A stretch of 64,000 nucleotides of DNA, from positions 1 through 64,000 of the forward strand of contig JAIMBH010000002.1 in NCBI GenBank assembly GCA_023511485.1, in the 5' to 3' direction. Below the pieces are notes generated by a model. The model searched no databases. It worked only from the letters and a program-made list of their open reading frames with translations, and was not told the DNA's origin. This DNA is from Bacillota bacterium. Its GTDB lineage: Bacteria > Actinomycetota > Aquicultoria > Aquicultorales > Aquicultoraceae. Made by a program: the position numbers and the translations under genes. This document shows positions 1 through 64,000 of this stretch, piece by piece; the first letter of the stretch is position 1, and each line of letters begins with the position of its first letter.

Positions 1-1062
<1,062 letters not shown>

Positions 1063-1063
<1 letters not shown>

Positions 1064-1311
1064 TGAAGGTATTAGTCTATCATTACGGGCAAGGAGAAAA
1101 ACGAATAATAGCAGAGCTTGAAATCAAGGATGGACAGCTCACAATATCGGGGGATGCCGCTGAGGGCTTGCGCGCAGATCTCGAAAAAGGAATTCTAAAT
1201 TTAGCTGAGGGCAAGAAAGAGCGCGTCTATCCCGATAATCCTGAACTGCTTCTTAAGAACATGCCTTATAATTATTCTAGCAGTTATATGAGAGCTGAAC
1301 TGATCACATAA
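1063..1311 (+). CDS. Small hypothetical protein, possibly phage-derived
   Basis: The gene codes for 82 residues beginning MKVLVYHYGQGEKR and ending NYSSSYMRAELIT. ATG at 1063 overlaps the upstream stop (TAATG), which favours it over a TTG four codons earlier. The protein has no membrane segment or signal peptide; it reads as beta-strand-rich at the N-terminus and acidic in the middle (DGQLTISGDAAEGLRADLEK). I do not recognise the function. Small proteins of this look occur among phage structural clusters, and the broken phage-like gene downstream fits that, but this is inference. The gene may itself be a survivor of a decayed prophage. Confidence 0.5.
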
Positions 1312-1340
1312 TTATTTCGCACGAAATAATAGAGCTTCTA

Positions 1341-1369
1341 GAGCCACTTTAAACGAGGTGGCGCTTTTT
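1341..1369 (+). terminator. Probable rho-independent terminator
   Basis: GCCAC at 1343-1347 pairs with GTGGC at 1358-1362 and is followed by a T run at 1365-1369. A second perfect hairpin, ATTATTTCG-CA-CGAAATAAT at 1311-1330, immediately follows the small gene's stop codon. Confidence 0.55.
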
Positions 1370-1405
1370 ATTTACCAGGATATTTACCAGGAAAGCAGGT
1401 GAAAA

Positions 1406-1743
1406 ATGGGTATAAAAATAGACAATAGCAAAGTTAGCGATAGAAGCTGGGGCGATGTTGACAAAAGTGCAATCTGGACGCGGTTAAAAAAGCTATAGCG
1501 GACTCAGAGCCCAGCGTAAATCAGGCGGTTAGGGGAGTATATGCAGCCATAAAAGCATAAATTAATACAGAGCTCACCGAAGACGATCTCTTTGGGCCAC
1601 ATCATGAGATAGTAGATGATACGGTAATGCTAAATAGAGGCGGAGTGGTTGCGGCAGCAAAGGCAATCACAGGGGCACGCAACAAACCGAATCTTGACTC
1701 ACAGCAGCTGGCGCAAGCCAAGGCTCAGTGTTTCAATCATTAA
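1406..1743 (+). pseudogene. Decayed phage head-type gene
   Basis: ATG at 1406, with AGGTG upstream, starts a frame that reads DRSWGDVDKSAIWTRLKK and hits TAG at 1496-1498. Shifting the frame near 1493 restores AIADSEPSVNQAVRGVYAAI, then a TAA at 1558-1560, then ELTEDDLFGPHHEIVDDTV, LNRGGVVAAAKAITGAR and a final TAA at 1741-1743. The PHHE...LNRGGVVAAAKAI.GAR pattern resembles segments found in phage head proteins, such as C-terminal parts of prohead proteases; I give that link moderate weight. One frameshift plus one nonsense codon make this a clear pseudogene. Confidence 0.6.
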
Positions 1744-1950
1744 CTCCGCAGATAGGAGACTGAAAGCAATATCACCACGGGAGGCCCCGTGAGTAGGTCC
1801 TGTAAGGAGGCCTTAGCTGAATTGTATATTCCGGCCGGTTCGTCTACCGATTACGATACAATTCGGCCACAATCAGAGCGCTAGCGACGCTGATTATTGA
1901 AGCCCATATGCTGAATAATGCTGAGGATGATCTGTTTTAAGATATGTCGC
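1744..1950. other. Intergenic remnant with inverted repeat, no intact gene
   Basis: No intact gene is visible. GAATTGTAT at 1819-1827 is repeated inverted as ATACAATTC at 1856-1864. A short reading frame ends in LNNAEDDLF just before 1940 and may be the tail of another decayed phage-like gene. Confidence 0.4.
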
Positions 1951-2799
1951 TCAAACAGGCTTAACTCCATAAATTTTAATGCTTAAGATCGCATTATTGG
2001 TGATCCTTATCACCTCTTTAAGCGGCATCTTTAAATCGTTAATGATTGATTTTACTGTTGGGTCGCTTGCCATGAGCTCAACAGGGAAGGGTGTCTCGTC
2101 GATTATCATGACATCTTGGAAGCCGGCTGTTTTTACTGTCTCTATGAATGTCTCTTTTAGTAGGGCTCCGGAAATGCAACCGATATAGGCCTCGATGGAT
2201 TGTGTAATTGCGCTTGGGAGTTCCTTGGATAAAACGAGGTCTGAGATCATAAATCTGCCGCCTGGTTTCAGCACTCTGAAGGCCTCTTGAAATACCTTCT
2301 CTTTGTCGGGCGAGAGATTGATAACGCAATTCGAAATAATCACGTCTATGGAGTTATCGGCAACCGGTAAGTTTTCTATCTCGCCGAGCCTGAACTCGAC
2401 ATTCTCATAGCTACCATTTTTAGCGTTATTTTTCGCTCTTTCGATCATTTCGGGGGTCATATCTATGCCGATAACTTTTCCCTTAGCCCCAACTTTGTTT
2501 GCGGCAAGGAAGCAATCAAGCCCTGGTCCAGAACCAAGATCGAGAACAACTTCGCCCTCTTTTAGAGATGCAAGGGCTACGGGATTGCCGCAACCAAGCC
2601 CTAGGTTTGCACCCGCAGGTACTCTATCCAACTCTTCATCGGTATAACCTATTTTTTTACTTATGGTTTTCTGAACATCAGCATCTGTCCGGAGATTGGC
2701 AGAACGACAACAGGAACTACCCTGGCCACAACAGGAACTACCCTGCTCGGCAATTTTTCCATAACCCTCTCTTACGATATTTTTTATGTCGTCAACCAT
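1951..2799 (-). CDS. arsM: Arsenite S-adenosylmethyltransferase
   Basis: This 282-residue class I methyltransferase converts As(III) to methylated arsenicals with S-adenosylmethionine in the cytoplasm. The SAM-binding motif VLDLGSGPGLDCF lies near residues 86-98. The ArsM cysteine pattern is present: a CC...CC pair near residues 23-31, Cys in LGLGCGNP, Cys in ISNCVINLS and Cys in YIGCISGAL, the thiols that hold arsenic. It follows the AbrB-type gene by 32 bp on the same strand, so the two are probably cotranscribed from the promoter at 3172-3200. Nothing is missing from the usual architecture. Confidence 0.93.
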   Translation of the reverse strand: MVDDIKNIVREGYGKIAEQGSSCCGQGSSCCRSANLRTDADVQKTISKKIGYTDEELDRVPAGANLGLGCGNPVALASLKEGEVVLDLGSGPGLDCFLAANKVGAKGKVIGIDMTPEMIERAKNNAKNGSYENVEFRLGEIENLPVADNSIDVIISNCVINLSPDKEKVFQEAFRVLKPGGRFMISDLVLSKELPSAITQSIEAYIGCISGALLKETFIETVKTAGFQDVMIIDETPFPVELMASDPTVKSIINDLKMPLKEVIRITNNAILSIKIYGVKPV

Positions 2800-2831
2800 T
2801 TTTACTCTCCTTTAATCTCTCCAACCTACCA

Positions 2832-3110
2832 TTAGCCAAGCAAGTCCTTCATGGCCGGTCCCAAGATGCTCTTTACTAAGTTTGTGAGTTCTTCGGCCTT
2901 AATAAGGGTGATGCAACACATGCCGCTATCACCCTCCATGCTAACAATAGCCAGTTTATCCCCAGCTTTTATACCTACCTTTTCTCTTATCTCCTTAGGG
3001 AGTACCATTTGACCGCGTTCATCTACACTAAGAATTGCCTCAACCTTGCAACAGCTCGCTGCTTGGCTCACCGAGGTTTTAGGATGTTTATCGCCGCCTT
3101 TTCTTGCCAT
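2832..3110 (-). CDS. AbrB/SpoVT-type regulator, cysteine-rich
   Basis: This 92-residue protein has a swapped-hairpin AbrB domain (ILSVDERGQMVLPKEIREKV, residues 27-46) followed by GIKAGDKLAIVS. Two cysteine pairs frame the domain: ASCCKVE near residue 21 and MCCITL near residue 64. Proteins with this CCKVE...VDERGQMVLPKE pattern are sometimes annotated as HgcAB-associated. AAGGAGA lies eight bases before the ATG. It is the first gene of a two-gene unit with arsM, and repeated sites overlap its promoter, so autoregulation is likely. The paired cysteines suggest sensing of a thiophilic metal such as arsenite, which is inference; DNA binding is expected from the family. Confidence 0.85.
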   Translation of the reverse strand: MARKGGDKHPKTSVSQAASCCKVEAILSVDERGQMVLPKEIREKVGIKAGDKLAIVSMEGDSGMCCITLIKAEELTNLVKSILGPAMKDLLG

Positions 3111-3132
3111 AATAAATATCTCCTTTTGCTGA

Positions 3133-3200
3133 TATCAGAATAATCCATTATTCTGATTATTCTGATGTATCAGTATAATCCATAGTTTATTATATGTCAA
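3133..3200 (-). promoter_or_regulatory. Sigma-A-type promoter with repeated operator for abrB-arsM
   Basis: On the minus strand, TTGACA (3195-3200) and TATACT (3172-3177) are separated by 17 bp. Overlapping and downstream, TATCAG(A/T)ATAATCCAT occurs twice (3133-3148 and 3168-3183). TCAGAATAA (3135-3143) and TTATTCTGA (3148-3156) form an inverted repeat, with another TTATTCTGA at 3157-3165. This layout fits a repressor operator, most simply for the AbrB protein itself. Confidence 0.75.
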
Positions 3201-3692
3201 ACATTTTAACCCCATTTTAGTTACCCTACTCACCGTATTGAAAAGCAGCACAGGTATTGTGGAGCACAGATATTGTGGTTTGGCTTTATGGGCAGGAAAT
3301 ATTCCTGCGCTTATTATAGAACGTATAGAACGGGGAGGGTTGGCCTGGCTGGTCTTAAGCAGCATAAGCTTTGCTCTATAAAAGTTAATAGTCGTTAGTT
3401 TAATGCGGCTATGGCCTGGTTTAATATGGCTATAGCCAGGCCAACTATTCTATAATAAGTAAAACGTTTGTACGAATTACATAGCCCGAGGAGGCTTCAT
3501 GAATAGCAAGCCACGGATGGCGTGCATGGAATACAGCTCATAGCTTCTTTAGAAATCTTAAAGACAACGCCTTCGAGCAGGTGCTTCGGTATGTTTACTA
3601 AGTATGTTTATTATTATGAAGGCGATTTCGAACGGACCGCCTAATATTCCGCAAAGCGAGGCAAGGAGACACTAGGTTGATGGGGTGATACT
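3201..3692. other. Intergenic region with hairpin and a possible 14-residue leader ORF
   Basis: TGGCCTGG (3412-3419) pairs with CCAGGCCA (3436-3443), and TTTAAT(GC/AT)GGCTAT is repeated directly across it. A 14-codon frame at 3499-3543 (MNSKPRMACMEYSS) follows GAGGAGG at good spacing, but nothing beyond the ribosome site supports it as a real peptide. No larger gene is visible. Confidence 0.35.
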
Positions 3693-4172
3693 TTGGACAA
3701 GCTCTCTAAAAGCTTCATGCTGCTTATAAGTCTTCCTGTAGTTATGCTAGTTCTTGCACTCCTATTTATATTTAGGGGCGTTATATCAGGTCTCTTAGTT
3801 CCAATGCCCGATATCAACAAATTAGGGTCTCGAGAACTTGTCAAAACGTATTACAAGAGGATTTCTCTTGGAGACACGCGCGGTGCAGACAAATGCCTCT
3901 CTGATAGCTACAGACGTGAACTAAGTAAGCCAAATGTGATTCGTGAAAGCGTGCTCTGGCTAGACGATTTAAATGTGAGTAAAGGTGTCCGTATGAAACT
4001 GTATGATCAAAGAAATACAAACTACGATGAACTGCAGTTTGTTGTTAAGTATAGTGCGTGGTACCTAGAACCATCTGGTGCCGGGGATGGCATTCAGCTG
4101 AGGTTTGTATATGTGGCAAAAGAGACCAAGGATTCACCTTGGCGAATCATATCCATAGGCTCTGGGCCTTAG
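3693..4172 (+). CDS. Membrane-anchored DUF4829-like protein
   Basis: This 159-residue protein has one N-terminal membrane segment (residues 8-36, LLISLPVVMLVLALLFIFRG) and an extracytoplasmic alpha/beta domain. The domain begins ELVKTYYKRISLGDTRGADKCL, which is NTF2-like, and ends with PWRIISIGSGP, the closing motif seen in DUF4829 proteins of Gram-positive bacteria. The start is TTG at 3693 with GGGGTG seven bases upstream. Its neighbours are unrelated single genes. The function is unknown; the fold suggests a small binding domain outside the membrane. Confidence 0.65.
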   Translation: MDKLSKSFMLLISLPVVMLVLALLFIFRGVISGLLVPMPDINKLGSRELVKTYYKRISLGDTRGADKCLSDSYRRELSKPNVIRESVLWLDDLNVSKGVRMKLYDQRNTNYDELQFVVKYSAWYLEPSGAGDGIQLRFVYVAKETKDSPWRIISIGSGP

Positions 4173-4300
4173 ATTATCTTTCGGATATCGTAATCATAAC
4201 GCTTATATTACGATCTCATAAAAGCATGCTTTTAGTTCAAATAAGGGAAAAACCTCATTTTTTGTTTCCTATGGAGGTTAAGTTGCTCCGGGCAGATGAT

Positions 4301-4870
4301 TTACGTAAACCTGCGTAAACACCTGCTTAGCCAAGTCCTTTCCTTATAGTTCAGATAACTATTTCCAAACTCCTCAACAAGGCCTTTTTCTTCGACCTGG
4401 GATACAATGATAAGCATAAGCGTAATTACCAAGGCGTAGGCTAAAGCGAGCAAGGACGCACTCCACACAGCCAGACCGAACGCGGCCATGGCTCCGCCAA
4501 AATAGATAGGGTGTGCGGTGATTTTAAAAGGGCCGGTTGTAATAAGCTTTCCGTTTGGAGGCGGGATGAAAGTTGCAGCTCCAAGTGTAAATATTGACCA
4601 CAATAGCAATGCAACCCCTAATATGGCTATGGCAAGTCCAGTCCATGATATGGCTGCCGTTGGAGGCTTTCGCATGTCTAATAAAATAAAAGCGATAAAG
4701 CCGACTATGTTGCTAACGACAACAAAAAAGTGCATAAAGACAAGGAGGGGTCTAAGTGCCTCTGGTACCTTAAAATAGGCGGCATACTTCCAGGCGACAA
4801 ATGTATAAGATATCGCTACATAAAAACATCCCAAAACAAAAAAGCGGACAATATGCAAATAGGTCTCCAT
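4301..4870 (-). CDS. Isoprenylcysteine carboxyl methyltransferase-like membrane protein
   Basis: About 189 residues from ATG 4870 (METYLHIVRFF). Upstream in-frame codons exist, but GGGG precedes this ATG and the membrane domain begins here. Five hydrophobic segments are followed by the ICMT/PEMT signature: TTGPFKITAHPIYFGG, then a membrane hairpin, then QVEEKGLVEEFGNSYLNYKERT. In the family the HP and EE residues bind SAM and substrate at the membrane. The substrate is unknown in bacteria; small-molecule, lipid or quinone-related methylation are all possible. The gene is convergent with the DUF4829-like gene and appears monocistronic. Confidence 0.8.
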   Translation of the reverse strand: METYLHIVRFFVLGCFYVAISYTFVAWKYAAYFKVPEALRPLLVFMHFFVVVSNIVGFIAFILLDMRKPPTAAISWTGLAIAILGVALLLWSIFTLGAATFIPPPNGKLITTGPFKITAHPIYFGGAMAAFGLAVWSASLLALAYALVITLMLIIVSQVEEKGLVEEFGNSYLNYKERTWLSRCLRRFT

Positions 4871-5126
4871 ACAATATTTATGCCCCTTGCCGCCGGTTTT
4901 AATTAAGCTATCGATTTTAAATGCTGTTTTAGGCAATCTGTAGTTGGTAAGGTTATTACGCTGGAAGTCTAGGCGCAAAAAAGCTACGCACATAGTCTGG
5001 GCATGTTTGTGAAAGAAGCCGTCAAGACAGGTTACTGTTTTTATCTTTTCTTAAAATAGGGTAGATTTCGACCTGAACTGCTCTTTGGTAAACGGTACTT
5101 TTTAGCAAACGGTAAGGCGGGATAAG

Positions 5127-5810
5127 GTGGGTGAAAGGGAGGAACTAAAGCCAAAGGCACCTCTTCTTCGTGAGATAAAAAGGGGTAAACCTGAGGATAA
5201 ATATATACCAATAACTCTAGTTACCGGACGCGGCGAAATATCTTGCCGTTACTATCCTGTGCGTGGGGCCTATCTTGGCACAATTTGGGTGGGTGGAGTT
5301 GGTGGCGACTTTGATACTCCGGCCCGCGGCCTTTACCCGAAACTTAGCGAGGCGTTGCGTGAGTACAATATTGCTTCGCTATGGGTTAGCTACCGGCATC
5401 CAGCGTCTATTGAAGAATCAGTTTACGATGTGATGGCCGGCATTATCTTTCTTGAGAGTGAAGGTATCTATAGGATAGCTCTAGTCGGCCATTCGTTTGG
5501 TGGAGCCGTTGTGATACAAGCTGCGGCTCGCTCTGGATCGGTTAAGGTAGTGGTTGCGCTTGCAACACAAAGCTACGGAGCGGAGGAAGTATCTGAGCTA
5601 TCCCCAGATTGCTCTATCCTTTTGATTCACGGAGCTGACGATACGGTTTTGCCAAGCTCAAACTCGCGCCGCGTCTTTGAGATGGCGCATGAACCAAAAA
5701 AGCTTATTATTCTGCAAGAAAACGGTCACAATTTAGAAAAGGCTGCTGGTGAGGTTGAAAAGCTGGTTCGCGAATGGGTTGTATCCCGGTTAATCCCACT
5801 CCAGAAGTAG
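5127..5810 (+). CDS. Alpha/beta hydrolase
   Basis: This 227-residue cytoplasmic hydrolase has the nucleophile elbow VGHSFGGA (Ser near residue 120), an acid in HGADDTVLP and the catalytic His in QENGHNLE. The dienelactone hydrolase/acyl-peptidase-like core is complete, with no signal peptide. The start is GTG at 5127 with AAGGCGG upstream. Substrate cannot be told from sequence. It stands alone, convergent with the small membrane gene across the hairpin at 5941-5964. Confidence 0.8.
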   Translation: MGEREELKPKAPLLREIKRGKPEDKYIPITLVTGRGEISCRYYPVRGAYLGTIWVGGVGGDFDTPARGLYPKLSEALREYNIASLWVSYRHPASIEESVYDVMAGIIFLESEGIYRIALVGHSFGGAVVIQAAARSGSVKVVVALATQSYGAEEVSELSPDCSILLIHGADDTVLPSSNSRRVFEMAHEPKKLIILQENGHNLEKAAGEVEKLVREWVVSRLIPLQK

Positions 5811-5940
5811 AATAGCATTTAGGCAGTGTGAGGTTTAATAAGCCATAGGGGCCATTCACTTTTTATTTGGCATTCGAAAGGACCGAATTGCACTCGGCAA
5901 CAGAAGCGCTCATCGACAAAAGGAAAGGTTTGAATGCAAA

Positions 5941-5964
5941 CCGGGGAAGCTTTAACTTCCCCGG
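5941..5964. terminator. Bidirectional hairpin between convergent genes
   Basis: CCGGGGAAG (5941-5949) and CTTCCCCGG (5956-5964) form a perfect 9-bp stem with a 6-nt loop, placed between two convergent genes. Neither side has a long T run, so termination efficiency is uncertain. Confidence 0.6.
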
Positions 5965-5993
5965 CTTTAGTTGCTTCATATAAGCGACTTAGC

Positions 5994-6179
5994 CTATATC
6001 AATCTAACCAGATGAAAAACGACCACTATCAGCGAGAAGATAAGTAAGATATTTATTATACCTGCGGTTACAGGAGTTAGCGCAAGTATGCCAAATAATT
6101 GCAGTAACGCTAAAACAACAGCTATGAAGAGTACCGCATAGATAATGGTCCACATTGGAGCATTTGTCCTTGCTGCCAT
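5994..6179 (-). CDS. Small two-helix membrane protein
   Basis: The gene codes for 61 residues starting MAARTNAPMWTIIYAV. ATG 6179 is chosen because AAGGAGGTGAGG lies directly upstream; the longer frame to 6272 has no such site. Two hydrophobic segments (about residues 8-30 and 37-58) make it almost entirely membrane-embedded, with a short turn (LALTPVTAG) between. No catalytic residue is visible and I do not recognise the family; it resembles small membrane proteins of stress-related type in Gram-positive bacteria. Confidence 0.7.
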   Translation of the reverse strand: MAARTNAPMWTIIYAVLFIAVVLALLQLFGILALTPVTAGIINILLIFSLIVVVFHLVRLI

Positions 6180-6362
6180 TATCCTCACCTCCTTGCTATA
6201 GTATATATACCCAGAAATTACCAAGCCTAACTGAATAATTGCCTGCACGGTGGACGTGCACTTATAAGGCACTTGCTAGCAGACACCTGGGGTTTTTAGA
6301 GAAATATGAGGTCGATGTGCTATACCCTAGGGGCTATGATTTAGCTATAACGTATCTTATAA

Positions 6363-6418
6363 TTAAACGTAAATTTATATTTGACAATAATACCCCTGGG
6401 GGGTATACTTACGTTTAA
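6363..6418 (+). promoter_or_regulatory. Promoter with CsoR/CstR-type operator inside
   Basis: TTGACA (6381-6386) and TATACT (6404-6409) are 17 bp apart. The spacer holds ATACCCCTGGGGGGTAT (6390-6406), the C-run/G-run palindrome of the CsoR/CstR repressor family. A perfect outer inverted repeat, TTAAACGTAA (6363-6372) and TTACGTTTAA (6409-6418), frames the whole promoter. A repressor bound here would block polymerase; the inducer could be copper or persulfide. Confidence 0.8.
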
Positions 6419-6449
6419 AGTTACTATTGGTTAAGGGGTTGATAAATAT

Positions 6450-6839
6450 ATGAACCTAGAAGATTTTGCATACGTTGTTGAAACCGATAAGAGCGTTGAT
6501 GATGCAGTTGTAGCGGTTTTACGCGAAGTCGAAAAAAAGGGATGGTCGGTCTTTAACGTAATTGGCATCAGCGAGAGGCTTGCGGCAAAAGGATTCGATC
6601 AGAAACCCGTAAAACTAGTCGAAATATGTAACGGTAAGCATGCCAACCACTTTTTAAATAAAGACAGATATGTATCTCTTTTTATGCCATGCAGGATCAA
6701 TATCATGGAAGAAGACGGCAAGGTTAAGATTAGTTCTATGAGACCGTCAGTTATGTCGCAATTCTTTCCAAACGTAGACCAATCAGAAGCAGCGGCAGTA
6801 GAAAAAGATGTAATCGAAATCATAGATAGCGCTAAATAA
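6450..6839 (+). CDS. DUF302 domain protein
   Basis: This 129-residue soluble protein matches the DUF302 layout: an N-terminal strand with ETDKSVDDAVVAVLREVEKKG, then KLVEICNGKHANHFLNKDRY and the closing SLFMPCRINIMEEDGKVKIS. The family forms dimers of unknown function, often beside sulfur- or metal-stress genes. One Cys lies in each conserved motif (EIC, MPC). The promoter in front carries a CsoR/CstR-type operator, pointing to induction by copper or reactive sulfur. The gene appears monocistronic; AAGGGG precedes the ATG. Confidence 0.85.
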   Translation: MNLEDFAYVVETDKSVDDAVVAVLREVEKKGWSVFNVIGISERLAAKGFDQKPVKLVEICNGKHANHFLNKDRYVSLFMPCRINIMEEDGKVKISSMRPSVMSQFFPNVDQSEAAAVEKDVIEIIDSAK

Positions 6840-6903
6840 ATAGTTAGAATATCGCAGATAGCGCTAAACATAGCGCTAAATAGTTAGTTTTGGCTTCCCA
6901 GCA

Positions 6904-7584
6904 CTACCCTTGCCGTTCTTTAAGGACGGCAAGGGCCTCCTTAGCTATATCGCTAATGGCCTTTTCCTGTAGCTCTCCATCAGTATAGATGTTTATGCGG
7001 TGGTGATCTTTAAGCAATCCTTCAAGAGACTCTCTTACATCAAAAACTAAGCCTTCTAAGACAGTAGTGCCGGCTTCGCCGATAGCTCCTAAAGCCCAGG
7101 CTGCATGTCCGCGAACTGAAATCCGCGGATTTCTTAACAAACCTAAAACGTGAAATACGTAGTTTTTGAAAAGCTCCGGTCGCTTTTCTCCAATTTGACG
7201 CACTGACCAAAGCAGCCCGACCCATACTCTGCTATCCGATATTTTTGCAAACATCTTGGGCACAAAACTGCCAAGTTTATAAGGCTGGGCTGCAACAATA
7301 GCTCCTATGGCTTCCATTGAGCCCCATGCATTGCCGCCGGATTGATCTTCTAGATTATAAAGCAGGCGTCCGATAACAACATGGGCTTTGTTTTCATCTA
7401 ATACCTCAGGATGAGCAGCCAGAACGCCGAAAGCATTGACTGCCCGCCAGTGTAAGAGGTTGTCTTCGTTATAAAGCAGCGATGTGAGCTGCCTTACTAC
7501 AGCTCTATCACTTTTTGCAAGCTCAACTACTGCGTCAAAATTTTTATTCTGCAGAAGCCCTTTTAAAATATCTTTTGTCGACAA
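6904..7584 (-). CDS. HEAT-repeat protein (DVU0298-like), copy 1
   Basis: This 226-residue all-helical protein is built of HEAT repeats: LLHWRAVNAFGVLAAHPE, NAWGSMEAIGAIVAAQP, VWVGLLWSVRQIGEKRP and ISVRGHAAWALGAIGEAG. These match the DVU0298-type family known from sulfate reducers and relatives, whose role is unknown but presumably protein-protein interaction. The start is TTG 7584 behind AAGGAGAG. The next gene is a paralogue with the same repeat order, so the pair comes from a tandem duplication. Confidence 0.8.
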   Translation of the reverse strand: MSTKDILKGLLQNKNFDAVVELAKSDRAVVRQLTSLLYNEDNLLHWRAVNAFGVLAAHPEVLDENKAHVVIGRLLYNLEDQSGGNAWGSMEAIGAIVAAQPYKLGSFVPKMFAKISDSRVWVGLLWSVRQIGEKRPELFKNYVFHVLGLLRNPRISVRGHAAWALGAIGEAGTTVLEGLVFDVRESLEGLLKDHHRINIYTDGELQEKAISDIAKEALAVLKERQG

Positions 7585-7718
7585 TCGCTTCTCTCCTTAG
7601 TGCTATTCTCATATTTGCAACTTAAATGGCAATATATGCCTGTATGTGTCTGAGAATTAACTTTAACGCATGCAGGTATTGATGACAATCCTTGAGTTTG
7701 CATCCCAAACCCGTAAGT

Positions 7719-8384
7719 CTAAAATATTTTTTCTAGCTCGGCTATGGATTTTTCGGCCAATTCCCAGACTGTAGCGCTGCGGAGTCTGCCCGAGTCATAA
7801 ATATAAAGCGGGGCGTTATCGCCCCTAAGGGCATTGAGGTGTTTTGCGGCATCAGCATCTTTGGTGGCCCCGAGTACCCAAGCGGCATGGCCTCTTATTG
7901 TGGGGTTAGGGTCTTTAAGAAGCTCTATTATTTTAGGTACGCTGCTCCAGACTAAGTCGGGTCGTTTTTCGGCGATTTTTCTAGCCGACCAGAGCACGCC
8001 GCGCTGCAGAGTCGGATCGTCTATAAAAGAGAGAACTATACGGCCAAAATCGGGAAACCGGTTTGGGTTAGTTGCAACTACTGCACCGAGCGCTTCAGTT
8101 GCTGGCCATGCTGTAGCTCCAGATTCCTCAGCCAATGACCAGACAAGCCGCCTTGGTATGTTTCGCTCACCATCCGGGCCGTTGCTAGCGTTGCCAGATC
8201 GCTTGGCCTGGTAAGCGGCGACCACACCCAAAGCTTCCGCAGCTCGCCAATGCAAAAGGTCGTCAGTGGCGTAAAGAAATGAAAATAAGTATCTGATGAC
8301 GCTTTTTCTGTTTTTGGCAAGCTCGGCTACCTTATCGAAATTTCCTTCATCCAGAAGTTCTTTTACCTTTTCTTTTAAAGACAC
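7719..8384 (-). CDS. HEAT-repeat protein (DVU0298-like), copy 2
   Basis: This 221-residue paralogue of the adjacent gene has the same repeats: LLHWRAAEALGVVAAYQ, TAWPATEALGAVVATNP, LQRGVLWSARKIAEKRP and PTIRGHAAWVLGATKDA. GTG 8384 is the likely start: GAAGGAG lies upstream and VSLKEKVKELLDEGNFDKV then lines up with the start of copy 1. A TTG at 8441 would add 19 residues with no counterpart. It is upstream of copy 1 on the same strand, with about 130 bp between. Function unknown. Confidence 0.8.
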   Translation of the reverse strand: MSLKEKVKELLDEGNFDKVAELAKNRKSVIRYLFSFLYATDDLLHWRAAEALGVVAAYQAKRSGNASNGPDGERNIPRRLVWSLAEESGATAWPATEALGAVVATNPNRFPDFGRIVLSFIDDPTLQRGVLWSARKIAEKRPDLVWSSVPKIIELLKDPNPTIRGHAAWVLGATKDADAAKHLNALRGDNAPLYIYDSGRLRSATVWELAEKSIAELEKIF

Positions 8385-8580
8385 ATCAATGGCTCCTTCT
8401 GCCTTGCGGCACCCTCTAACCAAAATATCAGGGTTCAACAATTTAGTAAATGCTGTTTGGTTGATATGCTACCTGGGTGCGGGATAGGAAATTTAAGCTT
8501 TCTTTTAAGCTTTCTTTTAGCCAGGGGTTGTGCCTTGAACGAATCTTCACAAAAAATTCACACACTATTTCAAGCTTTTT

Positions 8581-8601
8581 CATATTACCAGCAGTAATAT
8601 G
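8581..8601. promoter_or_regulatory. Perfect inverted repeat upstream of the macA-like gene
   Basis: CATATTAC (8581-8588) and GTAATATG (8594-8601) form an 8-bp dyad with a 5-bp centre about 90 bp before the export operon. It resembles a TetR- or MarR-type operator; no regulator gene lies next to it. Confidence 0.45.
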
Positions 8602-8690
8602 GTTATGGAAACATATAAACCCAAGGCATCTTGATGAGCGTTTTTAATAACTATGAACTGTTCAGTTACTAGTCAAAATAGGAGAAACGC

Positions 8691-10205
8691 ATGAAAATAA
8701 GGCTTGCAAATCTTGCAAATAAAAGAGCACTAATCCTTGTTTCCATTCCGGCTTTAATCATCGCATTTTTGTTTTATCGGATATTGGGAGCCAACGACCA
8801 GCCTGAATACAGGACAGCGAAGGTCGAGCGCGGGATGATTGTTTCATCGGTCAACGCCTCCGGTCAGATTAGTCTTACCAACAGCGTAAATGTTACGACT
8901 CAAGCTACCGGAGTTGTCAAAGAAGTTTATGTAAAAGAGGGAGATATTGTAAAAGCTGGCGATAAACTTCTTACAATCGAACTTGACCAGGACGGGCGAC
9001 TTGCAAAAGCAAAAGCGTGGTCGGCGTATCTAAGTGCAAAAAGCGCACTTGATTCGGCACTGCAAAATAAATCCACCGCTAGCAGGAGCATAAAGCAAGC
9101 TAATATTGACCTTGCGAACGCGCAGCAAAATAAGCTCTCGCTGCAGCAGGCTTTAGAGAGAGCACGGGCCGACCTAGCCGGGGCACAAAAAGCTTTAAAT
9201 GATTTGCCGGCTGATGCAAGTGAGCTAGAGCGGCAGAAAAAAGAATTGGAGCTTAACGCGGCAGAGATTGGTGTGACTGTTGCTCAGCAGAAATATGATG
9301 GCGCTGATGCCGCGATAGAAAATGCCCGGCTCGGTGTGTCTTTAGCAAATCAGGCTTATAAAAATGCGGGCAATTCAATTGAAAAGGCACAAGCAGATGT
9401 CGATTCCGCATGGCTATCTTATCAAGCCACACTGGGGACGGTAACAGCTCCAGTCGACGGCAGGGTAGGCAATCTTATGGTAACGGTTGGTACCGCAATA
9501 ACAGGCTCATCTTCTGGTGGCAGCGTGTCAAGCCCGGGCAACTCATCTCAAAGCAACTCTGCAGGTGGCAGTACAAATACAAACAGCGGGGGAAGCAACG
9601 GCGTATCCGGTATATCTACCAGCAGTCAAAAGGTGGCAACAATTGTCAGGGAAGGCACTCCTATTGCAACGTTTAACTTATCTGAGATTGACATCGTTAA
9701 AGTAAAGACAGGGCAGAAGGCTACCATTACGCTTGATGCGCTACCCAACAAAACGTTTACCGGCAAAGTCATAAGTATCGATAAAAGCGGTACGGTTTCT
9801 TCAGGCGTGACGACATACCCGGTTACCATACAGTTTGATACGACATCTGATGATATTCTGCCCAACATGGCAACTAATGCAAGCATTATTACGGAAACTA
9901 AGGATGATGTGCTGCTTATTCCATCCGGATCTGCGCAGACAATTGGCAACCAATCGTTCGTCACTGTTTTAAAGAACGGCAAGACGCAGCAGGTACCGGT
10001 CGAGCTTGGGCTATTATCTGATAGTCAGATTGAGGTTGTCTCTGGCTTGTCGGAAGGCGATGAGATAGTCTTGGGTACGGTATCGACTGCAAGCCAGCAA
10101 ACTAGCAGCGGTTCTTCACCGTTTAGTACCGGTTTTGGCGGCAGGGGTTTTGGCGGCAGCTTTGGCGGTGGGGGTATGCGCCCGGGAGGATTTGGCGGCC
10201 GCTAG
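8691..10205 (+). CDS. macA: MacA-like periplasmic adaptor subunit
   Basis: This 504-residue HlyD/MacA-family adaptor links an ABC exporter to substrate handling outside the membrane. It has an N-terminal membrane anchor (residues 13-31), a lipoyl half-motif with GVVKEVYVKEGDIVKAGDKL, a long coiled coil (about 95-240), the second lipoyl half TVTAPVDGRVGNLMVTVG, beta-barrel segments and a membrane-proximal domain. Two low-complexity insertions are unusual: a Ser/Gly/Asn stretch near 273-308 and a Gly-rich tail (GFGGRGFGGSFGGGGM). AGGAG precedes the ATG. It is the first gene of the unit followed by the ATPase, permease and a DUF5666 protein. Confidence 0.9.
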   Translation: MKIRLANLANKRALILVSIPALIIAFLFYRILGANDQPEYRTAKVERGMIVSSVNASGQISLTNSVNVTTQATGVVKEVYVKEGDIVKAGDKLLTIELDQDGRLAKAKAWSAYLSAKSALDSALQNKSTASRSIKQANIDLANAQQNKLSLQQALERARADLAGAQKALNDLPADASELERQKKELELNAAEIGVTVAQQKYDGADAAIENARLGVSLANQAYKNAGNSIEKAQADVDSAWLSYQATLGTVTAPVDGRVGNLMVTVGTAITGSSSGGSVSSPGNSSQSNSAGGSTNTNSGGSNGVSGISTSSQKVATIVREGTPIATFNLSEIDIVKVKTGQKATITLDALPNKTFTGKVISIDKSGTVSSGVTTYPVTIQFDTTSDDILPNMATNASIITETKDDVLLIPSGSAQTIGNQSFVTVLKNGKTQQVPVELGLLSDSQIEVVSGLSEGDEIVLGTVSTASQQTSSGSSPFSTGFGGRGFGGSFGGGGMRPGGFGGR

Positions 10206-10237
10206 AGCCACGCATCCGGCATAAGGAGCAGCAGGCA

Positions 10238-10945
10238 ATGATCAAGGTAAGCAATCTTTCTAAGATATATCGCAACGGTTCGGTTGAGACAGTTGCGCTT
10301 TCCAACGTCTCTTTCAAGATCGAGAAGGGCGAGTTTGTGGCAATTATGGGGCCCTCTGGGAGCGGCAAATCGACGCTGATGCATATACTTGGGGCGCTTG
10401 ATACTCCAACATCCGGGACATATATCCTGGACAACAGGGAAGTCAGCCAGTTATCTGACGACGAGCTGGCTGTAACCCGGAACAGAAAAATCGGCTTTGT
10501 TTTTCAATCATATAATCTTCTTCCAAGAACAACGGCGCTAAAAAATGTAATGCTTCCAATGATGTATGCCAGGATACCAAAAGAAGAACGTATTATGCGG
10601 GCAACAAGTCTGCTTAGGATGGTTGGTCTTGGAGACCGCATAAACCACACCTCGAACCAGCTCTCCGGCGGTCAGCAGCAGCGGGTAGCGATTGCCCGTG
10701 CACTTGCTATGAATCCGGCGATTATCCTGGCGGATGAGCCGACTGGTAATCTAGCTACCGCCCAGAGTGAAGAGATCATTGCTATATTTCAGGAGTTAAG
10801 CGAGAGGGGACATACTGTTATCGTGATCACACATGAGCCCCCTATTGCTGAGCACGCAAGGCGGATTATCTATCTTCGAGACGGTGAGATCATAGAGGAT
10901 AGCACCAACCATAAGCGTCGCAGGGCGAAAAGAGAGGATGAGTAA
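10238..10945 (+). CDS. macB: MacB-type ABC transporter ATPase
   Basis: This 235-residue ATPase of the LolD/MacB class has Walker A GPSGSGKST (near residue 38), Q-loop FVFQSYNLLP, signature LSGGQQQRVAIARAL, Walker B ILADEPTGNL and the H-loop VIVITHEP. It powers the permease encoded five bases downstream. A 32-bp gap with AAGGAG separates it from the adaptor gene. Such ATPases are mechanotransmitters that move the extracytoplasmic domain rather than pull substrate through the membrane. The substrate is unknown; peptides, lipids or drugs are possible. Confidence 0.92.
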   Translation: MIKVSNLSKIYRNGSVETVALSNVSFKIEKGEFVAIMGPSGSGKSTLMHILGALDTPTSGTYILDNREVSQLSDDELAVTRNRKIGFVFQSYNLLPRTTALKNVMLPMMYARIPKEERIMRATSLLRMVGLGDRINHTSNQLSGGQQQRVAIARALAMNPAIILADEPTGNLATAQSEEIIAIFQELSERGHTVIVITHEPPIAEHARRIIYLRDGEIIEDSTNHKRRRAKREDE

Positions 10946-10950
10946 CGCCT

Positions 10951-12174
10951 ATGGAATTTTCCGAGATTTTATCGACCGCCTTTGAGGCGTTGATGTTAAA
11001 TAAAATGCGCACGGCTCTTGCGACTCTTGGTATTGTTATCGGTATCGGTGCGGTCATAGCCCTCGTGTCACTTGGCCAAGCAAGCCAGTTAGCAGTTCAA
11101 TCGCAGATACAGTCGCTTGGTTCAAATTTGCTTACGGTTATGCCGGGGGCCCAGTCAAGCGGCGGCGTTCGTGGGGCATCGGGCGGTGGAACAAGTCTTA
11201 CTCTTGAAGATGCCAAGGCAATTATGACATCCCCTCAAGTCACAACAGTTGCGAATGTATCGCCAGAGTTATCGCGTAGAGCCCAGGTTGTTGCTGGAGG
11301 CAACAACACGAACACACAAATCTTGGGGTCAACACCAGCTTATGTCGAAGTGAGAAAACTTACAGTGTCCTCGGGAAGGTTCATTTCGCAGCAGGATCTT
11401 GATGGCATGGGCAGGGTTGCTGTTTTAGGTCCGCAAGTTGTAACCGACCTCTTTGGTGAAGGCGCAAATCCGATTGGCCAATCAGTAAGAATCAACGGTA
11501 TGTCTTTCAGGATTATAGGTGTGACCGTCTCAAAAGGCGGAAGCGGCTTCATGAACCAGGATGATATCATTTTTGTGCCGCTAACTACGGCGCAAAAGCT
11601 TCTTTTTGGTGTTGATTACGTGGGCTCGATCTCAATAGCTGCAAAGAGCGAGCAGGCAATGAGCCAGGCAAGGGATGAGGTAGGCTATTTGCTGCTGGCA
11701 CGCCACAAGCTATCAAGCCCGGCGCAGGCGGACTTTTCGATAATGTCACAAGAAGATATCCTTGGCGCCGCTTCGCAGGTTACCGGAACATTTACAATGT
11801 TACTTTCAGGCATTGCTATGATATCCCTTCTTGTCGGTGGCATCGGCATTATGAACATAATGCTCGTAACCGTAATCGAGCGGACGCGGGAGGTCGGGCT
11901 TCGCAAATCGCTTGGTGCAAGGAAAAAGGATATCACCACACAATTTTTGGTTGAAGCGATAATTCTTACTGTTGTCGGCGGTATTCTAGGGATGGTTTTG
12001 GGGATATTGCTATCATTTATTATATCCAAACTTATCAGCCTGCCGTTTACACTCTCGGTGTCATCTGTATTTTTAGCGCTGGGTGTCTCAGGTACAATAG
12101 GGATTGTTTTTGGTTTATACCCGGCGCAGAAGGCGGCCAGGTTGTCACCTATTGAGGCACTTCGTTTTGAATAA
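10951..12174 (+). CDS. MacB-type ABC transporter permease
   Basis: This 407-residue permease has an N-terminal membrane helix (NKMRTALATLGIVIGIGAVIALVSLG), a MacB periplasmic core of about 230 residues and a C-terminal FtsX domain with three helices. The motif MNIMLVTVIERTREVGLRKSLGARKKDI couples to the ATPase. It ends with the usual LSPIEALRFE. Together with the adaptor and ATPase it forms a tripartite-like exporter; without an evident outer membrane partner the product may be released at the cell surface. Confidence 0.92.
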   Translation: MEFSEILSTAFEALMLNKMRTALATLGIVIGIGAVIALVSLGQASQLAVQSQIQSLGSNLLTVMPGAQSSGGVRGASGGGTSLTLEDAKAIMTSPQVTTVANVSPELSRRAQVVAGGNNTNTQILGSTPAYVEVRKLTVSSGRFISQQDLDGMGRVAVLGPQVVTDLFGEGANPIGQSVRINGMSFRIIGVTVSKGGSGFMNQDDIIFVPLTTAQKLLFGVDYVGSISIAAKSEQAMSQARDEVGYLLLARHKLSSPAQADFSIMSQEDILGAASQVTGTFTMLLSGIAMISLLVGGIGIMNIMLVTVIERTREVGLRKSLGARKKDITTQFLVEAIILTVVGGILGMVLGILLSFIISKLISLPFTLSVSSVFLALGVSGTIGIVFGLYPAQKAARLSPIEALRFE

Positions 12175-12222
12175 GTCGTCTTTATAAAGCATTAATCAAT
12201 ATTAGTCGGAGGTGGCATTATA

Positions 12223-12693
12223 ATGAATGCAAAGATTGTCGCGACAATTGTCGCAGTTGCCATGGTGTTTGGCGGGGGTGGTTTTTACGGAGGTATGGCG
12301 TACCAGAAAGCGCAAACGCCAGCATTTGGCACCTCAGATGGCAGGTGGCCCGGTATGATGGGGCGTGCAGGTGCGGATGGCCAGGGAGGCGCCGGTGGTA
12401 ATGCTAATGGAAACCGCAGGTTCTTTGGCCAGGGTGGAAGGCCAGTTTCCGGTGAGATTATCAGTCAGGATGATAAAAGTATTACTGTAAAGTTAGCCGA
12501 CGGTAGCACCAAGATAGTGATGCTCTCAGACAAAACCGAAATAAGCAAGGCTTCAACTGGAAACAGAAGCGATTTAAAAAAAGGTGAACGGGTATTTGCT
12601 GCGGGCACTGAGAATTCGGATGGCAGCATTACCGCAAACATTGTTTCGATTGGTGGCAGGTTTGGGATGCCTGATACAAATAGAAGACAATAA
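12223..12693 (+). CDS. Membrane-anchored DUF5666 protein
   Basis: This 156-residue protein has an N-terminal membrane segment (IVATIVAVAMVFGGGGFYGGM), a Gly/Asn-rich linker and a small beta-barrel-like DUF5666 domain: SGEIISQDDKSITVKLADGS, then KIVMLSDKTEISKASTG and KKGERVFAAGTENSDGS. The domain is an OB-like fold of unknown role. It follows the permease by about 50 bp with GGAGGTGG upstream, so it is probably the last gene of the export operon; the Gly-rich segments echo those in the adaptor. It may be an accessory or cargo protein. Confidence 0.8.
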   Translation: MNAKIVATIVAVAMVFGGGGFYGGMAYQKAQTPAFGTSDGRWPGMMGRAGADGQGGAGGNANGNRRFFGQGGRPVSGEIISQDDKSITVKLADGSTKIVMLSDKTEISKASTGNRSDLKKGERVFAAGTENSDGSITANIVSIGGRFGMPDTNRRQ

Positions 12694-12759
12694 TTCCTAC
12701 CAATATGCTAGGTATTGTGTTATACTAGGAATAGAACATAATGCCTGGAGGCGAATTAA

Positions 12760-12972
12760 ATGGATGCAGGGAAACTGCTTGAGGAATATAAAGAGTTAGA
12801 GGAAAAAGCTGTCAAGTTAAAGGGAAAGCTTCGCTGTAATAGCGAATGCACCGGGTTGTGCGTAACGGCCGAGGTTTGGCAGGCAAAGCAGGATTTGATA
12901 GAAGTTACTATGCGGATGGATGAAATTAACGAAATGCTGGGACGCGACAAAAAGCTTGCTTATCACTACTAA
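12760..12972 (+). CDS. Small protein with a three-cysteine motif
   Basis: This 70-residue protein is mostly charged and helical, with an Asp/Glu/Lys coiled-coil-like N-terminus (LLEEYKELEEKAVKLKGKL), a central CNSECTGLC motif (Cys 26, 30 and 34) and a second helix. The evenly spaced cysteines could bind a metal or form disulfides between helices in a helical hairpin. GGAGG precedes the ATG. The terminator at 13024 follows, so it is likely a single-gene unit. I do not recognise the family. Confidence 0.6.
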   Translation: MDAGKLLEEYKELEEKAVKLKGKLRCNSECTGLCVTAEVWQAKQDLIEVTMRMDEINEMLGRDKKLAYHY

Positions 12973-13023
12973 TCGGTGAACCGGTGAGTCGGTGAATTGA
13001 TGTTTATGTAAAATTAGTTATAC

Positions 13024-13048
13024 AAGGGCGGAACTTGGTTCCGCCCTT
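13024..13048. terminator. Rho-independent-type terminator
   Basis: AAGGGCGGAAC (13024-13034) and GTTCCGCCCTT (13038-13048) form a perfect 11-bp stem with a TTG loop, followed by TTAATTCTT. It sits between convergent genes. Confidence 0.8.
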
Positions 13049-13142
13049 AATTCTTGCACTTGCTGCACACCCATATCCTTTATTTTTCTTTTGATTCTTG
13101 CTCCTGACTTTTTACCTCTAGACAACGCTTCAGATGCTTATC

Positions 13143-13874
13143 TTATGGATTGCATGTTTTGCAAGGCCTATAGCCCTGGTTCTTTGCAGCTTCTGCTGTG
13201 GCGAAGTTTATGACGTTATTTGACGAAATTTTCTTAGCATACGGGCAGCTTGGGCGATGATAAACTTTAGAGTTTAAGTTCCCAACAAACCTTGCACCTA
13301 TTTCATTAATTTCGGTTGCCATGTCGGATTTATCGGATTTATCTGCGTTGCTAGGTGCTGGGGGGCTGGTCAGGCTTGGTGACCAGAGGCCAACCTGCCT
13401 TTCTCGCGCCTCAGATGCAAGCTTTCTGAACAGGTCTGCATATTTTACGTCTGGCGGTAGGGTGAACTGCTGCGCATATCCCTGCTTTACCAGCTCGGCG
13501 TTAACAAATGTATCGCCAACATAGACATACCTTAAGAGCCTGCCGTATTTATCTATCTCGCTAACATCCTTTTCAAGGCGCACTTGTTTTCCCAGGCATA
13601 GCTCTTTTGTCTTTTCGGTTGCTTCCAGATAGTACGGTCTTCCTCGCTCGGGTGTATTTATGCCGATAAATCTTACCTTATAATCTTTACCATTTAAACG
13701 AACAACTATAGTGTCTCCATCGACTACTCGGGTAACCATCGCCAGGTCTGATTTGCCATCCTTAGCGGCATTTTGGCAGCTCGCAATGGAATAAGGTATG
13801 ATTAGCATCAAAGCCAGAGCGATTATCTTTATGGATAAAGAGTAAGCCTTCGATTTATTAAGGTGTGTATACAT
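13143..13874 (-). CDS. Thermonuclease-family lipoprotein with C-terminal Ada-like domain
   Basis: This 243-residue extracytoplasmic nuclease starts with a lipoprotein signal (ALMLIIPYSIASC, Cys 33). The staphylococcal-nuclease core is present: VVDGDTIVVRLNGKDYKVRF with catalytic Asp residues, GINTPERG and the late Arg in KYGRLLRYVYV. After a Ser/Pro linker a second domain reads VYHRPSCPYAKKIS, then FATAEAAKNQGYRPCKTCNP, the zinc-binding Ada-type pattern often fused to such nucleases. It probably degrades extracellular DNA or RNA. AAGGGACGG precedes the ATG. The gene is monocistronic. Confidence 0.88.
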   Translation of the reverse strand: MYTHLNKSKAYSLSIKIIALALMLIIPYSIASCQNAAKDGKSDLAMVTRVVDGDTIVVRLNGKDYKVRFIGINTPERGRPYYLEATEKTKELCLGKQVRLEKDVSEIDKYGRLLRYVYVGDTFVNAELVKQGYAQQFTLPPDVKYADLFRKLASEARERQVGLWSPSLTSPPAPSNADKSDKSDMATEINEIGARFVGNLNSKVYHRPSCPYAKKISSNNVINFATAEAAKNQGYRPCKTCNP

Positions 13875-13994
13875 AACATAAGCCGTCCCTTAGATAAAAC
13901 TTAGATAAAACCTCTTTATTGATTATTTATTCTATCAGTTTACCACCATATGGCCCAGGGAACATTTCTTTTATTGGAGGGATGGTGATGGTAT

Positions 13995-14531
13995 ATGAGT
14001 ACAGCCGAGCAGCGAGTGATAATTATCCTGGGCGATAATTTTGATTCCGATGTGTTTCACGGTATTAAGGATTGCCTGAGCAGCGCCGGCATTAATGTTG
14101 CTGTTGCAGCCTCGAAAAATGATAAGGAGCTTATCGACAACAAGGGCAATGAGCTTATAAGGCCGGATATCGATATAGAACATATCCCAGATTTTCGCTT
14201 CAATGCCATCGTCTTAAGTGATGGCTCAGTTGATGATGATTTAAGAACCGATCAGGACTTTCTAGAATTAATAAGGCGTGAACATGATGCGGGTACGATA
14301 TTGGCAGCAATCGACACAAGCGTTCGCTATTTTGTAGATGCCGGCATAGCAGAAAATCACTCGATGACAGGCTCCCCTGAAGCGCGTTATGAACTTGAAA
14401 CGCATGGAGCACGGTACGAGAACGAACCCGCCTGGGTTGACGGAAACCTTGTCACAGGCCGCATACTTGAGGATTTATCTGCATTTTGTAGAGTGCTGGT
14501 CGAAGAGATAAGATTGCGATCGGCTGCATAG
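13995..14531 (+). CDS. DJ-1/PfpI-family protein, catalytic Cys replaced by Asp (paralogue 1)
   Basis: This 178-residue protein has the PfpI fold: VIIILGDNFDSDVFHGIKDC at the N-terminus, FNAIVLSDG, and a C-terminal SMTGSPEARYELETHGARYE...WVDGNLVTGR. At the nucleophile elbow, where active members read AICHGP, it reads AAIDTSVRYF, so Asp 107 stands for the Cys and the His is gone. Cys 27 and the Cys in AFCRVL are shared with two paralogues (29446-29988, 30569-31117). It is unlikely to be a classical DJ-1 deglycase or PfpI protease. GGAGGGATGGTGAT precedes the ATG. Confidence 0.85.
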   Translation: MSTAEQRVIIILGDNFDSDVFHGIKDCLSSAGINVAVAASKNDKELIDNKGNELIRPDIDIEHIPDFRFNAIVLSDGSVDDDLRTDQDFLELIRREHDAGTILAAIDTSVRYFVDAGIAENHSMTGSPEARYELETHGARYENEPAWVDGNLVTGRILEDLSAFCRVLVEEIRLRSAA

Positions 14532-14627
14532 CCATTGCCAGTAGTCCTCGCTTTGCTGTTTATCCCAACTATCAGTAAAATAGTCAACAACAAGCAGAAT
14601 AAATTTTTAGCTAAGGGATGATAGAGT

Positions 14628-16685
14628 ATTAATGCAAGTACAGTTGTTGGCATAGATGTCGGCGGGACGTTTACTGACTTTGTTCTCTGGAAAGACGGCC
14701 AGCGCATTATCCATAAAGTTCTATCGACCCACCCGCAACCTGAGCTCGGTGTTATCAATGGTTTACGGGAGCTGGGCATCTTGGGTAGCGCTGGTGGTAA
14801 CAGTGCTGTCGATATAATTCATGGCTCGACTATTGCGACAAATGCCCTGCTAGAGAGAAAAGGCGCTAAAGTTGCGTTGGTTACAACCGGGGGATTTGAA
14901 GACCTCATCGAGATAGGGCGTCAAAACCGTCCTTTTATTTACCGTTTTTGGGGAGATAAGCCAGAGCCTCTTGTTCCGGAAAGCTGCCGGTTTGGTATAT
15001 CTGAGCGGATTGGCTCTTGCGGGGAGGTTATCAAGCCACTTGATACCTCATCGCTTGGTTTACTTCCAAAAGAGCTTAGAAGCAGGGGTATCGAAGCCGT
15101 TGCCATTTGCTTACTATTTTCTTTTCTTAACCCAACTCATGAGCAGGTTATAGAAAAGCTTCTTTTTGACGAGGGATTCTTTGTCTCGGCGTCGCATAAA
15201 ATCCTTCCCGAGTATCGTGAGTACGAGCGGCTCTCGACAACAGTCATTAACGCTTTCGTAACGCCGTTAGTTGCAAACTATCTGGATAAGTTGTCTTCTG
15301 GCGTAGGGGACGGACTATCAAAAAACTTGCGGATTATGCAATCAAACGGAGGGCTGACATCCGCATTGTCTGCTGCAAGGCAGGCTGTACAAACTGTTTT
15401 ATCGGGTCCGGCTGGTGGGGCTGTTGCCGCTGAACAGCTAGGCAAGCAAACCGGAATTGAAAAACTCATTTCGTTTGATATGGGAGGAACGTCAACAGAT
15501 GTAAGCCTAATCGATGGCAGCGTTCAATTTACGACCGAGTTTAGCCTGGACGGTTTACCCATCAAAACCCCGATGGTTGATGTACATACAGTTGGTGCGG
15601 GGGGTGGTTCTATCGGCTGGGTTGATGCTGGGGGCGCGCTTCGGGTCGGCCCGCAGAGTGCAGGCTCGAATCCGGGCCCTGCGGCTTACGGCAAAGGAGA
15701 GGAGCCGACAATCACTGATGCCAACCTTATTCTTGGCCGGTTACATCCAAAGCACTTTTTGGGTGGTAGGCAGAATCTCGATACTGCCCGTGCCGAGCGG
15801 GCTGTGTTGAAGCTTGCCAAACAGCTGGGACTCGACATAACATCTACGGCCGATGGGATTGTCCGCATTGCGATATCCAATATGCAAAAGGCGATACGAA
15901 AGATATCGGTTGAGCGTGGATACGACCCGCGGGGCTTTGCCCTAGTTGCCTTTGGGGGTGCCGGACCGATGCATGCTTGTGAGCTTGCCGAGGCCGTGCT
16001 TATTCCAAGGGTTATCATCCCGCAAATACCCGGGGTTTTCTCTGCTCTTGGCATGACCGTTTCAGATGTTGTAAAAGATTACTCAAAGTCGGTCCTCATG
16101 CGCAAAAAAGACATCACTTCATCAGCAATAGAGGAAAGATTCTCACCCCTGATTAGCCGGGCACGGCAAGAACTTGCCGCTGAGGGTTTTAGTCAGGATT
16201 CAATAGCGCTTGAGATGTTTCTGGATTTAAGATATACCGGTCAATCCTTTGAATTAACCGTGCCAATTGCTAGCTTTAGCAGTGATTATGCTGCGGCATT
16301 TCATAAAATGCATGCACAAAAATACGGGCATGCAAGTCCAGACGAGGAAATCGAAGTAGTGGCTGCAAGGCTAAGGGCCATTGGGATTCGGCAAAAACCG
16401 GTTGAGACTGCCGTGGAAAAGTCAACTGGCCCGGCGAAGCCAAGTACAAAAACGCAAGTATTCTTCAATGGCTGGCATGAAGCAGCCTGTTACATACGCG
16501 AAGACCTGCTTGCCGGTGATACAATAAACGGCCCGGCCCTTATCTTCCAGCTCGACACAACCACCGTAATTCCGCCCAACTGGAACGGGGTGGTTGATGA
16601 ATTCGGTAATCTGGTGCTGCAGAAAGCTAATTATAGTGCTGCAGTCACTGGTGTTGCAGCACTGCAGAATGAGGGTCTAGAATGA
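14628..16685 (+). CDS. hyuA: Hydantoinase/oxoprolinase subunit A
   Basis: This protein of about 685 residues uses ATP to open hydantoin or 5-oxoproline-type rings together with the B subunit. Motifs: VVGIDVGGTFTDFVLW at the very start, HGSTIATNALLERKGA, SFDMGGTSTDVSLIDG, VHTVGAGGGSIGW and VAFGGAGPMHACEL. The conserved N-terminus begins before the first ordinary in-frame start codon (TTG 14781). In this frame only ATT 14628, ten bases after AAGGG, can start it; ATG 14632 is one base out of frame. Either AUU initiation or a one-base deletion after ATG (ATGCAAGT for ATGGCAAGT) explains this. It pairs with the B subunit 73 bp downstream. Confidence 0.85.
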   Translation: MNASTVVGIDVGGTFTDFVLWKDGQRIIHKVLSTHPQPELGVINGLRELGILGSAGGNSAVDIIHGSTIATNALLERKGAKVALVTTGGFEDLIEIGRQNRPFIYRFWGDKPEPLVPESCRFGISERIGSCGEVIKPLDTSSLGLLPKELRSRGIEAVAICLLFSFLNPTHEQVIEKLLFDEGFFVSASHKILPEYREYERLSTTVINAFVTPLVANYLDKLSSGVGDGLSKNLRIMQSNGGLTSALSAARQAVQTVLSGPAGGAVAAEQLGKQTGIEKLISFDMGGTSTDVSLIDGSVQFTTEFSLDGLPIKTPMVDVHTVGAGGGSIGWVDAGGALRVGPQSAGSNPGPAAYGKGEEPTITDANLILGRLHPKHFLGGRQNLDTARAERAVLKLAKQLGLDITSTADGIVRIAISNMQKAIRKISVERGYDPRGFALVAFGGAGPMHACELAEAVLIPRVIIPQIPGVFSALGMTVSDVVKDYSKSVLMRKKDITSSAIEERFSPLISRARQELAAEGFSQDSIALEMFLDLRYTGQSFELTVPIASFSSDYAAAFHKMHAQKYGHASPDEEIEVVAARLRAIGIRQKPVETAVEKSTGPAKPSTKTQVFFNGWHEAACYIREDLLAGDTINGPALIFQLDTTTVIPPNWNGVVDEFGNLVLQKANYSAAVTGVAALQNEGLE

Positions 16686-16758
16686 GTTTATTACCGGGAA
16701 ACCGGTAACTGCAGCGCCGAATAACTATTGTGTGTTGGCATGTTGAAGACGACGAACT

Positions 16759-18327
16759 ATGAACCATGAACCATTAAAGATCGACCCCATAACCATACAG
16801 GTGTTTGGAAATCTCTTTGCCTCAATAGCCGAAGAGATGGGTGTTGTTCTTGGGCGGACCGCCTATTCGGCCAACATAAAGGAGAGGCGCGATTTTTCCT
16901 GCGCAATTTTTGACAAAGATTTAAACTTGATTGCGGAAGGCTCGCATATTCCTGTTCACCTTGGGGCTATGCCTTTGAGCCTTTTTGCGGCAGCCAGGAG
17001 CTATGACTTTGAGCCTGGCGACGTTATCATACTAAACGATCCATTTACCGGCGGAACACACCTGCCGGATGTCACCCTCATATCTCCTGTTTTCTTCGAC
17101 TCGAAATTAGCTGGCTTTGCGGTAAGTAGAGCGCATCACGCTGATATAGGGAGCCGTTTTCCTGGCTCGATGGGTCTGAGTCGCACAATTAACGAGGAGG
17201 GAGTGCGTATTCCCCCGCTTAAATTGGTCGATGCCGGCAGGATGGACGAAGAGCTCATCGACTCGATTCTTAAGAAGGTAAGAAATCCTAAAGAGCGGCT
17301 TGGGGATTTAAAAGCCCAACTTGCAGCCAACGAGATCGGCAAGAGCCGCTTTATAGAACTGATCCGCGATTATGGGCTCGATGAGATAAACAAACAAATA
17401 AACAATTTGATAACCTATACACGCCTTCATACCGAAAGACTTATCGAGTCCATTCCAGATGGCTCCTATTCATTTACCGATTACTTGGACAATGATGGAT
17501 TTGATAGCAAACCACTGAAGATTACTGTAACAATAACGATCAGTGGTAGCTGGGCAACAATCGACTTTTCGGATACCGACGGACAAGTTGAGAGCTGCGT
17601 AAACGCACCTTTTGCGGTAACACTTAGTGCGGTCTATTATGTATTCCGCTGCCTGCTGCCCGATGGAGTGCCGGTAAATGGCGGAACATTCCTGCCGCTT
17701 ACAGTAAGGCCCCCAAAAGGCACTCTGGTAGGCGCGGCTTACCCGGCTGGAGTTGCGGCCGGAAATGTTGAGACGTCTCAGCGTATCGTTGATGTGCTGC
17801 TTGGCGCACTTGCTCAAGCAATGCCTGGCAAAATCCCTGCCGCCAGCCAGGGAACTATGAACAACCTCTCCTTTGGGTTTACCGGTGCAGACGGAGTTGA
17901 GCGCACTTATTACGAAACAATAGGTGGCGGGATGGGCGCATATCCGGGTAAAATCGGTTTAAGCGGGGTGCACACGCATATGACTAACACGCTCAACACC
18001 CCGATCGAGGCACTTGAGCTTGCTTATCCGGTAAGGGTATTAAGATACTGCTTGCGCCGTGGATCTGGGGGCGAGGGAAAGTTCAGGGGCGGCGACGGTA
18101 TTATCCGTTCCCTTGAATTTCTCGAAGACAGTACGGTTTCTATTCTATCGGATAGACGGGTGCACGCGCCTTACGGTTTGGCCGGCGGCAGACCCGGCAT
18201 GCCAGGGCGCAACGTTTTGATCTGCGATGGTAAAGAAATTGTTCTGCCCAGTAAGGTATCGTTTGATGTTAAGAGCGGGGATATCATAACGATTGAAACT
18301 CCAGGTGGAGGTGGTTATGGAGAGTAA
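16759..18327 (+). CDS. hyuB: Hydantoinase/oxoprolinase subunit B
   Basis: This 522-residue B subunit has IDPITIQVFGNLFASIAEEM, YSANIKERRDFSCAIFD, the metal and substrate motif LNDPFTGGTHLPDVTLISPV, SRAHHADIGSRFPGSMG, and a Gly-rich C-terminus ending GDIITIETPGGGGYG, as in N-methylhydantoinase B and 5-oxoprolinase. It forms a complex with the upstream A subunit. Substrate cannot be told from sequence; 5-oxoproline recycling is possible. The start lies in an ATGAACC word repeat. Its 3' end overlaps the RDD gene by 11 bp, indicating translational coupling. Confidence 0.92.
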   Translation: MNHEPLKIDPITIQVFGNLFASIAEEMGVVLGRTAYSANIKERRDFSCAIFDKDLNLIAEGSHIPVHLGAMPLSLFAAARSYDFEPGDVIILNDPFTGGTHLPDVTLISPVFFDSKLAGFAVSRAHHADIGSRFPGSMGLSRTINEEGVRIPPLKLVDAGRMDEELIDSILKKVRNPKERLGDLKAQLAANEIGKSRFIELIRDYGLDEINKQINNLITYTRLHTERLIESIPDGSYSFTDYLDNDGFDSKPLKITVTITISGSWATIDFSDTDGQVESCVNAPFAVTLSAVYYVFRCLLPDGVPVNGGTFLPLTVRPPKGTLVGAAYPAGVAAGNVETSQRIVDVLLGALAQAMPGKIPAASQGTMNNLSFGFTGADGVERTYYETIGGGMGAYPGKIGLSGVHTHMTNTLNTPIEALELAYPVRVLRYCLRRGSGGEGKFRGGDGIIRSLEFLEDSTVSILSDRRVHAPYGLAGGRPGMPGRNVLICDGKEIVLPSKVSFDVKSGDIITIETPGGGGYGE

Positions 18328-18781
18328 CCTTGCAAGTCCGGCCCGGCGAATTACAGCTTCGTTTATAGATGGACTGCTGGTGGTCGTATTACTTAGCCAG
18401 ACAATCCTTCACCCAAACGTTTTCCCAGGGCTGATAAATATCCAGGCATTTATTGTTATTGCTGCTCTGGTTGCATACGAGGCCCTTTTTATCTACTTTT
18501 GCGGATGGACACTGGGAAAGCTCATTTTGGGGATAAGGATTGTAGATCTTTCTACCCATGAAAGACCGTCTCTTGCCCAATCGTTTCTTAGGCCATGGGC
18601 GAAGCTACTCTTTGGTTTATGGGTTATAAACAGAGAATTTATATATCTTATCACGCTTCTACTTTCTGCCTTTAATCTACTCAGGATGCTAACTGATGAT
18701 GCTCATCTTTCGGTCCACGATAGGATTGCCGGGACTGCTGCCTTCAGATTAGTCAAACAAACCGAGGAATCAATCGGTTAG
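18317..18781 (+). CDS. RDD-family membrane protein
   Basis: This 154-residue protein has the RDD pattern: ASPARRITASFIDGLLVVVL in the first helix, a second helix, then FCGWTLGKLILGIRIVD, and a last part with HLSVHDRIAGTAAFR. Three to four membrane helices are predicted. RDD proteins are small transporters or membrane stabilisers; some act as Na+/H+ antiporters. ATG 18317 is chosen for GGAGGTGG directly upstream. It overlaps the hydantoinase B stop by 11 bp, so it is probably cotranscribed. Confidence 0.82.
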   Translation: MESNLASPARRITASFIDGLLVVVLLSQTILHPNVFPGLINIQAFIVIAALVAYEALFIYFCGWTLGKLILGIRIVDLSTHERPSLAQSFLRPWAKLLFGLWVINREFIYLITLLLSAFNLLRMLTDDAHLSVHDRIAGTAAFRLVKQTEESIG

Positions 18782-18952
18782 TTAAGCTACAAATACTTGC
18801 TTTATAGAGCATCTAAGCCTCACTTATGAAAAACTACTCTTCTGCATCTGGTAAAATGCTCTAATCTAGCTTTGAAGTGTGCAGGTCAGGGTATATCTAA
18901 ACTAGGGGTTAGGAGCTTATTTTCGCATAAGGTACAGGAGGCTTGGATTGTT

Positions 18953-20686
18953 ATGAAACCTGATGTCCTTCTCATCCACTCGCCGAGCATCTACGACTTC
19001 AGAGAAAAATCAATAATGTTCGGTCCGGTAAGCGATGTCGTGCCTTCAACGCCTGTATTTGAAATGTATCCGATTGGTTTTGTCACGCTATCTGATTATT
19101 TAGAGAGACACGGCTATAGGGTGGGCATTGCAAATATTGCGGTACGCATGTTAGTTGAGCCAAATTTTAAAGTTGAGGGTTTTATCAGGTCTTTGGACGC
19201 AAGATTATTTGCGCTTGACCTTCACTGGCTTCCCCACGCCCATGGAGCGATCGAGATTGCAAAGCTGGTTAAAAAGCATCATCCCAATACACCGATTATC
19301 TTTGGCGGCCTCTCATCAACCTACTTCCATGAGGAGCTTATCCGCTATCCGCAGGTGGATATGGTCATGAAGGGTGACTCAACAGAAGAGCCGATGAGGA
19401 TTCTTCTTGATATCCTAAAGAAAGGCGGGGGCGGTGACCTGTCTCAGGTTCCAAACCTGACATGGAAGGACAGAGCCGGGGTGATTCATTCCCAGCCGAT
19501 AACGTATGTTCCGGAGAAGTGGAACCACTGCCGTGTTAACTACGGAAGGGTGATCAAGGCGGTTTTCAGAGATCGGGATTTAAAAAATTATCTACCGTTT
19601 AAGGATTTTATGAGGTACCCAATAGTTGGTGCGTTTATGTGTAGGGGTGGTGCCAGGAATTGCTCGGTGTGTGGCGGCTCGAGATATTCTTTTCGCAAGT
19701 TCTTCAATCGGCCTAGGACTGCGCTACGGGAGCCTGAGGACTTAGCGTTTGATATTGCCGACGCGGCAAGCTACTTTGCTGGGCCGGTATTTGTAGTTGG
19801 TGATATCCAAACCGGCGGATTCGACTATGTGGACAGGTTTCTGCACGCGCTTGCCGGCTACCACCTCGAAAACATGATTGTTTTCGAGTTCTGGAAATTA
19901 CCGCCGAAAGAGATTTTTAAGAAGATAAATAAATCGGTAAAGAACTGGAGTTTTGAAATTTCGTGCGAGTCTCAAGAAGAGCTTGTGCGCAGAAGATTCG
20001 GCAGGGCAATTTACTCTAACGACGAGCTCAAGCAATCTATAATTGATGGTCTGAACGCAGGCGCCCAAAGGGTAGACGTATACTTTCTAACGGGCATCCC
20101 TTTTCAAACCCGTGAATCCATCATGGATATCCCCAACTACGTAGAATACCTTTATGAAGGACAGGGTGAGAACCGCAAGAAACTTATATGCTTTGTGGCT
20201 CCGCTTGCTCCCTTCGTTGACCCGGGAAGCCTTGTTTTTGAGAATCCCGGCCGCTTTGGATACCACTTAACAAGAAAGACACTAGAAGACCATAGAAGGG
20301 CGATGGATGCCCCAAGTTGGAAATACTGGCTAAACTATGACAGCGACTATATAGATAGGGATAGCCTGGTTGAGGCAACTTATGATTGTGGGCTTAAGTT
20401 AAACGATATCAAGAGAAGACTTAATATCATAACAGGTGAAAGCGCTAAATATGTTGAACAAAACATAAAGATGGCCAAAGCTACCATGCAAAAGGTCGAT
20501 TCGATATACAATGCCAATATATCTCCAGCAGAGAAAGAGAAAAAATATTACCAGCTGAAAGAGGAGATGCTCAGATACTCAATGTCGACTGTCTGCCGAA
20601 AGAGAGAACTCGAATGGAGCGTCCACGCCCTAAGAAAGTTCAGACTACGCGGTGTATTTAAGGCGCTACTTACTCCTGCCCACTAA
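18953..20686 (+). CDS. B12-binding/radical SAM protein (Ta0216-like)
   Basis: This 577-residue protein has an N-terminal Rossmann-type cobalamin-binding-like domain (VLLIHSPSIYDF, residues 5-16; LFALDLHWLPHAHG, 85-98; PIIFGGLSSTYFHEEL, 114-129) and a radical SAM barrel. The cluster cysteines are Cys 230, 237 and 240 in MCRGGARNCSVCGGS, spaced CX6CX2C rather than the usual CX3CX2C. This layout resembles the Ta0216-type B12/radical-SAM family; no substrate is known. A coiled tail follows (about 485-545). ATG 18953 follows CAGGAGG. It stands alone. Methyl transfer or rearrangement is possible but unproven. Confidence 0.8.
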   Translation: MKPDVLLIHSPSIYDFREKSIMFGPVSDVVPSTPVFEMYPIGFVTLSDYLERHGYRVGIANIAVRMLVEPNFKVEGFIRSLDARLFALDLHWLPHAHGAIEIAKLVKKHHPNTPIIFGGLSSTYFHEELIRYPQVDMVMKGDSTEEPMRILLDILKKGGGGDLSQVPNLTWKDRAGVIHSQPITYVPEKWNHCRVNYGRVIKAVFRDRDLKNYLPFKDFMRYPIVGAFMCRGGARNCSVCGGSRYSFRKFFNRPRTALREPEDLAFDIADAASYFAGPVFVVGDIQTGGFDYVDRFLHALAGYHLENMIVFEFWKLPPKEIFKKINKSVKNWSFEISCESQEELVRRRFGRAIYSNDELKQSIIDGLNAGAQRVDVYFLTGIPFQTRESIMDIPNYVEYLYEGQGENRKKLICFVAPLAPFVDPGSLVFENPGRFGYHLTRKTLEDHRRAMDAPSWKYWLNYDSDYIDRDSLVEATYDCGLKLNDIKRRLNIITGESAKYVEQNIKMAKATMQKVDSIYNANISPAEKEKKYYQLKEEMLRYSMSTVCRKRELEWSVHALRKFRLRGVFKALLTPAH

Positions 20687-20777
20687 ACACACGAGATTGC
20701 TTGGTTCGGTTGCTTTTGTCTTGGTGGTCTATCTCGGCGATAGTTTCTTAATAGCGTTAAATCATCAAGGGCATAAG

Positions 20778-21221
20778 TTACGAGTAGATGAGCTTTAAAA
20801 GGCTCATCCCAGCCGCTGGGTCGCGTTCTCGAATGGCATTGGTTCCCTCCAGCTCCACAATGATCGCCTCGAGGACAAGAAACACTTCGGAGTTTTCCCG
20901 CAGGCACCCTACTTTGACCGCATCTTTTTTACCAAATGCACCGTGTAGGTGGATCTTTGGCTCATCGTCTTGCCAAAATATTGTACCGAAGCCCAGCATC
21001 TCGTGAGATTCAGCTAGCTCTCTCCATATAGGGATGGGTGGCAGCTCGTCTTTTTCGGGGCCGACGACTATCCTACCTTCTTTTATGCCGCCAATCAGGT
21101 AGAAAAATGCATGCCTTATATTTTCTATTTTTGCGAGATCGATAAGGTTTCCGATCAGGTCTTCGCCATCCTCAAACTTTGCGATGACAACCCTGCCTAT
21201 ACTGCCGATTTGATAGTCCAT
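20778..21221 (-). CDS. PPC/DUF296-domain protein
   Basis: This 147-residue single-domain protein has the DUF296 (PPC) fold: VVIAKFEDGEDLIGNLIDLA, AFFYLIGGIKEGRIVVGPE, a conserved KIHLHGAFGKKD and VFLVLEAIIVELEGTNAIRE. Plants fuse this domain to AT-hooks; bacterial members are stand-alone trimers of unknown role with a possible metal site at the histidines. The start is ATG 21221 with AAGGAGGG upstream. It is convergent with the radical SAM gene. Confidence 0.85.
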   Translation of the reverse strand: MDYQIGSIGRVVIAKFEDGEDLIGNLIDLAKIENIRHAFFYLIGGIKEGRIVVGPEKDELPPIPIWRELAESHEMLGFGTIFWQDDEPKIHLHGAFGKKDAVKVGCLRENSEVFLVLEAIIVELEGTNAIRERDPAAGMSLLKLIYS

Positions 21222-21669
21222 AAGCCCTCCTTATGAGGTTACTATGCTTATATGGTAGCAGTTTGTATGGCTGCATGCATAGTCTTTGGCGTGATTTAGG
21301 ATGCCGCCGTACAGTATCGCTGCCGCCGTAGCGGCACTCTATATAAGATACAGACCTGCTTTTGGTCTTGCTGCGGCTACATCTTACAGGCTAGAACTGC
21401 TGAAAATAATACAATTATCCTGGTTGATGTCTGTATTCGCATTACCATATTTGAAAAATAAATTTTTATTTAAAGCTTGCTTATTTTCCTCAAGACTGCT
21501 ATTATAAGAATTGTCTTAAATACCATACGGGGTATTAATATAGCTTAATACGGCCTTCCGCGGTGACCTTTGCCTGGTTGCCATCTTATATAAGGCCCTC
21601 GCCTTCGGGTGGGGGCCTATGTATTTGCCCGTAAAATTTGTAAACAGTCTGCGGCATGGATGGTATATA
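21222..21669. other. Intergenic region
   Basis: I see no convincing gene here. GCCGCCGTA is repeated near 21302 and 21322, and a GC-rich stretch at 21590-21620 precedes the MFS gene. Confidence 0.4.
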
Positions 21670-23019
21670 ATGGTTATCATGCAGGATTCGGCTGATGAAC
21701 TAAGAGTAAAAAACCCGGGAGTCGATGCTATCCGGCGCACCCATTATGCAGTTTGGATATTGCTGGCTGGCGTACTTACTAACTTTGGCTGTATCGGCTT
21801 AGGGCGCTTTGCCATCGGCATGATTATCCCCGAGATGGGCAGGGGTTTAAGCCTTACCAACACTCAGATCGGGATAATTGTCTCCGGGACTTTTTTGGGC
21901 TATTTAATGAGCACTGTGTTAAGTGGCGCCCTTGCAACCCGTTTCGGGGCGAGAAAGGTAATTGCGGTATCTATGTCCACGGTTGCTGTTGCCATGGTTG
22001 TTGCAGGCATGGCTGTGAATTTTTGGATGGCCCTGTTTGGCCAGTTGCTGGTTGGCATAGGTGCAGGTGGCGGGAATGTGCCGGCAGTGGCACTTGTCTC
22101 ACGCTGGTATGCACAGGAATTTAGGGGCACAGCGTCAGGGATTGCGCTAACCGGAAGCGGGCTCGGTTTTGCCATTACCGGTATATTTATACCCTATATG
22201 CTTGGTATATATGGCGGTGCAGGGTGGCGTGCGAGCTGGTTTTATCTAAGTGCTGTTGTATTCTTAATCGGATTTTTTGGCGTACTGGTTTTTAGAAACA
22301 GCCCGGAAGAAGTAGGCTTAAGACCATTCGGTTCTTTTGATAATTCAGATAAAGACTCAAGTACCAGTATAGATAAGACGCTAAAAACAACCGGCAAGTC
22401 TAATAAGGGTCAGATGCATTGGAGAGATATCTACCTTTCCAAAGCACTCTGGGAGCTGGGTTTTATCTATCTAATGTTTGGATTTTCCTACGTGGTTTTT
22501 ACCACCTTTTTTGCCAAGTACTTGATAGAAGAAATCGGTTTTACTCAAGGCTCTGCCGGGCAACTCTGGTCCGCTGTAGGGATATTAAGTATAGCAAGCG
22601 GCTTTATATGGGGCATACTATCAGATAAGATAGGCCGCAGAAACGCGCTTTTTATAGTGTATAGCCTGCAGGGTTTGTGTTTACTAATGCTTGCATTTAT
22701 TAACAGCCCGGTGGCGATAGCCACCGTGTCCCTACTCTACTCCCTGACTCTCTGGAGTATTCCATCTATTATGGCCGCAACCTGTGCCGATTACGTAGGA
22801 GGTGTATTTGCTTCGGCTGCGCTTGGCATGATCACAATATTTTTTGGAGTCGGGCAGGTGATGAGCCCATGGATAAGCGGCTATATCAAAGACATGACGC
22901 ACAGCTTTGCAATCCCATTTATGGCCTCAGGTGTTGCAAGTTTTATTGGAGCTCTGCTAACAGCGTTGCTACCTAAGCGTGGGGTTCATGAACCGGAATC
23001 TGCAGTCCAGGGCTTATAA
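21670..23019 (+). CDS. MFS transporter, YbfB/YjiJ-like
   Basis: A major facilitator of about 449 residues with twelve membrane helices. The first helix reads WILLAGVLTNFGCIGLGRFA, followed by FAIGMIIPEMGRGLSLTNTQ, a layout typical of the YbfB/YjiJ branch. The loop 2-3 motif ATRFGARKV matches the MFS signature, and the second half has GILSDKIGRRNALF. A polar loop (DNSDKDSSTSIDKTLKTTGK) joins the halves. ATG 21670 or 21679 is the likely start, since the upstream part to 21619 lacks a ribosome site. The substrate is unknown; an organic anion or drug is possible. Confidence 0.82.
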   Translation: MVIMQDSADELRVKNPGVDAIRRTHYAVWILLAGVLTNFGCIGLGRFAIGMIIPEMGRGLSLTNTQIGIIVSGTFLGYLMSTVLSGALATRFGARKVIAVSMSTVAVAMVVAGMAVNFWMALFGQLLVGIGAGGGNVPAVALVSRWYAQEFRGTASGIALTGSGLGFAITGIFIPYMLGIYGGAGWRASWFYLSAVVFLIGFFGVLVFRNSPEEVGLRPFGSFDNSDKDSSTSIDKTLKTTGKSNKGQMHWRDIYLSKALWELGFIYLMFGFSYVVFTTFFAKYLIEEIGFTQGSAGQLWSAVGILSIASGFIWGILSDKIGRRNALFIVYSLQGLCLLMLAFINSPVAIATVSLLYSLTLWSIPSIMAATCADYVGGVFASAALGMITIFFGVGQVMSPWISGYIKDMTHSFAIPFMASGVASFIGALLTALLPKRGVHEPESAVQGL

Positions 23020-23158
23020 ATCTACCGCGATAAATCACACCCCCGGCCCCTTTGTTCCTACTGAGGCAGGCTCCCATAGGGCTACTTTCTGCTGGCTCTA
23101 ACTTCTCGATCAGCATTTTGGACCTACATTGCAAAAGATTAATTCTTACTAAATACTG

Positions 23159-23377
23159 GTCAATGCAATCGGCCCGGGTGCGGTTAGAACTCCGGGGACT
23201 ACGGGTGGAGGGGCCATAGCATCGGAAGTATTGCAGTCCCTTACAGCAAGGATACCAATAGGGCGCATGGGAGAGCCTGATGATATCGCAACGGTTGCCC
23301 TGTTTCTAGCATCTGATGCGTCCTCTTATATAACTGGAAGCTTTGTGGTTATTGATGGCGGGATGCTGCTGGTATAA
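23159..23377 (+). pseudogene. C-terminal fragment of a short-chain dehydrogenase
   Basis: The frame reads VNAIGPGAVRTPGTTGGG, then IPIGRMGEPDDIATVALFLA, then SDASSYITGSFVVIDGGM, the C-terminal third of an SDR such as FabG. There is no start codon and the Rossmann domain with the YxxxK site is missing. The upstream sequence holds no matching N-terminal part, so this is a deletion remnant. Confidence 0.88.
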
Positions 23378-23546
23378 GAAAGCAAAGTAGGCATTGTTAA
23401 TTATTTGTTAACAAGTGTTCATTATTAATAAACACGCCTGCTTAGTGCGAGAATGCCAAATAAAACAGGCACACAGCAGAAGTTTATGTTAGAATAAGTA
23501 ATTATCCTGTGCTGCAGAATTGTTTATATTTGGTCGGTGATCCAGT

Positions 23547-24305
23547 ATGAGCGAGCTTATGAATATTGACGAGCTTACGGCTTACCTTAAGCTAAGCCGT
23601 GAAACAATAGAGGGCCTTCTTAAGTGCTGAGACTTTCCTGTGAATGATATCGGCGGTCAGAGCTGGTTTAAGAAAGAGGAAGTCGACGAATGGATGGCCA
23701 AGAAAGGTAGAAAGGCTGGTGGAGGAAGAGTGTCTCAGCTTGACATTCTTAAAGGCGATATTGATCCATTAACAAAGCGCATTGCTTTTGTAGCTATTTT
23801 GACGGCGGAGCTTGAGAAGGAGGGCTTCTCGCCGGTAGCAGGTGGCAATTATGCGGTTGAGCTTTACACGGAGGGAGGCTATAAAGCTACCAGCATAGAC
23901 CTGTTTGCCCCAGCTGATGTGCTAGATAAAACATTGCTCACCTGGGGATTTGAGAAAGAAAAAGGCGCCTTGGTGCACAAGGAGATCGGGATTACGGTAG
24001 CTTTTCTTGGCGAAAATTTAAGCCATGATCAGTTAGAGCATGTAAACCAGGTGGATGTGAATGGATTTCCGGTATATTTGCTAGGGGTCGAGGACGTTAT
24101 CGTTGCGAAACTGGCAGATCTTGTTCACCGTGGCGAATCAAGTGCATCTGCCTGGGCTGAGGAGCTTATCGAGATACACGTGAATGAGATCGACAGGGAT
24201 TATTTAAAGAAGCGTGCGGAACAGGAAGGAGTTATGGTTACGCTTCACGAAATATTGGCTGAGCTTGGATTAGAGAACAGAGAGCTATATGTTTATGAAG
24301 GGTAA
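23547..24305 (+). pseudogene. Helix-turn-helix/nucleotidyltransferase-like gene interrupted by UGA
   Basis: ATG 23547 opens a frame reading MSELMNIDELTAYLKLSRET, then TGA at 23628-23630 (codon 28), then DFPVNDIGGQSWFKKEEVDE in the same frame through 24305. Together these make one excisionase-type helix-turn-helix domain, normally LLK.GDFP at the break, followed by a domain resembling the DUF6036 nucleotidyltransferase group (IDLFAPADVLDKTLLTWGFE; YLLGVEDVIVAKLADLV). The UGA falls where a Gly is usual, so Gly-to-stop (GGA to TGA) mutation is the simplest reading. GTG 23640 could make the C-terminal part alone. Function unknown. Confidence 0.65.
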
Positions 24306-24903
24306 ACTGCTGCCGATAACCATTCTCTTTTTAATAATCAGTATACTTGTGGGCTGTGGGGGTAAAACCCAAAGCACAGGAACAACACAGACGGCGGGAA
24401 CGTCGACGGAATCTCAGGCGTCGCTATATGGAGAGGGCAACATAAAAGTAACTTCTAGCGCTTTTAAGAATAATGGGGCTATACCAGAGAGGCATGCGCG
24501 CCAGGGAGCCGGCGGCGAGAATGTCTCAATCCCCCTTGAGTGGCAAGGCGCTCCCGAAGGCACAAAGTCTTTTGCCTTTACTATGGTAGATATCAGCGCT
24601 AGGAACTGGGTTCACTGGCTGGTAGTCGATATCCCTGCAAAAACAACCTCTATTGCCGAGGGTGCATCCAATAAACGCATGCCGGATGGCTCAAAAGAAC
24701 TCATCAATACTTTCGGTGATATCGGCTATGGCGGCCCGCAACCGCCTCCCGGCTCCGGCCCGCACAAGTATGTAATTACTGTCTATGCTTTAAGCGAGGA
24801 AGGTCTGGACCTTCCGCAGCAGATATCCTACGACGACTTTCTGCGTGCTCTTGAAGGAAAAGTTCTAGCTAAAGCAAGCATAATTGGCAAATACTCTCGC
24901 TAA
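24295..24903 (+). CDS. YbhB/YbcL-type PEBP lipoprotein
   Basis: This 202-residue protein has a lipoprotein signal (ILFLIISILVGC, lipobox LVGC) and a phosphatidylethanolamine-binding (Raf kinase inhibitor-like) domain: TSSAFKNNGAIPERHARQGA, VDISARNWVHWLVVDIPAKT, GPQPPPGSGPHKYVITVYAL. The HWLVVD and GSGPHKY motifs form the family's ligand pocket. It would face outward on the membrane. ATG 24295 overlaps the previous gene's stop by 11 bp. Ligand unknown. Confidence 0.9.
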   Translation: MKGKLLPITILFLIISILVGCGGKTQSTGTTQTAGTSTESQASLYGEGNIKVTSSAFKNNGAIPERHARQGAGGENVSIPLEWQGAPEGTKSFAFTMVDISARNWVHWLVVDIPAKTTSIAEGASNKRMPDGSKELINTFGDIGYGGPQPPPGSGPHKYVITVYALSEEGLDLPQQISYDDFLRALEGKVLAKASIIGKYSR

Positions 24904-24939
24904 TTTAGGGTTTCAACCTCTAGAATTTCCTGCTAACCA

Positions 24940-25007
24940 TTGACTTTAGTTTACTCAGCAATATACTGGGTATATATCATGGTATTTAATCGGTATATAC
25001 CATGATA
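24940..25007 (+). promoter_or_regulatory. Promoter and perfect dyad for the padR gene
   Basis: TTGACT (24940-24945) and TATACT (24962-24967) lie 16 bp apart. Just downstream, TATCATGGTAT (24975-24985) and ATACCATGATA (24997-25007) form a perfect 11-bp inverted repeat. Position over the transcript start fits autorepression by PadR. Confidence 0.75.
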
Positions 25008-25022
25008 AACAAGGAGACGTTT

Positions 25023-25553
25023 ATGAGCGTAAAATACGGCATCCTTGCTGCCCTATCCAAAAAACCCTTTCATGGATACGACCTAAAGCAAGAGATTGAA
25101 GCTGAACTTGGGGCAAATTGGTCCATAAACTATGGTCAGATATATTCGACCCTAGATCGTCTTGAGCGGGATGGTTTTATCGTTCAATCTGGCATAGTTA
25201 CGGTCTCCAATGCACCCGAGCGAAAACTTTATACCATTACACCTGCGGGGCAGGATGAGCTAAATAAATGGTTCTTGACTCCGCTAATCAAGGTAGAAGG
25301 CCTTCGGGATGAGTTTTATGCGAAACTCGTCTTAAGTCTAACCAGTAACGTGTCTGCTGAGGATGTTCTTAAGATCCAACGCAGGGCCGAGCTGCTCAAG
25401 CTGCGTGAACTTATTAAGCTAAAAGAAGAGGCTGACCCAGCAAATGAGCTGCGCTGGATAATGCAGCTTGATCTGGCTATTCTTCACACTGAAGCGACAA
25501 TGCGATGGCTTAGCATGTGTGAGGTGCGGCTGAAGAATTTAAAACAACCCTGA
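25023..25553 (+). CDS. PadR-family transcriptional regulator
   Basis: This 176-residue protein has the PadR winged helix: KYGILAALSKKPFHGYDLKQ, WSINYGQIYSTLDRLERDGF and a wing with RKLYTITPAGQDELNKWF. The C-terminal half (SAEDVLKIQRRAELLKLREL and the helices after it) is the dimerisation and effector domain. ATG 25023 follows AAGGAG; an earlier in-frame ATG at 25002 lies inside the operator dyad. Likely autoregulated; effector unknown. Often such genes control exporters, but none is adjacent. Confidence 0.92.
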   Translation: MSVKYGILAALSKKPFHGYDLKQEIEAELGANWSINYGQIYSTLDRLERDGFIVQSGIVTVSNAPERKLYTITPAGQDELNKWFLTPLIKVEGLRDEFYAKLVLSLTSNVSAEDVLKIQRRAELLKLRELIKLKEEADPANELRWIMQLDLAILHTEATMRWLSMCEVRLKNLKQP

Positions 25554-25655
25554 TGTCTATCCGTGCGCAAAGGAAGTTTACGTTGGTTGAGACGTTAAGG
25601 TGCGAGTAGATACGCTGGGTTTAACTCAAGATGGCCATGGAAAAATAAACATACC

Positions 25656-26852
25656 ATGGCCTTAAGTCTTGATATTAACCGTCATTTCAGTCCTGGCGAT
25701 ATTGCTAAGCTAAGGGAGATAGCAGAGCATCTCACACTGCATGCCGAAGAAATAGTAAACGACTGGGTCGATAGGCAGATGAGATTCGAGGTCAACTCAA
25801 AGATATCTCGCGAGAAGCTCCTGTCGATATTTACGACTCTTTTTTATGGCACACTTGATGCGCTGCGAACAGGTAATATTAAGCAGTATCTTAGCGTTCA
25901 ACTTCCTCTTATAGGCAAGTCCCTTGTTGAAATAGGATTTCCATATGAACATCTGGTTATAACAGTGCATTTTTTAGAGGAAAGCTATCTGCCGTATTTA
26001 GCAGAGATCAAGGAAGGCTTTGCTCCCGGAATGCCGGCAATCGATATCTACATCGTAATAGATGAGTTCTGGCATTTTTGGATTGCCGAACTGTCCTATG
26101 CTTACTTCCGTGAGTTTCACCGCAGCTTGTTGGAAGAGGTTGAAATGGGAAGGTCCATCCAAGAGTCAATGCGCCCTGTCATTCCGCCTCAAATTGGATG
26201 TCTTGAGATAGGCGCGTTTTACGCTTCTGCAACGTCTGGGGCAAAAATTGGAGGGGATACTTACGATGTGGTAAGCCATGATGAAATCGCTCAGGATATC
26301 CTTGTAAGCGATTTTTCGGGAAAAGGTCTGCGGGCTGCAGTGAAGGCTGCAAATATCAGGGCATTATTTAGGGGTTTTGCGATTGAGGGAGACTCCTTAG
26401 AGCTTATTGCAAACAGGCTAAACCAAATTCTTTTTAACGAGCTTGCAGAAGATGAGTTCAATACGGCATTCCTGGCCCATTTTGACCAGAAGAATAGATT
26501 GCTTCGATATGTTAATGCCGGCCATCCTGGTCCGGTCCTTTTAGAGGACGGCAATAGCTCTGTGCTCTCTGAAAACGAAAACCCAGCTCTTGGGATGTTT
26601 AAAGATGCAATATTTAGCGAACGCAGTCTTACGCTCAAGCCAACATCGCTGCTAGTAATCTATACTGATGGTGTTATTGAAGCTAGAAACAATGGCAAGT
26701 TCTTTGGGATTGAGGGAGTCGTCAAGAGCATCAAGCGCAATCAGGAAAAATTTCCAGCTGACGCAGCGGAGCTGCTGTGGTTGGATTGTCTTGAGTTTGC
26801 AAATGGCAAAGTCGACGACGACGTGGCTATTCTAGTCTTACGATGCGAATAA
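25656..26852 (+). CDS. SpoIIE-type PP2C phosphatase with RsbRD-like N-terminus
   Basis: This 398-residue protein has an N-terminal helical domain (residues 15-140, with IVNDWVDRQMRFEVNSKISR) resembling the RsbRD/globin-like sensor domain, then a SpoIIE phosphatase domain: IGGDTYDVVSHDE, ILVSDFSGKGLRAAV, LRYVNAGHPGPVLL, LLVIYTDGVIEARNNGKFFG and a final DDDVAILVLR. The metal-binding Asp residues are all present. It probably dephosphorylates an anti-sigma antagonist in a stress partner-switch; no kinase or STAS partner is nearby. The start codon lies in a GGCCATGG/CCATGGCC inverted repeat (25633-25661). Confidence 0.87.
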   Translation: MALSLDINRHFSPGDIAKLREIAEHLTLHAEEIVNDWVDRQMRFEVNSKISREKLLSIFTTLFYGTLDALRTGNIKQYLSVQLPLIGKSLVEIGFPYEHLVITVHFLEESYLPYLAEIKEGFAPGMPAIDIYIVIDEFWHFWIAELSYAYFREFHRSLLEEVEMGRSIQESMRPVIPPQIGCLEIGAFYASATSGAKIGGDTYDVVSHDEIAQDILVSDFSGKGLRAAVKAANIRALFRGFAIEGDSLELIANRLNQILFNELAEDEFNTAFLAHFDQKNRLLRYVNAGHPGPVLLEDGNSSVLSENENPALGMFKDAIFSERSLTLKPTSLLVIYTDGVIEARNNGKFFGIEGVVKSIKRNQEKFPADAAELLWLDCLEFANGKVDDDVAILVLRCE

Positions 26853-26866
26853 ACACCTCCCGGTGG

Positions 26867-28132
26867 CTAAGTGTTGCCATTATAAGGGTAGCTGACTATC
26901 TTGTTTTCCCAGGTTCTCAAGAGTATCTCGCCGTCTGCTGCCTCCCAAGCGTTGATGTCGGATATAGCTACCTTGCCTAAGCCGTCCGGCGCACTAACTA
27001 CATATTCAGGTATGGCAAGACCCGAGGTGTATCCCCGTAGGCTGCGTATTATGTCCAGGCCTTCCTTTATAGGAGTAATAAAATGCGAGGTACCCCGGAC
27101 GGGTTTAGCCTGGAATAGGTAATAGGGACGCACGCGTATTTTTAAAAGTTCGTGGCTAAGTACTTTTATGACGTGTGGGTTATTGTTAACGCCTTTTAAA
27201 AGTACAGCTTGGTTGCTTATAACTGCACCTGCCTTTATAAGTTTAGCGCAGGCCTCAGCTGCATCCGGGGTTACCTCGCGAGGATGATTAAACTGCGTAT
27301 TTATATATATTGGAGGATACTTCTCTATAATATCGCAAAGCTCTTTAGTAATTCGCTGCGGCATTGTTACAAGCACTCGCGTACCTATCCGCTTGATTTC
27401 TACATGTTCTATTTTGTCTAGCTCGCTCAATAGCCACTTGATTGTATTATCAGGAAGCATAAAAGGGTCGCCGCCGGTTATAACCACGTCTCTTATTTCT
27501 TCATTCTCTTTTATGTAAGCTATTGCTTCTTTAAGTTTGTCCTTTGAGGTGCGTCGGTCGGACCGTCCTATGTTTCTTCTGCGCTGGCAGTGGCGGCAGA
27601 AAGTTGCGCATTGATTTGTGGTGTTTATTATGAGTCTATCTGGATATCGCCTGACTACCGCGTCTACAGGAGACGACATCTCTTCGGCGGATGGGTCATC
27701 GCTATTTGAATCATCCTGTAGCTCAAGTATAGAAGGGATAGATTGCCTTCTTATCGGGCCCCAACTATCGGTAAGAGACATCAAGCTAACATAGTAGGGC
27801 GATATCGCCCAGCGAAATTTTTTTGTGACCAGGTTAATTTGTTCGGTTTCTTTTCGAGTAAGCTTGATTATCTTTGCTAGAGTTTCTGCATCTCTAATAC
27901 GATTCTTAAGCTGCCAGCGCCAATTCTGCCAATCCTCTTCTGTGGCATTAAAAAGATTTAGAATACGAGCTTTTATTTTGCGTGCCTCATCCTGTATGCT
28001 AGTTCCTGTGTCTATTGAGCGTTTAGCGTCTAGAAATTCTTGTGCATACCCCTTAAGCTCATTGGCACGGTCCCTGGCCATAGATTGCTTGAATGAATGC
28101 GAGTGGATGAGCTCTTGTTTATAGACGGCCAT
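26867..28132 (-). CDS. KamA-family aminomutase, glutamate 2,3-aminomutase-like
   Basis: This 421-residue radical SAM/PLP enzyme moves an amino group from C2 to C3 of an amino acid. The 4Fe-4S motif is CATFCRHC (Cys 175, 179, 182), and the PLP lysine is K387 in GLGKVAI. Against clostridial lysine 2,3-aminomutase, the two Asp that hold the lysine side chain (D293 in VCD, D330 in FVVDAP) are Lys 343 (FQAK) and Ser 380 (YVVSAP). Glutamate 2,3-aminomutase is described with Lys and Asn there, so glutamate is the better guess. A c-di-AMP riboswitch precedes it, and no acetyltransferase follows. ATG 28132 follows GGGGGG. The product, beta-glutamate, would be an osmolyte. Confidence 0.85.
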   Translation of the reverse strand: MAVYKQELIHSHSFKQSMARDRANELKGYAQEFLDAKRSIDTGTSIQDEARKIKARILNLFNATEEDWQNWRWQLKNRIRDAETLAKIIKLTRKETEQINLVTKKFRWAISPYYVSLMSLTDSWGPIRRQSIPSILELQDDSNSDDPSAEEMSSPVDAVVRRYPDRLIINTTNQCATFCRHCQRRRNIGRSDRRTSKDKLKEAIAYIKENEEIRDVVITGGDPFMLPDNTIKWLLSELDKIEHVEIKRIGTRVLVTMPQRITKELCDIIEKYPPIYINTQFNHPREVTPDAAEACAKLIKAGAVISNQAVLLKGVNNNPHVIKVLSHELLKIRVRPYYLFQAKPVRGTSHFITPIKEGLDIIRSLRGYTSGLAIPEYVVSAPDGLGKVAISDINAWEAADGEILLRTWENKIVSYPYNGNT

Positions 28133-28268
28133 TTCTACCCCCCTTTTTAGACAACAACTTACCGTCTGCCTTAAAGGCACTAAAAGAAACTATTTAGTTA
28201 TCTCTACAGGGGTGCAAAAGTTGGCAAGGAAACTGTTTTCATGTATTCGTAGCCGAATACACCCCTTC

Positions 28269-28378
28269 AACGCTTACGAGGTTAGCTGACGGGTTCGGGT
28301 TGAAGGTACCCTACGGCACAGCCTGTGCCGATTCACCCCAGAAATGGTTCCCCCGTTTCTGTATGAGAATTCAGCGTT
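28269..28378 (-). ncRNA. Cyclic di-AMP riboswitch (ydaO-yuaA type)
   Basis: Read on the minus strand, the aptamer starts AACGCT (28373-28378) and ends AGCGTT (28269-28274), which pair as P1. Between them are the family's conserved blocks: GGGGGAACCA, GGGGTGAATCGG, CCGAACCCGTCAGC and TAACCTCGTAAGCG. The order and sequence match ydaO-yuaA leaders. Downstream, GTATTCG/CGAATAC forms a hairpin and AGGGGTG can pair with CACCCCT near 28208, a possible expression platform; no U-run terminator is evident, so the control mode is unclear. Confidence 0.96.
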
Positions 28379-28385
28379 AAATTAC

Positions 28386-28414
28386 AGTATACCATTAATG
28401 GATTTGCCCGGCAA
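28386..28414 (-). promoter_or_regulatory. Promoter of the riboswitch-kamA transcript
   Basis: On the minus strand TTGCCG (28409-28414) and TATACT (28386-28391) lie 17 bp apart. The predicted transcript start is next to the first base of the aptamer. Confidence 0.7.
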
Positions 28415-28441
28415 GCAAAGGGATGCACACCAGGCTTATGC

Positions 28442-29197
28442 TTATGCTGTCGTAGAGACTTTTTTGTCTGTCAACCTCTTACTATGGACAGCTTCCGCAC
28501 CCTTTTTTAACGAACTTGCTTTTAAAAATCCCCAGAGCAGGAGCGCTGCACCGATCATCTCTGCCGGATAAAGTCCTTCGGGATGTCCAGATGTTACCAT
28601 GCTTCCAGAGCCTGCAATTACGAAGGTGCCGGCGATGATTAAAATATTGGCCCAGGCTCTGTAGCGATACTCTTTTTTGCGCCAGAATCGAAGGACTGAG
28701 ATAGCTGAGAAGATGAGAAGCAGCATGCTTCCCGGGATTGTTAGCAGCATCGAGTAAGAACGTGGGAAGGTACCCTTAGGACCAAGCGGCTGCCCACTCA
28801 CTGTGATGCCCGCCACCAGTTTGCTAGATATAAGTTCTGTAGTGAAAACCCCATGGAAGAATAAGGCCATTATGACAAGAATATAGGCTAAAAAGATATG
28901 CCCCCAGATTTTCTTACGTAAGCCAAGATAAACTGAGCCAAGCCCAAGGAAGCCCACTAATGATGCAGCTATTACGATGTAAAACCGGTAAACTGTGTGA
29001 CTCCATGTACCGGCAATTTCAGAATACGCTTCCATGGCTGCCGCAAGAGCGTAGAAAAGGAATCCAATAAACCAGGCCAGCTGGTGCGGTTTTTTTCTCT
29101 CCAAATACTGGTTTAGAAGCAGTCCTGCGAAGATGAAACCGATACCTGCTGTGGCTGCCGCCCAGCCCCAATGAGCCCAAAAAGAAGGTGAACCCAT
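28442..29197 (-). CDS. Multi-helix membrane protein of unknown function
   Basis: This 251-residue protein starts MGSPSFWAHWGWAAATAGIG and has seven predicted helices with short loops. One longer loop (ISSKLVAGITVSGQPLGPKG, near 125-145) is extracytoplasmic by charge, and the last helix is followed by a basic tail. ATG 29197 is preferred over 29212 because GGAGG lies upstream. It resembles seven-helix sensory or cytochrome-like membrane proteins in layout only; no cofactor residues stand out. It ends just before the kamA riboswitch promoter. Confidence 0.65.
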   Translation of the reverse strand: MGSPSFWAHWGWAAATAGIGFIFAGLLLNQYLERKKPHQLAWFIGFLFYALAAAMEAYSEIAGTWSHTVYRFYIVIAASLVGFLGLGSVYLGLRKKIWGHIFLAYILVIMALFFHGVFTTELISSKLVAGITVSGQPLGPKGTFPRSYSMLLTIPGSMLLLIFSAISVLRFWRKKEYRYRAWANILIIAGTFVIAGSGSMVTSGHPEGLYPAEMIGAALLLWGFLKASSLKKGAEAVHSKRLTDKKVSTTA

Positions 29198-29281
29198 AAA
29201 CCCCGCCTCCATATAGCCGTATTTTATTATCTAAATTGTAGTATAGAATGATAAAAGAGACCAGGAGCCGGTATAAATTTA

Positions 29282-29425
29282 GGTGCTGCAGTTACCAACT
29301 TTCAGTTTTTCAGCTGTCAGCTTTCAGCTAGTGAAAGCAGGTAACGGGGGCAGTAGGGCTGCACTACAAATGGCACTTCTAGACCTAAAGCCCTGTAGCC
29401 CTGTAGCACTGGCAACTGCAGCACC
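29282..29425. repeat. 144-bp element with 12-bp terminal inverted repeats
   Basis: GGTGCTGCAGTT (29282-29293) and AACTGCAGCACC (29414-29425) are perfect inverted repeats enclosing 120 bp of word-repeat sequence (TTTCAGTTTTTCAGC; CCCTGTAGCCCTGTAG). This may be a MITE-like element or a stem of a long hairpin. No target duplication is visible. Confidence 0.4.
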
Positions 29426-29445
29426 ATTCATTTATCCATAAAGGT

Positions 29446-29988
29446 CTATGCGACAAACTCCGTAAGTCTTCGCAGCTCGTCGATTACTGCATTACAAAAA
29501 GCTTTCACATCATCCAATCCTCGACCGCTAACCAGGTTACCATCCACAACAACTGGCTCGTTGAAGTATTTAGCCCCGGCATTTTCAATGTCTACTTTAA
29601 TGGAAGGTGATCCGGTAACACTTTTGCCCTTTAAGATGCCGAGCGTTATCAGTACCTGAATGCCGTGATCGATCACGCCGATGACCTTGCCAGAGTTAAA
29701 CATATCAAGCACGAGACTACGTGCAGCTTCGTTTACCCTAATCTTATCCGGCGAATATCCATTTGATATTACAATCGCATCAAAGTCATACGAGCGCGCT
29801 TCTTCAAAGCCGACTTCTATAGTAACCTCAGTTGTGCGATTCCAATCCATCAGCTTTTGTCCTGCAGCATCACCTACGATGCTTACTAAAGCCCCAGCTT
29901 GGGAGAAGCAGTTATGAAGACTGTTAAATTCGTTTGCGTCGAAATGATCTGATAAGACAAGTGCCACTTCTTTTCCTGAAATAGACAT
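29446..29988 (-). CDS. DJ-1/PfpI-family protein, catalytic Cys replaced by Asp (paralogue 2)
   Basis: This 180-residue protein has the PfpI fold: VALVLSDHFDANEFNSLHNC, FDAIVISNGYSPD, and GSPSIKVDIENAGAKYFNEP with VVVDGNLVSGRGLDDVKAF at the C-terminus. At the nucleophile elbow it reads VIGVIDHGIQVL; active homologues read AICHGP there. Only the Cys is changed (Asp 107), and the following His-Gly is kept. Cys 27 and Cys in AFCNAV match the paralogues. GGAGG precedes the ATG. It lies close to paralogue 3, on the opposite strand. Confidence 0.88.
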   Translation of the reverse strand: MSISGKEVALVLSDHFDANEFNSLHNCFSQAGALVSIVGDAAGQKLMDWNRTTEVTIEVGFEEARSYDFDAIVISNGYSPDKIRVNEAARSLVLDMFNSGKVIGVIDHGIQVLITLGILKGKSVTGSPSIKVDIENAGAKYFNEPVVVDGNLVSGRGLDDVKAFCNAVIDELRRLTEFVA

Positions 29989-30192
29989 CGTATTCCCTCC
30001 TTTATCAGTTGATTTTTCCCCCTTGTGCTACGTCAGAAACTGGTGTTGTTAAATCGAAAGGTGGTTGTTGAAAATAACAAAAATAATTTCATAAAGCCCT
30101 AAATAGTTTAGAAAACAAACCGATAATTTGATTATCATACTTAAGGCATAGTATAGAATTTTTTAGAGCAGGCAAAATAATTGAGGGAAAAT

Positions 30193-30414
30193 ATGGAGTA
30201 TAAAATTATGAAGTTAAACCATATTACCAGAGAAGACGGTTTAGTCGGTCCTGTTGGAATAACAGGGGAACTATGTGACGCTCTATCGATTGATGAGACC
30301 ATACTCCGCTATCTCAGGAGGATGGCAATCAGAAAAGGAGTCAATTGTCAGACTCTTTTTCGTAAATGGGCAAAGGACCATCTGGAAATCGAGATGAGAA
30401 AATTACCGTTTTAG
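30193..30414 (+). CDS. Small basic protein, possible ribbon-helix-helix
   Basis: This 73-residue protein ends in a segment (LSIDETILRYLRRMAIRKGV, then NCQTLFRKWAKDHLEIEM) that looks like the helical part of CopG/BrnA ribbon-helix-helix proteins. No toxin gene lies beside it, so an antitoxin role is unsupported. ATG 30193 follows GAGGG; a TTG at 30181 is in frame but poorly placed. A terminator follows at 30440. Confidence 0.5.
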   Translation: MEYKIMKLNHITREDGLVGPVGITGELCDALSIDETILRYLRRMAIRKGVNCQTLFRKWAKDHLEIEMRKLPF

Positions 30415-30439
30415 TTTCTAGAAACTAAAAGCCAGATAC

Positions 30440-30464
30440 AGGCGGCTCTTTAGGCCGCCTTTTA
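30440..30464 (+). terminator. Rho-independent terminator
   Basis: AGGCGGC (30440-30446) and GCCGCCT (30454-30460) pair around a 7-nt loop and run into TTTTATCTTTTT. Confidence 0.85.
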
Positions 30465-30568
30465 TCTTTTTCAAAATAACAACAAATAACAGTTGGTGTG
30501 TGGACTTCGTTTTGAAGATGCTCGGGGCGGGTAAATTGTGCTCGTCAGACATTTTGGAGGGATGCTTT

Positions 30569-31117
30569 ATGCAGGCAAGAGGAAAGACAGTTGCTGTACT
30601 TTTACCGAACCATTTTAATGCAAATCTTTTTAAGACCCTTCAGGACTGCATTGTCGGGGCGGGTGGGGAGGTACTAATTGTAGGCTTTAAAAAGGGTGAA
30701 CCTTTGACAGATAGTACGCGCAGAGATGTTTTTACTATAGATGTTTCTGCTGAAGACCTGGGTCTTGGTGATTATGATGCTTTAATCGTTTTGGATAGTT
30801 CAACCCCCGAAGAAATGATCGCTAGCCGGGTAAACCTTGGTCTGGTAAGGAAATCTTATGAGGGACAGAAGATATTAGGCGCGGTTGACCGTGGCGTAGA
30901 GCTTCTGGTTGCCGCATTAGGGCCCTTGCTTAGCGGCAGGAGCATGACGGGACCTGCGGAGTCGACCATTGATTTGGAAGGTGCCGGCGCAAAATATGTC
31001 GATGAAGGCGTCGTGGTGGATAAATATTTAATCACGGCAAAGACAATTAACGATGCGAAGCGTTTCTGCCAGGTGCTCGTTGACATGCTTCAGAAAATAA
31101 GTGGCTTAGCGGCTTAA
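30569..31117 (+). CDS. DJ-1/PfpI-family protein, catalytic Cys replaced by Asp (paralogue 3)
   Basis: This 182-residue protein has the fold of the other two paralogues: VAVLLPNHFNANLFKTLQDC, YDALIVLDSSTP, then SMTGPAESTIDLEGAGAKYV and VVVDKYLITAKTINDAKRF. The elbow reads LGAVDRGVELL, with Asp 107 for the catalytic Cys. The small-residue positions and Cys 27 are kept. ATG 30569 is chosen for TTTTGGAGGG upstream rather than the ATG at 30500. It is convergent with the GGDEF/HD-GYP gene. Confidence 0.87.
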   Translation: MQARGKTVAVLLPNHFNANLFKTLQDCIVGAGGEVLIVGFKKGEPLTDSTRRDVFTIDVSAEDLGLGDYDALIVLDSSTPEEMIASRVNLGLVRKSYEGQKILGAVDRGVELLVAALGPLLSGRSMTGPAESTIDLEGAGAKYVDEGVVVDKYLITAKTINDAKRFCQVLVDMLQKISGLAA

Positions 31118-31125
31118 GGCGTTGG

Positions 31126-33330
31126 TTAAGCCGGTTCAGCTTTTGGTTCTTGGTTGCGCTTTTCTATAATTTCTCGTACCGCATTTTCTCTCTCCATGAT
31201 GCTGATAAGTGCATCGACTACAATATCGTCGAGCTTTGTACTGCTTTCGCGTCTTAATTCAATGATAGCTTCGTCAATAGAGAGTGCTTTACGATATGCG
31301 CTGTTTGATACAAGAACATCAAGAGTGTCAGCTACCGCAATTATTCGCGCATAAAGAGGTATCTTATGCTTAACGAGACCCTGGGGATATCCGCTGCCAT
31401 CCAGTCTTTCATGATGGTAGAGAACAGCTTCAATCACGGGTTGCAGATTTGCCTTTGTTAGTGTTGATAGTATTCGCTCACCAATAATTGGGTGGGTTCT
31501 TAACTCTTTGAATTCTTCTTCAGTCAGCGGTTCAGTTTTTTGTAGTATGAAAGCTGGAATAGCGATTTTACCTACGTCATGGAGCAGGCCTGCGATCCTT
31601 AAGTCTTCGATCTGCGTGGGGTTTAAGCCTATTTCACGGCCTATTAGTCCTGCAAGCATGGCTACGTGCTCGGAGTGATTATGTGTATATTGGTTCTTTG
31701 ATTCAACGTTTGCAATAAGGGCGTGAAGAATATCCATGAAATAAGATTCTTCAGTGAGCCGCTTGTCTTCCAAATCCATCGTAATCAGGGGTTCTCCGTT
31801 GTACATAAATGTAAGGTTTTTGCCCTGTCTTTTGGCATGGTACATCGCGGTATCGGCTGCTTCCAAAAGGCTGTCTTTTGAAGCGCCATGATCCGGATAT
31901 GTCGCAATACCAATACTTATTGTGATTTTGCCGATATCCTGGATTGCGCAGGCGGCGACGCTTAATCGCAGCCTTTCTGCAACGGTAAAAGCTTCGTAAG
32001 ACGTTGTCTCAGGCAGAATTATAGCGAACTCCTCACCGCCGATCCGGCATGCAATATCAATTCCCCTAATTGAATCAAGTATCTTCTCTGTCAGCACTTT
32101 AAGCGCATCGTCGCCTTTTGTATGACCGAAGGTATCGTTGACTTTTTTAAAGTCGTCGATGTCAAGGATGATTAAGCTTAGCGGGTGCTTATATCTCTCG
32201 GCTCTTGTTATCTCATTTGCAAGGCAGTCCTGAAAGAATCGGTGGTTATAAAGCCCTGTTAAGCTATCCGTGTATGCTCTCTCTTCAAGTCTTTGCCTGT
32301 TTTCTTCAAGCGCCTCGCTCATTATATTAAAGCTTGTTGCAAGTTCGTCAATTTCCCTGATATTGGTATAGTCGATTCGTTGTTTGTAATTGCCGCTGGC
32401 GATCAATCTAGCTCTATCAGACATAATCTTTAGAGGCTTTATAATTTTACTGCTGAAGAAGTAAGCAATTATAGTCATAATCGAAAGAACCAGAAGGTTA
32501 ATTGCAAGGATTGCTATAGTGCCCTGTTTCTTGGTACGGTTTGCATTCAATGTTGAAGCTAGGATATAAGACGTAACTTTGTTGCCGCCGTTTGTTTTTA
32601 TCTCCATGCGGTCGGCAGCACAGGTAACATTGTAGAGGCTTGAATTCTCGATTGCAAAGCCTTCCTTTTTTTGTATTTCTTCTTTAAAGCTATGTTTAAG
32701 AGCTATGTCTTCTGCCATAATTGAGGAGCCAACAAAGAGGTCGTTGTAGTTAATGGCAATCTCCATCCCGGTCTTTTCTTTCAGGTTTTTCATGAACTGC
32801 CTGTCGATTTTATCGCCAACCAATATGATACCTAGAAGTTTACCGCTTTGCGAACGGACTGGAGCAACGGCGGTCATCCAAATGCTATCGCCTGAGCGGG
32901 CAAACAAGCAGACGCGTTCAAGGTCAAAACCGGCATCTATAAGAATCTGGTGGGTTGGGGCATCGATTCCAATTTGGAGAAGTTCGCTGCCATCGTAGTC
33001 GATGATCTCAACTGTATCGACATTAAAAGTAACTTTTACAGGAATGAGTTTGCTGGTAAGCGTTCCGATATCCCTGCGCTCAAGTGCATCTCTGATAGAG
33101 GGGTCTGAAGCCAGAAAAGAAGTTTCAGGTAGCAATTTAGTTTCTTCTTCTTCGAACCCCTCTTGGAGTATATGCTTGGTGTGGTAAATAGCTTGTCTAA
33201 GAGTCTCGTTCTCCTGGTTTTGTATAAGGTAAACCGATTGAAGCACAGTAAGCAGCACTCCAATCAGTGATACAGTAACCACTGGCAGCAATATTCTTTT
33301 TCGGATATCGATCTGGTTAGATATTTTCAT
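31126..33330 (-). CDS. Sensor protein with HAMP, GGDEF and HD-GYP domains
   Basis: This 734-residue membrane protein makes and breaks cyclic di-GMP. It has a membrane helix (12-33), an extracytoplasmic Cache-like domain (about 36-270), a second helix, a HAMP domain (about 298-345), a GGDEF domain (about 355-515) with active GGEEF and an RGID inhibition site five residues before it, and an HD-GYP domain (about 545-720) with HDVGKI and HHERLDGSGYP. Both catalytic sites look intact. It follows a PstS-like lipoprotein gene by 1 bp, so the lipoprotein may deliver the signal. Confidence 0.93.
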   Translation of the reverse strand: MKISNQIDIRKRILLPVVTVSLIGVLLTVLQSVYLIQNQENETLRQAIYHTKHILQEGFEEEETKLLPETSFLASDPSIRDALERRDIGTLTSKLIPVKVTFNVDTVEIIDYDGSELLQIGIDAPTHQILIDAGFDLERVCLFARSGDSIWMTAVAPVRSQSGKLLGIILVGDKIDRQFMKNLKEKTGMEIAINYNDLFVGSSIMAEDIALKHSFKEEIQKKEGFAIENSSLYNVTCAADRMEIKTNGGNKVTSYILASTLNANRTKKQGTIAILAINLLVLSIMTIIAYFFSSKIIKPLKIMSDRARLIASGNYKQRIDYTNIREIDELATSFNIMSEALEENRQRLEERAYTDSLTGLYNHRFFQDCLANEITRAERYKHPLSLIILDIDDFKKVNDTFGHTKGDDALKVLTEKILDSIRGIDIACRIGGEEFAIILPETTSYEAFTVAERLRLSVAACAIQDIGKITISIGIATYPDHGASKDSLLEAADTAMYHAKRQGKNLTFMYNGEPLITMDLEDKRLTEESYFMDILHALIANVESKNQYTHNHSEHVAMLAGLIGREIGLNPTQIEDLRIAGLLHDVGKIAIPAFILQKTEPLTEEEFKELRTHPIIGERILSTLTKANLQPVIEAVLYHHERLDGSGYPQGLVKHKIPLYARIIAVADTLDVLVSNSAYRKALSIDEAIIELRRESSTKLDDIVVDALISIMERENAVREIIEKRNQEPKAEPA

Positions 33331-33331
33331 C

Positions 33332-34195
33332 TTATTTCTTCGATTCTATCGGCACTCCGCCGTTTTTAATCACGATCTCCTTTGCTTCTTTGCTATAAAG
33401 GAATTTTATAAATTCCTTTAACGTCTCATTTTGGTAGAGTGTGGCGACACCTATTGGTCGGACTATCTTATATGTGCCGTGCCTGACATTATCAACGCTT
33501 GGATATGCTCCATCGATTTTTAGCATTTTTGAGTTGCCGGCGGATTCTACTTTGGATGCGGAATAGTAACCTATTGCATATTGTGTGCTTGCGACAGCAT
33601 TTATCATGTCGGTTTCCTTCTCAAGCATGACTGCGTGAGGCGTTATTTCCAGGTCGTTGCCAAGCAAAAATTTACGTAATGCAATTTTGGAGGTTTCATC
33701 TTCGCTTCTGTCGCAAACGATTATCGGAGCATCTATGCTCCCAACTTGACTCCAGTTAACAACTTTACCCGAGTAAATATCCTTTACTTGCTGGGCACTC
33801 AGGCTATCAACCGGCAAATTTTTATTTACAACTATTGCTATGGGGTCGATAAAAACCATATCGAATCGAAGCTTGGAGCTCTTCTCTTCAGGCTTTAGCT
33901 CTCTTGCATATACCGCTATGTCAAGGCTTTCTGAATTGACCTGCCTCAAAGCGGCAGAGGTTTTTGAGCCCGGTCTATATTCAAAAGTAACTCCTGGGTA
34001 CTTGCTGGAGAATGTGTCTGCAAGTGGCTTAAACACCATCATGCCTGCAGAAGATCCACCGACCGTAAAATGACCATTGTACTCAGTAACCTGGTCAACT
34101 TTCATGCTACTGCTAAATATATTTATACAACCGCTGAATAAGCACGCTATATAAACGAGAGATATAAACAGTAACGCTACAACTACCTTTTTCAC
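33332..34195 (-). CDS. PstS-like substrate-binding lipoprotein
   Basis: This 287-residue protein starts with a lipoprotein signal (LVYIACLFSGC, Cys 22) and a PBP-like phosphate-binding fold: FTVGGSSAGMMVFKPLADTF, DIAVYARELKPEEKS, MVFIDPIAIVVNKNLPVDSL, QQVKDIYSGKVVNWSQVGS. In PstS the GSS(A/T) loop contacts phosphate; here it reads GGSSAG. No PstCAB genes are adjacent; instead the next gene, 1 bp away, encodes a GGDEF/HD-GYP sensor. It may therefore be a sensory binding protein rather than a transporter subunit. AGGAGG precedes the ATG. Confidence 0.87.
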   Translation of the reverse strand: MKKVVVALLFISLVYIACLFSGCINIFSSSMKVDQVTEYNGHFTVGGSSAGMMVFKPLADTFSSKYPGVTFEYRPGSKTSAALRQVNSESLDIAVYARELKPEEKSSKLRFDMVFIDPIAIVVNKNLPVDSLSAQQVKDIYSGKVVNWSQVGSIDAPIIVCDRSEDETSKIALRKFLLGNDLEITPHAVMLEKETDMINAVASTQYAIGYYSASKVESAGNSKMLKIDGAYPSVDNVRHGTYKIVRPIGVATLYQNETLKEFIKFLYSKEAKEIVIKNGGVPIESKK

Positions 34196-34497
34196 AAAAA
34201 ATATCCTCCTACCAGGGATATTGCAAAAGAACTATATGTTAATTTGTTACGGCAAAAGCACATATTATTTATCTTTATCGGCAGCCCTATTTGATTAATT
34301 AGGGATTTTTGATTGAAATCTTAGCAATTTAGAAGGTTAGGCATTTAATGGGTTTTTCTTTTAAAATTGCGCGCTTTTGATATAAACCATGGGTCTTGGG
34401 CATTAAATAAACAATCAATTACTTTACTATCTCTAATTTGTTTTATCCCGGCTAAAAGTTAGTGCGGTTGCTCTGCTTTAAGTTAGCGCAGAAGTAA
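34196..34497. other. Intergenic region
   Basis: No gene seen. A short CCCTA/TAGGG stem near 34286-34305 is followed by ATTTTT and might be a weak terminator on the plus strand. Confidence 0.3.
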
Positions 34498-34776
34498 GGA
34501 ATACAGCATTCCAAGGGCAAAGACCACGTTCACGCGACTGCTCACTTGCTGGGTACGTGTCGGATGGGCAGCAACCCTAGTACGTCCGTAGTAAATGAAT
34601 GGTGCCGCACCCATGATGTTCCGAATCTGTTTGTATGCGATGGGAGCGTTTTTGCGACCGGCGCCGGTGTAAATTCTACCCTTACGGTTGAGGCAATAGC
34701 GGCAAGAACGGCCGACTTTATTATCGATAAGCGAAAAAACTTGAGCTATAAAGAACCATTCACCCGGAGCCGATAA
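34498..34776 (+). pseudogene. C-terminal fragment of a GMC oxidoreductase
   Basis: The frame reads HATAHLLGTCRMGSNPSTSV, then HDVPNLFVCDGSVFATGAGV and NSTLTVEAIAARTADFI, the C-terminal segment of GMC-family flavoproteins (usually HPMGTCRMG...DGS.FPT..G.NPT). The FAD-binding N-terminus and most of the substrate domain are absent and no start codon fits. It is a remnant after deletion. Confidence 0.85.
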
Positions 34777-34806
34777 TGTGAATATTCAATACACATCAGG
34801 TGGTTT

Positions 34807-35112
34807 ATGGAGTTAAATCGCTTATCGATTGTACACCTGAATTTTAAGGGGATAACAACAAGCGACGAGGTACTGGTTATCTTTTGTTTAGCACTTGCTT
34901 TTCTGGTTGCTATTAGCGCCAGCCGGATGGTGTTAAACAGGTGTCCAAAGTATTTTGCGGCGAGCTTCTGCTTCTTCTTCATCTCGACAGCAGCAGATAT
35001 CTTAAAGCCGGTTAATCCCAGCATCCTCAAGATAATAGAGAGCACTTCTTTAGTGTTTTCAGCCTTGCCATTGTTATTCGTTGCGCACTGGCTTAGAAAG
35101 GCGGTGGACTAG
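34807..35112 (+). CDS. Small membrane protein upstream of the GAF/HD-GYP gene
   Basis: This 101-residue protein has two or three hydrophobic segments (VLVIFCLALAFLVAISASRM; FAASFCFFFISTAADIL; TSLVFSALPLLFVAHWL). It ends five bases before the next gene, also beginning with membrane helices, so the two may form a split membrane sensor. AGGTGG precedes the ATG. I do not recognise a family and no catalytic residues are visible. Confidence 0.6.
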   Translation: MELNRLSIVHLNFKGITTSDEVLVIFCLALAFLVAISASRMVLNRCPKYFAASFCFFFISTAADILKPVNPSILKIIESTSLVFSALPLLFVAHWLRKAVD

Positions 35113-35117
35113 CTATT

Positions 35118-37025
35118 ATGGGAGCTCTGTTGCTTGGTGTGGTTACGATTGCCATCAGCCTGCTCTCCTTAATCTTACTAATCGGCACGCGTGAAAGTTT
35201 GAAGAACTTTCACGCCAAAAGATCGGTATTTATTGTTGGAGCTTGCTTAGCCATCCTTGGCATCGTAAACATGTTTGACTCTGGCGGAAAGAACACTGCA
35301 TTAAGCCCCATCGAACTCTACATAAGAATCATTACTGCTATAATTTTTTTCTTCCTTATTTATAAGGCTGTTTATGGAGAGATAAAGTTAAAGGCAAAAA
35401 GAAGGGAAAGAGAGCTTGAGGCATTAAATGACGTGGCTATGGCTGTAGGTAAATCCATGGATTTAAAGCAGGTTTTGCATAACGCTCTTACATCCGTAAC
35501 TAAAATAGGCAACTTTGGGATAGGGTTTGTATACCTTCTTAATGAAGAAACGGGCTTGCTCGAACTTGTGGCTTCATATGGCCAGATTCCCGAGCATCTT
35601 ATGAAAAAACTGGCTTATCTGAAACTTGGACAAGAAGTCTGAGGTATGGTAGCAAAGGAAGGCCGGTCGGTCTACCTGGAGGACCTTAACACCAATCCTA
35701 TAGCTCAGGAGTCTGAGATTGTGGCTGGTCTAGGTATCAGGTCTATCGCGGGTACTCCTCTTCGCTATGAAAATAGGACAATCGGAACAATAACAGTTGG
35801 ATGCACTGACGCAGGAGTAATTAGCCATGACGATAGAACGCTAATCGGATACATGGCAAATTTAATCACGACCGCAATTATAAAAGCACAGCTTTATGGT
35901 GCTGAAAGGGAAACAAGGATAAAACTTAGCGCGCTTGAAAATATATCCGAGGCTGGTTTGACTATGCTAAGCGTAGATGAACTGCTGGATGAGATTGCTA
36001 CCCGCATAGTTCAAGATACCAATATGGATTGGTCAAAGATAATCCTGCTTGGCAGGAAAAATGGAAAATTGACAGTAGAGCACAGTCCAAATAGTTATTT
36101 GCCGTTAAAAGATCGGGATTTAAATAAGGTCTATAAGCTTATAGACGACGTACTCACGGAAGAAAAGGCGCGCGTCTTAAAACGAAACGATATAAGCCAG
36201 GTCAAGGCGTATCTGGGAAGCGCAGGGATAAGGTCAATTGCCATGGTTCCGGTCAATTTGAGGCAGAATATGGCTTGCATTGTTGCAGCGGGGAAGAAGT
36301 CTGCCGATTCGTTTAGTAAGAAGGAGTTAAACCTTATTGAAACTTTAAGTTATCGTTCCGCGCTGGCAATAGAAAACGCGCTGTTATTCTCCCGTCTTGA
36401 GGGGTCATATTTAGAGACGGTTGAATCGCTTGTTAAGGCAATCGAAGCTAAAGATGAATATACCAGCGGTCACTCAGAGCACGTAGCTGCTCTGGCGAGG
36501 GAGACCTCTATTGCTTTGGGCATGACCAAAGAAGAGGCAGAGCGCATATATATGGCAGGGCTTCTGCATGATGTCGGTAAGATTGGAATCCCAAGCAGCA
36601 TATTGTACAAAACGACAAAGCTGTCGGATGATGATTACAAACAGATTAAACTTCATCCAACTAAAGGCTATGAAATTCTGGAGCCGATTAGCGGTCTTGA
36701 GGATATCGCTATGATTGTCCTGCAGCATCACGAGAGGTATGACGGTACCGGATACCCCAGCGGTCTTTGTGGTAATGATATTCTTTTGGAAGCGCGTATT
36801 CTTGCTGTTGCTGATGCCTACCAGGCGATGATATCAGATAGGCCTTACAGAAAGAGACTTCCGGTTAAAGAAGCAAAACTTGAGATACGCAGGGGCATTG
36901 GCACCCAATTTGACCCTGATGTCGCCCGGGTTTTCCTCTCGGTATTGGAGATGCAATCCAAATTGCATAAATGCGAGCGGACAAGGAGTAAAGCAGGGCA
37001 GAAGAAAGTAGCTCTGAGCTACTAG
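35118..37025 (+). pseudogene. Membrane GAF-GAF-HD-GYP protein, interrupted by UGA
   Basis: The frame begins MGALLLGVVTIAISLLSLIL, with three membrane helices, enters a GAF domain (EALNDVAMAVGKSMDLKQVL), and meets TGA at 35640-35642 (codon 175). It resumes in frame with GMVAKEGRSVYLEDLNTNPI, the rest of that GAF domain, followed by a second GAF-like domain and an HD-GYP domain (GLLHDVGKIGIPSS; QHHERYDGTGYPSG). ATG 35646 could restart translation. The break sits in the usual G.x(S/A/V)G.V loop, which is not a fixed Cys site, so this looks like a nonsense change rather than selenocysteine. If translated whole it would be a 635-residue c-di-GMP phosphodiesterase. Confidence 0.75.
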
Positions 37026-37207
37026 GTACTTACAAATGTTTGGGTAACTGAATGTTTAAGGTTGCTTCGTTGTCTCTTTTCTGCAACAAATTAGATCACC
37101 GACCGCTCACCGATTTAATAACTTATCATATTAAATCTTATTCAATTCGATATTTGCAGCTTTAAATTTGGGTAAATCTATCGTTGAGTCGTGCTGGAGG
37201 TGATTTA

Positions 37208-37525
37208 ATGAGATTTCTGGTTATTGACCGAGGTGGCACTCTCGAGCTCCCATCATCCCAGGGATACGATCTTTTTATGAAGGCCAGGGATTGGGTAAGG
37301 AAAATGATGGATGAAGGGAAGATCGAGCTGGCCTATGCCCTGTCGGGGCAGATGTCAAGCGTCATGATCTACAATGTTGATTCACATGAAGAGCTTGATG
37401 ACATGCTGCAAGATTATCCATTGAGTAACTATGCGGTTTTCGAGGTCTATCCGTTGTCAGACGCGCTTCATTCTTTTGAGAAGGCCGCACAATCCTTTAG
37501 GGAGAGGGGTAAACTGGCCGCCTAA
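37208..37525 (+). CDS. Small alpha/beta-barrel-like protein, muconolactone-isomerase type
   Basis: This 105-residue soluble protein starts MRFLVIDRGGTLELPSSQGY and ends with YPLSNYAVFEVYPLSDALHS. The pattern (strand, long helix, strand, helix, then a strand with the FEVYPL motif) is that of a dimeric ferredoxin-like fold as in muconolactone isomerase and YCII-like proteins. No clear catalytic residue is visible. ATG 37208 follows GGAGGTGATT. Two terminator hairpins follow the gene. Confidence 0.6.
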   Translation: MRFLVIDRGGTLELPSSQGYDLFMKARDWVRKMMDEGKIELAYALSGQMSSVMIYNVDSHEELDDMLQDYPLSNYAVFEVYPLSDALHSFEKAAQSFRERGKLAA

Positions 37526-37579
37526 GTTTTTAGGCGGATAAAAGTAAAAGCCGGGTATAGGTTCCCGGCTTTTACTTTT
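37518..37579 (+). terminator. Two stacked hairpins, terminator
   Basis: CCGCCTAA/TTAGGCGG (37518-37537) overlaps the gene end. AAAAGTAAAAGCCGGG (37540-37555) and CCCGGCTTTTACTTTT (37564-37579) form a 16-bp perfect stem with T-rich and A-rich arms, suited to both strands. Confidence 0.85.
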
Positions 37580-37596
37580 GCTATCTAACTTTTTCC

Positions 37597-38151
37597 TTAT
37601 TGGCTTGGTTGCGTTGTAGAATTCTGGACGGTCCACTGGCCTTTGTCATTCTTGACAAACTGCCAGGTTGCCGACCAGATGCCGTTTTGTCCTAAATCCA
37701 TCTTTACAACGACTATCCCGGAATTTTCGTTTATCTGCGGCTTGCCTACTTCATAACTCTGCATACCATAGCTTTCACGGCTTTGAGCAAAGCTATTAAC
37801 GTCACTTTGGTTTTTCTTAGAAAGAGGTTGCAGGTCGTAGGCAGTCTGCCAATCTTTGTTTTTCCATGCCGAATAATACTTTTCGCAGTACTGGTCGAGA
37901 GCCATTCCATCTGGGACTATAGTTGCCGGGTCTTTTGAGCTAACTGGTGCGGTTGGCTGCGGGGCTACGTTTGTTGTGCCGCCTGTACTGCCGGTTCCAG
38001 TCCGTGGCAGTTGCTGGTTATTCGCGCCTGTTTGACCTGTATATCCGCTTTGCGTAGCTTGCGGTGACCAAATGGCATAGTACGCTATTGGTATGAGCAG
38101 AATTATAGCCACGGCGATCACAATAATTGGAAGGTATTTTTTAGAGTCCAC
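37597..38151 (-). CDS. Membrane-anchored protein with NTF2-like outer domain
   Basis: This 184-residue protein has one N-terminal membrane segment (residues 7-27), a Thr/Gly/Gln/Pro-rich linker (about 30-72) and a folded domain: LDQYCEKYYSAWKNKDWQTA, MDLGQNGIWSATWQFVKNDK and GQWTVQNST. That pattern resembles NTF2-like domains that bind small ligands. Start is GTG 38151, with AAGGAAG upstream. It is convergent with the gene before it across the terminator. Function unknown. Confidence 0.65.
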   Translation of the reverse strand: MDSKKYLPIIVIAVAIILLIPIAYYAIWSPQATQSGYTGQTGANNQQLPRTGTGSTGGTTNVAPQPTAPVSSKDPATIVPDGMALDQYCEKYYSAWKNKDWQTAYDLQPLSKKNQSDVNSFAQSRESYGMQSYEVGKPQINENSGIVVVKMDLGQNGIWSATWQFVKNDKGQWTVQNSTTQPSQ

Positions 38152-38298
38152 GTGAAAACTTCCTTTCTCCGTAAATGTGAAAAATTACATTTGCTTGTTT
38201 AATGTACCTTAAACGCGGCTGTCTTTCAAGTAATAAAATAGCTCTACTGTTATAGTATCGTGAGTTATGGGCAGTGACGAGTAGTTGATAACTATTTG

Positions 38299-38328
38299 TT
38301 GCTTAAGTCGGATATATTGATATATAAT
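38299..38328 (+). promoter_or_regulatory. Promoter of the decaheme cytochrome gene
   Basis: TTGCTT (38299-38304) and TATAAT (38323-38328) are 18 bp apart, about 55 bp before the start codon. Confidence 0.55.
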
Positions 38329-38384
38329 TGCTTAACTTTGTAGTTAATACTTCTAAGTAAAGTAGTGGGATAAAGGAGTTGTCT

Positions 38385-39236
38385 ATGAAGCTAAGCGTAA
38401 AAATTTTACTAGCCATTGTTTTTGTTTTAGTATTACTAAGCGTCTCACTCTCGGTAACTTCACAGCCCAACTTCTGCAAAAGCTGCCATGAGATGAACGA
38501 TGATTACCAGGCGTGGAAGATTTCGGTTCACAAGAAAGTGTCCTGTGCAGCTTGTCATATTGAACCTGGGCCTATTAATTTTGTAGCTCATAAAATATCA
38601 GCATTAAAAGAAGTAGGCGTGCATCTTACAAACAGCTACGAAAACCCGATAAACAAACACGGAGCTGTGAGTAAAAATATGCCGTCTGAAAATTGCACGG
38701 GCTGCCACAAAAATATCGGTAAAGTATCCGACAAGGATTTGGTATACGACCATGAGCCGCATCTTAAAAACAACATTAACTGTGCCTATTGTCATAATAG
38801 AATTGCCCATCCGGGACTAAAAGGTCATACAAGCCGTATAGTGATGAGTGTTTGCATTGATTGTCACTTGGAGAAAGAAGCTTCGGTTACCTGCCGCACT
38901 TGTCATCCAGCAAGCTTTAAACTCTCTCCGGCATCACACGACAGCGTGGGTTGGGCAAAGGGCCATGGCAAAAGCGGCGATACGGCAGAATGCAAGAAAT
39001 GCCACTTCGACGAGAAACGTTTTTGTCTTGACTGCCACGGTGTTCCGATGCCGCATCCGGAGGATTGGGAGGAAGAGCATGGTAAGGCCAAGAACGCATC
39101 GCTGCAAAATTTCTGCGGAAAGTGCCACAACAAACAGGCCTTCTGCAGTAGCTGCCACGAAGCCCCTGGGGGTGAGATAAATGCAAAGAATGGCGAAGAT
39201 AAAAAGGATAAAGATGAAGAGAATGACAAAGATTAA
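38385..39236 (+). CDS. NapC/NirT-type decaheme cytochrome c
   Basis: This 283-residue protein has an N-terminal membrane anchor (residues 5-24) and ten CXXCH heme motifs: CKSCH, CAACH, CTGCH, CAYCH, CIDCH, CRTCH, CKKCH, CLDCH, CGKCH and CSSCH. The first half matches the NapC/NrfH quinol-oxidising type; the second half adds more hemes than the usual four or five, so it likely carries electrons from the quinone pool outward. The C-terminus is a charged Lys/Asp/Glu tail. ATG 38385 follows AAAGGAG. It lies near an ABC exporter and the sulfur genes; the terminal partner is unknown. Confidence 0.92.
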   Translation: MKLSVKILLAIVFVLVLLSVSLSVTSQPNFCKSCHEMNDDYQAWKISVHKKVSCAACHIEPGPINFVAHKISALKEVGVHLTNSYENPINKHGAVSKNMPSENCTGCHKNIGKVSDKDLVYDHEPHLKNNINCAYCHNRIAHPGLKGHTSRIVMSVCIDCHLEKEASVTCRTCHPASFKLSPASHDSVGWAKGHGKSGDTAECKKCHFDEKRFCLDCHGVPMPHPEDWEEEHGKAKNASLQNFCGKCHNKQAFCSSCHEAPGGEINAKNGEDKKDKDEENDKD

Positions 39237-39318
39237 GAATTAGTGCCATTGCGGCCCTTATTTGTACAACTTGATTTAACTATATAGCCAGCTTTGCTAG
39301 GGAAGCTGGCTATATCTT

Positions 39319-40032
39319 TTATTTGCTTGAGACGATCTCTTCATGTTTATAGGATTGTTCCTCAATTGCGAAAAGTTGCCCGTCTTTAGCCTCGTAGCAT
39401 CGCTTGGAAATCTGTGCCAGCTCCCACCGGTGGGTGACGAGTAAAAGAGTCAGGCCTTCTCTATTAAGCAAGGAAAGGATATCTCCGATCTGCTGTGCTC
39501 TTGGTGGATCAAGATCGTTGGTCGGTTCATCGGCCAATAAAATAGCAGGCTCTTTGATGAGCGCTCTGGCAATAGCGACTCGCCTTCGCTGGCCCAAGCT
39601 TAACTCGTGGGGCAGGTGGTTCAGGCGTTCCTCCAGCCCAAATCGCTTTGCGAGGTCATGAGCCCTTGCGGTGTAATCTCGTGAGCCATCCCTGCTTCCT
39701 AGCCAAACAGGCAGCATTATGTTTTCTAGCACTGTTAGGGTTGGAATTAGGTGAGAACCCTGGAAGATAAAACCTATCTTTTGGTTGCGTATACTCGCCT
39801 GTTCTTTTTCAGACATCGACCTAGTGGCTTTACCATCTATTACAACCTCGCCTGCAGTAGGTCTTAATAGGCAGCCAATGATATTTAACAAAGTGGTTTT
39901 TCCGCCTCCAGAGGGACCGACAATTGATACCGAGTCACCCTGCTCAAGAGTTAGGTCTATGCCCTTTAGTACTTCGAGGGTCTCACCGCCGGGGCGCGGG
40001 TATGAATGCCTTATTCCTTCTAATCGAATCAA
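39319..40032 (-). CDS. LolD/MacB-type ABC transporter ATPase
   Basis: This 237-residue ATPase has Walker A GPSGGGKTT (near residue 40), the Q-loop FIFQGSHLIP, the signature LSLGQRRRVAIARAL, Walker B ILLADEPTNDL and the H-loop LLLVTHRW. The signature reads LSLGQ instead of LSGGQ. It is the partner of the upstream permease gene (22 bp apart on the same strand). With no adaptor subunit encoded nearby, this looks like an FtsE/LolD-type two-component exporter or lipoprotein extractor. Confidence 0.88.
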   Translation of the reverse strand: MIRLEGIRHSYPRPGGETLEVLKGIDLTLEQGDSVSIVGPSGGGKTTLLNIIGCLLRPTAGEVVIDGKATRSMSEKEQASIRNQKIGFIFQGSHLIPTLTVLENIMLPVWLGSRDGSRDYTARAHDLAKRFGLEERLNHLPHELSLGQRRRVAIARALIKEPAILLADEPTNDLDPPRAQQIGDILSLLNREGLTLLLVTHRWELAQISKRCYEAKDGQLFAIEEQSYKHEEIVSSK

Positions 40033-40053
40033 CTCTGTTCCTCCTAAACGTTT

Positions 40054-41259
40054 TTACTCTAACTCTCCCTGGGCGATTGCCCAGGCAGGATCCAGTGACG
40101 CAGTACGGTAAGCGGGGAATAGGGCCGCCAGGATTACCGTTGCTGTCGCTGCTAACAAGCACCACCCGAGAAGACCGGCTGTTTCTGAAAGCGACAGCGA
40201 GAGAAATGGAAATGTAGTGCCTGAAGATATGGTTTTAACTAGGTAGCTGGACACAAACCAGCCCAGTGCTGTACCTATCAGTGCACTGACCAAAGCAAGG
40301 CATCCGGCTTCCCAAAGAATTAATCTGAAAACGCCCCATTGTCTTGCCCCAAGAGCCCGAAGAATACCGATTTCTGTTTTCCGTTCCATTACCAGACTTG
40401 CAAACCGCCCCAACAGCGACGCAAGAGATACGAGCCAGAGCACTGCTGTTAAAGCGTAAAGCAAGGAGGTTACTACATGCATTCTTTGCCTGGTTTCTTG
40501 GACTACCTGCAGGGAAGGAACTGCATTTACTCCAGACAATTTATTAATAGCTTGTACTATCTCATTGGTTTTCCCTGGATCCTCTACGCGCACAAGGATG
40601 GCTGAAAACAGTTGATCGGGTTTTTTATCTGTCCATAGGTATTGTAAATCAGGACTTTCCTTTGCCAGGCGGCGGGCGGTATCCATACTTATGAAGGCGG
40701 TATCGTCGATACCGGTTCCTGTTGGCGCAAGGTGTTCAATTGTTTTAAATAGCTCCCCGCGTATTATGATTCTATCCCCGACCGCCATATCGATATTGGA
40801 ACCTATTATCAACTCGTGGTCTCCCAGTGGACGGTTTAGTTTGTTGATCATCCAGGGAGCTACGACAAAGTCTGTATTAGAATCAAGACCCACAATTCGG
40901 CCTGGAGAAACCAGGCCGCAGCATGAAGCTGCTATTGTTTTAGTGAAGAACTGCGGTGTAGCTTGCTTAACTCCAGGTAAGCTTAAGATTTCCTTGTAAA
41001 GCGATTTATCCATATAGACACTTAAAGGGGTACCAGTAAATAGCATCTGCTCAGGCTTAGCCTCAGCTTTTTCGGGAAGAACTATCACATCGGCTCCAAG
41101 CCTCTGTATTCCTAGATTTAGGCCCCGCTCTAGTCCCCGACCAAGCCAAAGCGAGGTAAATAAAGAGGTTACGGTAATAGATATCACAAAAATTGTTAGT
41201 ATGGCATGAAAGGGTCGTCTCTGGATGTTTCTTAGCACCAATCGAAATATTATAACCAC
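40054..41259 (-). CDS. FtsX/MacB-type ABC transporter permease
   Basis: A permease of about 401 residues with an N-terminal helix (FHAILTIFVISITVTSLFTS), a large extracytoplasmic domain and three C-terminal helices of FtsX type. The coupling motif LVMERKTEIGILRALGARQW is present. Two adjacent Cys (AASCCGLVSPGR) in the outer domain are unusual. The open frame runs to 41412, but those upstream residues overlap the dsrE promoter; GTG 41259 is the likely start, near where membrane-proximal sequence begins. It is divergent from the dsrEFH-like genes. Confidence 0.85.
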   Translation of the reverse strand: MVIIFRLVLRNIQRRPFHAILTIFVISITVTSLFTSLWLGRGLERGLNLGIQRLGADVIVLPEKAEAKPEQMLFTGTPLSVYMDKSLYKEILSLPGVKQATPQFFTKTIAASCCGLVSPGRIVGLDSNTDFVVAPWMINKLNRPLGDHELIIGSNIDMAVGDRIIIRGELFKTIEHLAPTGTGIDDTAFISMDTARRLAKESPDLQYLWTDKKPDQLFSAILVRVEDPGKTNEIVQAINKLSGVNAVPSLQVVQETRQRMHVVTSLLYALTAVLWLVSLASLLGRFASLVMERKTEIGILRALGARQWGVFRLILWEAGCLALVSALIGTALGWFVSSYLVKTISSGTTFPFLSLSLSETAGLLGWCLLAATATVILAALFPAYRTASLDPAWAIAQGELE

Positions 41260-41331
41260 CTTCTTTCGATAATAAATGGAGTAATAAAACCCCTTTTTTA
41301 GGTATTTTTTTATAAGTCTGGCTACAATTGC

Positions 41332-41404
41332 TTGACAAGGTAATAGCCGATTTGATACATTTGTTACGATTATTCCTAGTATTACTATATGAATTCTAGT
41401 TAAA
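41332..41404 (+). promoter_or_regulatory. Promoter and palindromic operator of dsrEFH (site A)
   Basis: TTGACA (41332-41337) and GATACA (41354-41359) are 16 bp apart. Downstream lies CCTAGTATTACTATAT (41375-41390) with the perfect palindrome TAGTA-T-TACTA (41377-41387), framed by ATTC and GAAT. About 70 bp here are almost identical to the yeeE promoter at 46107-46179, with about six differences. The same palindrome also occurs near 62386. A repressor bound here would block the transcription start. Confidence 0.85.
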
Positions 41405-41571
41405 AAGGTCAAGGGATCATACTACCTCAAAATTAACCATAAAGAAAGCAAGCGCAGGCAGCAAAATAACTGTAAATGTGAAATTGTAATGAGCAATCTA
41501 TCAGGGCAACCAACATCAGATATGGCAAGCTTACGTTAATAAGGAATATTTCGGGAGGAGGGTCAGAGTTA

Positions 41572-41910
41572 ATGGGAAGTTTGTTTCTTGTGTTAAAGGC
41601 GGCGCCGGAGCAGGAGCAGCATGCTCATTTTGTCGTAAACCTGGCTCAGGCAGCACAGGCAAAGGGGCATAAGGTTACGGTTCACGTTTTTGGAGATGGA
41701 ATCTACTATCTGGTGCCAAATATGCACATCGGACCTACAAATACTGCCGAGCTATGCGAAAAAGAGAATTCAAGCCTTATGTACTGTTTCCATAATGTGG
41801 AGCAAAGGGGCATCGTACCACTGGTCATGGAAAGTGCGAGGAAGGCATCTACTCCGGACGCATCCATGGAGTTTATTAAGCATGATAGGGTTCTTATGAT
41901 TTCGGGATGA
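41572..41910 (+). CDS. DsrE-like sulfurtransferase subunit
   Basis: This 112-residue protein has the DsrE/TusD fold: LFLVLKAAPEQEQHAHFVVN, VTVHVFGDGIYYLVPN and the reactive-Cys segment SLMYCFHNVEQRGI. Cys 71 in that segment aligns with the persulfide-carrying Cys of DsrE/TusD. It is the first of three genes of the DsrEFH type, under the promoter at 41332. DsrEFH proteins form hexamers that take sulfane sulfur from TusA. GGGAGGAG precedes the ATG. Confidence 0.82.
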   Translation: MGSLFLVLKAAPEQEQHAHFVVNLAQAAQAKGHKVTVHVFGDGIYYLVPNMHIGPTNTAELCEKENSSLMYCFHNVEQRGIVPLVMESARKASTPDASMEFIKHDRVLMISG

Positions 41911-41921
41911 GGTGATTGATT

Positions 41922-42293
41922 TTGGCCGAGCCTATAAAGTTCTGTGCAGTTGTTCGCCAACCGCCAATTGGGGAGCGAGATTCTCTAGAAATCTTGAGGT
42001 TTACTCTTGGGTTGGTGTTACTTGGTAGCCATGTCGTTGAAATTCATGCCGTTCTTGAGGGTGACGGTGTATTTCACGCACTAAACGAGCTACCGGAGAA
42101 AGTTCTTGGAAGAGACACATCAAAGATCAGTGTTGTTGACGGCATTGATTTTGATGCACTGGTCTACGTTGTGAAGGAAGATATGGAAGCGCGTGGTTTG
42201 AGCGAGGAGGATCTGCTTGAGGGAGTAAAGGTTATACCTTCAGAACAGGTATCAGGGATAATAAGCCAGGCAAAGACTACCCATTTCATGTAG
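41922..42293 (+). CDS. DsrF-like subunit
   Basis: This 123-residue protein has the DsrE-like fold (FCAVVRQPPIGERDSLEILR; FDALVYVVKEDMEARGL). At the position where DsrE carries its Cys it has VYVVKED, so it is probably a structural partner, as DsrF is to DsrE. TTG 41922 follows GAGGTG at seven bases, so it is chosen over the TTG at 41916. The gene starts 11 bp after the DsrE-like gene. Confidence 0.75.
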   Translation: MAEPIKFCAVVRQPPIGERDSLEILRFTLGLVLLGSHVVEIHAVLEGDGVFHALNELPEKVLGRDTSKISVVDGIDFDALVYVVKEDMEARGLSEEDLLEGVKVIPSEQVSGIISQAKTTHFM

Positions 42294-42323
42294 GCCAACC
42301 TTTACGAGAGGAGGATCGGTGAC

Positions 42324-42641
42324 ATGGCGACGATATGTATTAGCGCTTTATCATCCGGCGAGACAGACCGACGTGAGCGACTCATAACTCTGATACAGGG
42401 CTTAAGCAAACCGGATGAAAAGGTAATGCTTCTGCTTTACGGAGACGGGGTTTATAACCTTGTAAACGGAAGCAAAGCGGCGGCAGAGATTACTGAAACA
42501 TCTGCAGATATCTATGTTATTGCCGGAGACGTAGAAGATCGAGGGTTAGCAGGAAAGATTATTCCTCAGGCGCAGCAGATCGATTATGATCGGGCAGTGG
42601 ATTTAATTATGGAGTCCGATCATACGGTCACGGGTGTCTGA
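42324..42641 (+). CDS. DsrH-like subunit
   Basis: This 105-residue protein has the small TusB/DsrH fold: VMLLLYGDGVYNLVNGSK and DIYVIAGDVEDRGLAGKII. The equivalent Cys region reads YVIAGDV, without a Cys. With the two genes before it (30 bp spacing, AGGAGG in front) it completes a DsrEFH-like set in which only the first subunit keeps the reactive Cys, as in a TusBCD/DsrEFH heterohexamer. Confidence 0.72.
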   Translation: MATICISALSSGETDRRERLITLIQGLSKPDEKVMLLLYGDGVYNLVNGSKAAAEITETSADIYVIAGDVEDRGLAGKIIPQAQQIDYDRAVDLIMESDHTVTGV

Positions 42642-42812
42642 TGTCGTATAAATATGCAGTTAGGCGCTTATTAGATATGCAGCTCAATGCAGATCAAGGT
42701 CTGAACAACATGTGATTCGAGTGCCGAGTGGCGCGTCAAGGAAGGGGGGATGGAGAAGGTAAAACAGCTATCATATTAATCTTAAAGTTAAGGTGGGTTT
42801 ATAAGGAGAGAG
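42642..42812. other. Intergenic region
   Basis: No gene or clear promoter seen. AAGGAGAG at the end is the ribosome site of the next gene. Confidence 0.3.
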
Positions 42813-43979
42813 GTGAAAGATTTGCAAAGCCTTAAGAAGTTAGGCATCTTAGTGTTGGTGATATTTGTTGTAGCTATAATAGCTACTGGTTGCGGTGGAT
42901 CCAGCACTAAAACTGAAAAACAAGCAGCAAATGATACTAAGCCTGAGGCCAGCACTATTGAAGGTACAATATATCTGCCTGGAGAGGGTGGACATATTGC
43001 TGTAGCTAAGATCGCAATCGATCCGGCAAAAGATGAACCGATCGCAATTAAAAATCTGGACCGGATTAAATTGGGGGCTGCAGAAACCAATGCGACACAC
43101 GATATAAGAATTGACGCGGATAAGAATGTTGCATTCTCATCGGCCATTGTAAAAGATGCTAGTGCTGGAGGTATCCACGTAGACAAGATTGATTTAAGTA
43201 CCCTTCAAGTAACAAAAGACATTGCAACACCCGTACCTCCAAGGTATGTTGGAGGGCCGTTCTACTGTGCCTCGGGCCAAAGCGACGATGCATTCTTGCC
43301 GGTAATTATGGGCTACGAGGGAAGCATCGATGTGTTCGACAAAGAGACTCTTGAGTTAAAGCACAGGGTTCAATTTGATGATCCGCAGATTGGCAAGGAT
43401 TATATATTTGCCCACGGAACTAATACTCCTGACAAAAAACAATTCCTGCTAGCTCTAAATGTCACAGCTCCTGGTAAAGGTGGAGAGGCTCCACCAAGAA
43501 GCTCTGGTGACCTTAAGTTCTGTCTGTTAGATATGGAATCGCTCCTGCAGGGTACGCTAAAAATTAACAAGGTCAATACGATAGCGGCTGATACAACTGC
43601 AATCGCTTTCCGTCAGACCTTCACCAGCGATGGTAAATATCTGCTCCAGGCGGCAAGGGATAGAATCCTTGTAATCGATGGTAGCACACTGCAACTGGTT
43701 AAGAAGATCGACGTTCCGAAGGAAGGCGAAGACCAGATCGAATGCCATGATATTATGCCGACGCCAGATGGTAAATATGCAGTTGCCGCGCTTCGCGTAC
43801 CTGTTGGCAAGGACAGTGCAGGCAAAGCGATAAATGACGGAAAGGTAGCGCTCGTAGATCTTGAAAAAGGAACGATTGTTGGTAAGCAAACTTCGATATG
43901 CTACAAATGCCACAACGATTACACTAGCCTGAAAGGCAAAGGTGCTAACCTCTGCGGTATTGATGGTATTTGGAAATAA
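42813..43979 (+). CDS. Beta-propeller lipoprotein with one C-terminal heme c site
   Basis: This 388-residue protein has a lipoprotein signal (ILVLVIFVVAIIATGC, lipobox ATGC), then repeated strands of a seven- or eight-bladed propeller (GSIDVFDKETLELKHRVQFD; KYLLQAARDRILVIDGSTLQ; PDGKYAVAALRVPVGKDSAG), as in NirF or cytochrome d1-type proteins. A single CYKCH heme motif lies near the C-terminus (SICYKCHNDYTSL). Start is GTG 42813 with AAGGAG upstream. It follows the DsrEFH-like genes by 170 bp. It may bind a redox cofactor or sense sulfur compounds; no known sulfur enzyme matches exactly. Confidence 0.7.
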   Translation: MKDLQSLKKLGILVLVIFVVAIIATGCGGSSTKTEKQAANDTKPEASTIEGTIYLPGEGGHIAVAKIAIDPAKDEPIAIKNLDRIKLGAAETNATHDIRIDADKNVAFSSAIVKDASAGGIHVDKIDLSTLQVTKDIATPVPPRYVGGPFYCASGQSDDAFLPVIMGYEGSIDVFDKETLELKHRVQFDDPQIGKDYIFAHGTNTPDKKQFLLALNVTAPGKGGEAPPRSSGDLKFCLLDMESLLQGTLKINKVNTIAADTTAIAFRQTFTSDGKYLLQAARDRILVIDGSTLQLVKKIDVPKEGEDQIECHDIMPTPDGKYAVAALRVPVGKDSAGKAINDGKVALVDLEKGTIVGKQTSICYKCHNDYTSLKGKGANLCGIDGIWK

Positions 43980-44005
43980 GATACCTGAGTCAGATGCGAA
44001 GGTAA

Positions 44006-44039
44006 GCCTGTTCCAGGCTCTTTAGAGCCTGGAACAGGC
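44006..44039. terminator. 15-bp perfect hairpin
   Basis: GCCTGTTCCAGGCTC (44006-44020) and GAGCCTGGAACAGGC (44025-44039) pair with a TTTA loop, followed by CTTCT. It follows the propeller gene. Confidence 0.7.
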
Positions 44040-44121
44040 CTTCTACATGAAAAGCTTCAAAGCTTTACCAAGGTGGCATCGATCCTTTTGCAAGTTTGCA
44101 TATGTAATGGTGTGACTGTTG

Positions 44122-45936
44122 ATGAGCGCGAAAATTATGCCGTTCCAGCTCAGGATAGATATCGAAAATCTTCCAACAAATAAGGTCAGGGGTGCTAAGT
44201 CTACCTGGGTTGATAACGCAAAATACTTGTTTGTCGTGTTAGCTACTCTGGGAACATATCTGGCCCTTGTTGCTTTTCGCTCACTGGACGACAATACGCT
44301 TGTCTCATGGCGATGGGTGTTTGCCAACGTAAGCTTTGGCAGGGTGCTTCTGGCTCTTATATTTGGCATCGCTATTTCATTTGCGCTATCCCAGGTTTCG
44401 ATTCCCAAAGTATATTGCCCCATTTTTCTTTTTGTCATCTCGTTTGTTGCTGCCTCGTTTTTTTGGAAAGAGCCGGAGGTCGTAATCGATGCTTCAAGAT
44501 ATTTTACTCAGGCTAAACATTTTGCGATTTATGGGCCTGGTTATTTTCTGAAGGAATGGGGCCGCAATATCTCTGTCTGGACCGACCTTCCGCTGGTTCC
44601 ACTTCTCTATGGGGTGGTATTTAAGATATTTGGTGAGTCGAGACTTTATGTAGAGGTGTTTACGACACTTCTTTTTTCAGGCTCAACCGTTCTTACGTAC
44701 CTTCTTGGGAAAGAGCTATGGGGAGAAGATACTGGCTTTCTTGCCGGTTTGCTCATGCTTGGTATTCCATATGTCTTTACACAAGTCCCGCTTATGCTGG
44801 TCGATGTGCCGACAATGTTTTTCTTTATGCTTTCAATACTGGTATTTATTAAAGCAATTAATATTGGGGGCGCCAGGATTATTATATTCTCATCACTTAC
44901 TGTATTACTTGCTCTTCTATGTAAATACTCAACCTGGCTTATGTTGTCTGTTTTGCCGGTGGCATTCCTCGTGTATTTCTTTGGCAAACAAAAGCAGGCA
45001 TGGAGCGCCATTGGCATCAGGCAATACTCGGCCAGGTTTAACCGCTACATGATGCTCTACAGAGGCATGGCGGTTGTAGTGATTACTGCAACCCTAGTTG
45101 CAGTATTTATTCTTTTTAAATTTGATGTTGTCTCGCATCAGATTGGGCTGCTTGCTGACTACCAGCGGGCTGGCCTTAAGCGGTGGGGAGAGAGCTTTTA
45201 CTCAACATTTTTCTTCCAGGTAAATCCTTTTATAACTTTGGCAGCTATATACTCCATCTACGTTGCTTTTAAAAAAAGAGACCCAAAGTATCTGATAGTA
45301 AGCTGGTTAGTATTTTTAGTAATTGCGCTAAGGATTGAGAGAATACGCTATATCATAATGATTTTTCCGATGGTCACATTAATGGCTGCATACGGGCTAA
45401 GTGAGATCAACAGCGAAGGCTTAAGAAGGTTTACCGCATGGAGTGCTGTAGCCTCATCGCTGGCAGTTGCCATTTTCGCTTATTTACCGTTTGTGCAAAG
45501 TATAAGCGCAGTAAACCTAAAGGACGCAGGCGCGTATCTGAACTCTATTGGGGCAAGAGATATCGAGGTGTTTTCATTACCCCAAAAGGGCTCTATAGAC
45601 ATTAACCCGGCAGTCTCTGTACCGCTTTTAGATATTTTTGCCGAAGGCAATATCTACTATCGCTACGATCAGGTGCCCCCGCGGGTAAAAAAGATAGAAA
45701 AATCGCCATTGAGGTTTACCTGGGATTACAGAAATCCTGGTTATTATTCCTTGGACAACAATAAAGCTATGGGCGAAAAAATGGTGGTGGTGATATCGAG
45801 CTCTAAAGAGCAAGCTTTACCAGATTCAGGTTTCCAAATACCCGATGGATACAGACTTGCTAAACTATTCAAAGCCTCTTCAGGGGTTTTTCGATACCAG
45901 ACTGTTGTAACTGTATATAGATCAGCGGATAAGTAA
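44122..45936 (+). CDS. Membrane glycosyltransferase, ArnT/GT39-like
   Basis: A protein of about 604 residues with ten or more membrane helices and the GT-C layout: KEPEVVIDASRYFTQAKHFA near the start with the acidic residues of the first outer loop, VYVEVFTTLLFSGSTVLTYL-like helices after it, and a C-terminal soluble part. The family transfers sugars from polyprenyl-phosphate to proteins or lipids on the outer face of the membrane. The substrate is unknown. It starts from ATG 44122 behind a TTG, and is not obviously linked to the sulfur genes. Confidence 0.75.
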   Translation: MSAKIMPFQLRIDIENLPTNKVRGAKSTWVDNAKYLFVVLATLGTYLALVAFRSLDDNTLVSWRWVFANVSFGRVLLALIFGIAISFALSQVSIPKVYCPIFLFVISFVAASFFWKEPEVVIDASRYFTQAKHFAIYGPGYFLKEWGRNISVWTDLPLVPLLYGVVFKIFGESRLYVEVFTTLLFSGSTVLTYLLGKELWGEDTGFLAGLLMLGIPYVFTQVPLMLVDVPTMFFFMLSILVFIKAINIGGARIIIFSSLTVLLALLCKYSTWLMLSVLPVAFLVYFFGKQKQAWSAIGIRQYSARFNRYMMLYRGMAVVVITATLVAVFILFKFDVVSHQIGLLADYQRAGLKRWGESFYSTFFFQVNPFITLAAIYSIYVAFKKRDPKYLIVSWLVFLVIALRIERIRYIIMIFPMVTLMAAYGLSEINSEGLRRFTAWSAVASSLAVAIFAYLPFVQSISAVNLKDAGAYLNSIGARDIEVFSLPQKGSIDINPAVSVPLLDIFAEGNIYYRYDQVPPRVKKIEKSPLRFTWDYRNPGYYSLDNNKAMGEKMVVVISSSKEQALPDSGFQIPDGYRLAKLFKASSGVFRYQTVVTVYRSADK

Positions 45937-46106
45937 GGATACGAAACCATAGCTTAGGTTTATGGCCTGCAATTTCTTTTTTAAGGCAAAAAGCAAACGC
46001 ATGGTGAAAATCTGTTAGCTTCCAGAATCCAGCTTCTCACTGCTGGGCGGCATTGCTTATCCTTGCTTACATAAACCATAAACCACTAACTATGAACTAG
46101 TATGGC

Positions 46107-46179
46107 TTGACAAACTAATAGACGATTTGATACATTTGTTACAATAATTCCTAGTATTACTATATGAATTCTAGCTTAA
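46107..46179 (+). promoter_or_regulatory. Promoter and palindromic operator of yeeE-tusA (site B)
   Basis: TTGACA (46107-46112) and GATACA (46129-46134) are 16 bp apart. CCTAGTATTACTATAT (46150-46165), core TAGTATTACTA (46152-46162), follows at the same spacing as at site A, 4.8 kb away. The two promoter regions differ at only about six of about 72 positions, including identical sequence through GAATTCTAG. Confidence 0.87.
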
Positions 46180-46282
46180 TGATGATTAGTTTAAGGAGGG
46201 TTGGCGATCGGTTAAACAGATTTTATGGCAAATATGGCAAAAGCAAAAAGTAGGTCGGCCAAAAAGGGAGGGATAAATTGGC

Positions 46283-47734
46283 GTGGAAGCTGTAAAAAAT
46301 TTAGAGGCGGCTGGCAAGAGTCACAGCGTTAGTAAAAGTACATACTGGGCGTTTTTGATTCTTGGGGCTCTTGCTTTGATAAGTCTCTTATACATTAGAA
46401 CCAATATTTACTATATGTATATTGTAGTTTACATATGGTTTGGCGTTGCTTATGGGATGTTGCTTCAATACGGCAGGTTCTGCATTGCTTCGGCTTCGCG
46501 AGACTTATTTGCTGCTAAAGTCCCGCGAATGGCGGTAGTCGTTTTAATGACGCTCGTATTCTTAAGCATCATACAGGCAATACTTGCAGTAACAAAAGTG
46601 TCTACCCCATTCTTTCAGCCGGTACCAGCAGGGATTCATTTACTTATAGCCGGCTTATTATTCGGTTTCGGAATGGTTATTGCAGGCGGATGTGCGACCG
46701 GATCTACATACAAGACTGGTGAGGGGCATGGAACCTCTCTCCTTGCACTCTTAGCACTTATTTTTGGTCAAGCAATATTTGTGACGTTAGGGGGTCCGCT
46801 AAATAATCTTCTTCCTCAATCCTGGGTTCAGGCGGCTGCTGCAAAAGTGCCCAGCGATAAACTCAGTTCCTGGTACGATACATATCTTATGGGTTATGTA
46901 CTTGACAAGCCCACCATCCAGTTATCTAAAACCGGTTTTATAGCCAACACTTTCCCGGGGTTCGCAAAGTACTTTGTTGGCGATGCACTTTTAAATGTGA
47001 TCTTACCGGCGGTAATCCTGCTGGTTGCAATTTATGTCTATGCTGCGAGAAAAGGTTTTATTAAAAAGAGAAGAAAGGCTAAAGGTTCAGCGGGCTTTAG
47101 TGATGAGCTTGCAGGCATCTGGAATATGCTTGTGCAGTCCAAGAAAACGATTTTTATTGGTTTTCTTATTGCGGTAACGATAGGGCTACATATTCTTGTT
47201 GCTAAAGGAATGTTGGACAAATTTGGGGCCACCAACTTCGGAGAACTGCTTGCCAGAATGGATCATAAAGAGGGGCTTACCGCTGCCGGTAAGGTATTTG
47301 ATCCAGGTTATTGGTTTATGACGACTCAGCAAACACAGCTTGGTGCCTGGCTGCTGGATAAAATCGGCCTTATTAATGTGAAAGATAGCGTATTCTTTGG
47401 TCTTTTAAACGGTATACCTGCACCGTGGGACAACCCATCACTCTGGATGCTGATCGGACTTATTTTTGGGGCAATGGTTACCGCCCTGGCCAGTAGGGAG
47501 TTTAAGTTTCATCCACCAAAAGGGGAGCTTATCGCGTGGGGACTTCTCGGCGGATTATTACTTGGAATCGGCTCTCGATTAGGTTTAGGCTGAGCGGGAG
47601 CTTTCGTTGTTAGGATCGCTGGAGGCGATCTGGGAGCCTGGGTCTATTTTATAGGCATGATTGCGGGAGCTTTCGTCGGGGTTCTGTTCTTTAACTGGTG
47701 GACGGATCGAAAGATGGCTAAGGAGATGGGCTAA
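46283..47734 (+). CDS. yeeE: YeeE/YedE-family sulfur transporter, probable selenoprotein
   Basis: A 483-residue, multi-helix membrane protein of the YeeE/YedE (thiosulfate/sulfane-sulfur uptake) family if the in-frame TGA at 47591-47593 (codon 437) is read as selenocysteine. Conserved Cys 67 (YGRFCIAS) and Cys 137 (AGGCATG) are present; the third, normally in a LGCN motif, is the TGA: RLGLG, UGA, AGAFVVRIAGGDL. The 46 residues after it continue the family pattern through FFNWWTDRKMAKEMG, so the frame is under selection. A hairpin with a G-containing loop follows the UGA. GTG 46283 follows GGGAGGG. tusA lies downstream. In the family these Cys carry sulfur through the membrane. Confidence 0.87.
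47613..47631 (+). promoter_or_regulatory. SECIS-like hairpin downstream of yeeE UGA
   Basis: GGATCGC (47613-47619) and GCGATCT (47625-47631) form a 7-bp stem (one G-U) with loop TGGAG. The loop starts 27 nt after the UGA and has G at its second position, in the range described for bacterial SECIS elements. Confidence 0.7.
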
Positions 47735-47786
47735 CTATGGCCTCAGTCTTACAAAATATGAAAACGATTTAAGGAGGAGAATATCT

Positions 47787-48038
47787 ATGGCAATGAAATT
47801 TGAGAAAACGGGCGATGGCACTTATTCACTGGATGTTTGCGGATATACATGTCCGCACCCGCAGCTTTATACTAAGAAGTCCCTGGAGAAAATGGCAGAG
47901 GGCGAGATATTGGAAGTAATCTTTGACAATCCTTCCTCGCAGGAGTCGATAACCCAGATGTGCAACGCGGAAGGCCATGAAGTAGTTGAAAGTACGCAAG
48001 ACGGTAGCAGGTTTGTAATTAAAATCGAGAAGGGCTAA
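47787..48038 (+). CDS. tusA: TusA-family sulfur carrier
   Basis: This 83-residue protein has the TusA fold with the persulfide-carrying Cys in VCGYTCPHPQLYTKKSLEKM (CPxP motif), followed by GEILEVIFDNPSSQESITQM. TusA accepts sulfur from rhodanese or desulfurase and passes it to DsrE. It starts 53 bp after the UGA-containing yeeE frame, behind AAGGAGG, so it is cotranscribed with it. A second Cys is in TQMCNAEGHEV. Confidence 0.93.
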   Translation: MAMKFEKTGDGTYSLDVCGYTCPHPQLYTKKSLEKMAEGEILEVIFDNPSSQESITQMCNAEGHEVVESTQDGSRFVIKIEKG

Positions 48039-48055
48039 TTGAGGAGGTATTTACT

Positions 48056-48397
48056 GTGCCTACAGAGGCAGGCAGAAATACGCCGCTAACGGTTATAGCT
48101 GCTATCATGGTGTTGATATTGGCAGCATTGTTGGTTTACAGTTACTCGGGTGTCAACAAAGAAGTTGCCTCTTCATCCAAAAAACCGGCCGCTAGTGCTG
48201 AAAAAGCATCATCCAGCTCTGGTGGTGAGGCCTCATCACCAGGCTATGGCAGTAGTAATACCAGCAGCAGTGGGGCTTCATCGCCAGGCTATGGCGGGGG
48301 AGGAGCATCCGGAAGTGGTGCTAAAACCGGCGATTCCGGCAAGTCTAATGAGCAGGCTAGTGAAAATCAGGCGGCTGCACCAGGATACGGGCAATAA
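48056..48397 (+). CDS. Membrane-anchored Ser/Gly-rich protein with PGYG repeats
   Basis: This 113-residue protein has one membrane helix (residues 10-30) and a low-complexity outer part rich in Ser, Gly, Ala and Lys. The motif PGYG recurs three times (ASSPGYGSSN, ASSPGYGGGG, AAAPGYGQ). GTG 48056 follows GAGGAGGT and starts 18 bp after tusA. It is the third gene of the yeeE operon, so it may be an outer component of the same sulfur system; the function is unknown and I recognise no family. Confidence 0.7.
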   Translation: MPTEAGRNTPLTVIAAIMVLILAALLVYSYSGVNKEVASSSKKPAASAEKASSSSGGEASSPGYGSSNTSSSGASSPGYGGGGASGSGAKTGDSGKSNEQASENQAAAPGYGQ

Positions 48398-48517
48398 GAG
48401 CATAACAGTTGGCAGGGTGTTAAAGCCTTTATTGAGCATTAAAGCCTTTATGCTGGATTTTCAGATTATACGGACTCTTCTGTACCGCATATAAACTGTC
48501 TCTGATGAGGGCGTAGA

Positions 48518-48543
48518 CTGGAGGGGCGATTCAGCCCCTCCAG
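48518..48543. terminator. Hairpin after the yeeE operon
   Basis: CTGGAGGGGC (48518-48527) and GCCCCTCCAG (48534-48543) pair with a GATTCA loop. No T run follows, so this may be a weak terminator. Confidence 0.5.
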
Positions 48544-48604
48544 GATACGAACCATCACAGCGTAGATTGCTTTGAAACAGGCTTTAAAATGGCGAGTGAT
48601 CAAA

Positions 48605-50077
48605 ATGAAATGTGCCCTCATTATACCCTCCTGGAAACCGGAAGATATATTTCCGCCTAGAACAGCGGGGTCGCAAATCAATTATTGGCAACCTCTTGGA
48701 ACCCTCTATGTTGCCTCGAGCCTTCAGAAAGCAGGCCACGAGGTAAAGTTTATAAACGGCGCTTTTATGACCAGCGAAGATATTCTTAAAGATATAAAAG
48801 CCTACAACCCTGAATTTGTAGGCTTTTATTCAACCGCGTTTGGCTGGAGCAGGACAAAGGTAGCTGCCGCTGATATAAAGAAAATATGCGATCGAGCATT
48901 CATCTGCGTCGGAGGTCCCTATGTCATCGCCATGCAGGAGAAAAGTCTTAAGGATAAAGGGGCGGAAGCTATTGATGCGGTTGTTACCGGAGAGGGTGAG
49001 ATGACAGTCCCGGAGATACTGGATTGCCTTCAGCAGGGACGCAGCCTATCGGGGGTTAAAGGGGTTATCTTTAGGGATGGAGATTTTATAGTAAAAAATC
49101 CACCAAGGCCTTTAATTAACGACCTCGACTCGATACCTTTTCCGAACAGGGAGTTATTAGGTGATAAAAACTTATATGTACCTCCACCGGCGACTTACAA
49201 ACGAAAACCGGTCGCAGTAATGCTGACCTCAAGAGGTTGCAACCGCAGGTGCATCTATTGTTTTCAAATGGATAAGGGAAGAAAAAGTGGTATTCGCTAT
49301 CGCAGTGTTGAAAACGTTATGCAGGAGATAGAGCTTGTCTTGAGCCAGGGTTTCAGGGAGATAAAGTTTCTGGATGATACCTTTGCTGCTGATTACAATC
49401 GAGCCATGCAAATAGCCCATGAGATAAAGGCAAGGGGTCTTAAATTCACCTGGTTTGTTTCAGCCTGTGTAAATCAAGTAGACAAGCCATTACTTGAGGC
49501 ATTTAGAGAGGCTGGCTGCTGGGCGATACTTTTTGGAGCCGAAAGTGGCGTACAGAAAAATCTTAACGCCATAAGAAAAGGGATTACACTTGAGCAAACA
49601 AGAAAAGCAGTAAGGGCGGCAAAAGAAGCCGGTCTAAAAGTGATTACCCCGTTCATTTTTGGTATACCCGGCGAAACTTTTGAAGAGGGGCTAAAGACAA
49701 TCGAGTTTGCCCTTGAACTCGATCCCCATATCGCTAATTTCCACGCGATAGCGCCTTTTCCGGGGTCAGAGCTTTATGATAACGCAGAAAAATACGGCAC
49801 TATCTCCGAAGAACTTACTGATTATACCTACCAGGGAGCGGCTTTTGTCCCTCATACTATGAGTCGGGACGATATTATTAAGCTGCGCTTAATAGCTTTT
49901 AGAAGATTCTATTCAAGACCTAAGTTTCTACTGCGAAGATTTATTCAGATCAGAAGCGTTTATGATGTGAGAGCCGCATTTAAGGGTGTTAAGAGTTTGT
50001 TTTGGTTGTGGGCAAGCCGTAGCGCACTTGAGGTTCGAAAAGAGAAGGCGGGCAAACTTGCCCCCAGAACGTCTTGA
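48605..50077 (+). CDS. B12-binding radical SAM protein
   Basis: This 490-residue protein has an N-terminal cobalamin-binding-like Rossmann domain (ALIIPSWKPEDIFPP; GTLYVASSLQKAGHEVKFIN; FICVGGPYVIA), then a radical SAM domain with CNRRCIYC and the SAM-binding strands (FLDDTFAADYNRAMQIAHEI; AILFGAESGVQKNL). A C-terminal helical region follows. Such class B enzymes often methylate unreactive carbons or modify lipids, for example in hopanoid or bacteriochlorophyll synthesis. ATG 48605 is used, since the upstream in-frame ATG lacks a ribosome site. Substrate unknown. Confidence 0.88.
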   Translation: MKCALIIPSWKPEDIFPPRTAGSQINYWQPLGTLYVASSLQKAGHEVKFINGAFMTSEDILKDIKAYNPEFVGFYSTAFGWSRTKVAAADIKKICDRAFICVGGPYVIAMQEKSLKDKGAEAIDAVVTGEGEMTVPEILDCLQQGRSLSGVKGVIFRDGDFIVKNPPRPLINDLDSIPFPNRELLGDKNLYVPPPATYKRKPVAVMLTSRGCNRRCIYCFQMDKGRKSGIRYRSVENVMQEIELVLSQGFREIKFLDDTFAADYNRAMQIAHEIKARGLKFTWFVSACVNQVDKPLLEAFREAGCWAILFGAESGVQKNLNAIRKGITLEQTRKAVRAAKEAGLKVITPFIFGIPGETFEEGLKTIEFALELDPHIANFHAIAPFPGSELYDNAEKYGTISEELTDYTYQGAAFVPHTMSRDDIIKLRLIAFRRFYSRPKFLLRRFIQIRSVYDVRAAFKGVKSLFWLWASRSALEVRKEKAGKLAPRTS

Positions 50078-50164
50078 TCGGGTCTAAAATCTCCTGGCTA
50101 ATTTGTCAAATAATCATTCAGTGACTGTACATAGAGGTTCCAGGGCTTGAATTCAGTTAAATAA

Positions 50165-50200
50165 CAAAATGGTTATAGCTTGAGAGCCATAACCATTTTG
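50165..50200. terminator. Bidirectional hairpin between convergent genes
   Basis: CAAAATGGTTAT (50165-50176) and ATAACCATTTTG (50189-50200) form a 12-bp stem, followed by CTTTC. It lies between the radical SAM and rubrerythrin genes. Confidence 0.75.
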
Positions 50201-50271
50201 CTTTCTGGTGGGCTGAATTCGCAACCGCGCACTTTCACATAGTACCGATACAGTTTCTGCTGGTCATGGAT

Positions 50272-50712
50272 TTACCTGATGCCTGTCACCAATCTTTTTA
50301 GTAGGCCTTCTAGTGCGCGTGCATGGCGGGCTTCGTCTCGAGACATCTCATCAAAGGCGTCGTGGACCTCGTCAATGCCTGCTTCTTTTGCTTGGGTAGC
50401 GCTTTTCTTTTTGCCGTTACATGCACTAATTTCACCTTTGAGCATCATTTCCAGATTCTCTTTGGTGCTGGAACTAATTTTTCCGTTTAGCTCGGCAAAA
50501 CGGGCGGCGTGCCATGCCTCCTCGATAGCGAGCACTTTTAGGGTCTCAGCGATTTCGGGATAACCCTCTCTTTGCGCCTGGCGTGCCATTGCAAGATAAA
50601 TGCCGACCTCCGTAGTCTCGCCACTGAAATTCTTTTCTACCGGATCTTCAGCAACCGTTCCTTTGGCTACGCCAAGCCTGTTTTCGTTAATAATCTCCAT
50701 TAAAGTTTCCAT
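50272..50712 (-). CDS. Rubrerythrin-family diiron protein
   Basis: This 146-residue four-helix protein has the ferritin-like diiron ligands: [38 protein letters not shown] and [15 protein letters not shown]. The C-terminal rubredoxin domain of full rubrerythrin is missing, as in the short members. It probably reduces peroxide in the cytoplasm with an external electron donor. ATG 50712 is preferred for AAGGAGGAT upstream; the frame opens earlier. It sits near cydAB, consistent with oxygen defence in an anaerobe. Confidence 0.85.
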
Positions 50713-50742
50713 CTTATCCTCCTTACTATTAGTGTGGTCCAA

Positions 50743-51098
50743 TGCTCTACACGCTTAAAAGTTTTGCTTTCCGTAAAATAGTGGACAATTTCGACCAAAA
50801 ATGTCATAATTAGCATACAATAATTTTACCCGGTGGTCAAGCGGCTGAAGGCGATTTTTAAAAAAGAGCGTTTGAGAAGAGCATTTTAAGGACGTCTAAG
50901 ACTGTCATGAGCAGAAAAGCTACCGTTTTGTGTTTATTGAGAGGCGGCATTATCCAGAAATGATCGCGTTGACGCAGAGCCGGTTTAACCAAAGGAGGTG
51001 AGCTTGGAAGGCATAAATGTACTTTTATAGGCGTTATTAATGATCACCTTTCTACTGCTTCAATTACCAATCGTTGATCGTGAAGGAGGTTAAGTACT
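50743..51098. other. Upstream region of cydAB
   Basis: No gene of usual size. AAAGGAGGTGAGC near 50991 is followed by TTG (51004) and a tiny frame, MEGINVLL, ending at 51030; it could be a leader peptide but nothing else supports it. Confidence 0.3.
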
Positions 51099-52469
51099 TT
51101 GGATGTTTTATTACTAAGCAGGCTGCAGTTTGCATTAACCGTCGCATACCATTTTCTTTTCGTGCCATTGACCATCGGTTTTGCGCTGCTTGTTGCTGTG
51201 CTGGAGACAATGTATGTTCGGTCCGGCGACGCCAGGTACAAGAGTATGGCTAAGTTTTGGGGGAAACTGTTTACTATAAATTTTGTCCTGGGCGTAGTTA
51301 CAGGGCTTACGATGGAATTTCAGTTTGGCACTAATTGGTCTGAGTACTCAAAATTTATGGGCGATATTTTCGGCTCGCCGCTGGCCGTTGAAGCGTTAAT
51401 GGCATTTTTTCTGGAGTCGACATTTATCAGCATCTGGATTTTTGGCTGGGAGAGGTTGTCAAAGAAAGCTCATTTATTTGCAGCATGGATGGTTGCACTT
51501 GGGACTCATCTATCGGCGATTTGGATCATCGTGGCTAATGGATGGATGCAAAACCCTGTAGGATATGTCCTTAGAAACGGCCGGGCAGAACTGGTAGATT
51601 TCATGGCTGTTCTGAAAAACAGCTATGCCTGGCATATGTATTCCCATGTTATTTTATCTGCTTATGTGCTCTCTGGTTTTGTAGTTCTCGGTATCTGTGC
51701 ATATCACTTACTTAGGAAGCAAAACATAGAGTTTTTTAAAAGCAGTTTTCGTATTGGACTTGTAATAGCCTTGGTTGGAATCCTTGGCGTTGTCCTTACG
51801 GGCCACTTTAACGGGCAGAATACAGCCAGGATGCAGCCTTCAAAATTTGCAGCTATGGAAGCGATATGGGATACAGAAAGGGGTGTTTCCGCATATTTGA
51901 TCACCGTCCCAAGCGAGAAAAGTGAGTCAAATCCTGTAGAGGCAATCGGTGTACCGGGACTTACCAGTTTTCTTGCGTTCAATAATTTTAATGCTAAGAT
52001 TAAGGGCTTAAAGGATATTCCACTAGCCAAAAGACCTCCCGTTGCACTTACGTTCTGGAGCTTTAGAATCATGGTTTTGCTGGGCTTCTACTTTCTGGTC
52101 ATGGTGGCTTTGGGATGGTACCTGCAAACAAAAAATAGACTATTGGATAGTACCCGGTTTTTGAAGCTCTTGCTCTATTCCATTCCGCTGCCTTATGTGG
52201 CAATAAATCTTGGCTGGACGGTAACCGAGGTGGGCCGTCAACCGTGGACGGTTTACGGATTGATGACGACAGCAAAATCTGTCTCTGTAGTGCCCGCAAG
52301 TAACGTAATGTTCTCCTTAGCTGCCGTGATCGTACTTTATTCATTGCTCGTTATTCTGGATTTCTATCTTATAGCAAAGAATGCCAAAAAAGGCCCCGAA
52401 CCTATAGGTGAGGCATTAGATGAGCCAACGGCATCTCACTCTGAATTTGCTTTATCTGGCAATAGCTAG
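51099..52469 (+). CDS. cydA: Cytochrome bd oxidase subunit I
   Basis: This 456-residue, nine-helix subunit oxidises quinol and reduces O2 to water. It has the N-terminal His-bearing helix (LQFALTVAYHFLFVPLTIGF), the motif MEFQFGTNWSEYSKFMGDIF, GHFNGQNTARMQPSKFAAME and GWTVTEVGRQPWTVYGLM, the usual CydA signatures. The Q-loop is of the short type. TTG 51099 follows GAAGGAGG. It is followed by cydB after 39 bp. High-affinity oxidase fits an organism living at low oxygen. Confidence 0.96.
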   Translation: MDVLLLSRLQFALTVAYHFLFVPLTIGFALLVAVLETMYVRSGDARYKSMAKFWGKLFTINFVLGVVTGLTMEFQFGTNWSEYSKFMGDIFGSPLAVEALMAFFLESTFISIWIFGWERLSKKAHLFAAWMVALGTHLSAIWIIVANGWMQNPVGYVLRNGRAELVDFMAVLKNSYAWHMYSHVILSAYVLSGFVVLGICAYHLLRKQNIEFFKSSFRIGLVIALVGILGVVLTGHFNGQNTARMQPSKFAAMEAIWDTERGVSAYLITVPSEKSESNPVEAIGVPGLTSFLAFNNFNAKIKGLKDIPLAKRPPVALTFWSFRIMVLLGFYFLVMVALGWYLQTKNRLLDSTRFLKLLLYSIPLPYVAINLGWTVTEVGRQPWTVYGLMTTAKSVSVVPASNVMFSLAAVIVLYSLLVILDFYLIAKNAKKGPEPIGEALDEPTASHSEFALSGNS

Positions 52470-52508
52470 TAGCTAGTAGCGGAAAGATTTATATTAAGGA
52501 GGTTTACA

Positions 52509-53516
52509 ATGCTTGAGGAATTACTGCCTTCTATATGGTTTTTCTTATGGGGGTTGGTCTGGGCAATATATTTCTCACTGGATGGATTTAATCTTGGGGT
52601 TGGAATACTGGCTCGGTTTTTGCCCCAAAAGGAACAAAATAAGCTAATCGGCTCTCTTGGTCCTTTCTGGGATGGCAACGAGGTGTGGTTGATTACCGCT
52701 GGCGGGGTAACCTTTGCCGCCTTTCCCAAGCTTTATGCGGTTATGTTTAGCTCTCTTTATTTACCGCTGATCATAATTTTGATTTCTCTGGTCTTCCGGG
52801 CTGTTGCGATTGAATTTTACCGTCAGTCCGATGACGTAAACTGGCAGAAAGCGTGGGCAACTATATTGAGCGTGGGCAGCTTTCTTGTAGCGCTGCTGTT
52901 CGGAGTTGCATTTGGCAACATATTTCAGGGCTTGCTACTTGATGCGAATGGCTATCATGGATCCGTCTTCAGCCTACTCAATCCTTACGGTATTTTAACT
53001 GGGGTGCTATTTGTTCTAATTTTCAGTTATAACGGCAGCCTGTGGTTTTCCCACAAGACGGGGAGCAAAAAAGGTTTTACCATTGCAAGGAAAATCTATG
53101 CACCGATGCTGGTGGCGGCTGTATTGTTCCTAGTTAGTACCGCATTTAGTACTACGTTATGGGGGAACTTTTTCAGCAAGCCACTGCTATTCGTGGTACC
53201 GCTTCTTGCAGTAGCCAGCCTACTTGCAACCCGAGGTTTGCTTAGTAGGGGAAATGCTGCAGGTTCGCTTCTAACGGGGTCCTTAGCGGTGCTGCTGACG
53301 GTTATTACCACTATCATTGGCTTATTTCCAAATATGTTTCCATCGAAAATTGACCCAGCCTATAGCCTAACGGCGTTTAATGCATCAAGCAGTCCTTATA
53401 CTTTAAAGATAATGCTTGCAGCAACAATAGTTTTTCTTCCAGTAGTGCTTATCTATCAGGTCTGGCATTATAAGCTGTTTGCACCGGCAAGGATTGATGA
53501 AGAGTTAAAGTACTAA
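52509..53516 (+). CDS. cydB: Cytochrome bd oxidase subunit II
   Basis: This 335-residue subunit has eight or nine helices with the CydB motif WFFLWGLVWAIYFSLDGFNL, GPFWDGNEVWLITAGGVTFA and later helices to the C-terminus. It partners CydA in the bd complex. ATG 52509 follows AAGGAGG. No cydX/cydH-type small subunit or cydCD exporter is seen nearby. A hairpin follows at 53536. Confidence 0.96.
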   Translation: MLEELLPSIWFFLWGLVWAIYFSLDGFNLGVGILARFLPQKEQNKLIGSLGPFWDGNEVWLITAGGVTFAAFPKLYAVMFSSLYLPLIIILISLVFRAVAIEFYRQSDDVNWQKAWATILSVGSFLVALLFGVAFGNIFQGLLLDANGYHGSVFSLLNPYGILTGVLFVLIFSYNGSLWFSHKTGSKKGFTIARKIYAPMLVAAVLFLVSTAFSTTLWGNFFSKPLLFVVPLLAVASLLATRGLLSRGNAAGSLLTGSLAVLLTVITTIIGLFPNMFPSKIDPAYSLTAFNASSSPYTLKIMLAATIVFLPVVLIYQVWHYKLFAPARIDEELKY

Positions 53517-53535
53517 AGCAGGTTGTTGGCAAAAA

Positions 53536-53575
53536 CATATCAGCGGAGGCCCTGATTAGAGCCTCTGCTGATATG
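53536..53575. terminator. Hairpin between cydB and the convergent Rrf2 gene
   Basis: CATATCAGCGGAGGC (53536-53550) and GCCTCTGCTGATATG (53561-53575) pair over 15 bp with one G-U. It serves both convergent genes. Confidence 0.7.
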
Positions 53576-53628
53576 GAGAATGCTGACGAACCCTACATTA
53601 ATGATGACAAGGATTTTTGTTTTTAAGG

Positions 53629-54024
53629 TTAAATAACCTTATCAAGGGTTACAGAAAGCTCCTTCAGCATAGCTTCCTGGGCGCGGTGCCATACCCGGTG
53701 AACTTTACAGCCAGGCTTTCTATCACATGCACCCGCAACACCCAGGCACATGTTTAACCTGAATGGTCCTTCAATCGCCTCTACAACATCCTTGATGGTG
53801 ATCTTGGAAGCGTCTTTAGCAAGCCTAATTCCGCCGCGGGACCCTCTGTGGTTTATAATTAATCCGGCTTTTGCAAGCAAGCTCAGCGTTTTTGTTAGAA
53901 ACACCGGAGGGATATCTTGCCGAAGCGCCAGCTCCTTTGCCGGTATTAGCTTTCCGCTTGGGTACTCACGGGCCAGCTCCAACATCGCCCGTATTGCATA
54001 CTCTCCCTGCATTGTAAGTTTCAT
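53629..54024 (-). CDS. Rrf2-family regulator with three-Cys motif
   Basis: This 131-residue regulator has an Rrf2 winged helix (MKLTMQGEYAIRAMLELARE; LRQDIPPVFLTKTLSLLAKA; RGSRGGIRLAKDASKITI) and three cysteines in NMCLGVAGACDRKPGCKVH that likely bind an Fe-S cluster, as in NsrR/IscR. It is convergent with cydB. A palindrome CTAATAT/ATATTAG lies upstream, likely its own operator. It may respond to oxygen, NO or Fe-S status and could control cydAB. Confidence 0.9.
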   Translation of the reverse strand: MKLTMQGEYAIRAMLELAREYPSGKLIPAKELALRQDIPPVFLTKTLSLLAKAGLIINHRGSRGGIRLAKDASKITIKDVVEAIEGPFRLNMCLGVAGACDRKPGCKVHRVWHRAQEAMLKELSVTLDKVI

Positions 54025-54051
54025 AAGACCATCCTTAAAGACAATATCGAC

Positions 54052-54071
54052 CTAATATGTCTAAATATTAG
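54052..54071. promoter_or_regulatory. Palindrome upstream of the Rrf2 gene
   Basis: CTAATAT (54052-54058) and ATATTAG (54065-54071) form a perfect dyad with a 6-bp centre, about 30 bp before the gene's start. Probable autoregulatory site. Confidence 0.55.
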
Positions 54072-54304
54072 CACATTTTCCCAGTGGCTTGTAGTGGCCA
54101 TAAAACAAGATGCCTTTGTAAAGCATCCTGGGTGAGCTTGAATTGCACCCCGGGGTGTATCGCTAGTATGGCCTAACACCCGTTTGTCTCCTAGTTTACT
54201 TACCTATATTAGTGCTGTAATATAAGCACTATAATGCTCAGCCATTTTTAATTCGGTGAGACTGAAAACTCATGTTTATTGGAGAGATTAAAGAGGCAAC
54301 TGCT
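54072..54304. other. Intergenic region
   Basis: No gene seen. A GATGC/GCATC stem lies near 54110-54128. Confidence 0.3.
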
Positions 54305-56626
54305 ATGGTAGCTGCCCACTCAGAGAAAGAGATTGCACGGCATACTGCTGTCAAGAGGATAGCGGTTGCAATCGGCTACTTGGTTGCTGTTGTGCTTGCC
54401 GTTTACATACGAACATACTCTAGCTTTGATGTTATCGCTAACCCTAAAACAAATATTCAAGATATAGACTCGATTAGCGTTCTGCGAACGATCGATATTA
54501 TTGTCCACCACTATCCAAGCTTACCGCTCTTTGATTCATTTGCTAATTTTCCTTGGGGAATGAAGGCTCAATTGCCGCCCCTTTGGGCATTTATTGAGGC
54601 GAGCTTTGGGAAGATAGTAAATATGGTTTTTGGTATACCGGTCATCTCGGCTGCCTCACTTTTTCCAGTGGTCGCCGGTATATTTCTTGCTATTCCTATG
54701 TACTATGCAGGGAAGTACCTTTTTAGTAGAGCAGTTGGCCACGCCGCATGTATTCTAAGCCTTTTTCTCCCGGTTATAGTTCTTGCTTCCTCGGTTGCTA
54801 TGGTAGATCATCATATCGCTGACCTTGTTCTTTATAGCTCACTAATTGCTCTTCTTGCTGCTTCACATAAGATGCTTGTGCTTGGTAAAAGAATGCTGGG
54901 AGATGCGCTTTCGGTGGCCGCTGGTCTTGTTGTGACTTTTACGCTTCTTATATCGCTAAGCTCAATACTCATTGTTGCTATAGTCTGGATATCGCTTATC
55001 CTTGGTCTCTTTCTATTACCTAAGAAGGAGCGGCGGTTTACATCCCGCATAGGGGGACTTGCTCTTGGATCGGCAGGGCTCTCAATGCTTCTGCTTTACG
55101 TGGCGACCCCTTGGTTTGCTGGAAATCTCTCATTTTCCGGCCTCTCACTTTTTCAGCCACTACTTCTCCTTGGACTTACAACTATGCTGTTAGTGTCTAA
55201 TGCGATCGATATCTTATTTGCCAGACGGAGAACTATACTCCAAGGCGTAACCCGTAGCTTCTTCGATCAAAACCTGCAAAATGTGTATCGTATTCTAAGC
55301 TTGTCCATGCTTTATATTATACTTTTAATCAGTGTGTTTACACTGCCTTCGGCCAACGAGCTTATTAGCAAGGCTTTCTACCGAAGTATCGGATACTATC
55401 CGCTTGCTCAAGTTAACGATCAGCTATTACCACTCTTCTCTGATGGACCAGCTGAGTTAATTTTGCGGTTCTCTGTATTTGCTTATGTGTTGCCTTTTGG
55501 ATTCGTTTACCTGATTGGCGATACGGTTGTTAAGAGAAGCTTAAATTTCGGACGGTTGTTTTTCCTTGTCTGGTTTGCCGTCTCGGCGGCATACTTTATA
55601 ATCGCCCGCTATTACATGTTTCTCTTTGCTCCTGCTGCCTTAATTATGTTTGGCTTCATCATAGCCCGGCTATCTGGATTATTTAGTGTTCTCTTTGAGC
55701 GAGTTATCAAGAAACCGATCGCTCGGCCAGCTAGCATAGCCTTCTTATTAGTGGTAACCATTGGCATTTCGTGTTACCTTTTTGTGTGGACAACCTCAAG
55801 TATTAGAGTTGCGAGGCCGGATGCCGGCTGGATTGCAATGCTTAAGTGGATCAAGGAGAATACCCCTGAGGTTAGCCACTATTTAAATCCAGAGCGACCT
55901 CCAGAATATGGTATCGTTACCGATTGGTTTTCCGGTAATTATCTTGTACTAATTGCCGAGCGCCCGACGCTTTCGACGGTAAATCAAGAGACAGGTATGG
56001 ATGGGATTATCGCCTCATATAAGATTTTTCAGACTGAGTCTGAGGATGAGCTTATTCAACTTATGAAGCGGTACCGCTTGCGCTACATACTTCTAGGTGC
56101 TGACTATGCAGCATGGCAGGGTGATATTGAGCAACTCGGCGAACCAGGACCTCGACCTGACGAAATAGCATACTTACCGACGATTGTCCCAGCAGAAGAA
56201 CACTTTCATATATCAAGTGCCCGACTCTACAGATTTTGGGGCGCAGGTAACGAGCAATTTAATATAGATCCAATGCAGCATTTTCGACTTGTTAAGATTA
56301 CTGGGACAAGTAACCAGCAAACCTGGAAACTCTTTGAGTTTGTCAAAGGGACGCGTTTGATAGTTAAAGCGCCGCCTGGATCTCGTATTGAAGTTGCGAC
56401 AGAGATATTGCCCGAGGGAGCGGGAGTAATACCCTGGAAATTATCTAGAATATCTGACGATGATGGAATGGTTGAGGTCTTTCTACCGTACGCTACATCA
56501 AAAAGCCCCTACTCTGTGAAAGCTAGGCCATATAGGGTCTTGATTGGCAATAAAACTTATTACCTCGATTTGGCCGAAAGTGATGTTATTGAGGGGCGAA
56601 CTGTACACATAACTTCTATTCCGTAA
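54305..56626 (+). CDS. STT3/PglB-type oligosaccharyltransferase-like protein
   Basis: A protein of about 773 residues with a GT-C membrane domain of 11-13 helices and a C-terminal outer domain of about 300 residues. The first outer loop reads TNIQDIDSISVLRTIDIIVH with acidic residues, followed later by VAMVDHHIADLVL, which resembles the DHH-type second metal motif of STT3/AglB. The C-terminal part lacks a clear WWDYG motif, so activity is uncertain. It probably transfers a lipid-linked glycan to protein. ATG 54305 with AGAGG upstream is likely; ATG 54272 is an alternative. It heads the glycan group up to 61200. Confidence 0.75.
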   Translation: MVAAHSEKEIARHTAVKRIAVAIGYLVAVVLAVYIRTYSSFDVIANPKTNIQDIDSISVLRTIDIIVHHYPSLPLFDSFANFPWGMKAQLPPLWAFIEASFGKIVNMVFGIPVISAASLFPVVAGIFLAIPMYYAGKYLFSRAVGHAACILSLFLPVIVLASSVAMVDHHIADLVLYSSLIALLAASHKMLVLGKRMLGDALSVAAGLVVTFTLLISLSSILIVAIVWISLILGLFLLPKKERRFTSRIGGLALGSAGLSMLLLYVATPWFAGNLSFSGLSLFQPLLLLGLTTMLLVSNAIDILFARRRTILQGVTRSFFDQNLQNVYRILSLSMLYIILLISVFTLPSANELISKAFYRSIGYYPLAQVNDQLLPLFSDGPAELILRFSVFAYVLPFGFVYLIGDTVVKRSLNFGRLFFLVWFAVSAAYFIIARYYMFLFAPAALIMFGFIIARLSGLFSVLFERVIKKPIARPASIAFLLVVTIGISCYLFVWTTSSIRVARPDAGWIAMLKWIKENTPEVSHYLNPERPPEYGIVTDWFSGNYLVLIAERPTLSTVNQETGMDGIIASYKIFQTESEDELIQLMKRYRLRYILLGADYAAWQGDIEQLGEPGPRPDEIAYLPTIVPAEEHFHISSARLYRFWGAGNEQFNIDPMQHFRLVKITGTSNQQTWKLFEFVKGTRLIVKAPPGSRIEVATEILPEGAGVIPWKLSRISDDDGMVEVFLPYATSKSPYSVKARPYRVLIGNKTYYLDLAESDVIEGRTVHITSIP

Positions 56627-56820
56627 GGCACACCGCAGTCACAGCCCGAAGAAATTACACTTAAGATATATCTGCCACCTGCTTAATGCGATGCCCTTTA
56701 AATTTATAGTCAACTGTTTTATGCCGGTACTCAAGCTTTGTTTCAGTTTGATCGATTAGATATAGCAGCTAAACAAGTTAGCTTATATTTGAATTACCAT
56801 AATATGGTATAGTTAATTTA

Positions 56821-57783
56821 GTGCAGTCAGATAAAGGAATGGATATTAGATTGGATATTGCTCACATAAGCGCAGGGCAAAAGAATAGTAGAATAGGTTT
56901 GTTTATTAGCCAATTGAAACTTGTTCTTACTTTAATACGTATCCGGCACTGGATAAAAAACCTATTTATATTTGCGCCGCTTCTTTTCTCACAAAACCTA
57001 TTTAATGCAAGCATGCTTGCAAAAAGCGTACTTGCATTTATATCGTTTAGCTTTGTTGCGAGCAGTGTCTATGCCCTAAACGATATCTTTGATTACAAAA
57101 AAGATAGGCTTCACCCCATAAAGAGGCTTAGACCGATTGCGCTTGGAAAGCTTAAGACCTCATTCGCGATCTTAGTAGCCATCCTTTTCTTGACAATGGG
57201 GTTAGTTATCGCTAATTTTGTTAACCTGGCATTTATAATAAGTATTGCGATATATCTTGGGCTTAACGTGCTTTACTCGTTATATCTTAAGGATCAGGTC
57301 ATCTTAGACGTGTTGGTACTATCGCTATTTTACGTGATAAGGGTTTCGGCCGGTGGCTTTGCAATTGAGGTTCATATCTCAAACTGGCTGCTGATTTGCA
57401 CGTTTATGCTTGCCATATTTATGGGCTTTGGTAAAAGGAGGTATGAACTTACCATTTTAAAAGAAGAAGCGCCAAGCCATAGGAAGATACTTGCTGAATA
57501 CAGCCCATACTTTTTGGATCAGATGGTAGCGGTGGTTACCCCAACCACTCTCATCGCGTATTTGCTATATACTATTAGCGAAGAAACAGTAGAAAAGTTT
57601 GGAACAGACAAACTGATAGCAACGGTGCCTTTCGTTTTATATGGTGTTTTTAGATACTTATATTTGGTTCACCAGAGAGAGGAGGGGGGGGATCCGACAA
57701 AACTTATGTTAACCGACAAACCCCTTATCATAACCGTGGTCGGGTGGGTGCTCTCAGTAGTTTTCATACTTTACTTTAGGTAA
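56821..57783 (+). CDS. UbiA-type decaprenyl-phosphate phosphoribosyltransferase
   Basis: This 320-residue membrane enzyme of the UbiA superfamily has IRIRHWIKNLFIFAPLLFSQ at the start and the metal-binding NDIFDYKKDRLHPIKRLRPI, plus eight or nine helices, matching DPPR synthase that makes the arabinose precursor decaprenylphosphoryl-5-phosphoribose. The start is GTG 56821. Such enzymes are typical of Actinobacteria but not unique to them. It lies between STT3-like and DUF362 genes, fitting polyprenyl-linked glycan synthesis. Confidence 0.85.
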   Translation: MQSDKGMDIRLDIAHISAGQKNSRIGLFISQLKLVLTLIRIRHWIKNLFIFAPLLFSQNLFNASMLAKSVLAFISFSFVASSVYALNDIFDYKKDRLHPIKRLRPIALGKLKTSFAILVAILFLTMGLVIANFVNLAFIISIAIYLGLNVLYSLYLKDQVILDVLVLSLFYVIRVSAGGFAIEVHISNWLLICTFMLAIFMGFGKRRYELTILKEEAPSHRKILAEYSPYFLDQMVAVVTPTTLIAYLLYTISEETVEKFGTDKLIATVPFVLYGVFRYLYLVHQREEGGDPTKLMLTDKPLIITVVGWVLSVVFILYFR

Positions 57784-57810
57784 AGTTTTAATTTGACCAG
57801 GAGGTCTATT

Positions 57811-58884
57811 TTGTCGAAAGTAGCAGTTTTAAAGACGAAGCCACAAACTGTTTTAGAGGACTATAAAAAACTCATGCATCTGGCCGAGTATCAAAGGTAC
57901 TTATCCAAAGAGAGGGAGACCTTAATTAAGCTAAATCTCTCTTGGACAAAGTATTTCCCGGCTTGCTCCTCTCAGCCCTGGCAGGTTGAGGGCGCTATCA
58001 AAACTTTGATAGAAGACGGGTATAAGAAAAGCCGCCTTCACCCTGTAGAAAATAAGACAGTCGTGACAAAGCCTGTTGAGGGTGCGGTCAACAACAAGTG
58101 GATGCCGATTATAAAAAGATACGGTCTAAAGTTCACCCCACTTCCTGATGTTAAATGGCAGGTTTATCACTTCAAGAGCAAACTTCTCAAGCTAAATGAT
58201 ATTTTCCCGGAAGGGATACAGATCCCCGAGATGTTTATCGGGAAAGATGTGCTACATCTGCCGACGGTAAAGACGCACGGCCATTCGGTTACGACCGGGG
58301 CAATCAAGAACTCATTTGGAGGCTTGCTAAAGGAAGTTCGGCACTACGCCCACAAGTACATGCACGAAGTTTTAGTCGACCTCATGCTCATACAAAAAGA
58401 ACTTCACCCAGCGATATTTGCCGTCATGGATGGCACCGTCTGTGGTGATGGTGCTGGTCCAAGAACGATGTTTCCTAAAGTTAAGAACTATATCTTGGCC
58501 AGCGCTGATTCAGTTGCAATTGATTCTATCGCTGCTAAGATGATGGGGTTTGACCCAATGAGTATTCCCTATATCCGTATGGCAACAGAAATGGGCCTTG
58601 GCATGGGAGACCCTAAGGAAATCGAGATAGTTGGCGAAGATATCGAAGGCGTAAACTTTGGTTTTAAGACCAAGAAAAGCTTTGTCATCTGGGGAGATCA
58701 GATGATAAGAAAAGGCTACTTAAGGCCTTTTGAGAAAATTCTACTTCATTCCCCTTTGGTTGTCTGGGCTCCGTTTGCATCAAATGTTTATCATGACGTA
58801 TTCTGGTATCCGACCATTGGCAAATCTCGTATAAAGAAGTTTTCTAAAACCGAATGGGGTAAATTATTTGATAGGTACGAATAA
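57811..58884 (+). CDS. DUF362 domain protein
   Basis: This 357-residue soluble protein has the DUF362 core: VLHLPTVKTHGHSVTTGAIK, NSFGGLLKEVRHYAHKYMHE, IFAVMDGTVCGDGAGPRTMF and SADSVAIDSIAAKMMGFDP. No ferredoxin-like Cys pairs are seen, unlike longer members. TTG 57811 follows AGGAGG by seven bases, so it beats the ACG-rich upstream part. The role of DUF362 is unknown; it often lies near glycan or radical SAM genes. It follows the UbiA gene closely. Confidence 0.87.
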   Translation: MSKVAVLKTKPQTVLEDYKKLMHLAEYQRYLSKERETLIKLNLSWTKYFPACSSQPWQVEGAIKTLIEDGYKKSRLHPVENKTVVTKPVEGAVNNKWMPIIKRYGLKFTPLPDVKWQVYHFKSKLLKLNDIFPEGIQIPEMFIGKDVLHLPTVKTHGHSVTTGAIKNSFGGLLKEVRHYAHKYMHEVLVDLMLIQKELHPAIFAVMDGTVCGDGAGPRTMFPKVKNYILASADSVAIDSIAAKMMGFDPMSIPYIRMATEMGLGMGDPKEIEIVGEDIEGVNFGFKTKKSFVIWGDQMIRKGYLRPFEKILLHSPLVVWAPFASNVYHDVFWYPTIGKSRIKKFSKTEWGKLFDRYE

Positions 58885-59108
58885 GAAGAGGGTTTAGAGG
58901 GCTTACACCGTCTTTATTGCTGTGATTAAGCACTATGTGCTGGCAAATATCGTGATAGTTACCAGCAGTGGATTCGCTTGAGGCATCAAAGATGTTATCT
59001 ATCGTTAAGGGCATACGAAGGGCTGCATTTTCTTCTGTAGCAGTAGACATCTATGTTTCGGTCGGATTTTTGAAAGATTACAAGGCCTTTAAAACCTACC
59101 CCAAAATT
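58885..59108. other. Intergenic region between convergent genes
   Basis: No gene or clear terminator seen in this stretch between DUF362 and the radical SAM gene. Confidence 0.4.
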
Positions 59109-60197
59109 TTACAGCTGCAAATACTCCTTCGCAAGCATCGGGTAGGTTCTGGGGTTAAAGAGGATGTTTGTGATGAAATAGCACTCATGCGAACAGTGGC
59201 ACTTACTGCTTTTAATCTCTTGAACGATTGCTTTTGCCTCGCCTGATTTTAGTAGCTTGCGAATATTGTAATCGTGATCTTTTATGTTTCCAAATTTACG
59301 GTTCAAGAGCTCACAAGGGTAAACATCACCTGACTCTGTCAGGACAATGTTGAGTTGCCCGGCGTAGCATGGGAGCATACGCCTATCCTCAAGAAGTGTC
59401 CTATAGATAAGGCGCCTCTGCAGGATATCTTGGGCAGATTTGATTCTGGACCCAAGGAAGCGATAACTCTTGGCCAGTTGTTTTTTAAGGTCTTCTTCCA
59501 TGGTTTTGATTGCCTCATGGTATCTATCTAGATCTATATTTTTTAAATCTTTGGTCTTGAGAATGCCTCTAGCACCTCTTACCATCGAGAGCGTGTGGGT
59601 TCGGACGTTTTTCAATCCTTTAACAAAATTAAATATATCGCCGATATGGTTTTGGTTTGCCGTGCAAAAAACGGTGTTGATACCAAGTTCAAAGTTTGAG
59701 TATTTCTCCTGAAGCTCGCTCAATGCCTCATATGTGTTCATTACTTTATCAAAGCTTCCGGGAATACCCCGCAAAGCGTCATGTTTGTCGTATAGTCCGT
59801 CTAGTGAAAGTTTGGTGACTACTGTGCTATTCGGGCAGCTTCTCAATATTGCCTCGGTTCGATCTCTGATTAGCTGCGTAGCAAGACCGTTTGTAGAGTA
59901 GAGGATTATGGATGGCTTGTTGCGTTTATAGAAGATCCTGCTTAGCTCAATGATGTCTTCCCTTAGGTAAGGCTCGCCACCCGAGAAGGCAAGCCATAGA
60001 AGTTTCCCAAGGGAGGGAGCCAATTTCTCGACTTCTTGTAGCGATATTTCGGTAGCTTGGTCCGCCTGGGTATCCGGCTCTTGTAAATAAAAGCAAAACG
60101 GGCACTTTGCGTTACATCTTTTGGTAACGAAGAATGTGAGCTGGATAGGTCTCCTCTTCCAGAGGATATGTCCTGCGTAGCGTAGCGGTGAGTACAT
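59109..60197 (-). CDS. Radical SAM protein with SPASM-like C-terminus
   Basis: This 362-residue enzyme has CNAKCPFCFY (CX3CX2C) near residue 28, FSGGEPYLRED, then a C-terminal SPASM-like set of Cys: LPCYAGQLNIVL, DVYPCELLNRKFGN and KCHCSHECYF. This type modifies peptides or builds sugars/lipids. Its start overlaps the 3' end of the GT2 gene by 86 bp; AGGGAG precedes the ATG. It likely acts in the same glycan pathway. Substrate unknown. Confidence 0.85.
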   Translation of the reverse strand: MYSPLRYAGHILWKRRPIQLTFFVTKRCNAKCPFCFYLQEPDTQADQATEISLQEVEKLAPSLGKLLWLAFSGGEPYLREDIIELSRIFYKRNKPSIILYSTNGLATQLIRDRTEAILRSCPNSTVVTKLSLDGLYDKHDALRGIPGSFDKVMNTYEALSELQEKYSNFELGINTVFCTANQNHIGDIFNFVKGLKNVRTHTLSMVRGARGILKTKDLKNIDLDRYHEAIKTMEEDLKKQLAKSYRFLGSRIKSAQDILQRRLIYRTLLEDRRMLPCYAGQLNIVLTESGDVYPCELLNRKFGNIKDHDYNIRKLLKSGEAKAIVQEIKSSKCHCSHECYFITNILFNPRTYPMLAKEYLQL

Positions 60198-61200
60198 TCA
60201 ATAAACTCCCTTGCGTTTTTAAAGCCCAGACGTACTTTACAAAACCGGCGCTTGTTCCAGCCCATATTGCTGCAGGATAAAGAGTCGCATAGTAAAGGGA
60301 TGCCATCAAGGCGAACAATAACCCGCCGGTTTTGTAAAATGCCGCTAACAATCCTCTATTTATCAGTAAGTTGGTAATCAAAGACGTAGCCGCTAATACC
60401 AGGAATACCGGATTCCAGAATAAGAGGCTGAGGCTTGCGGCGATCAGGCATATAATATATAGCGCTCCATTGATTTTCAGCTCAATAGAGGCCGTGCCTG
60501 AGTCCGCAAGCAAATCCCTATTTCTTATAGAATACATTATCCAGTACATTGATTTTTTCAAGGCGTTACGAAGTGATTTAAGGAGGGAGAAGTTAAACAC
60601 ATGCTGGACGAGTATATCCGCATCCATAACCAGCCTGCAGCCGCTTCTGCGCAGCCGATGGCTAAATTCAACATCCTCCAGTATGGGTAAAAAGTGCTCT
60701 TCAAATCCCCCGATTACCTTAAAAAGGCTGGCATATATAGCCATTGCATGAGTTGCAATGTAATCCGGCTCATTGTTCTTGGTCTCAAAGTAGTTTACGA
60801 ATATAGACTGAAAAGTGCTGAAAAAAGTCCTATCAAACGGTAGCCTGGTATAAGTGCCGCCAATTACTGTTAAAAGTCCGCTATGTTGTGCCATAGATTG
60901 ATTGACCGCAGATAATGTGTTCTCCTGCAGCAGACAATCCGAGTCAATAAAAAAAAGTATCTCCCCGTTGCTGTTGCCTGCACCGATATTTCGTGCCCGA
61001 GCGGCGCCCGAATGTTCGCTCAGCCCTATGACTTTGCAGGGGAATCTCGCCGCTATTTCTAGCGAGTTATCTGTTGAGCAGTCATCAACAACTATTACTT
61101 CATAGTTTTCGTATTTTGAAGCGAACACCGCCTCGAGGCACTTTTCCAAAGCCGTGCCTTTATTATGGTTCGGGATAATAACCGATATAGACTTTTCCAT
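60112..61200 (-). CDS. Family 2 glycosyltransferase with membrane tail
   Basis: This 362-residue enzyme has the GT2 domain: SVIIPNHNKGTALEKCLEAV, VIVVDDCSTDNSLEIAARF, GEILFFIDSDCLLQE with the DXD-like DSD, and a C-terminal region with two or three hydrophobic segments (ALYIICLIAASLSLLFW; GLLFALMASLYYATLY). It adds a sugar to a lipid-linked acceptor at the cytoplasmic face. Its last 86 bases also encode the start of the radical SAM gene, which is coupled to it. Start ATG 61200. Confidence 0.88.
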   Translation of the reverse strand: MEKSISVIIPNHNKGTALEKCLEAVFASKYENYEVIVVDDCSTDNSLEIAARFPCKVIGLSEHSGAARARNIGAGNSNGEILFFIDSDCLLQENTLSAVNQSMAQHSGLLTVIGGTYTRLPFDRTFFSTFQSIFVNYFETKNNEPDYIATHAMAIYASLFKVIGGFEEHFLPILEDVEFSHRLRRSGCRLVMDADILVQHVFNFSLLKSLRNALKKSMYWIMYSIRNRDLLADSGTASIELKINGALYIICLIAASLSLLFWNPVFLVLAATSLITNLLINRGLLAAFYKTGGLLFALMASLYYATLYPAAIWAGTSAGFVKYVWALKTQGSLLNVLTATLRRTYPLEEETYPAHILRYQKM

Positions 61201-61273
61201 TAATAAGCGAGCTCCATCTTGTCCTGTAAAATATCCTGTAAAATCTTACGGTGCAGTGTATTTTGCACCGTGG

Positions 61274-61723
61274 TTAAATCGAGCTTTGCGATGCTCCTAA
61301 CGGTATTCTTGATGTTTTTCTACTTGCCAGCCAGCCGGCTAATACGGTCGCGATCAGTACTGCACCAGAGGCGGTTAAAACCGCTTTTGTGGTATGGCAG
61401 GCCATCATAGGATTCATGCAGACGCCAAGTCCTAAGTCAGTAGGCATAATGATGACAGCAATTCCCAGCATACCAAGCATAAGCGAAAGGTTTTGCCAGC
61501 CGTTTTTGGCGAAGAGAACTAAAAGACCGTTAAAAGCTATTAGTAGCCCAAGAAACACTTCGACGACCGCCATCCAGTGGCATTTCATAGGGGTTGACAT
61601 ACCGTTTTTTAGCTCCATCGCCCCTGGACAAACGTGGGCCAAATTAAACGGCGTCAGCGCAATAATAATGCCGATTGCAATACTTACCCCTCCAACCAAA
61701 CTCCACACTTTTGAATTCACCAT
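61274..61723 (-). CDS. DUF4418-family membrane protein
   Basis: This 149-residue protein has four helices (VWSLVGGVSIAIGIIIALTP; VEVFLGLLIAFNGLLVLFA; LMLGMLGIAVIIMPTDLGLG; ASGAVLIATVLAGWLA) with Cys in HVCPGAMEL, MKCHWM and GVCMNPMMACHT. This fits DUF4418; those Cys and His could bind a metal. ATG 61723 follows GAGG and starts 2 bp after the Rrf2 stop, so both form an operon. The role is unknown; linkage with the Rrf2 regulon suggests sulfur or redox. Confidence 0.8.
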   Translation of the reverse strand: MVNSKVWSLVGGVSIAIGIIIALTPFNLAHVCPGAMELKNGMSTPMKCHWMAVVEVFLGLLIAFNGLLVLFAKNGWQNLSLMLGMLGIAVIIMPTDLGLGVCMNPMMACHTTKAVLTASGAVLIATVLAGWLASRKTSRIPLGASQSSI

Positions 61724-61725
61724 AA

Positions 61726-62169
61726 TTAACCTCGCTTTCTCCCATTGGTTTTCTTTGCCTTTTTCTTTTGAAGTGCCGCCAGATCTGCTAGTGTCCAAGA
61801 GCCGAGTATTTTATCTATTGCCTCTCGAACTTCCTTCCACACATCATAGGTGGCACACTCATCTACTCGAGGACATAGCATAGGCGTATCGATACAATCC
61901 GATGGGGATACAGATCCCTCGAGTGCCTGTATTAAGTCTAGAATCTTAATTTTGCTTGCGCTTTTTGCAAGAATATATCCACCACTAGGTCCGCGAATAC
62001 TGATAATAAAACCCGCTGCTTTTAATGCTGGAATTATTTGTTCCAGGTATTTTACTGATATTCCCTGCCTTTGTGCCAAATCTTTTAAAGAGACCGGGCC
62101 TTTCTCGCAGTTTAAGGCGATATCAAGCATCGCCCTTGTCCCGTAACGGCTCTTTGTAGTGAGCTTCAT
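61726..62169 (-). CDS. Rrf2-family regulator, candidate sulfur-regulon repressor
   Basis: This 147-residue regulator has an Rrf2 winged helix (MKLTTKSRYGTRAMLDIALN; LAQRQGISVKYLEQIIPALK; RGPSGGYILAKSASKIKI) and three cysteines, DCIDTPMLCPRVDECATYD, likely Fe-S ligands as in IscR-type members, and a basic tail. The promoter upstream overlaps the same palindrome (TAGTATTACTA) found before dsrEFH and yeeE, so this gene is the natural candidate for the repressor of all three. It starts the operon with DUF4418. Confidence 0.88.
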   Translation of the reverse strand: MKLTTKSRYGTRAMLDIALNCEKGPVSLKDLAQRQGISVKYLEQIIPALKAAGFIISIRGPSGGYILAKSASKIKILDLIQALEGSVSPSDCIDTPMLCPRVDECATYDVWKEVREAIDKILGSWTLADLAALQKKKAKKTNGRKRG

Positions 62170-62310
62170 TTAGCCATTGCACCCCTAAAAATACGAAAGT
62201 GCCCTGATCTATTGTTAAATTACTATCCATGCCTCCTGCAGACGTAATATCATGCACATTTGCCGATAGTTTTTGCTGGGGCAGTAAAAGCCTCAGTTTA
62301 TTTTGATTTC

Positions 62311-62421
62311 TATTACTATGTTATTACTATGACTATGCCTTGGCCGATAACAGGTAGGCAGTATGTGGAATACGCCAAGAATTCCTAGTATTACTATATG
62401 TTATATAGTATTAATGGTCAA
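62311..62421 (-). promoter_or_regulatory. Rrf2 promoter with the third operator copy (site C)
   Basis: On the minus strand TTGACC (62416-62421) and TATAGT (62393-62398) lie 17 bp apart. CCTAGTATTACTATAT (62384-62399; core TAGTATTACTA, 62386-62396) overlaps the -10. Two further half-sites, TATTACTATG, occur at 62311-62320 and 62322-62331. The layout fits autorepression. Confidence 0.82.
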
Positions 62422-62529
62422 GCCCTTTGGCATATATTAGGGATATTGGTTTAAATGGTTGCCCATATCTCAATTTATGCGGTAGTTTAAATAATTTTGC
62501 CTAAGTACAGCCATGAGGATGCCTCTGCA

Positions 62530-62569
62530 TGTTATAATACTTGCAGTAATTTACTTACCCATGGGGGTA
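62530..62569 (+). promoter_or_regulatory. Extended -10 promoter and CsoR-type operator for the rhodanese gene
   Basis: TG-T-TATAAT (62530-62538) is an extended -10. TACCCATGGGGGTA (62556-62569), a C-run/G-run palindrome of CsoR/CstR type, lies just downstream, over the expected transcript start. A TATGAT at 62568 could be an alternative -10. Confidence 0.65.
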
Positions 62570-62611
62570 TGATATTTTAACATTATTAACGATTTTTAGG
62601 AGGTCATTAAA

Positions 62612-63064
62612 TTGTTCAGTTTAAAGAGGGTGCTTACATTTGGCATGGTCGCAGTATCTATTTTGCTGGCGGTAGGATGTTCTTCGGGTCAGGTAGCTAC
62701 CCAGGGCCAAACTGATACGCAGTCGGGGTATATTCAATCACAGCCGATGCAGTCTCAGGCAAGTTATCAAAACGTTAATGCAGCTCAGGCAAAACAGCTA
62801 ATAGACAGCGACAAGACCCTTCAGATCATCGATGTCAGAGAACCGTACGAATACGCCAGCGGGCATATTCCGGGTGCAAAGCTCATACCGGTAGGCGAGT
62901 TCACGTCACGGATGGGTGAGATCGATAAATCAAGGCCTGTTTTAGTCTATTGCGGCGTTGGTTCTAGAAGTGTAGGCCCGTCAGAAGTTTTGGCGCAAGC
63001 TGGATATAAAGTATATAACCTTACAAATGGCATAAGCGAGTGGACTTACGAGATTGAGAAATAA
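62612..63064 (+). CDS. Rhodanese-domain lipoprotein
   Basis: This 150-residue protein has a lipoprotein signal (FGMVAVSILLAVGC, lipobox AVGC), a Gln/Ser-rich linker and one rhodanese domain: LQIIDVREPYEYASGHIPGA, then active loop VYCGVGSRS (Cys near residue 114). It acts outside the membrane and transfers sulfane sulfur, for example from thiosulfate. The start is TTG 62612 behind AGGAGG. Its promoter carries a CsoR/CstR-type site, fitting induction by persulfide. It lies beside the Rrf2 sulfur regulator and the peroxiredoxin. Confidence 0.92.
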   Translation: MFSLKRVLTFGMVAVSILLAVGCSSGQVATQGQTDTQSGYIQSQPMQSQASYQNVNAAQAKQLIDSDKTLQIIDVREPYEYASGHIPGAKLIPVGEFTSRMGEIDKSRPVLVYCGVGSRSVGPSEVLAQAGYKVYNLTNGISEWTYEIEK

Positions 63065-63069
63065 GTAAG

Positions 63070-63147
63070 AAGTCTTGAAGTGCCAATGTTCCAGGGTGCC
63101 AAAGCCTAATACATAAAAGGCATTGGCACTTTGGCACATCAAGACTT
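63070..63147. terminator. Long bipartite hairpin after the rhodanese gene
   Basis: AAGTCTTGA (63070-63078) pairs with TCAAGACTT (63139-63147), and AAGTGCCAATG (63078-63088) pairs with CATTGGCACTT (63121-63131), with an extra 7 nt on the right arm. It serves convergent genes and could be a terminator. Confidence 0.55.
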
Positions 63148-63181
63148 CGGTGCGGCACCCACGCTTCTTGCCTTCATTGAT

Positions 63182-63658
63182 TTACCCGGCGAGTTTCTCC
63201 TCCTGTTCTTGTAGCCGTCTTAAGACATCGATTACAGGTTCGAAATCAGGCGCTTCTTCGTCTGCGTAAACATGCTCGTAAGAAATAACGCCTGCCGAGT
63301 CAACAACATAGACCACTCTTTTTTCACGCTGTTTTTCCTCACTCCAGGCATCGTAAAGCCTTCCGACGTTTCCAAACCAATCGGAAAGCAAAGGAAAGTC
63401 TATCCCAAGTTGTTCGGCAAAAGCCTTGTGCGACCACTCGCTGTCTGCACTTATACCCACGACCTGGGCGTTGAGCTGGTGTATGTCAGGAAGCATCTCC
63501 CGCACACGCAGCAGCTCGCTTGTTCAGACAGGAGAGAAATCATGAGTGTAAAATAGTAGAACTACGTTAGTTCCACGCAGGTCTGCAAAGCGGAATTGCT
63601 CGCCATTTTGATCTGGCAGCACAAAATCCGGGGCTAATTCGCCAATTTTAAGAGCCAT
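63182..63658 (-). CDS. Peroxiredoxin, probable selenoprotein (PrxU)
   Basis: This 158-residue AhpE/BCP-type peroxiredoxin starts at ATG 63658 (GGAGG upstream): MALKIGELAPDFVLPDQNGE, then LLFYTHDFSPV, then TGA at 63524-63526 (codon 45), then TSELLRVREMLPDIHQLNAQ in the same frame to the end. In the family this position is the peroxidatic Cys of PxxxT-type motifs (DFSPVCT), and Sec-containing peroxiredoxins with UT there are known. No other Cys is present, so it is a 1-Cys type enzyme. A weak hairpin follows the UGA (63487-63502). It reduces peroxides in the cytoplasm. Confidence 0.88.
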
Positions 63659-63766
63659 ATTTCATCCTCCGTTTCATAGAGTTAAGTGAAATATTCCCGC
63701 AAGAGGCAATCAGCTATCAAAGTATTGCAAAACTCAAATGCCCCGTAAAAGCCGCTGGGGCGAAGA

Positions 63767-63798
63767 AAAATACCATGAGCTTTAGCTCATGGTATTTT
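63767..63798. terminator. Perfect 15-bp hairpin, bidirectional terminator
   Basis: AAAATACCATGAGCT (63767-63781) and AGCTCATGGTATTTT (63784-63798) pair with a TT loop. The arms end in A and T runs, so it can work in both directions, on the dapA transcript in particular. Confidence 0.8.
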
Positions 63799-63842
63799 AA
63801 TAAAATCGAGAACCAAAACCGAGAACCAAAAACTGGAGGCTA

Positions 63843-64000
63843 TTATTGACTTATCTTCCCAAGATCAAGAAGGGCTTTTTGCAAGACTTGCTTGCCCTTA
63901 TCGGTCATACCGACGAGCGGAAGCCTTACTGGACCGGCAGGAAGCCCCATCCAGGCCAAAGCCTGTTTTACAGGAACTGGATTTGGCTCGACAAAGAGGG
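63843..64000 (-). CDS. dapA: 4-hydroxy-tetrahydrodipicolinate synthase, 3' end
   Basis: The last 51 codons read LFVEPNPVPVKQALAWMGLP, then PVRLPLVGMTDKGKQVLQKA and a stop at 63843-63845. This matches the C-terminal part of DapA, which condenses pyruvate and aspartate semialdehyde in lysine and peptidoglycan synthesis. The start and active site lie beyond the window. Confidence 0.88.
   Translation of the reverse strand, partial: LFVEPNPVPVKQALAWMGLPAGPVRLPLVGMTDKGKQVLQKALLDLGKISQ

Follow-up and report, generated by a model that had tools for sequence, protein, structure and literature searches.

The 64,000-nucleotide stretch of DNA analysed here (the window) encodes a YeeE-type transporter that is probably a selenoprotein, belonging to a family already listed as having such members. 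The UGA at codon 437 of its gene is very likely to be read as selenocysteine (Sec). This interpretation, proposed in an earlier note on the same DNA, is supported by a complete Sec operon in the genome, by other genes in which UGA stands for Sec, by the pairing of Sec with Cys between this protein and its homologues and by the conserved tail that follows the UGA.

The yeeE frame extends from a GTG start to a TAA stop, with the TGA at codon 437 as its sole interruption (Table 1), and its product passes the gathering score of PF04143 (123.5 bits versus a cut-off of 27). In a phmmer comparison with solved structures, codon 437 pairs with the Cys of the GGCNIGH motif in the thiosulfate transporter YeeE (6leo), and all homologues from other genomes that align at this site carry Cys there, as the earlier note had claimed. 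Its further statement that the homologues read LGCN needs a minor correction in that the closest homologue reads LGCA; the corresponding sequence in the window protein is LGUAGA. When the window YeeE was aligned with 31 homologues (32 rows, with the window UGA entered as C), columns 67, 137 and 437 proved to be invariant. These are the only Cys/Sec positions in the window protein, and they match all three conserved cysteines of S. thermophila YeeE (StYeeE). Residue 437 had been described as the third conserved Cys, which is correct in sequence order but not in the published transport order, in which the StYeeE equivalents of residues 437, 137 and 67 are the first, second and third cysteine, respectively, with the third located at the YeeD interface (PMC11073785); Sec would thus be the entry residue. 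The 46 codons between the UGA and the TAA keep the family pattern down to the natural C-terminus. They share 78% identity with the closest relative, end at the same position and differ from it mostly at third codon positions.

Table 1. Coordinates of yeeE, its key codons and associated features in the window.
Feature	Position	Strand	Remarks
dsrE/tusD-like gene	41572..41910	+	
dsrF/tusC-like gene	41922..42293	+	
dsrH/tusB-like gene	42324..42641	+	above the TIGR03011 and PF04077 cut-offs
yeeE (PF04143, Sulf_transp)	46283..47734	+	full-length, TsuA-like; 483 aa with UGA as predicted Sec
Cys67 codon	46481..46483	+	counterpart of Cys22 in StYeeE, which lies at the interface with YeeD (PMC11073785)
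Cys137 codon	46691..46693	+	equals Cys91 of StYeeE
In-frame TGA, codon 437	47591..47593	+	opposite an invariant Cys, which is Cys293 in StYeeE
SECIS-like hairpin	47613..47631	+	8 bp, GGA triloop (MFE fold); loop 27 nt past the UGA
tusA-like partner gene	47787..48038	+	PF01206, CPHP motif, good ribosome-binding site
Gene for small membrane-anchored Gly/Ser-rich SPGYG-repeat protein	48056..48397	+	similar ORF in several relatives
Sec-type peroxiredoxin gene (AhpC-TSA)	63182..63658	-	TGA 63524-63526 for the peroxidatic Cys; SPV-U-T

The genomic context of yeeE points to a role in sulfur metabolism. Of 44 loci, 43 have a TusA-like gene close to yeeE. In the window, this gene follows yeeE directly, and genes for YeeE/YedE, TusA and DsrE(FH) stand together in the synteny that characterizes dsrEFH type II or YTD clusters. 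In G002, the genome nearest to this one in the tree, the order dsrE-dsrF-dsrH-lipoprotein-GT-yeeE-tusA-orf3-radical SAM is kept, and part of it also in Nitrospirota. Since yeeE is thus embedded in a dsrEFH-yeeE-tusA cluster and the genome also encodes dsrA, the arrangement points to dissimilatory sulfane-sulfur import. The framework of thiosulfate transport in which the earlier note had placed the protein is uncertain. As a side observation, DsrE-family matches with one in-frame TGA occur in the phylum of genome G038 (G038:C32:45894-46193 and G435:C4:10507-10839); DsrE-like selenoproteins have been catalogued already (PMC13188914).

An AlphaFold2 model of the window protein (mean pLDDT 86.8) gave strong structure matches to YeeE structures only, with 6leo as the best solved one, and its sequence scores 89.4 bits against the cut-off of 400 for the TsuA equivalog NF052577. 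We consider a sulfur-import role likely, if less certain than Sec insertion. Compatible with Sec insertion, but unlikely, is a function as a selenium-metabolism YedE (TIGR04112/FdhT type) that moves selenium instead of sulfur. YedE has been linked to selenium use (PMC5322559), and the window protein yields sub-threshold matches to the YedE/FdhT and YedF models; however, its scores fall far below the curated cut-offs of TIGR04112 (75.9 versus 200) and NF033796 (118.9 versus 350), its neighbours are dsrEFH and tusA, and a relative in which SelA is not detectable (G006) has kept yeeE.

The sequence evidence for Sec decoding in this genome is strong, as the earlier note had anticipated. Contig C47 carries selD, selA, selB and a tRNA-Sec with a UCA anticodon that adjoins selB, and the SelB profile score lies above the cut-off. 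The SelD frame itself contains a TGA at its active (Sec) site, and two FdhA-type genes have one at the canonical formate dehydrogenase site (CARLUHSPTVAGL and QARIUHSATVAGL). The peroxiredoxin gene that had been noted in the window indeed shows TGA at the position of its peroxidatic Cys (Table 1), which supports the reading of UGA as Sec. Two marks of a bacterial selenoprotein are found: selA, selB, selC and selD in the same genome and, in yeeE, a UGA that lies opposite the Cys of the homologues and is followed by a conserved frame. Another tRNA of this genome also has a tRNA-Sec score (57.4 bits; G000:C21:40225-40317, equivalent to L071:10226-10318) but a GCA (Cys) anticodon, resembling the selC* tRNA-Cys described in PMC7609411.

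Within the subfamily of ~480-aa proteins, the UGA is a singleton. At the thresholds used, no other UGA was found at the codon-437 site in 36 genomes of the class, among 397 sampled genomes of the phylum or among 296 genomes of the phylum of G038, and a plasmid search returned only distant YeeE matches. G002, whose YeeE is the closest (71%), has Cys at this site and possesses SelA. Given the isolated UGA and the Cys of this nearest relative, a Cys-to-Sec change on the window lineage would be the simplest reading.

The wider family presents a different picture, and the earlier note's claim that no selenocysteine form of this transporter had been described is not supported. A YeeE/YedE selenoprotein of PF04143 with the motif GUxSG (WP_012471001.1) is catalogued in Table 1 of PMC13188914, and a YeeE/YedE selenoprotein is also listed in PMC9312934. 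Our PF04143 search likewise recovered UGA-containing genes in the phylum to which a Desulfobulbaceae genome (L019/G040) belongs. They include half-size proteins of ~180 aa, eleven of which, among those fetched, have UGA in the motif GUPSG, which agrees with the catalogued GUxSG; in the one that was aligned (L153), U corresponds to the Cys293 site of StYeeE and hence to the window site. Three other PF04143 proteins resemble the window YeeE in having UGA at a conserved Cys motif. Two are permuted and YedE-like, with UGA in GGUNIGG (L170) and GGUGSG (L171), and differ from it in the swapped order of their two halves; the third (L172) is full-length, with UGA in KGUATS, and has it at the second Cys site rather than at the third site in sequence order.

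A recent nonsense mutation, which would have turned a functional Cys codon into TGA and left a truncated transporter in the process of being lost, appears improbable. It would account for the singleton status of the UGA, require just a single base change from TGC or TGT and have a parallel in the window, where a gene with an HTH domain (see below) is also interrupted by an in-frame TGA, one that does not resemble a Sec site. Moreover, the sequence after the UGA would be just as well conserved if the mutation were very recent, so that some doubt about Sec remains; the downstream substitution counts are compatible with such an event, because most of the differences from the relative could have arisen before it. 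Yet, only one of the 180 single-base changes that would create a stop in yeeE falls at codon 437. We compared ~555 kb of the window genome with ~346 kb of one relative of the same family and retained the best frame for each region. Across the 46,606 codons that aligned, the yeeE TGA was the only in-frame stop lying deep in an alignment and flanked on either side by strongly identical sequence, in a test that genes broken at a stop in the relative as well (such as the GAF gene described below) escape. It falls on a Cys, and 537 of the aligned codons (1.2%) align to Cys. On visual inspection of their sequence context, the remaining stops were terminal in their alignments, lay in tails of poor conservation or belonged to alignments with low scores. 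The presence of UGA at canonical Sec sites in the same genome and at the equivalent site of PF04143 members elsewhere also argues against a nonsense mutation.

A sequencing or assembly error is even less probable: the genome is a draft of 58 contigs, but its conserved aligned codons contain no other error-like stop, so that an error which happened to strike a functional Cys is improbable. That an unusual tRNA inserts cysteine or some other amino acid at the UGA is barely credible, because, even though selC*-type tRNA-Cys with a UCA anticodon occur in other bacteria (PMC7609411) and the second tRNA-Sec-like species of this genome has a Cys anticodon, that anticodon is GCA and reads UGC/UGU, whereas the UCA tRNA is an ordinary tRNA-Sec beside selB and selA.

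Sec insertion at codon 437 is also compatible with the RNA structure downstream of it, which is weak evidence on its own and not decisive. The 7-bp hairpin with a G-containing loop that had been noted to begin 20 nt past the UGA was recovered exactly (47613-47619 pairing with 47625-47631, loop TGGAG) and fits the distance limits of the bacterial SECIS model. Compared with random TGAs of the window, it ranks among the strongest 1.6%, but synonymous recoding equals it in 7.8% of cases, and the Cys homologues fold similarly in this region. The accepted Sec genes of the genome are likewise unremarkable in this test, which therefore has little power. The use of SECIS statistics as proof was dropped, since the amino-acid-preserving recodings and the Cys homologues weaken them.

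Two other genes in the window contain in-frame TGAs. The first, a GAF/HD-GYP gene (35118-37025, plus strand), has a TGA at 35640-35642 in the context LGQEV-U-GMVAKEG. Its homologue in G002, which represents another genus of the same family, has TGA at the identical codon (L195/L196), and the two genes share a similar hairpin downstream of it, with the loop GGUC in both. The residue aligned to this TGA is not Cys in four alignments to solved GAF domains (3e0y and three DevS entries), and neither GAF nor HD-GYP appears by name in a review of 119 selenoprotein families (PMC13188914). On the basis of these sequences, the gene is a candidate for a new selenoprotein family and may be a more novel one than yeeE. 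The second, an HTH gene (23538-24305, plus strand), has its TGA in an N-terminal HTH_17-like domain (LLKC-U-DFP) that is missing from the G002 homologue; this TGA is probably not Sec.

If UGA 437 is decoded by the organism's own SelB and tRNA-Sec, Sec would, judging from the homologous StYeeE, replace the first, entry-side residue of the three cysteines lining the transport path. Thiosulfate or polysulfide-type sulfane sulfur, the substrate that we infer, would then meet the selenolate first and be handed on past Cys137 and Cys67 to the TusA-like protein whose gene lies downstream, from which it could pass to the DsrEFH proteins encoded upstream and then enter the Dsr pathway. More tentatively, and with somewhat less than even confidence, we suggest that Sec acts as the first relay residue of a sulfane-sulfur import route feeding TusA, DsrEFH and Dsr, and that selenolate chemistry (e.g. 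selenosulfide exchange) speeds or redirects entry.

While a Sec-containing YeeE/YedE protein of PF04143 with the GUxSG motif is already catalogued, the probable novelty lies in a full-length (483 aa) TsuA-like Sec form within the dsrEFH-yeeE-tusA cluster of a dsrA-encoding bacterium. It would extend the predicted selenoprotein family beyond half-size proteins by a full-length transporter, whose type has solved structures and a Cys relay that is understood in part. Selenium would thereby also enter a gene cluster for which a role in sulfur oxidation or disproportionation has been proposed. As related bacteria have either Cys or Sec at this site, Sec/Cys exchange offers a direct way to test what selenium does to sulfur transport. 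The gene is also a further example of a protein that would be cut short at UGA by standard annotation.

Type II or YTD clusters combining yeeE, tusA and dsrEFH are the ones proposed for these sulfur conversions (PMC13293266, PMC12998232). As described there, they resemble the window in the proximity of the YeeE, TusA, DsrE, DsrF and DsrH genes in a genome with dsrA. The window differs from the order given in these texts in that dsrEFH lies upstream, with a glycosyltransferase-like gene in between, and the complete clusters they report are from Desulfobacterota and Nitrospirota. No Sec form of the YTD-cluster transporter was reported in the literature searched. Like the window gene, the catalogued GUxSG selenoprotein is a PF04143 member with Sec predicted at a conserved Cys; the GUPSG proteins that we found are half-size (~180 aa), in contrast to the 483-aa, two-repeat window protein. 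Another close known system is that of YeeE/TsuA and YeeD/TsuB in S. thermophila (6leo, 8k1r), which shares with the window locus the fold, the three Cys positions and an adjacent TusA-type gene, whereas the two transporters differ in sequence (~21% identity in the structural match), in length (483 versus 339 aa) and in the first cysteine, which in the window protein is predicted to be Sec.
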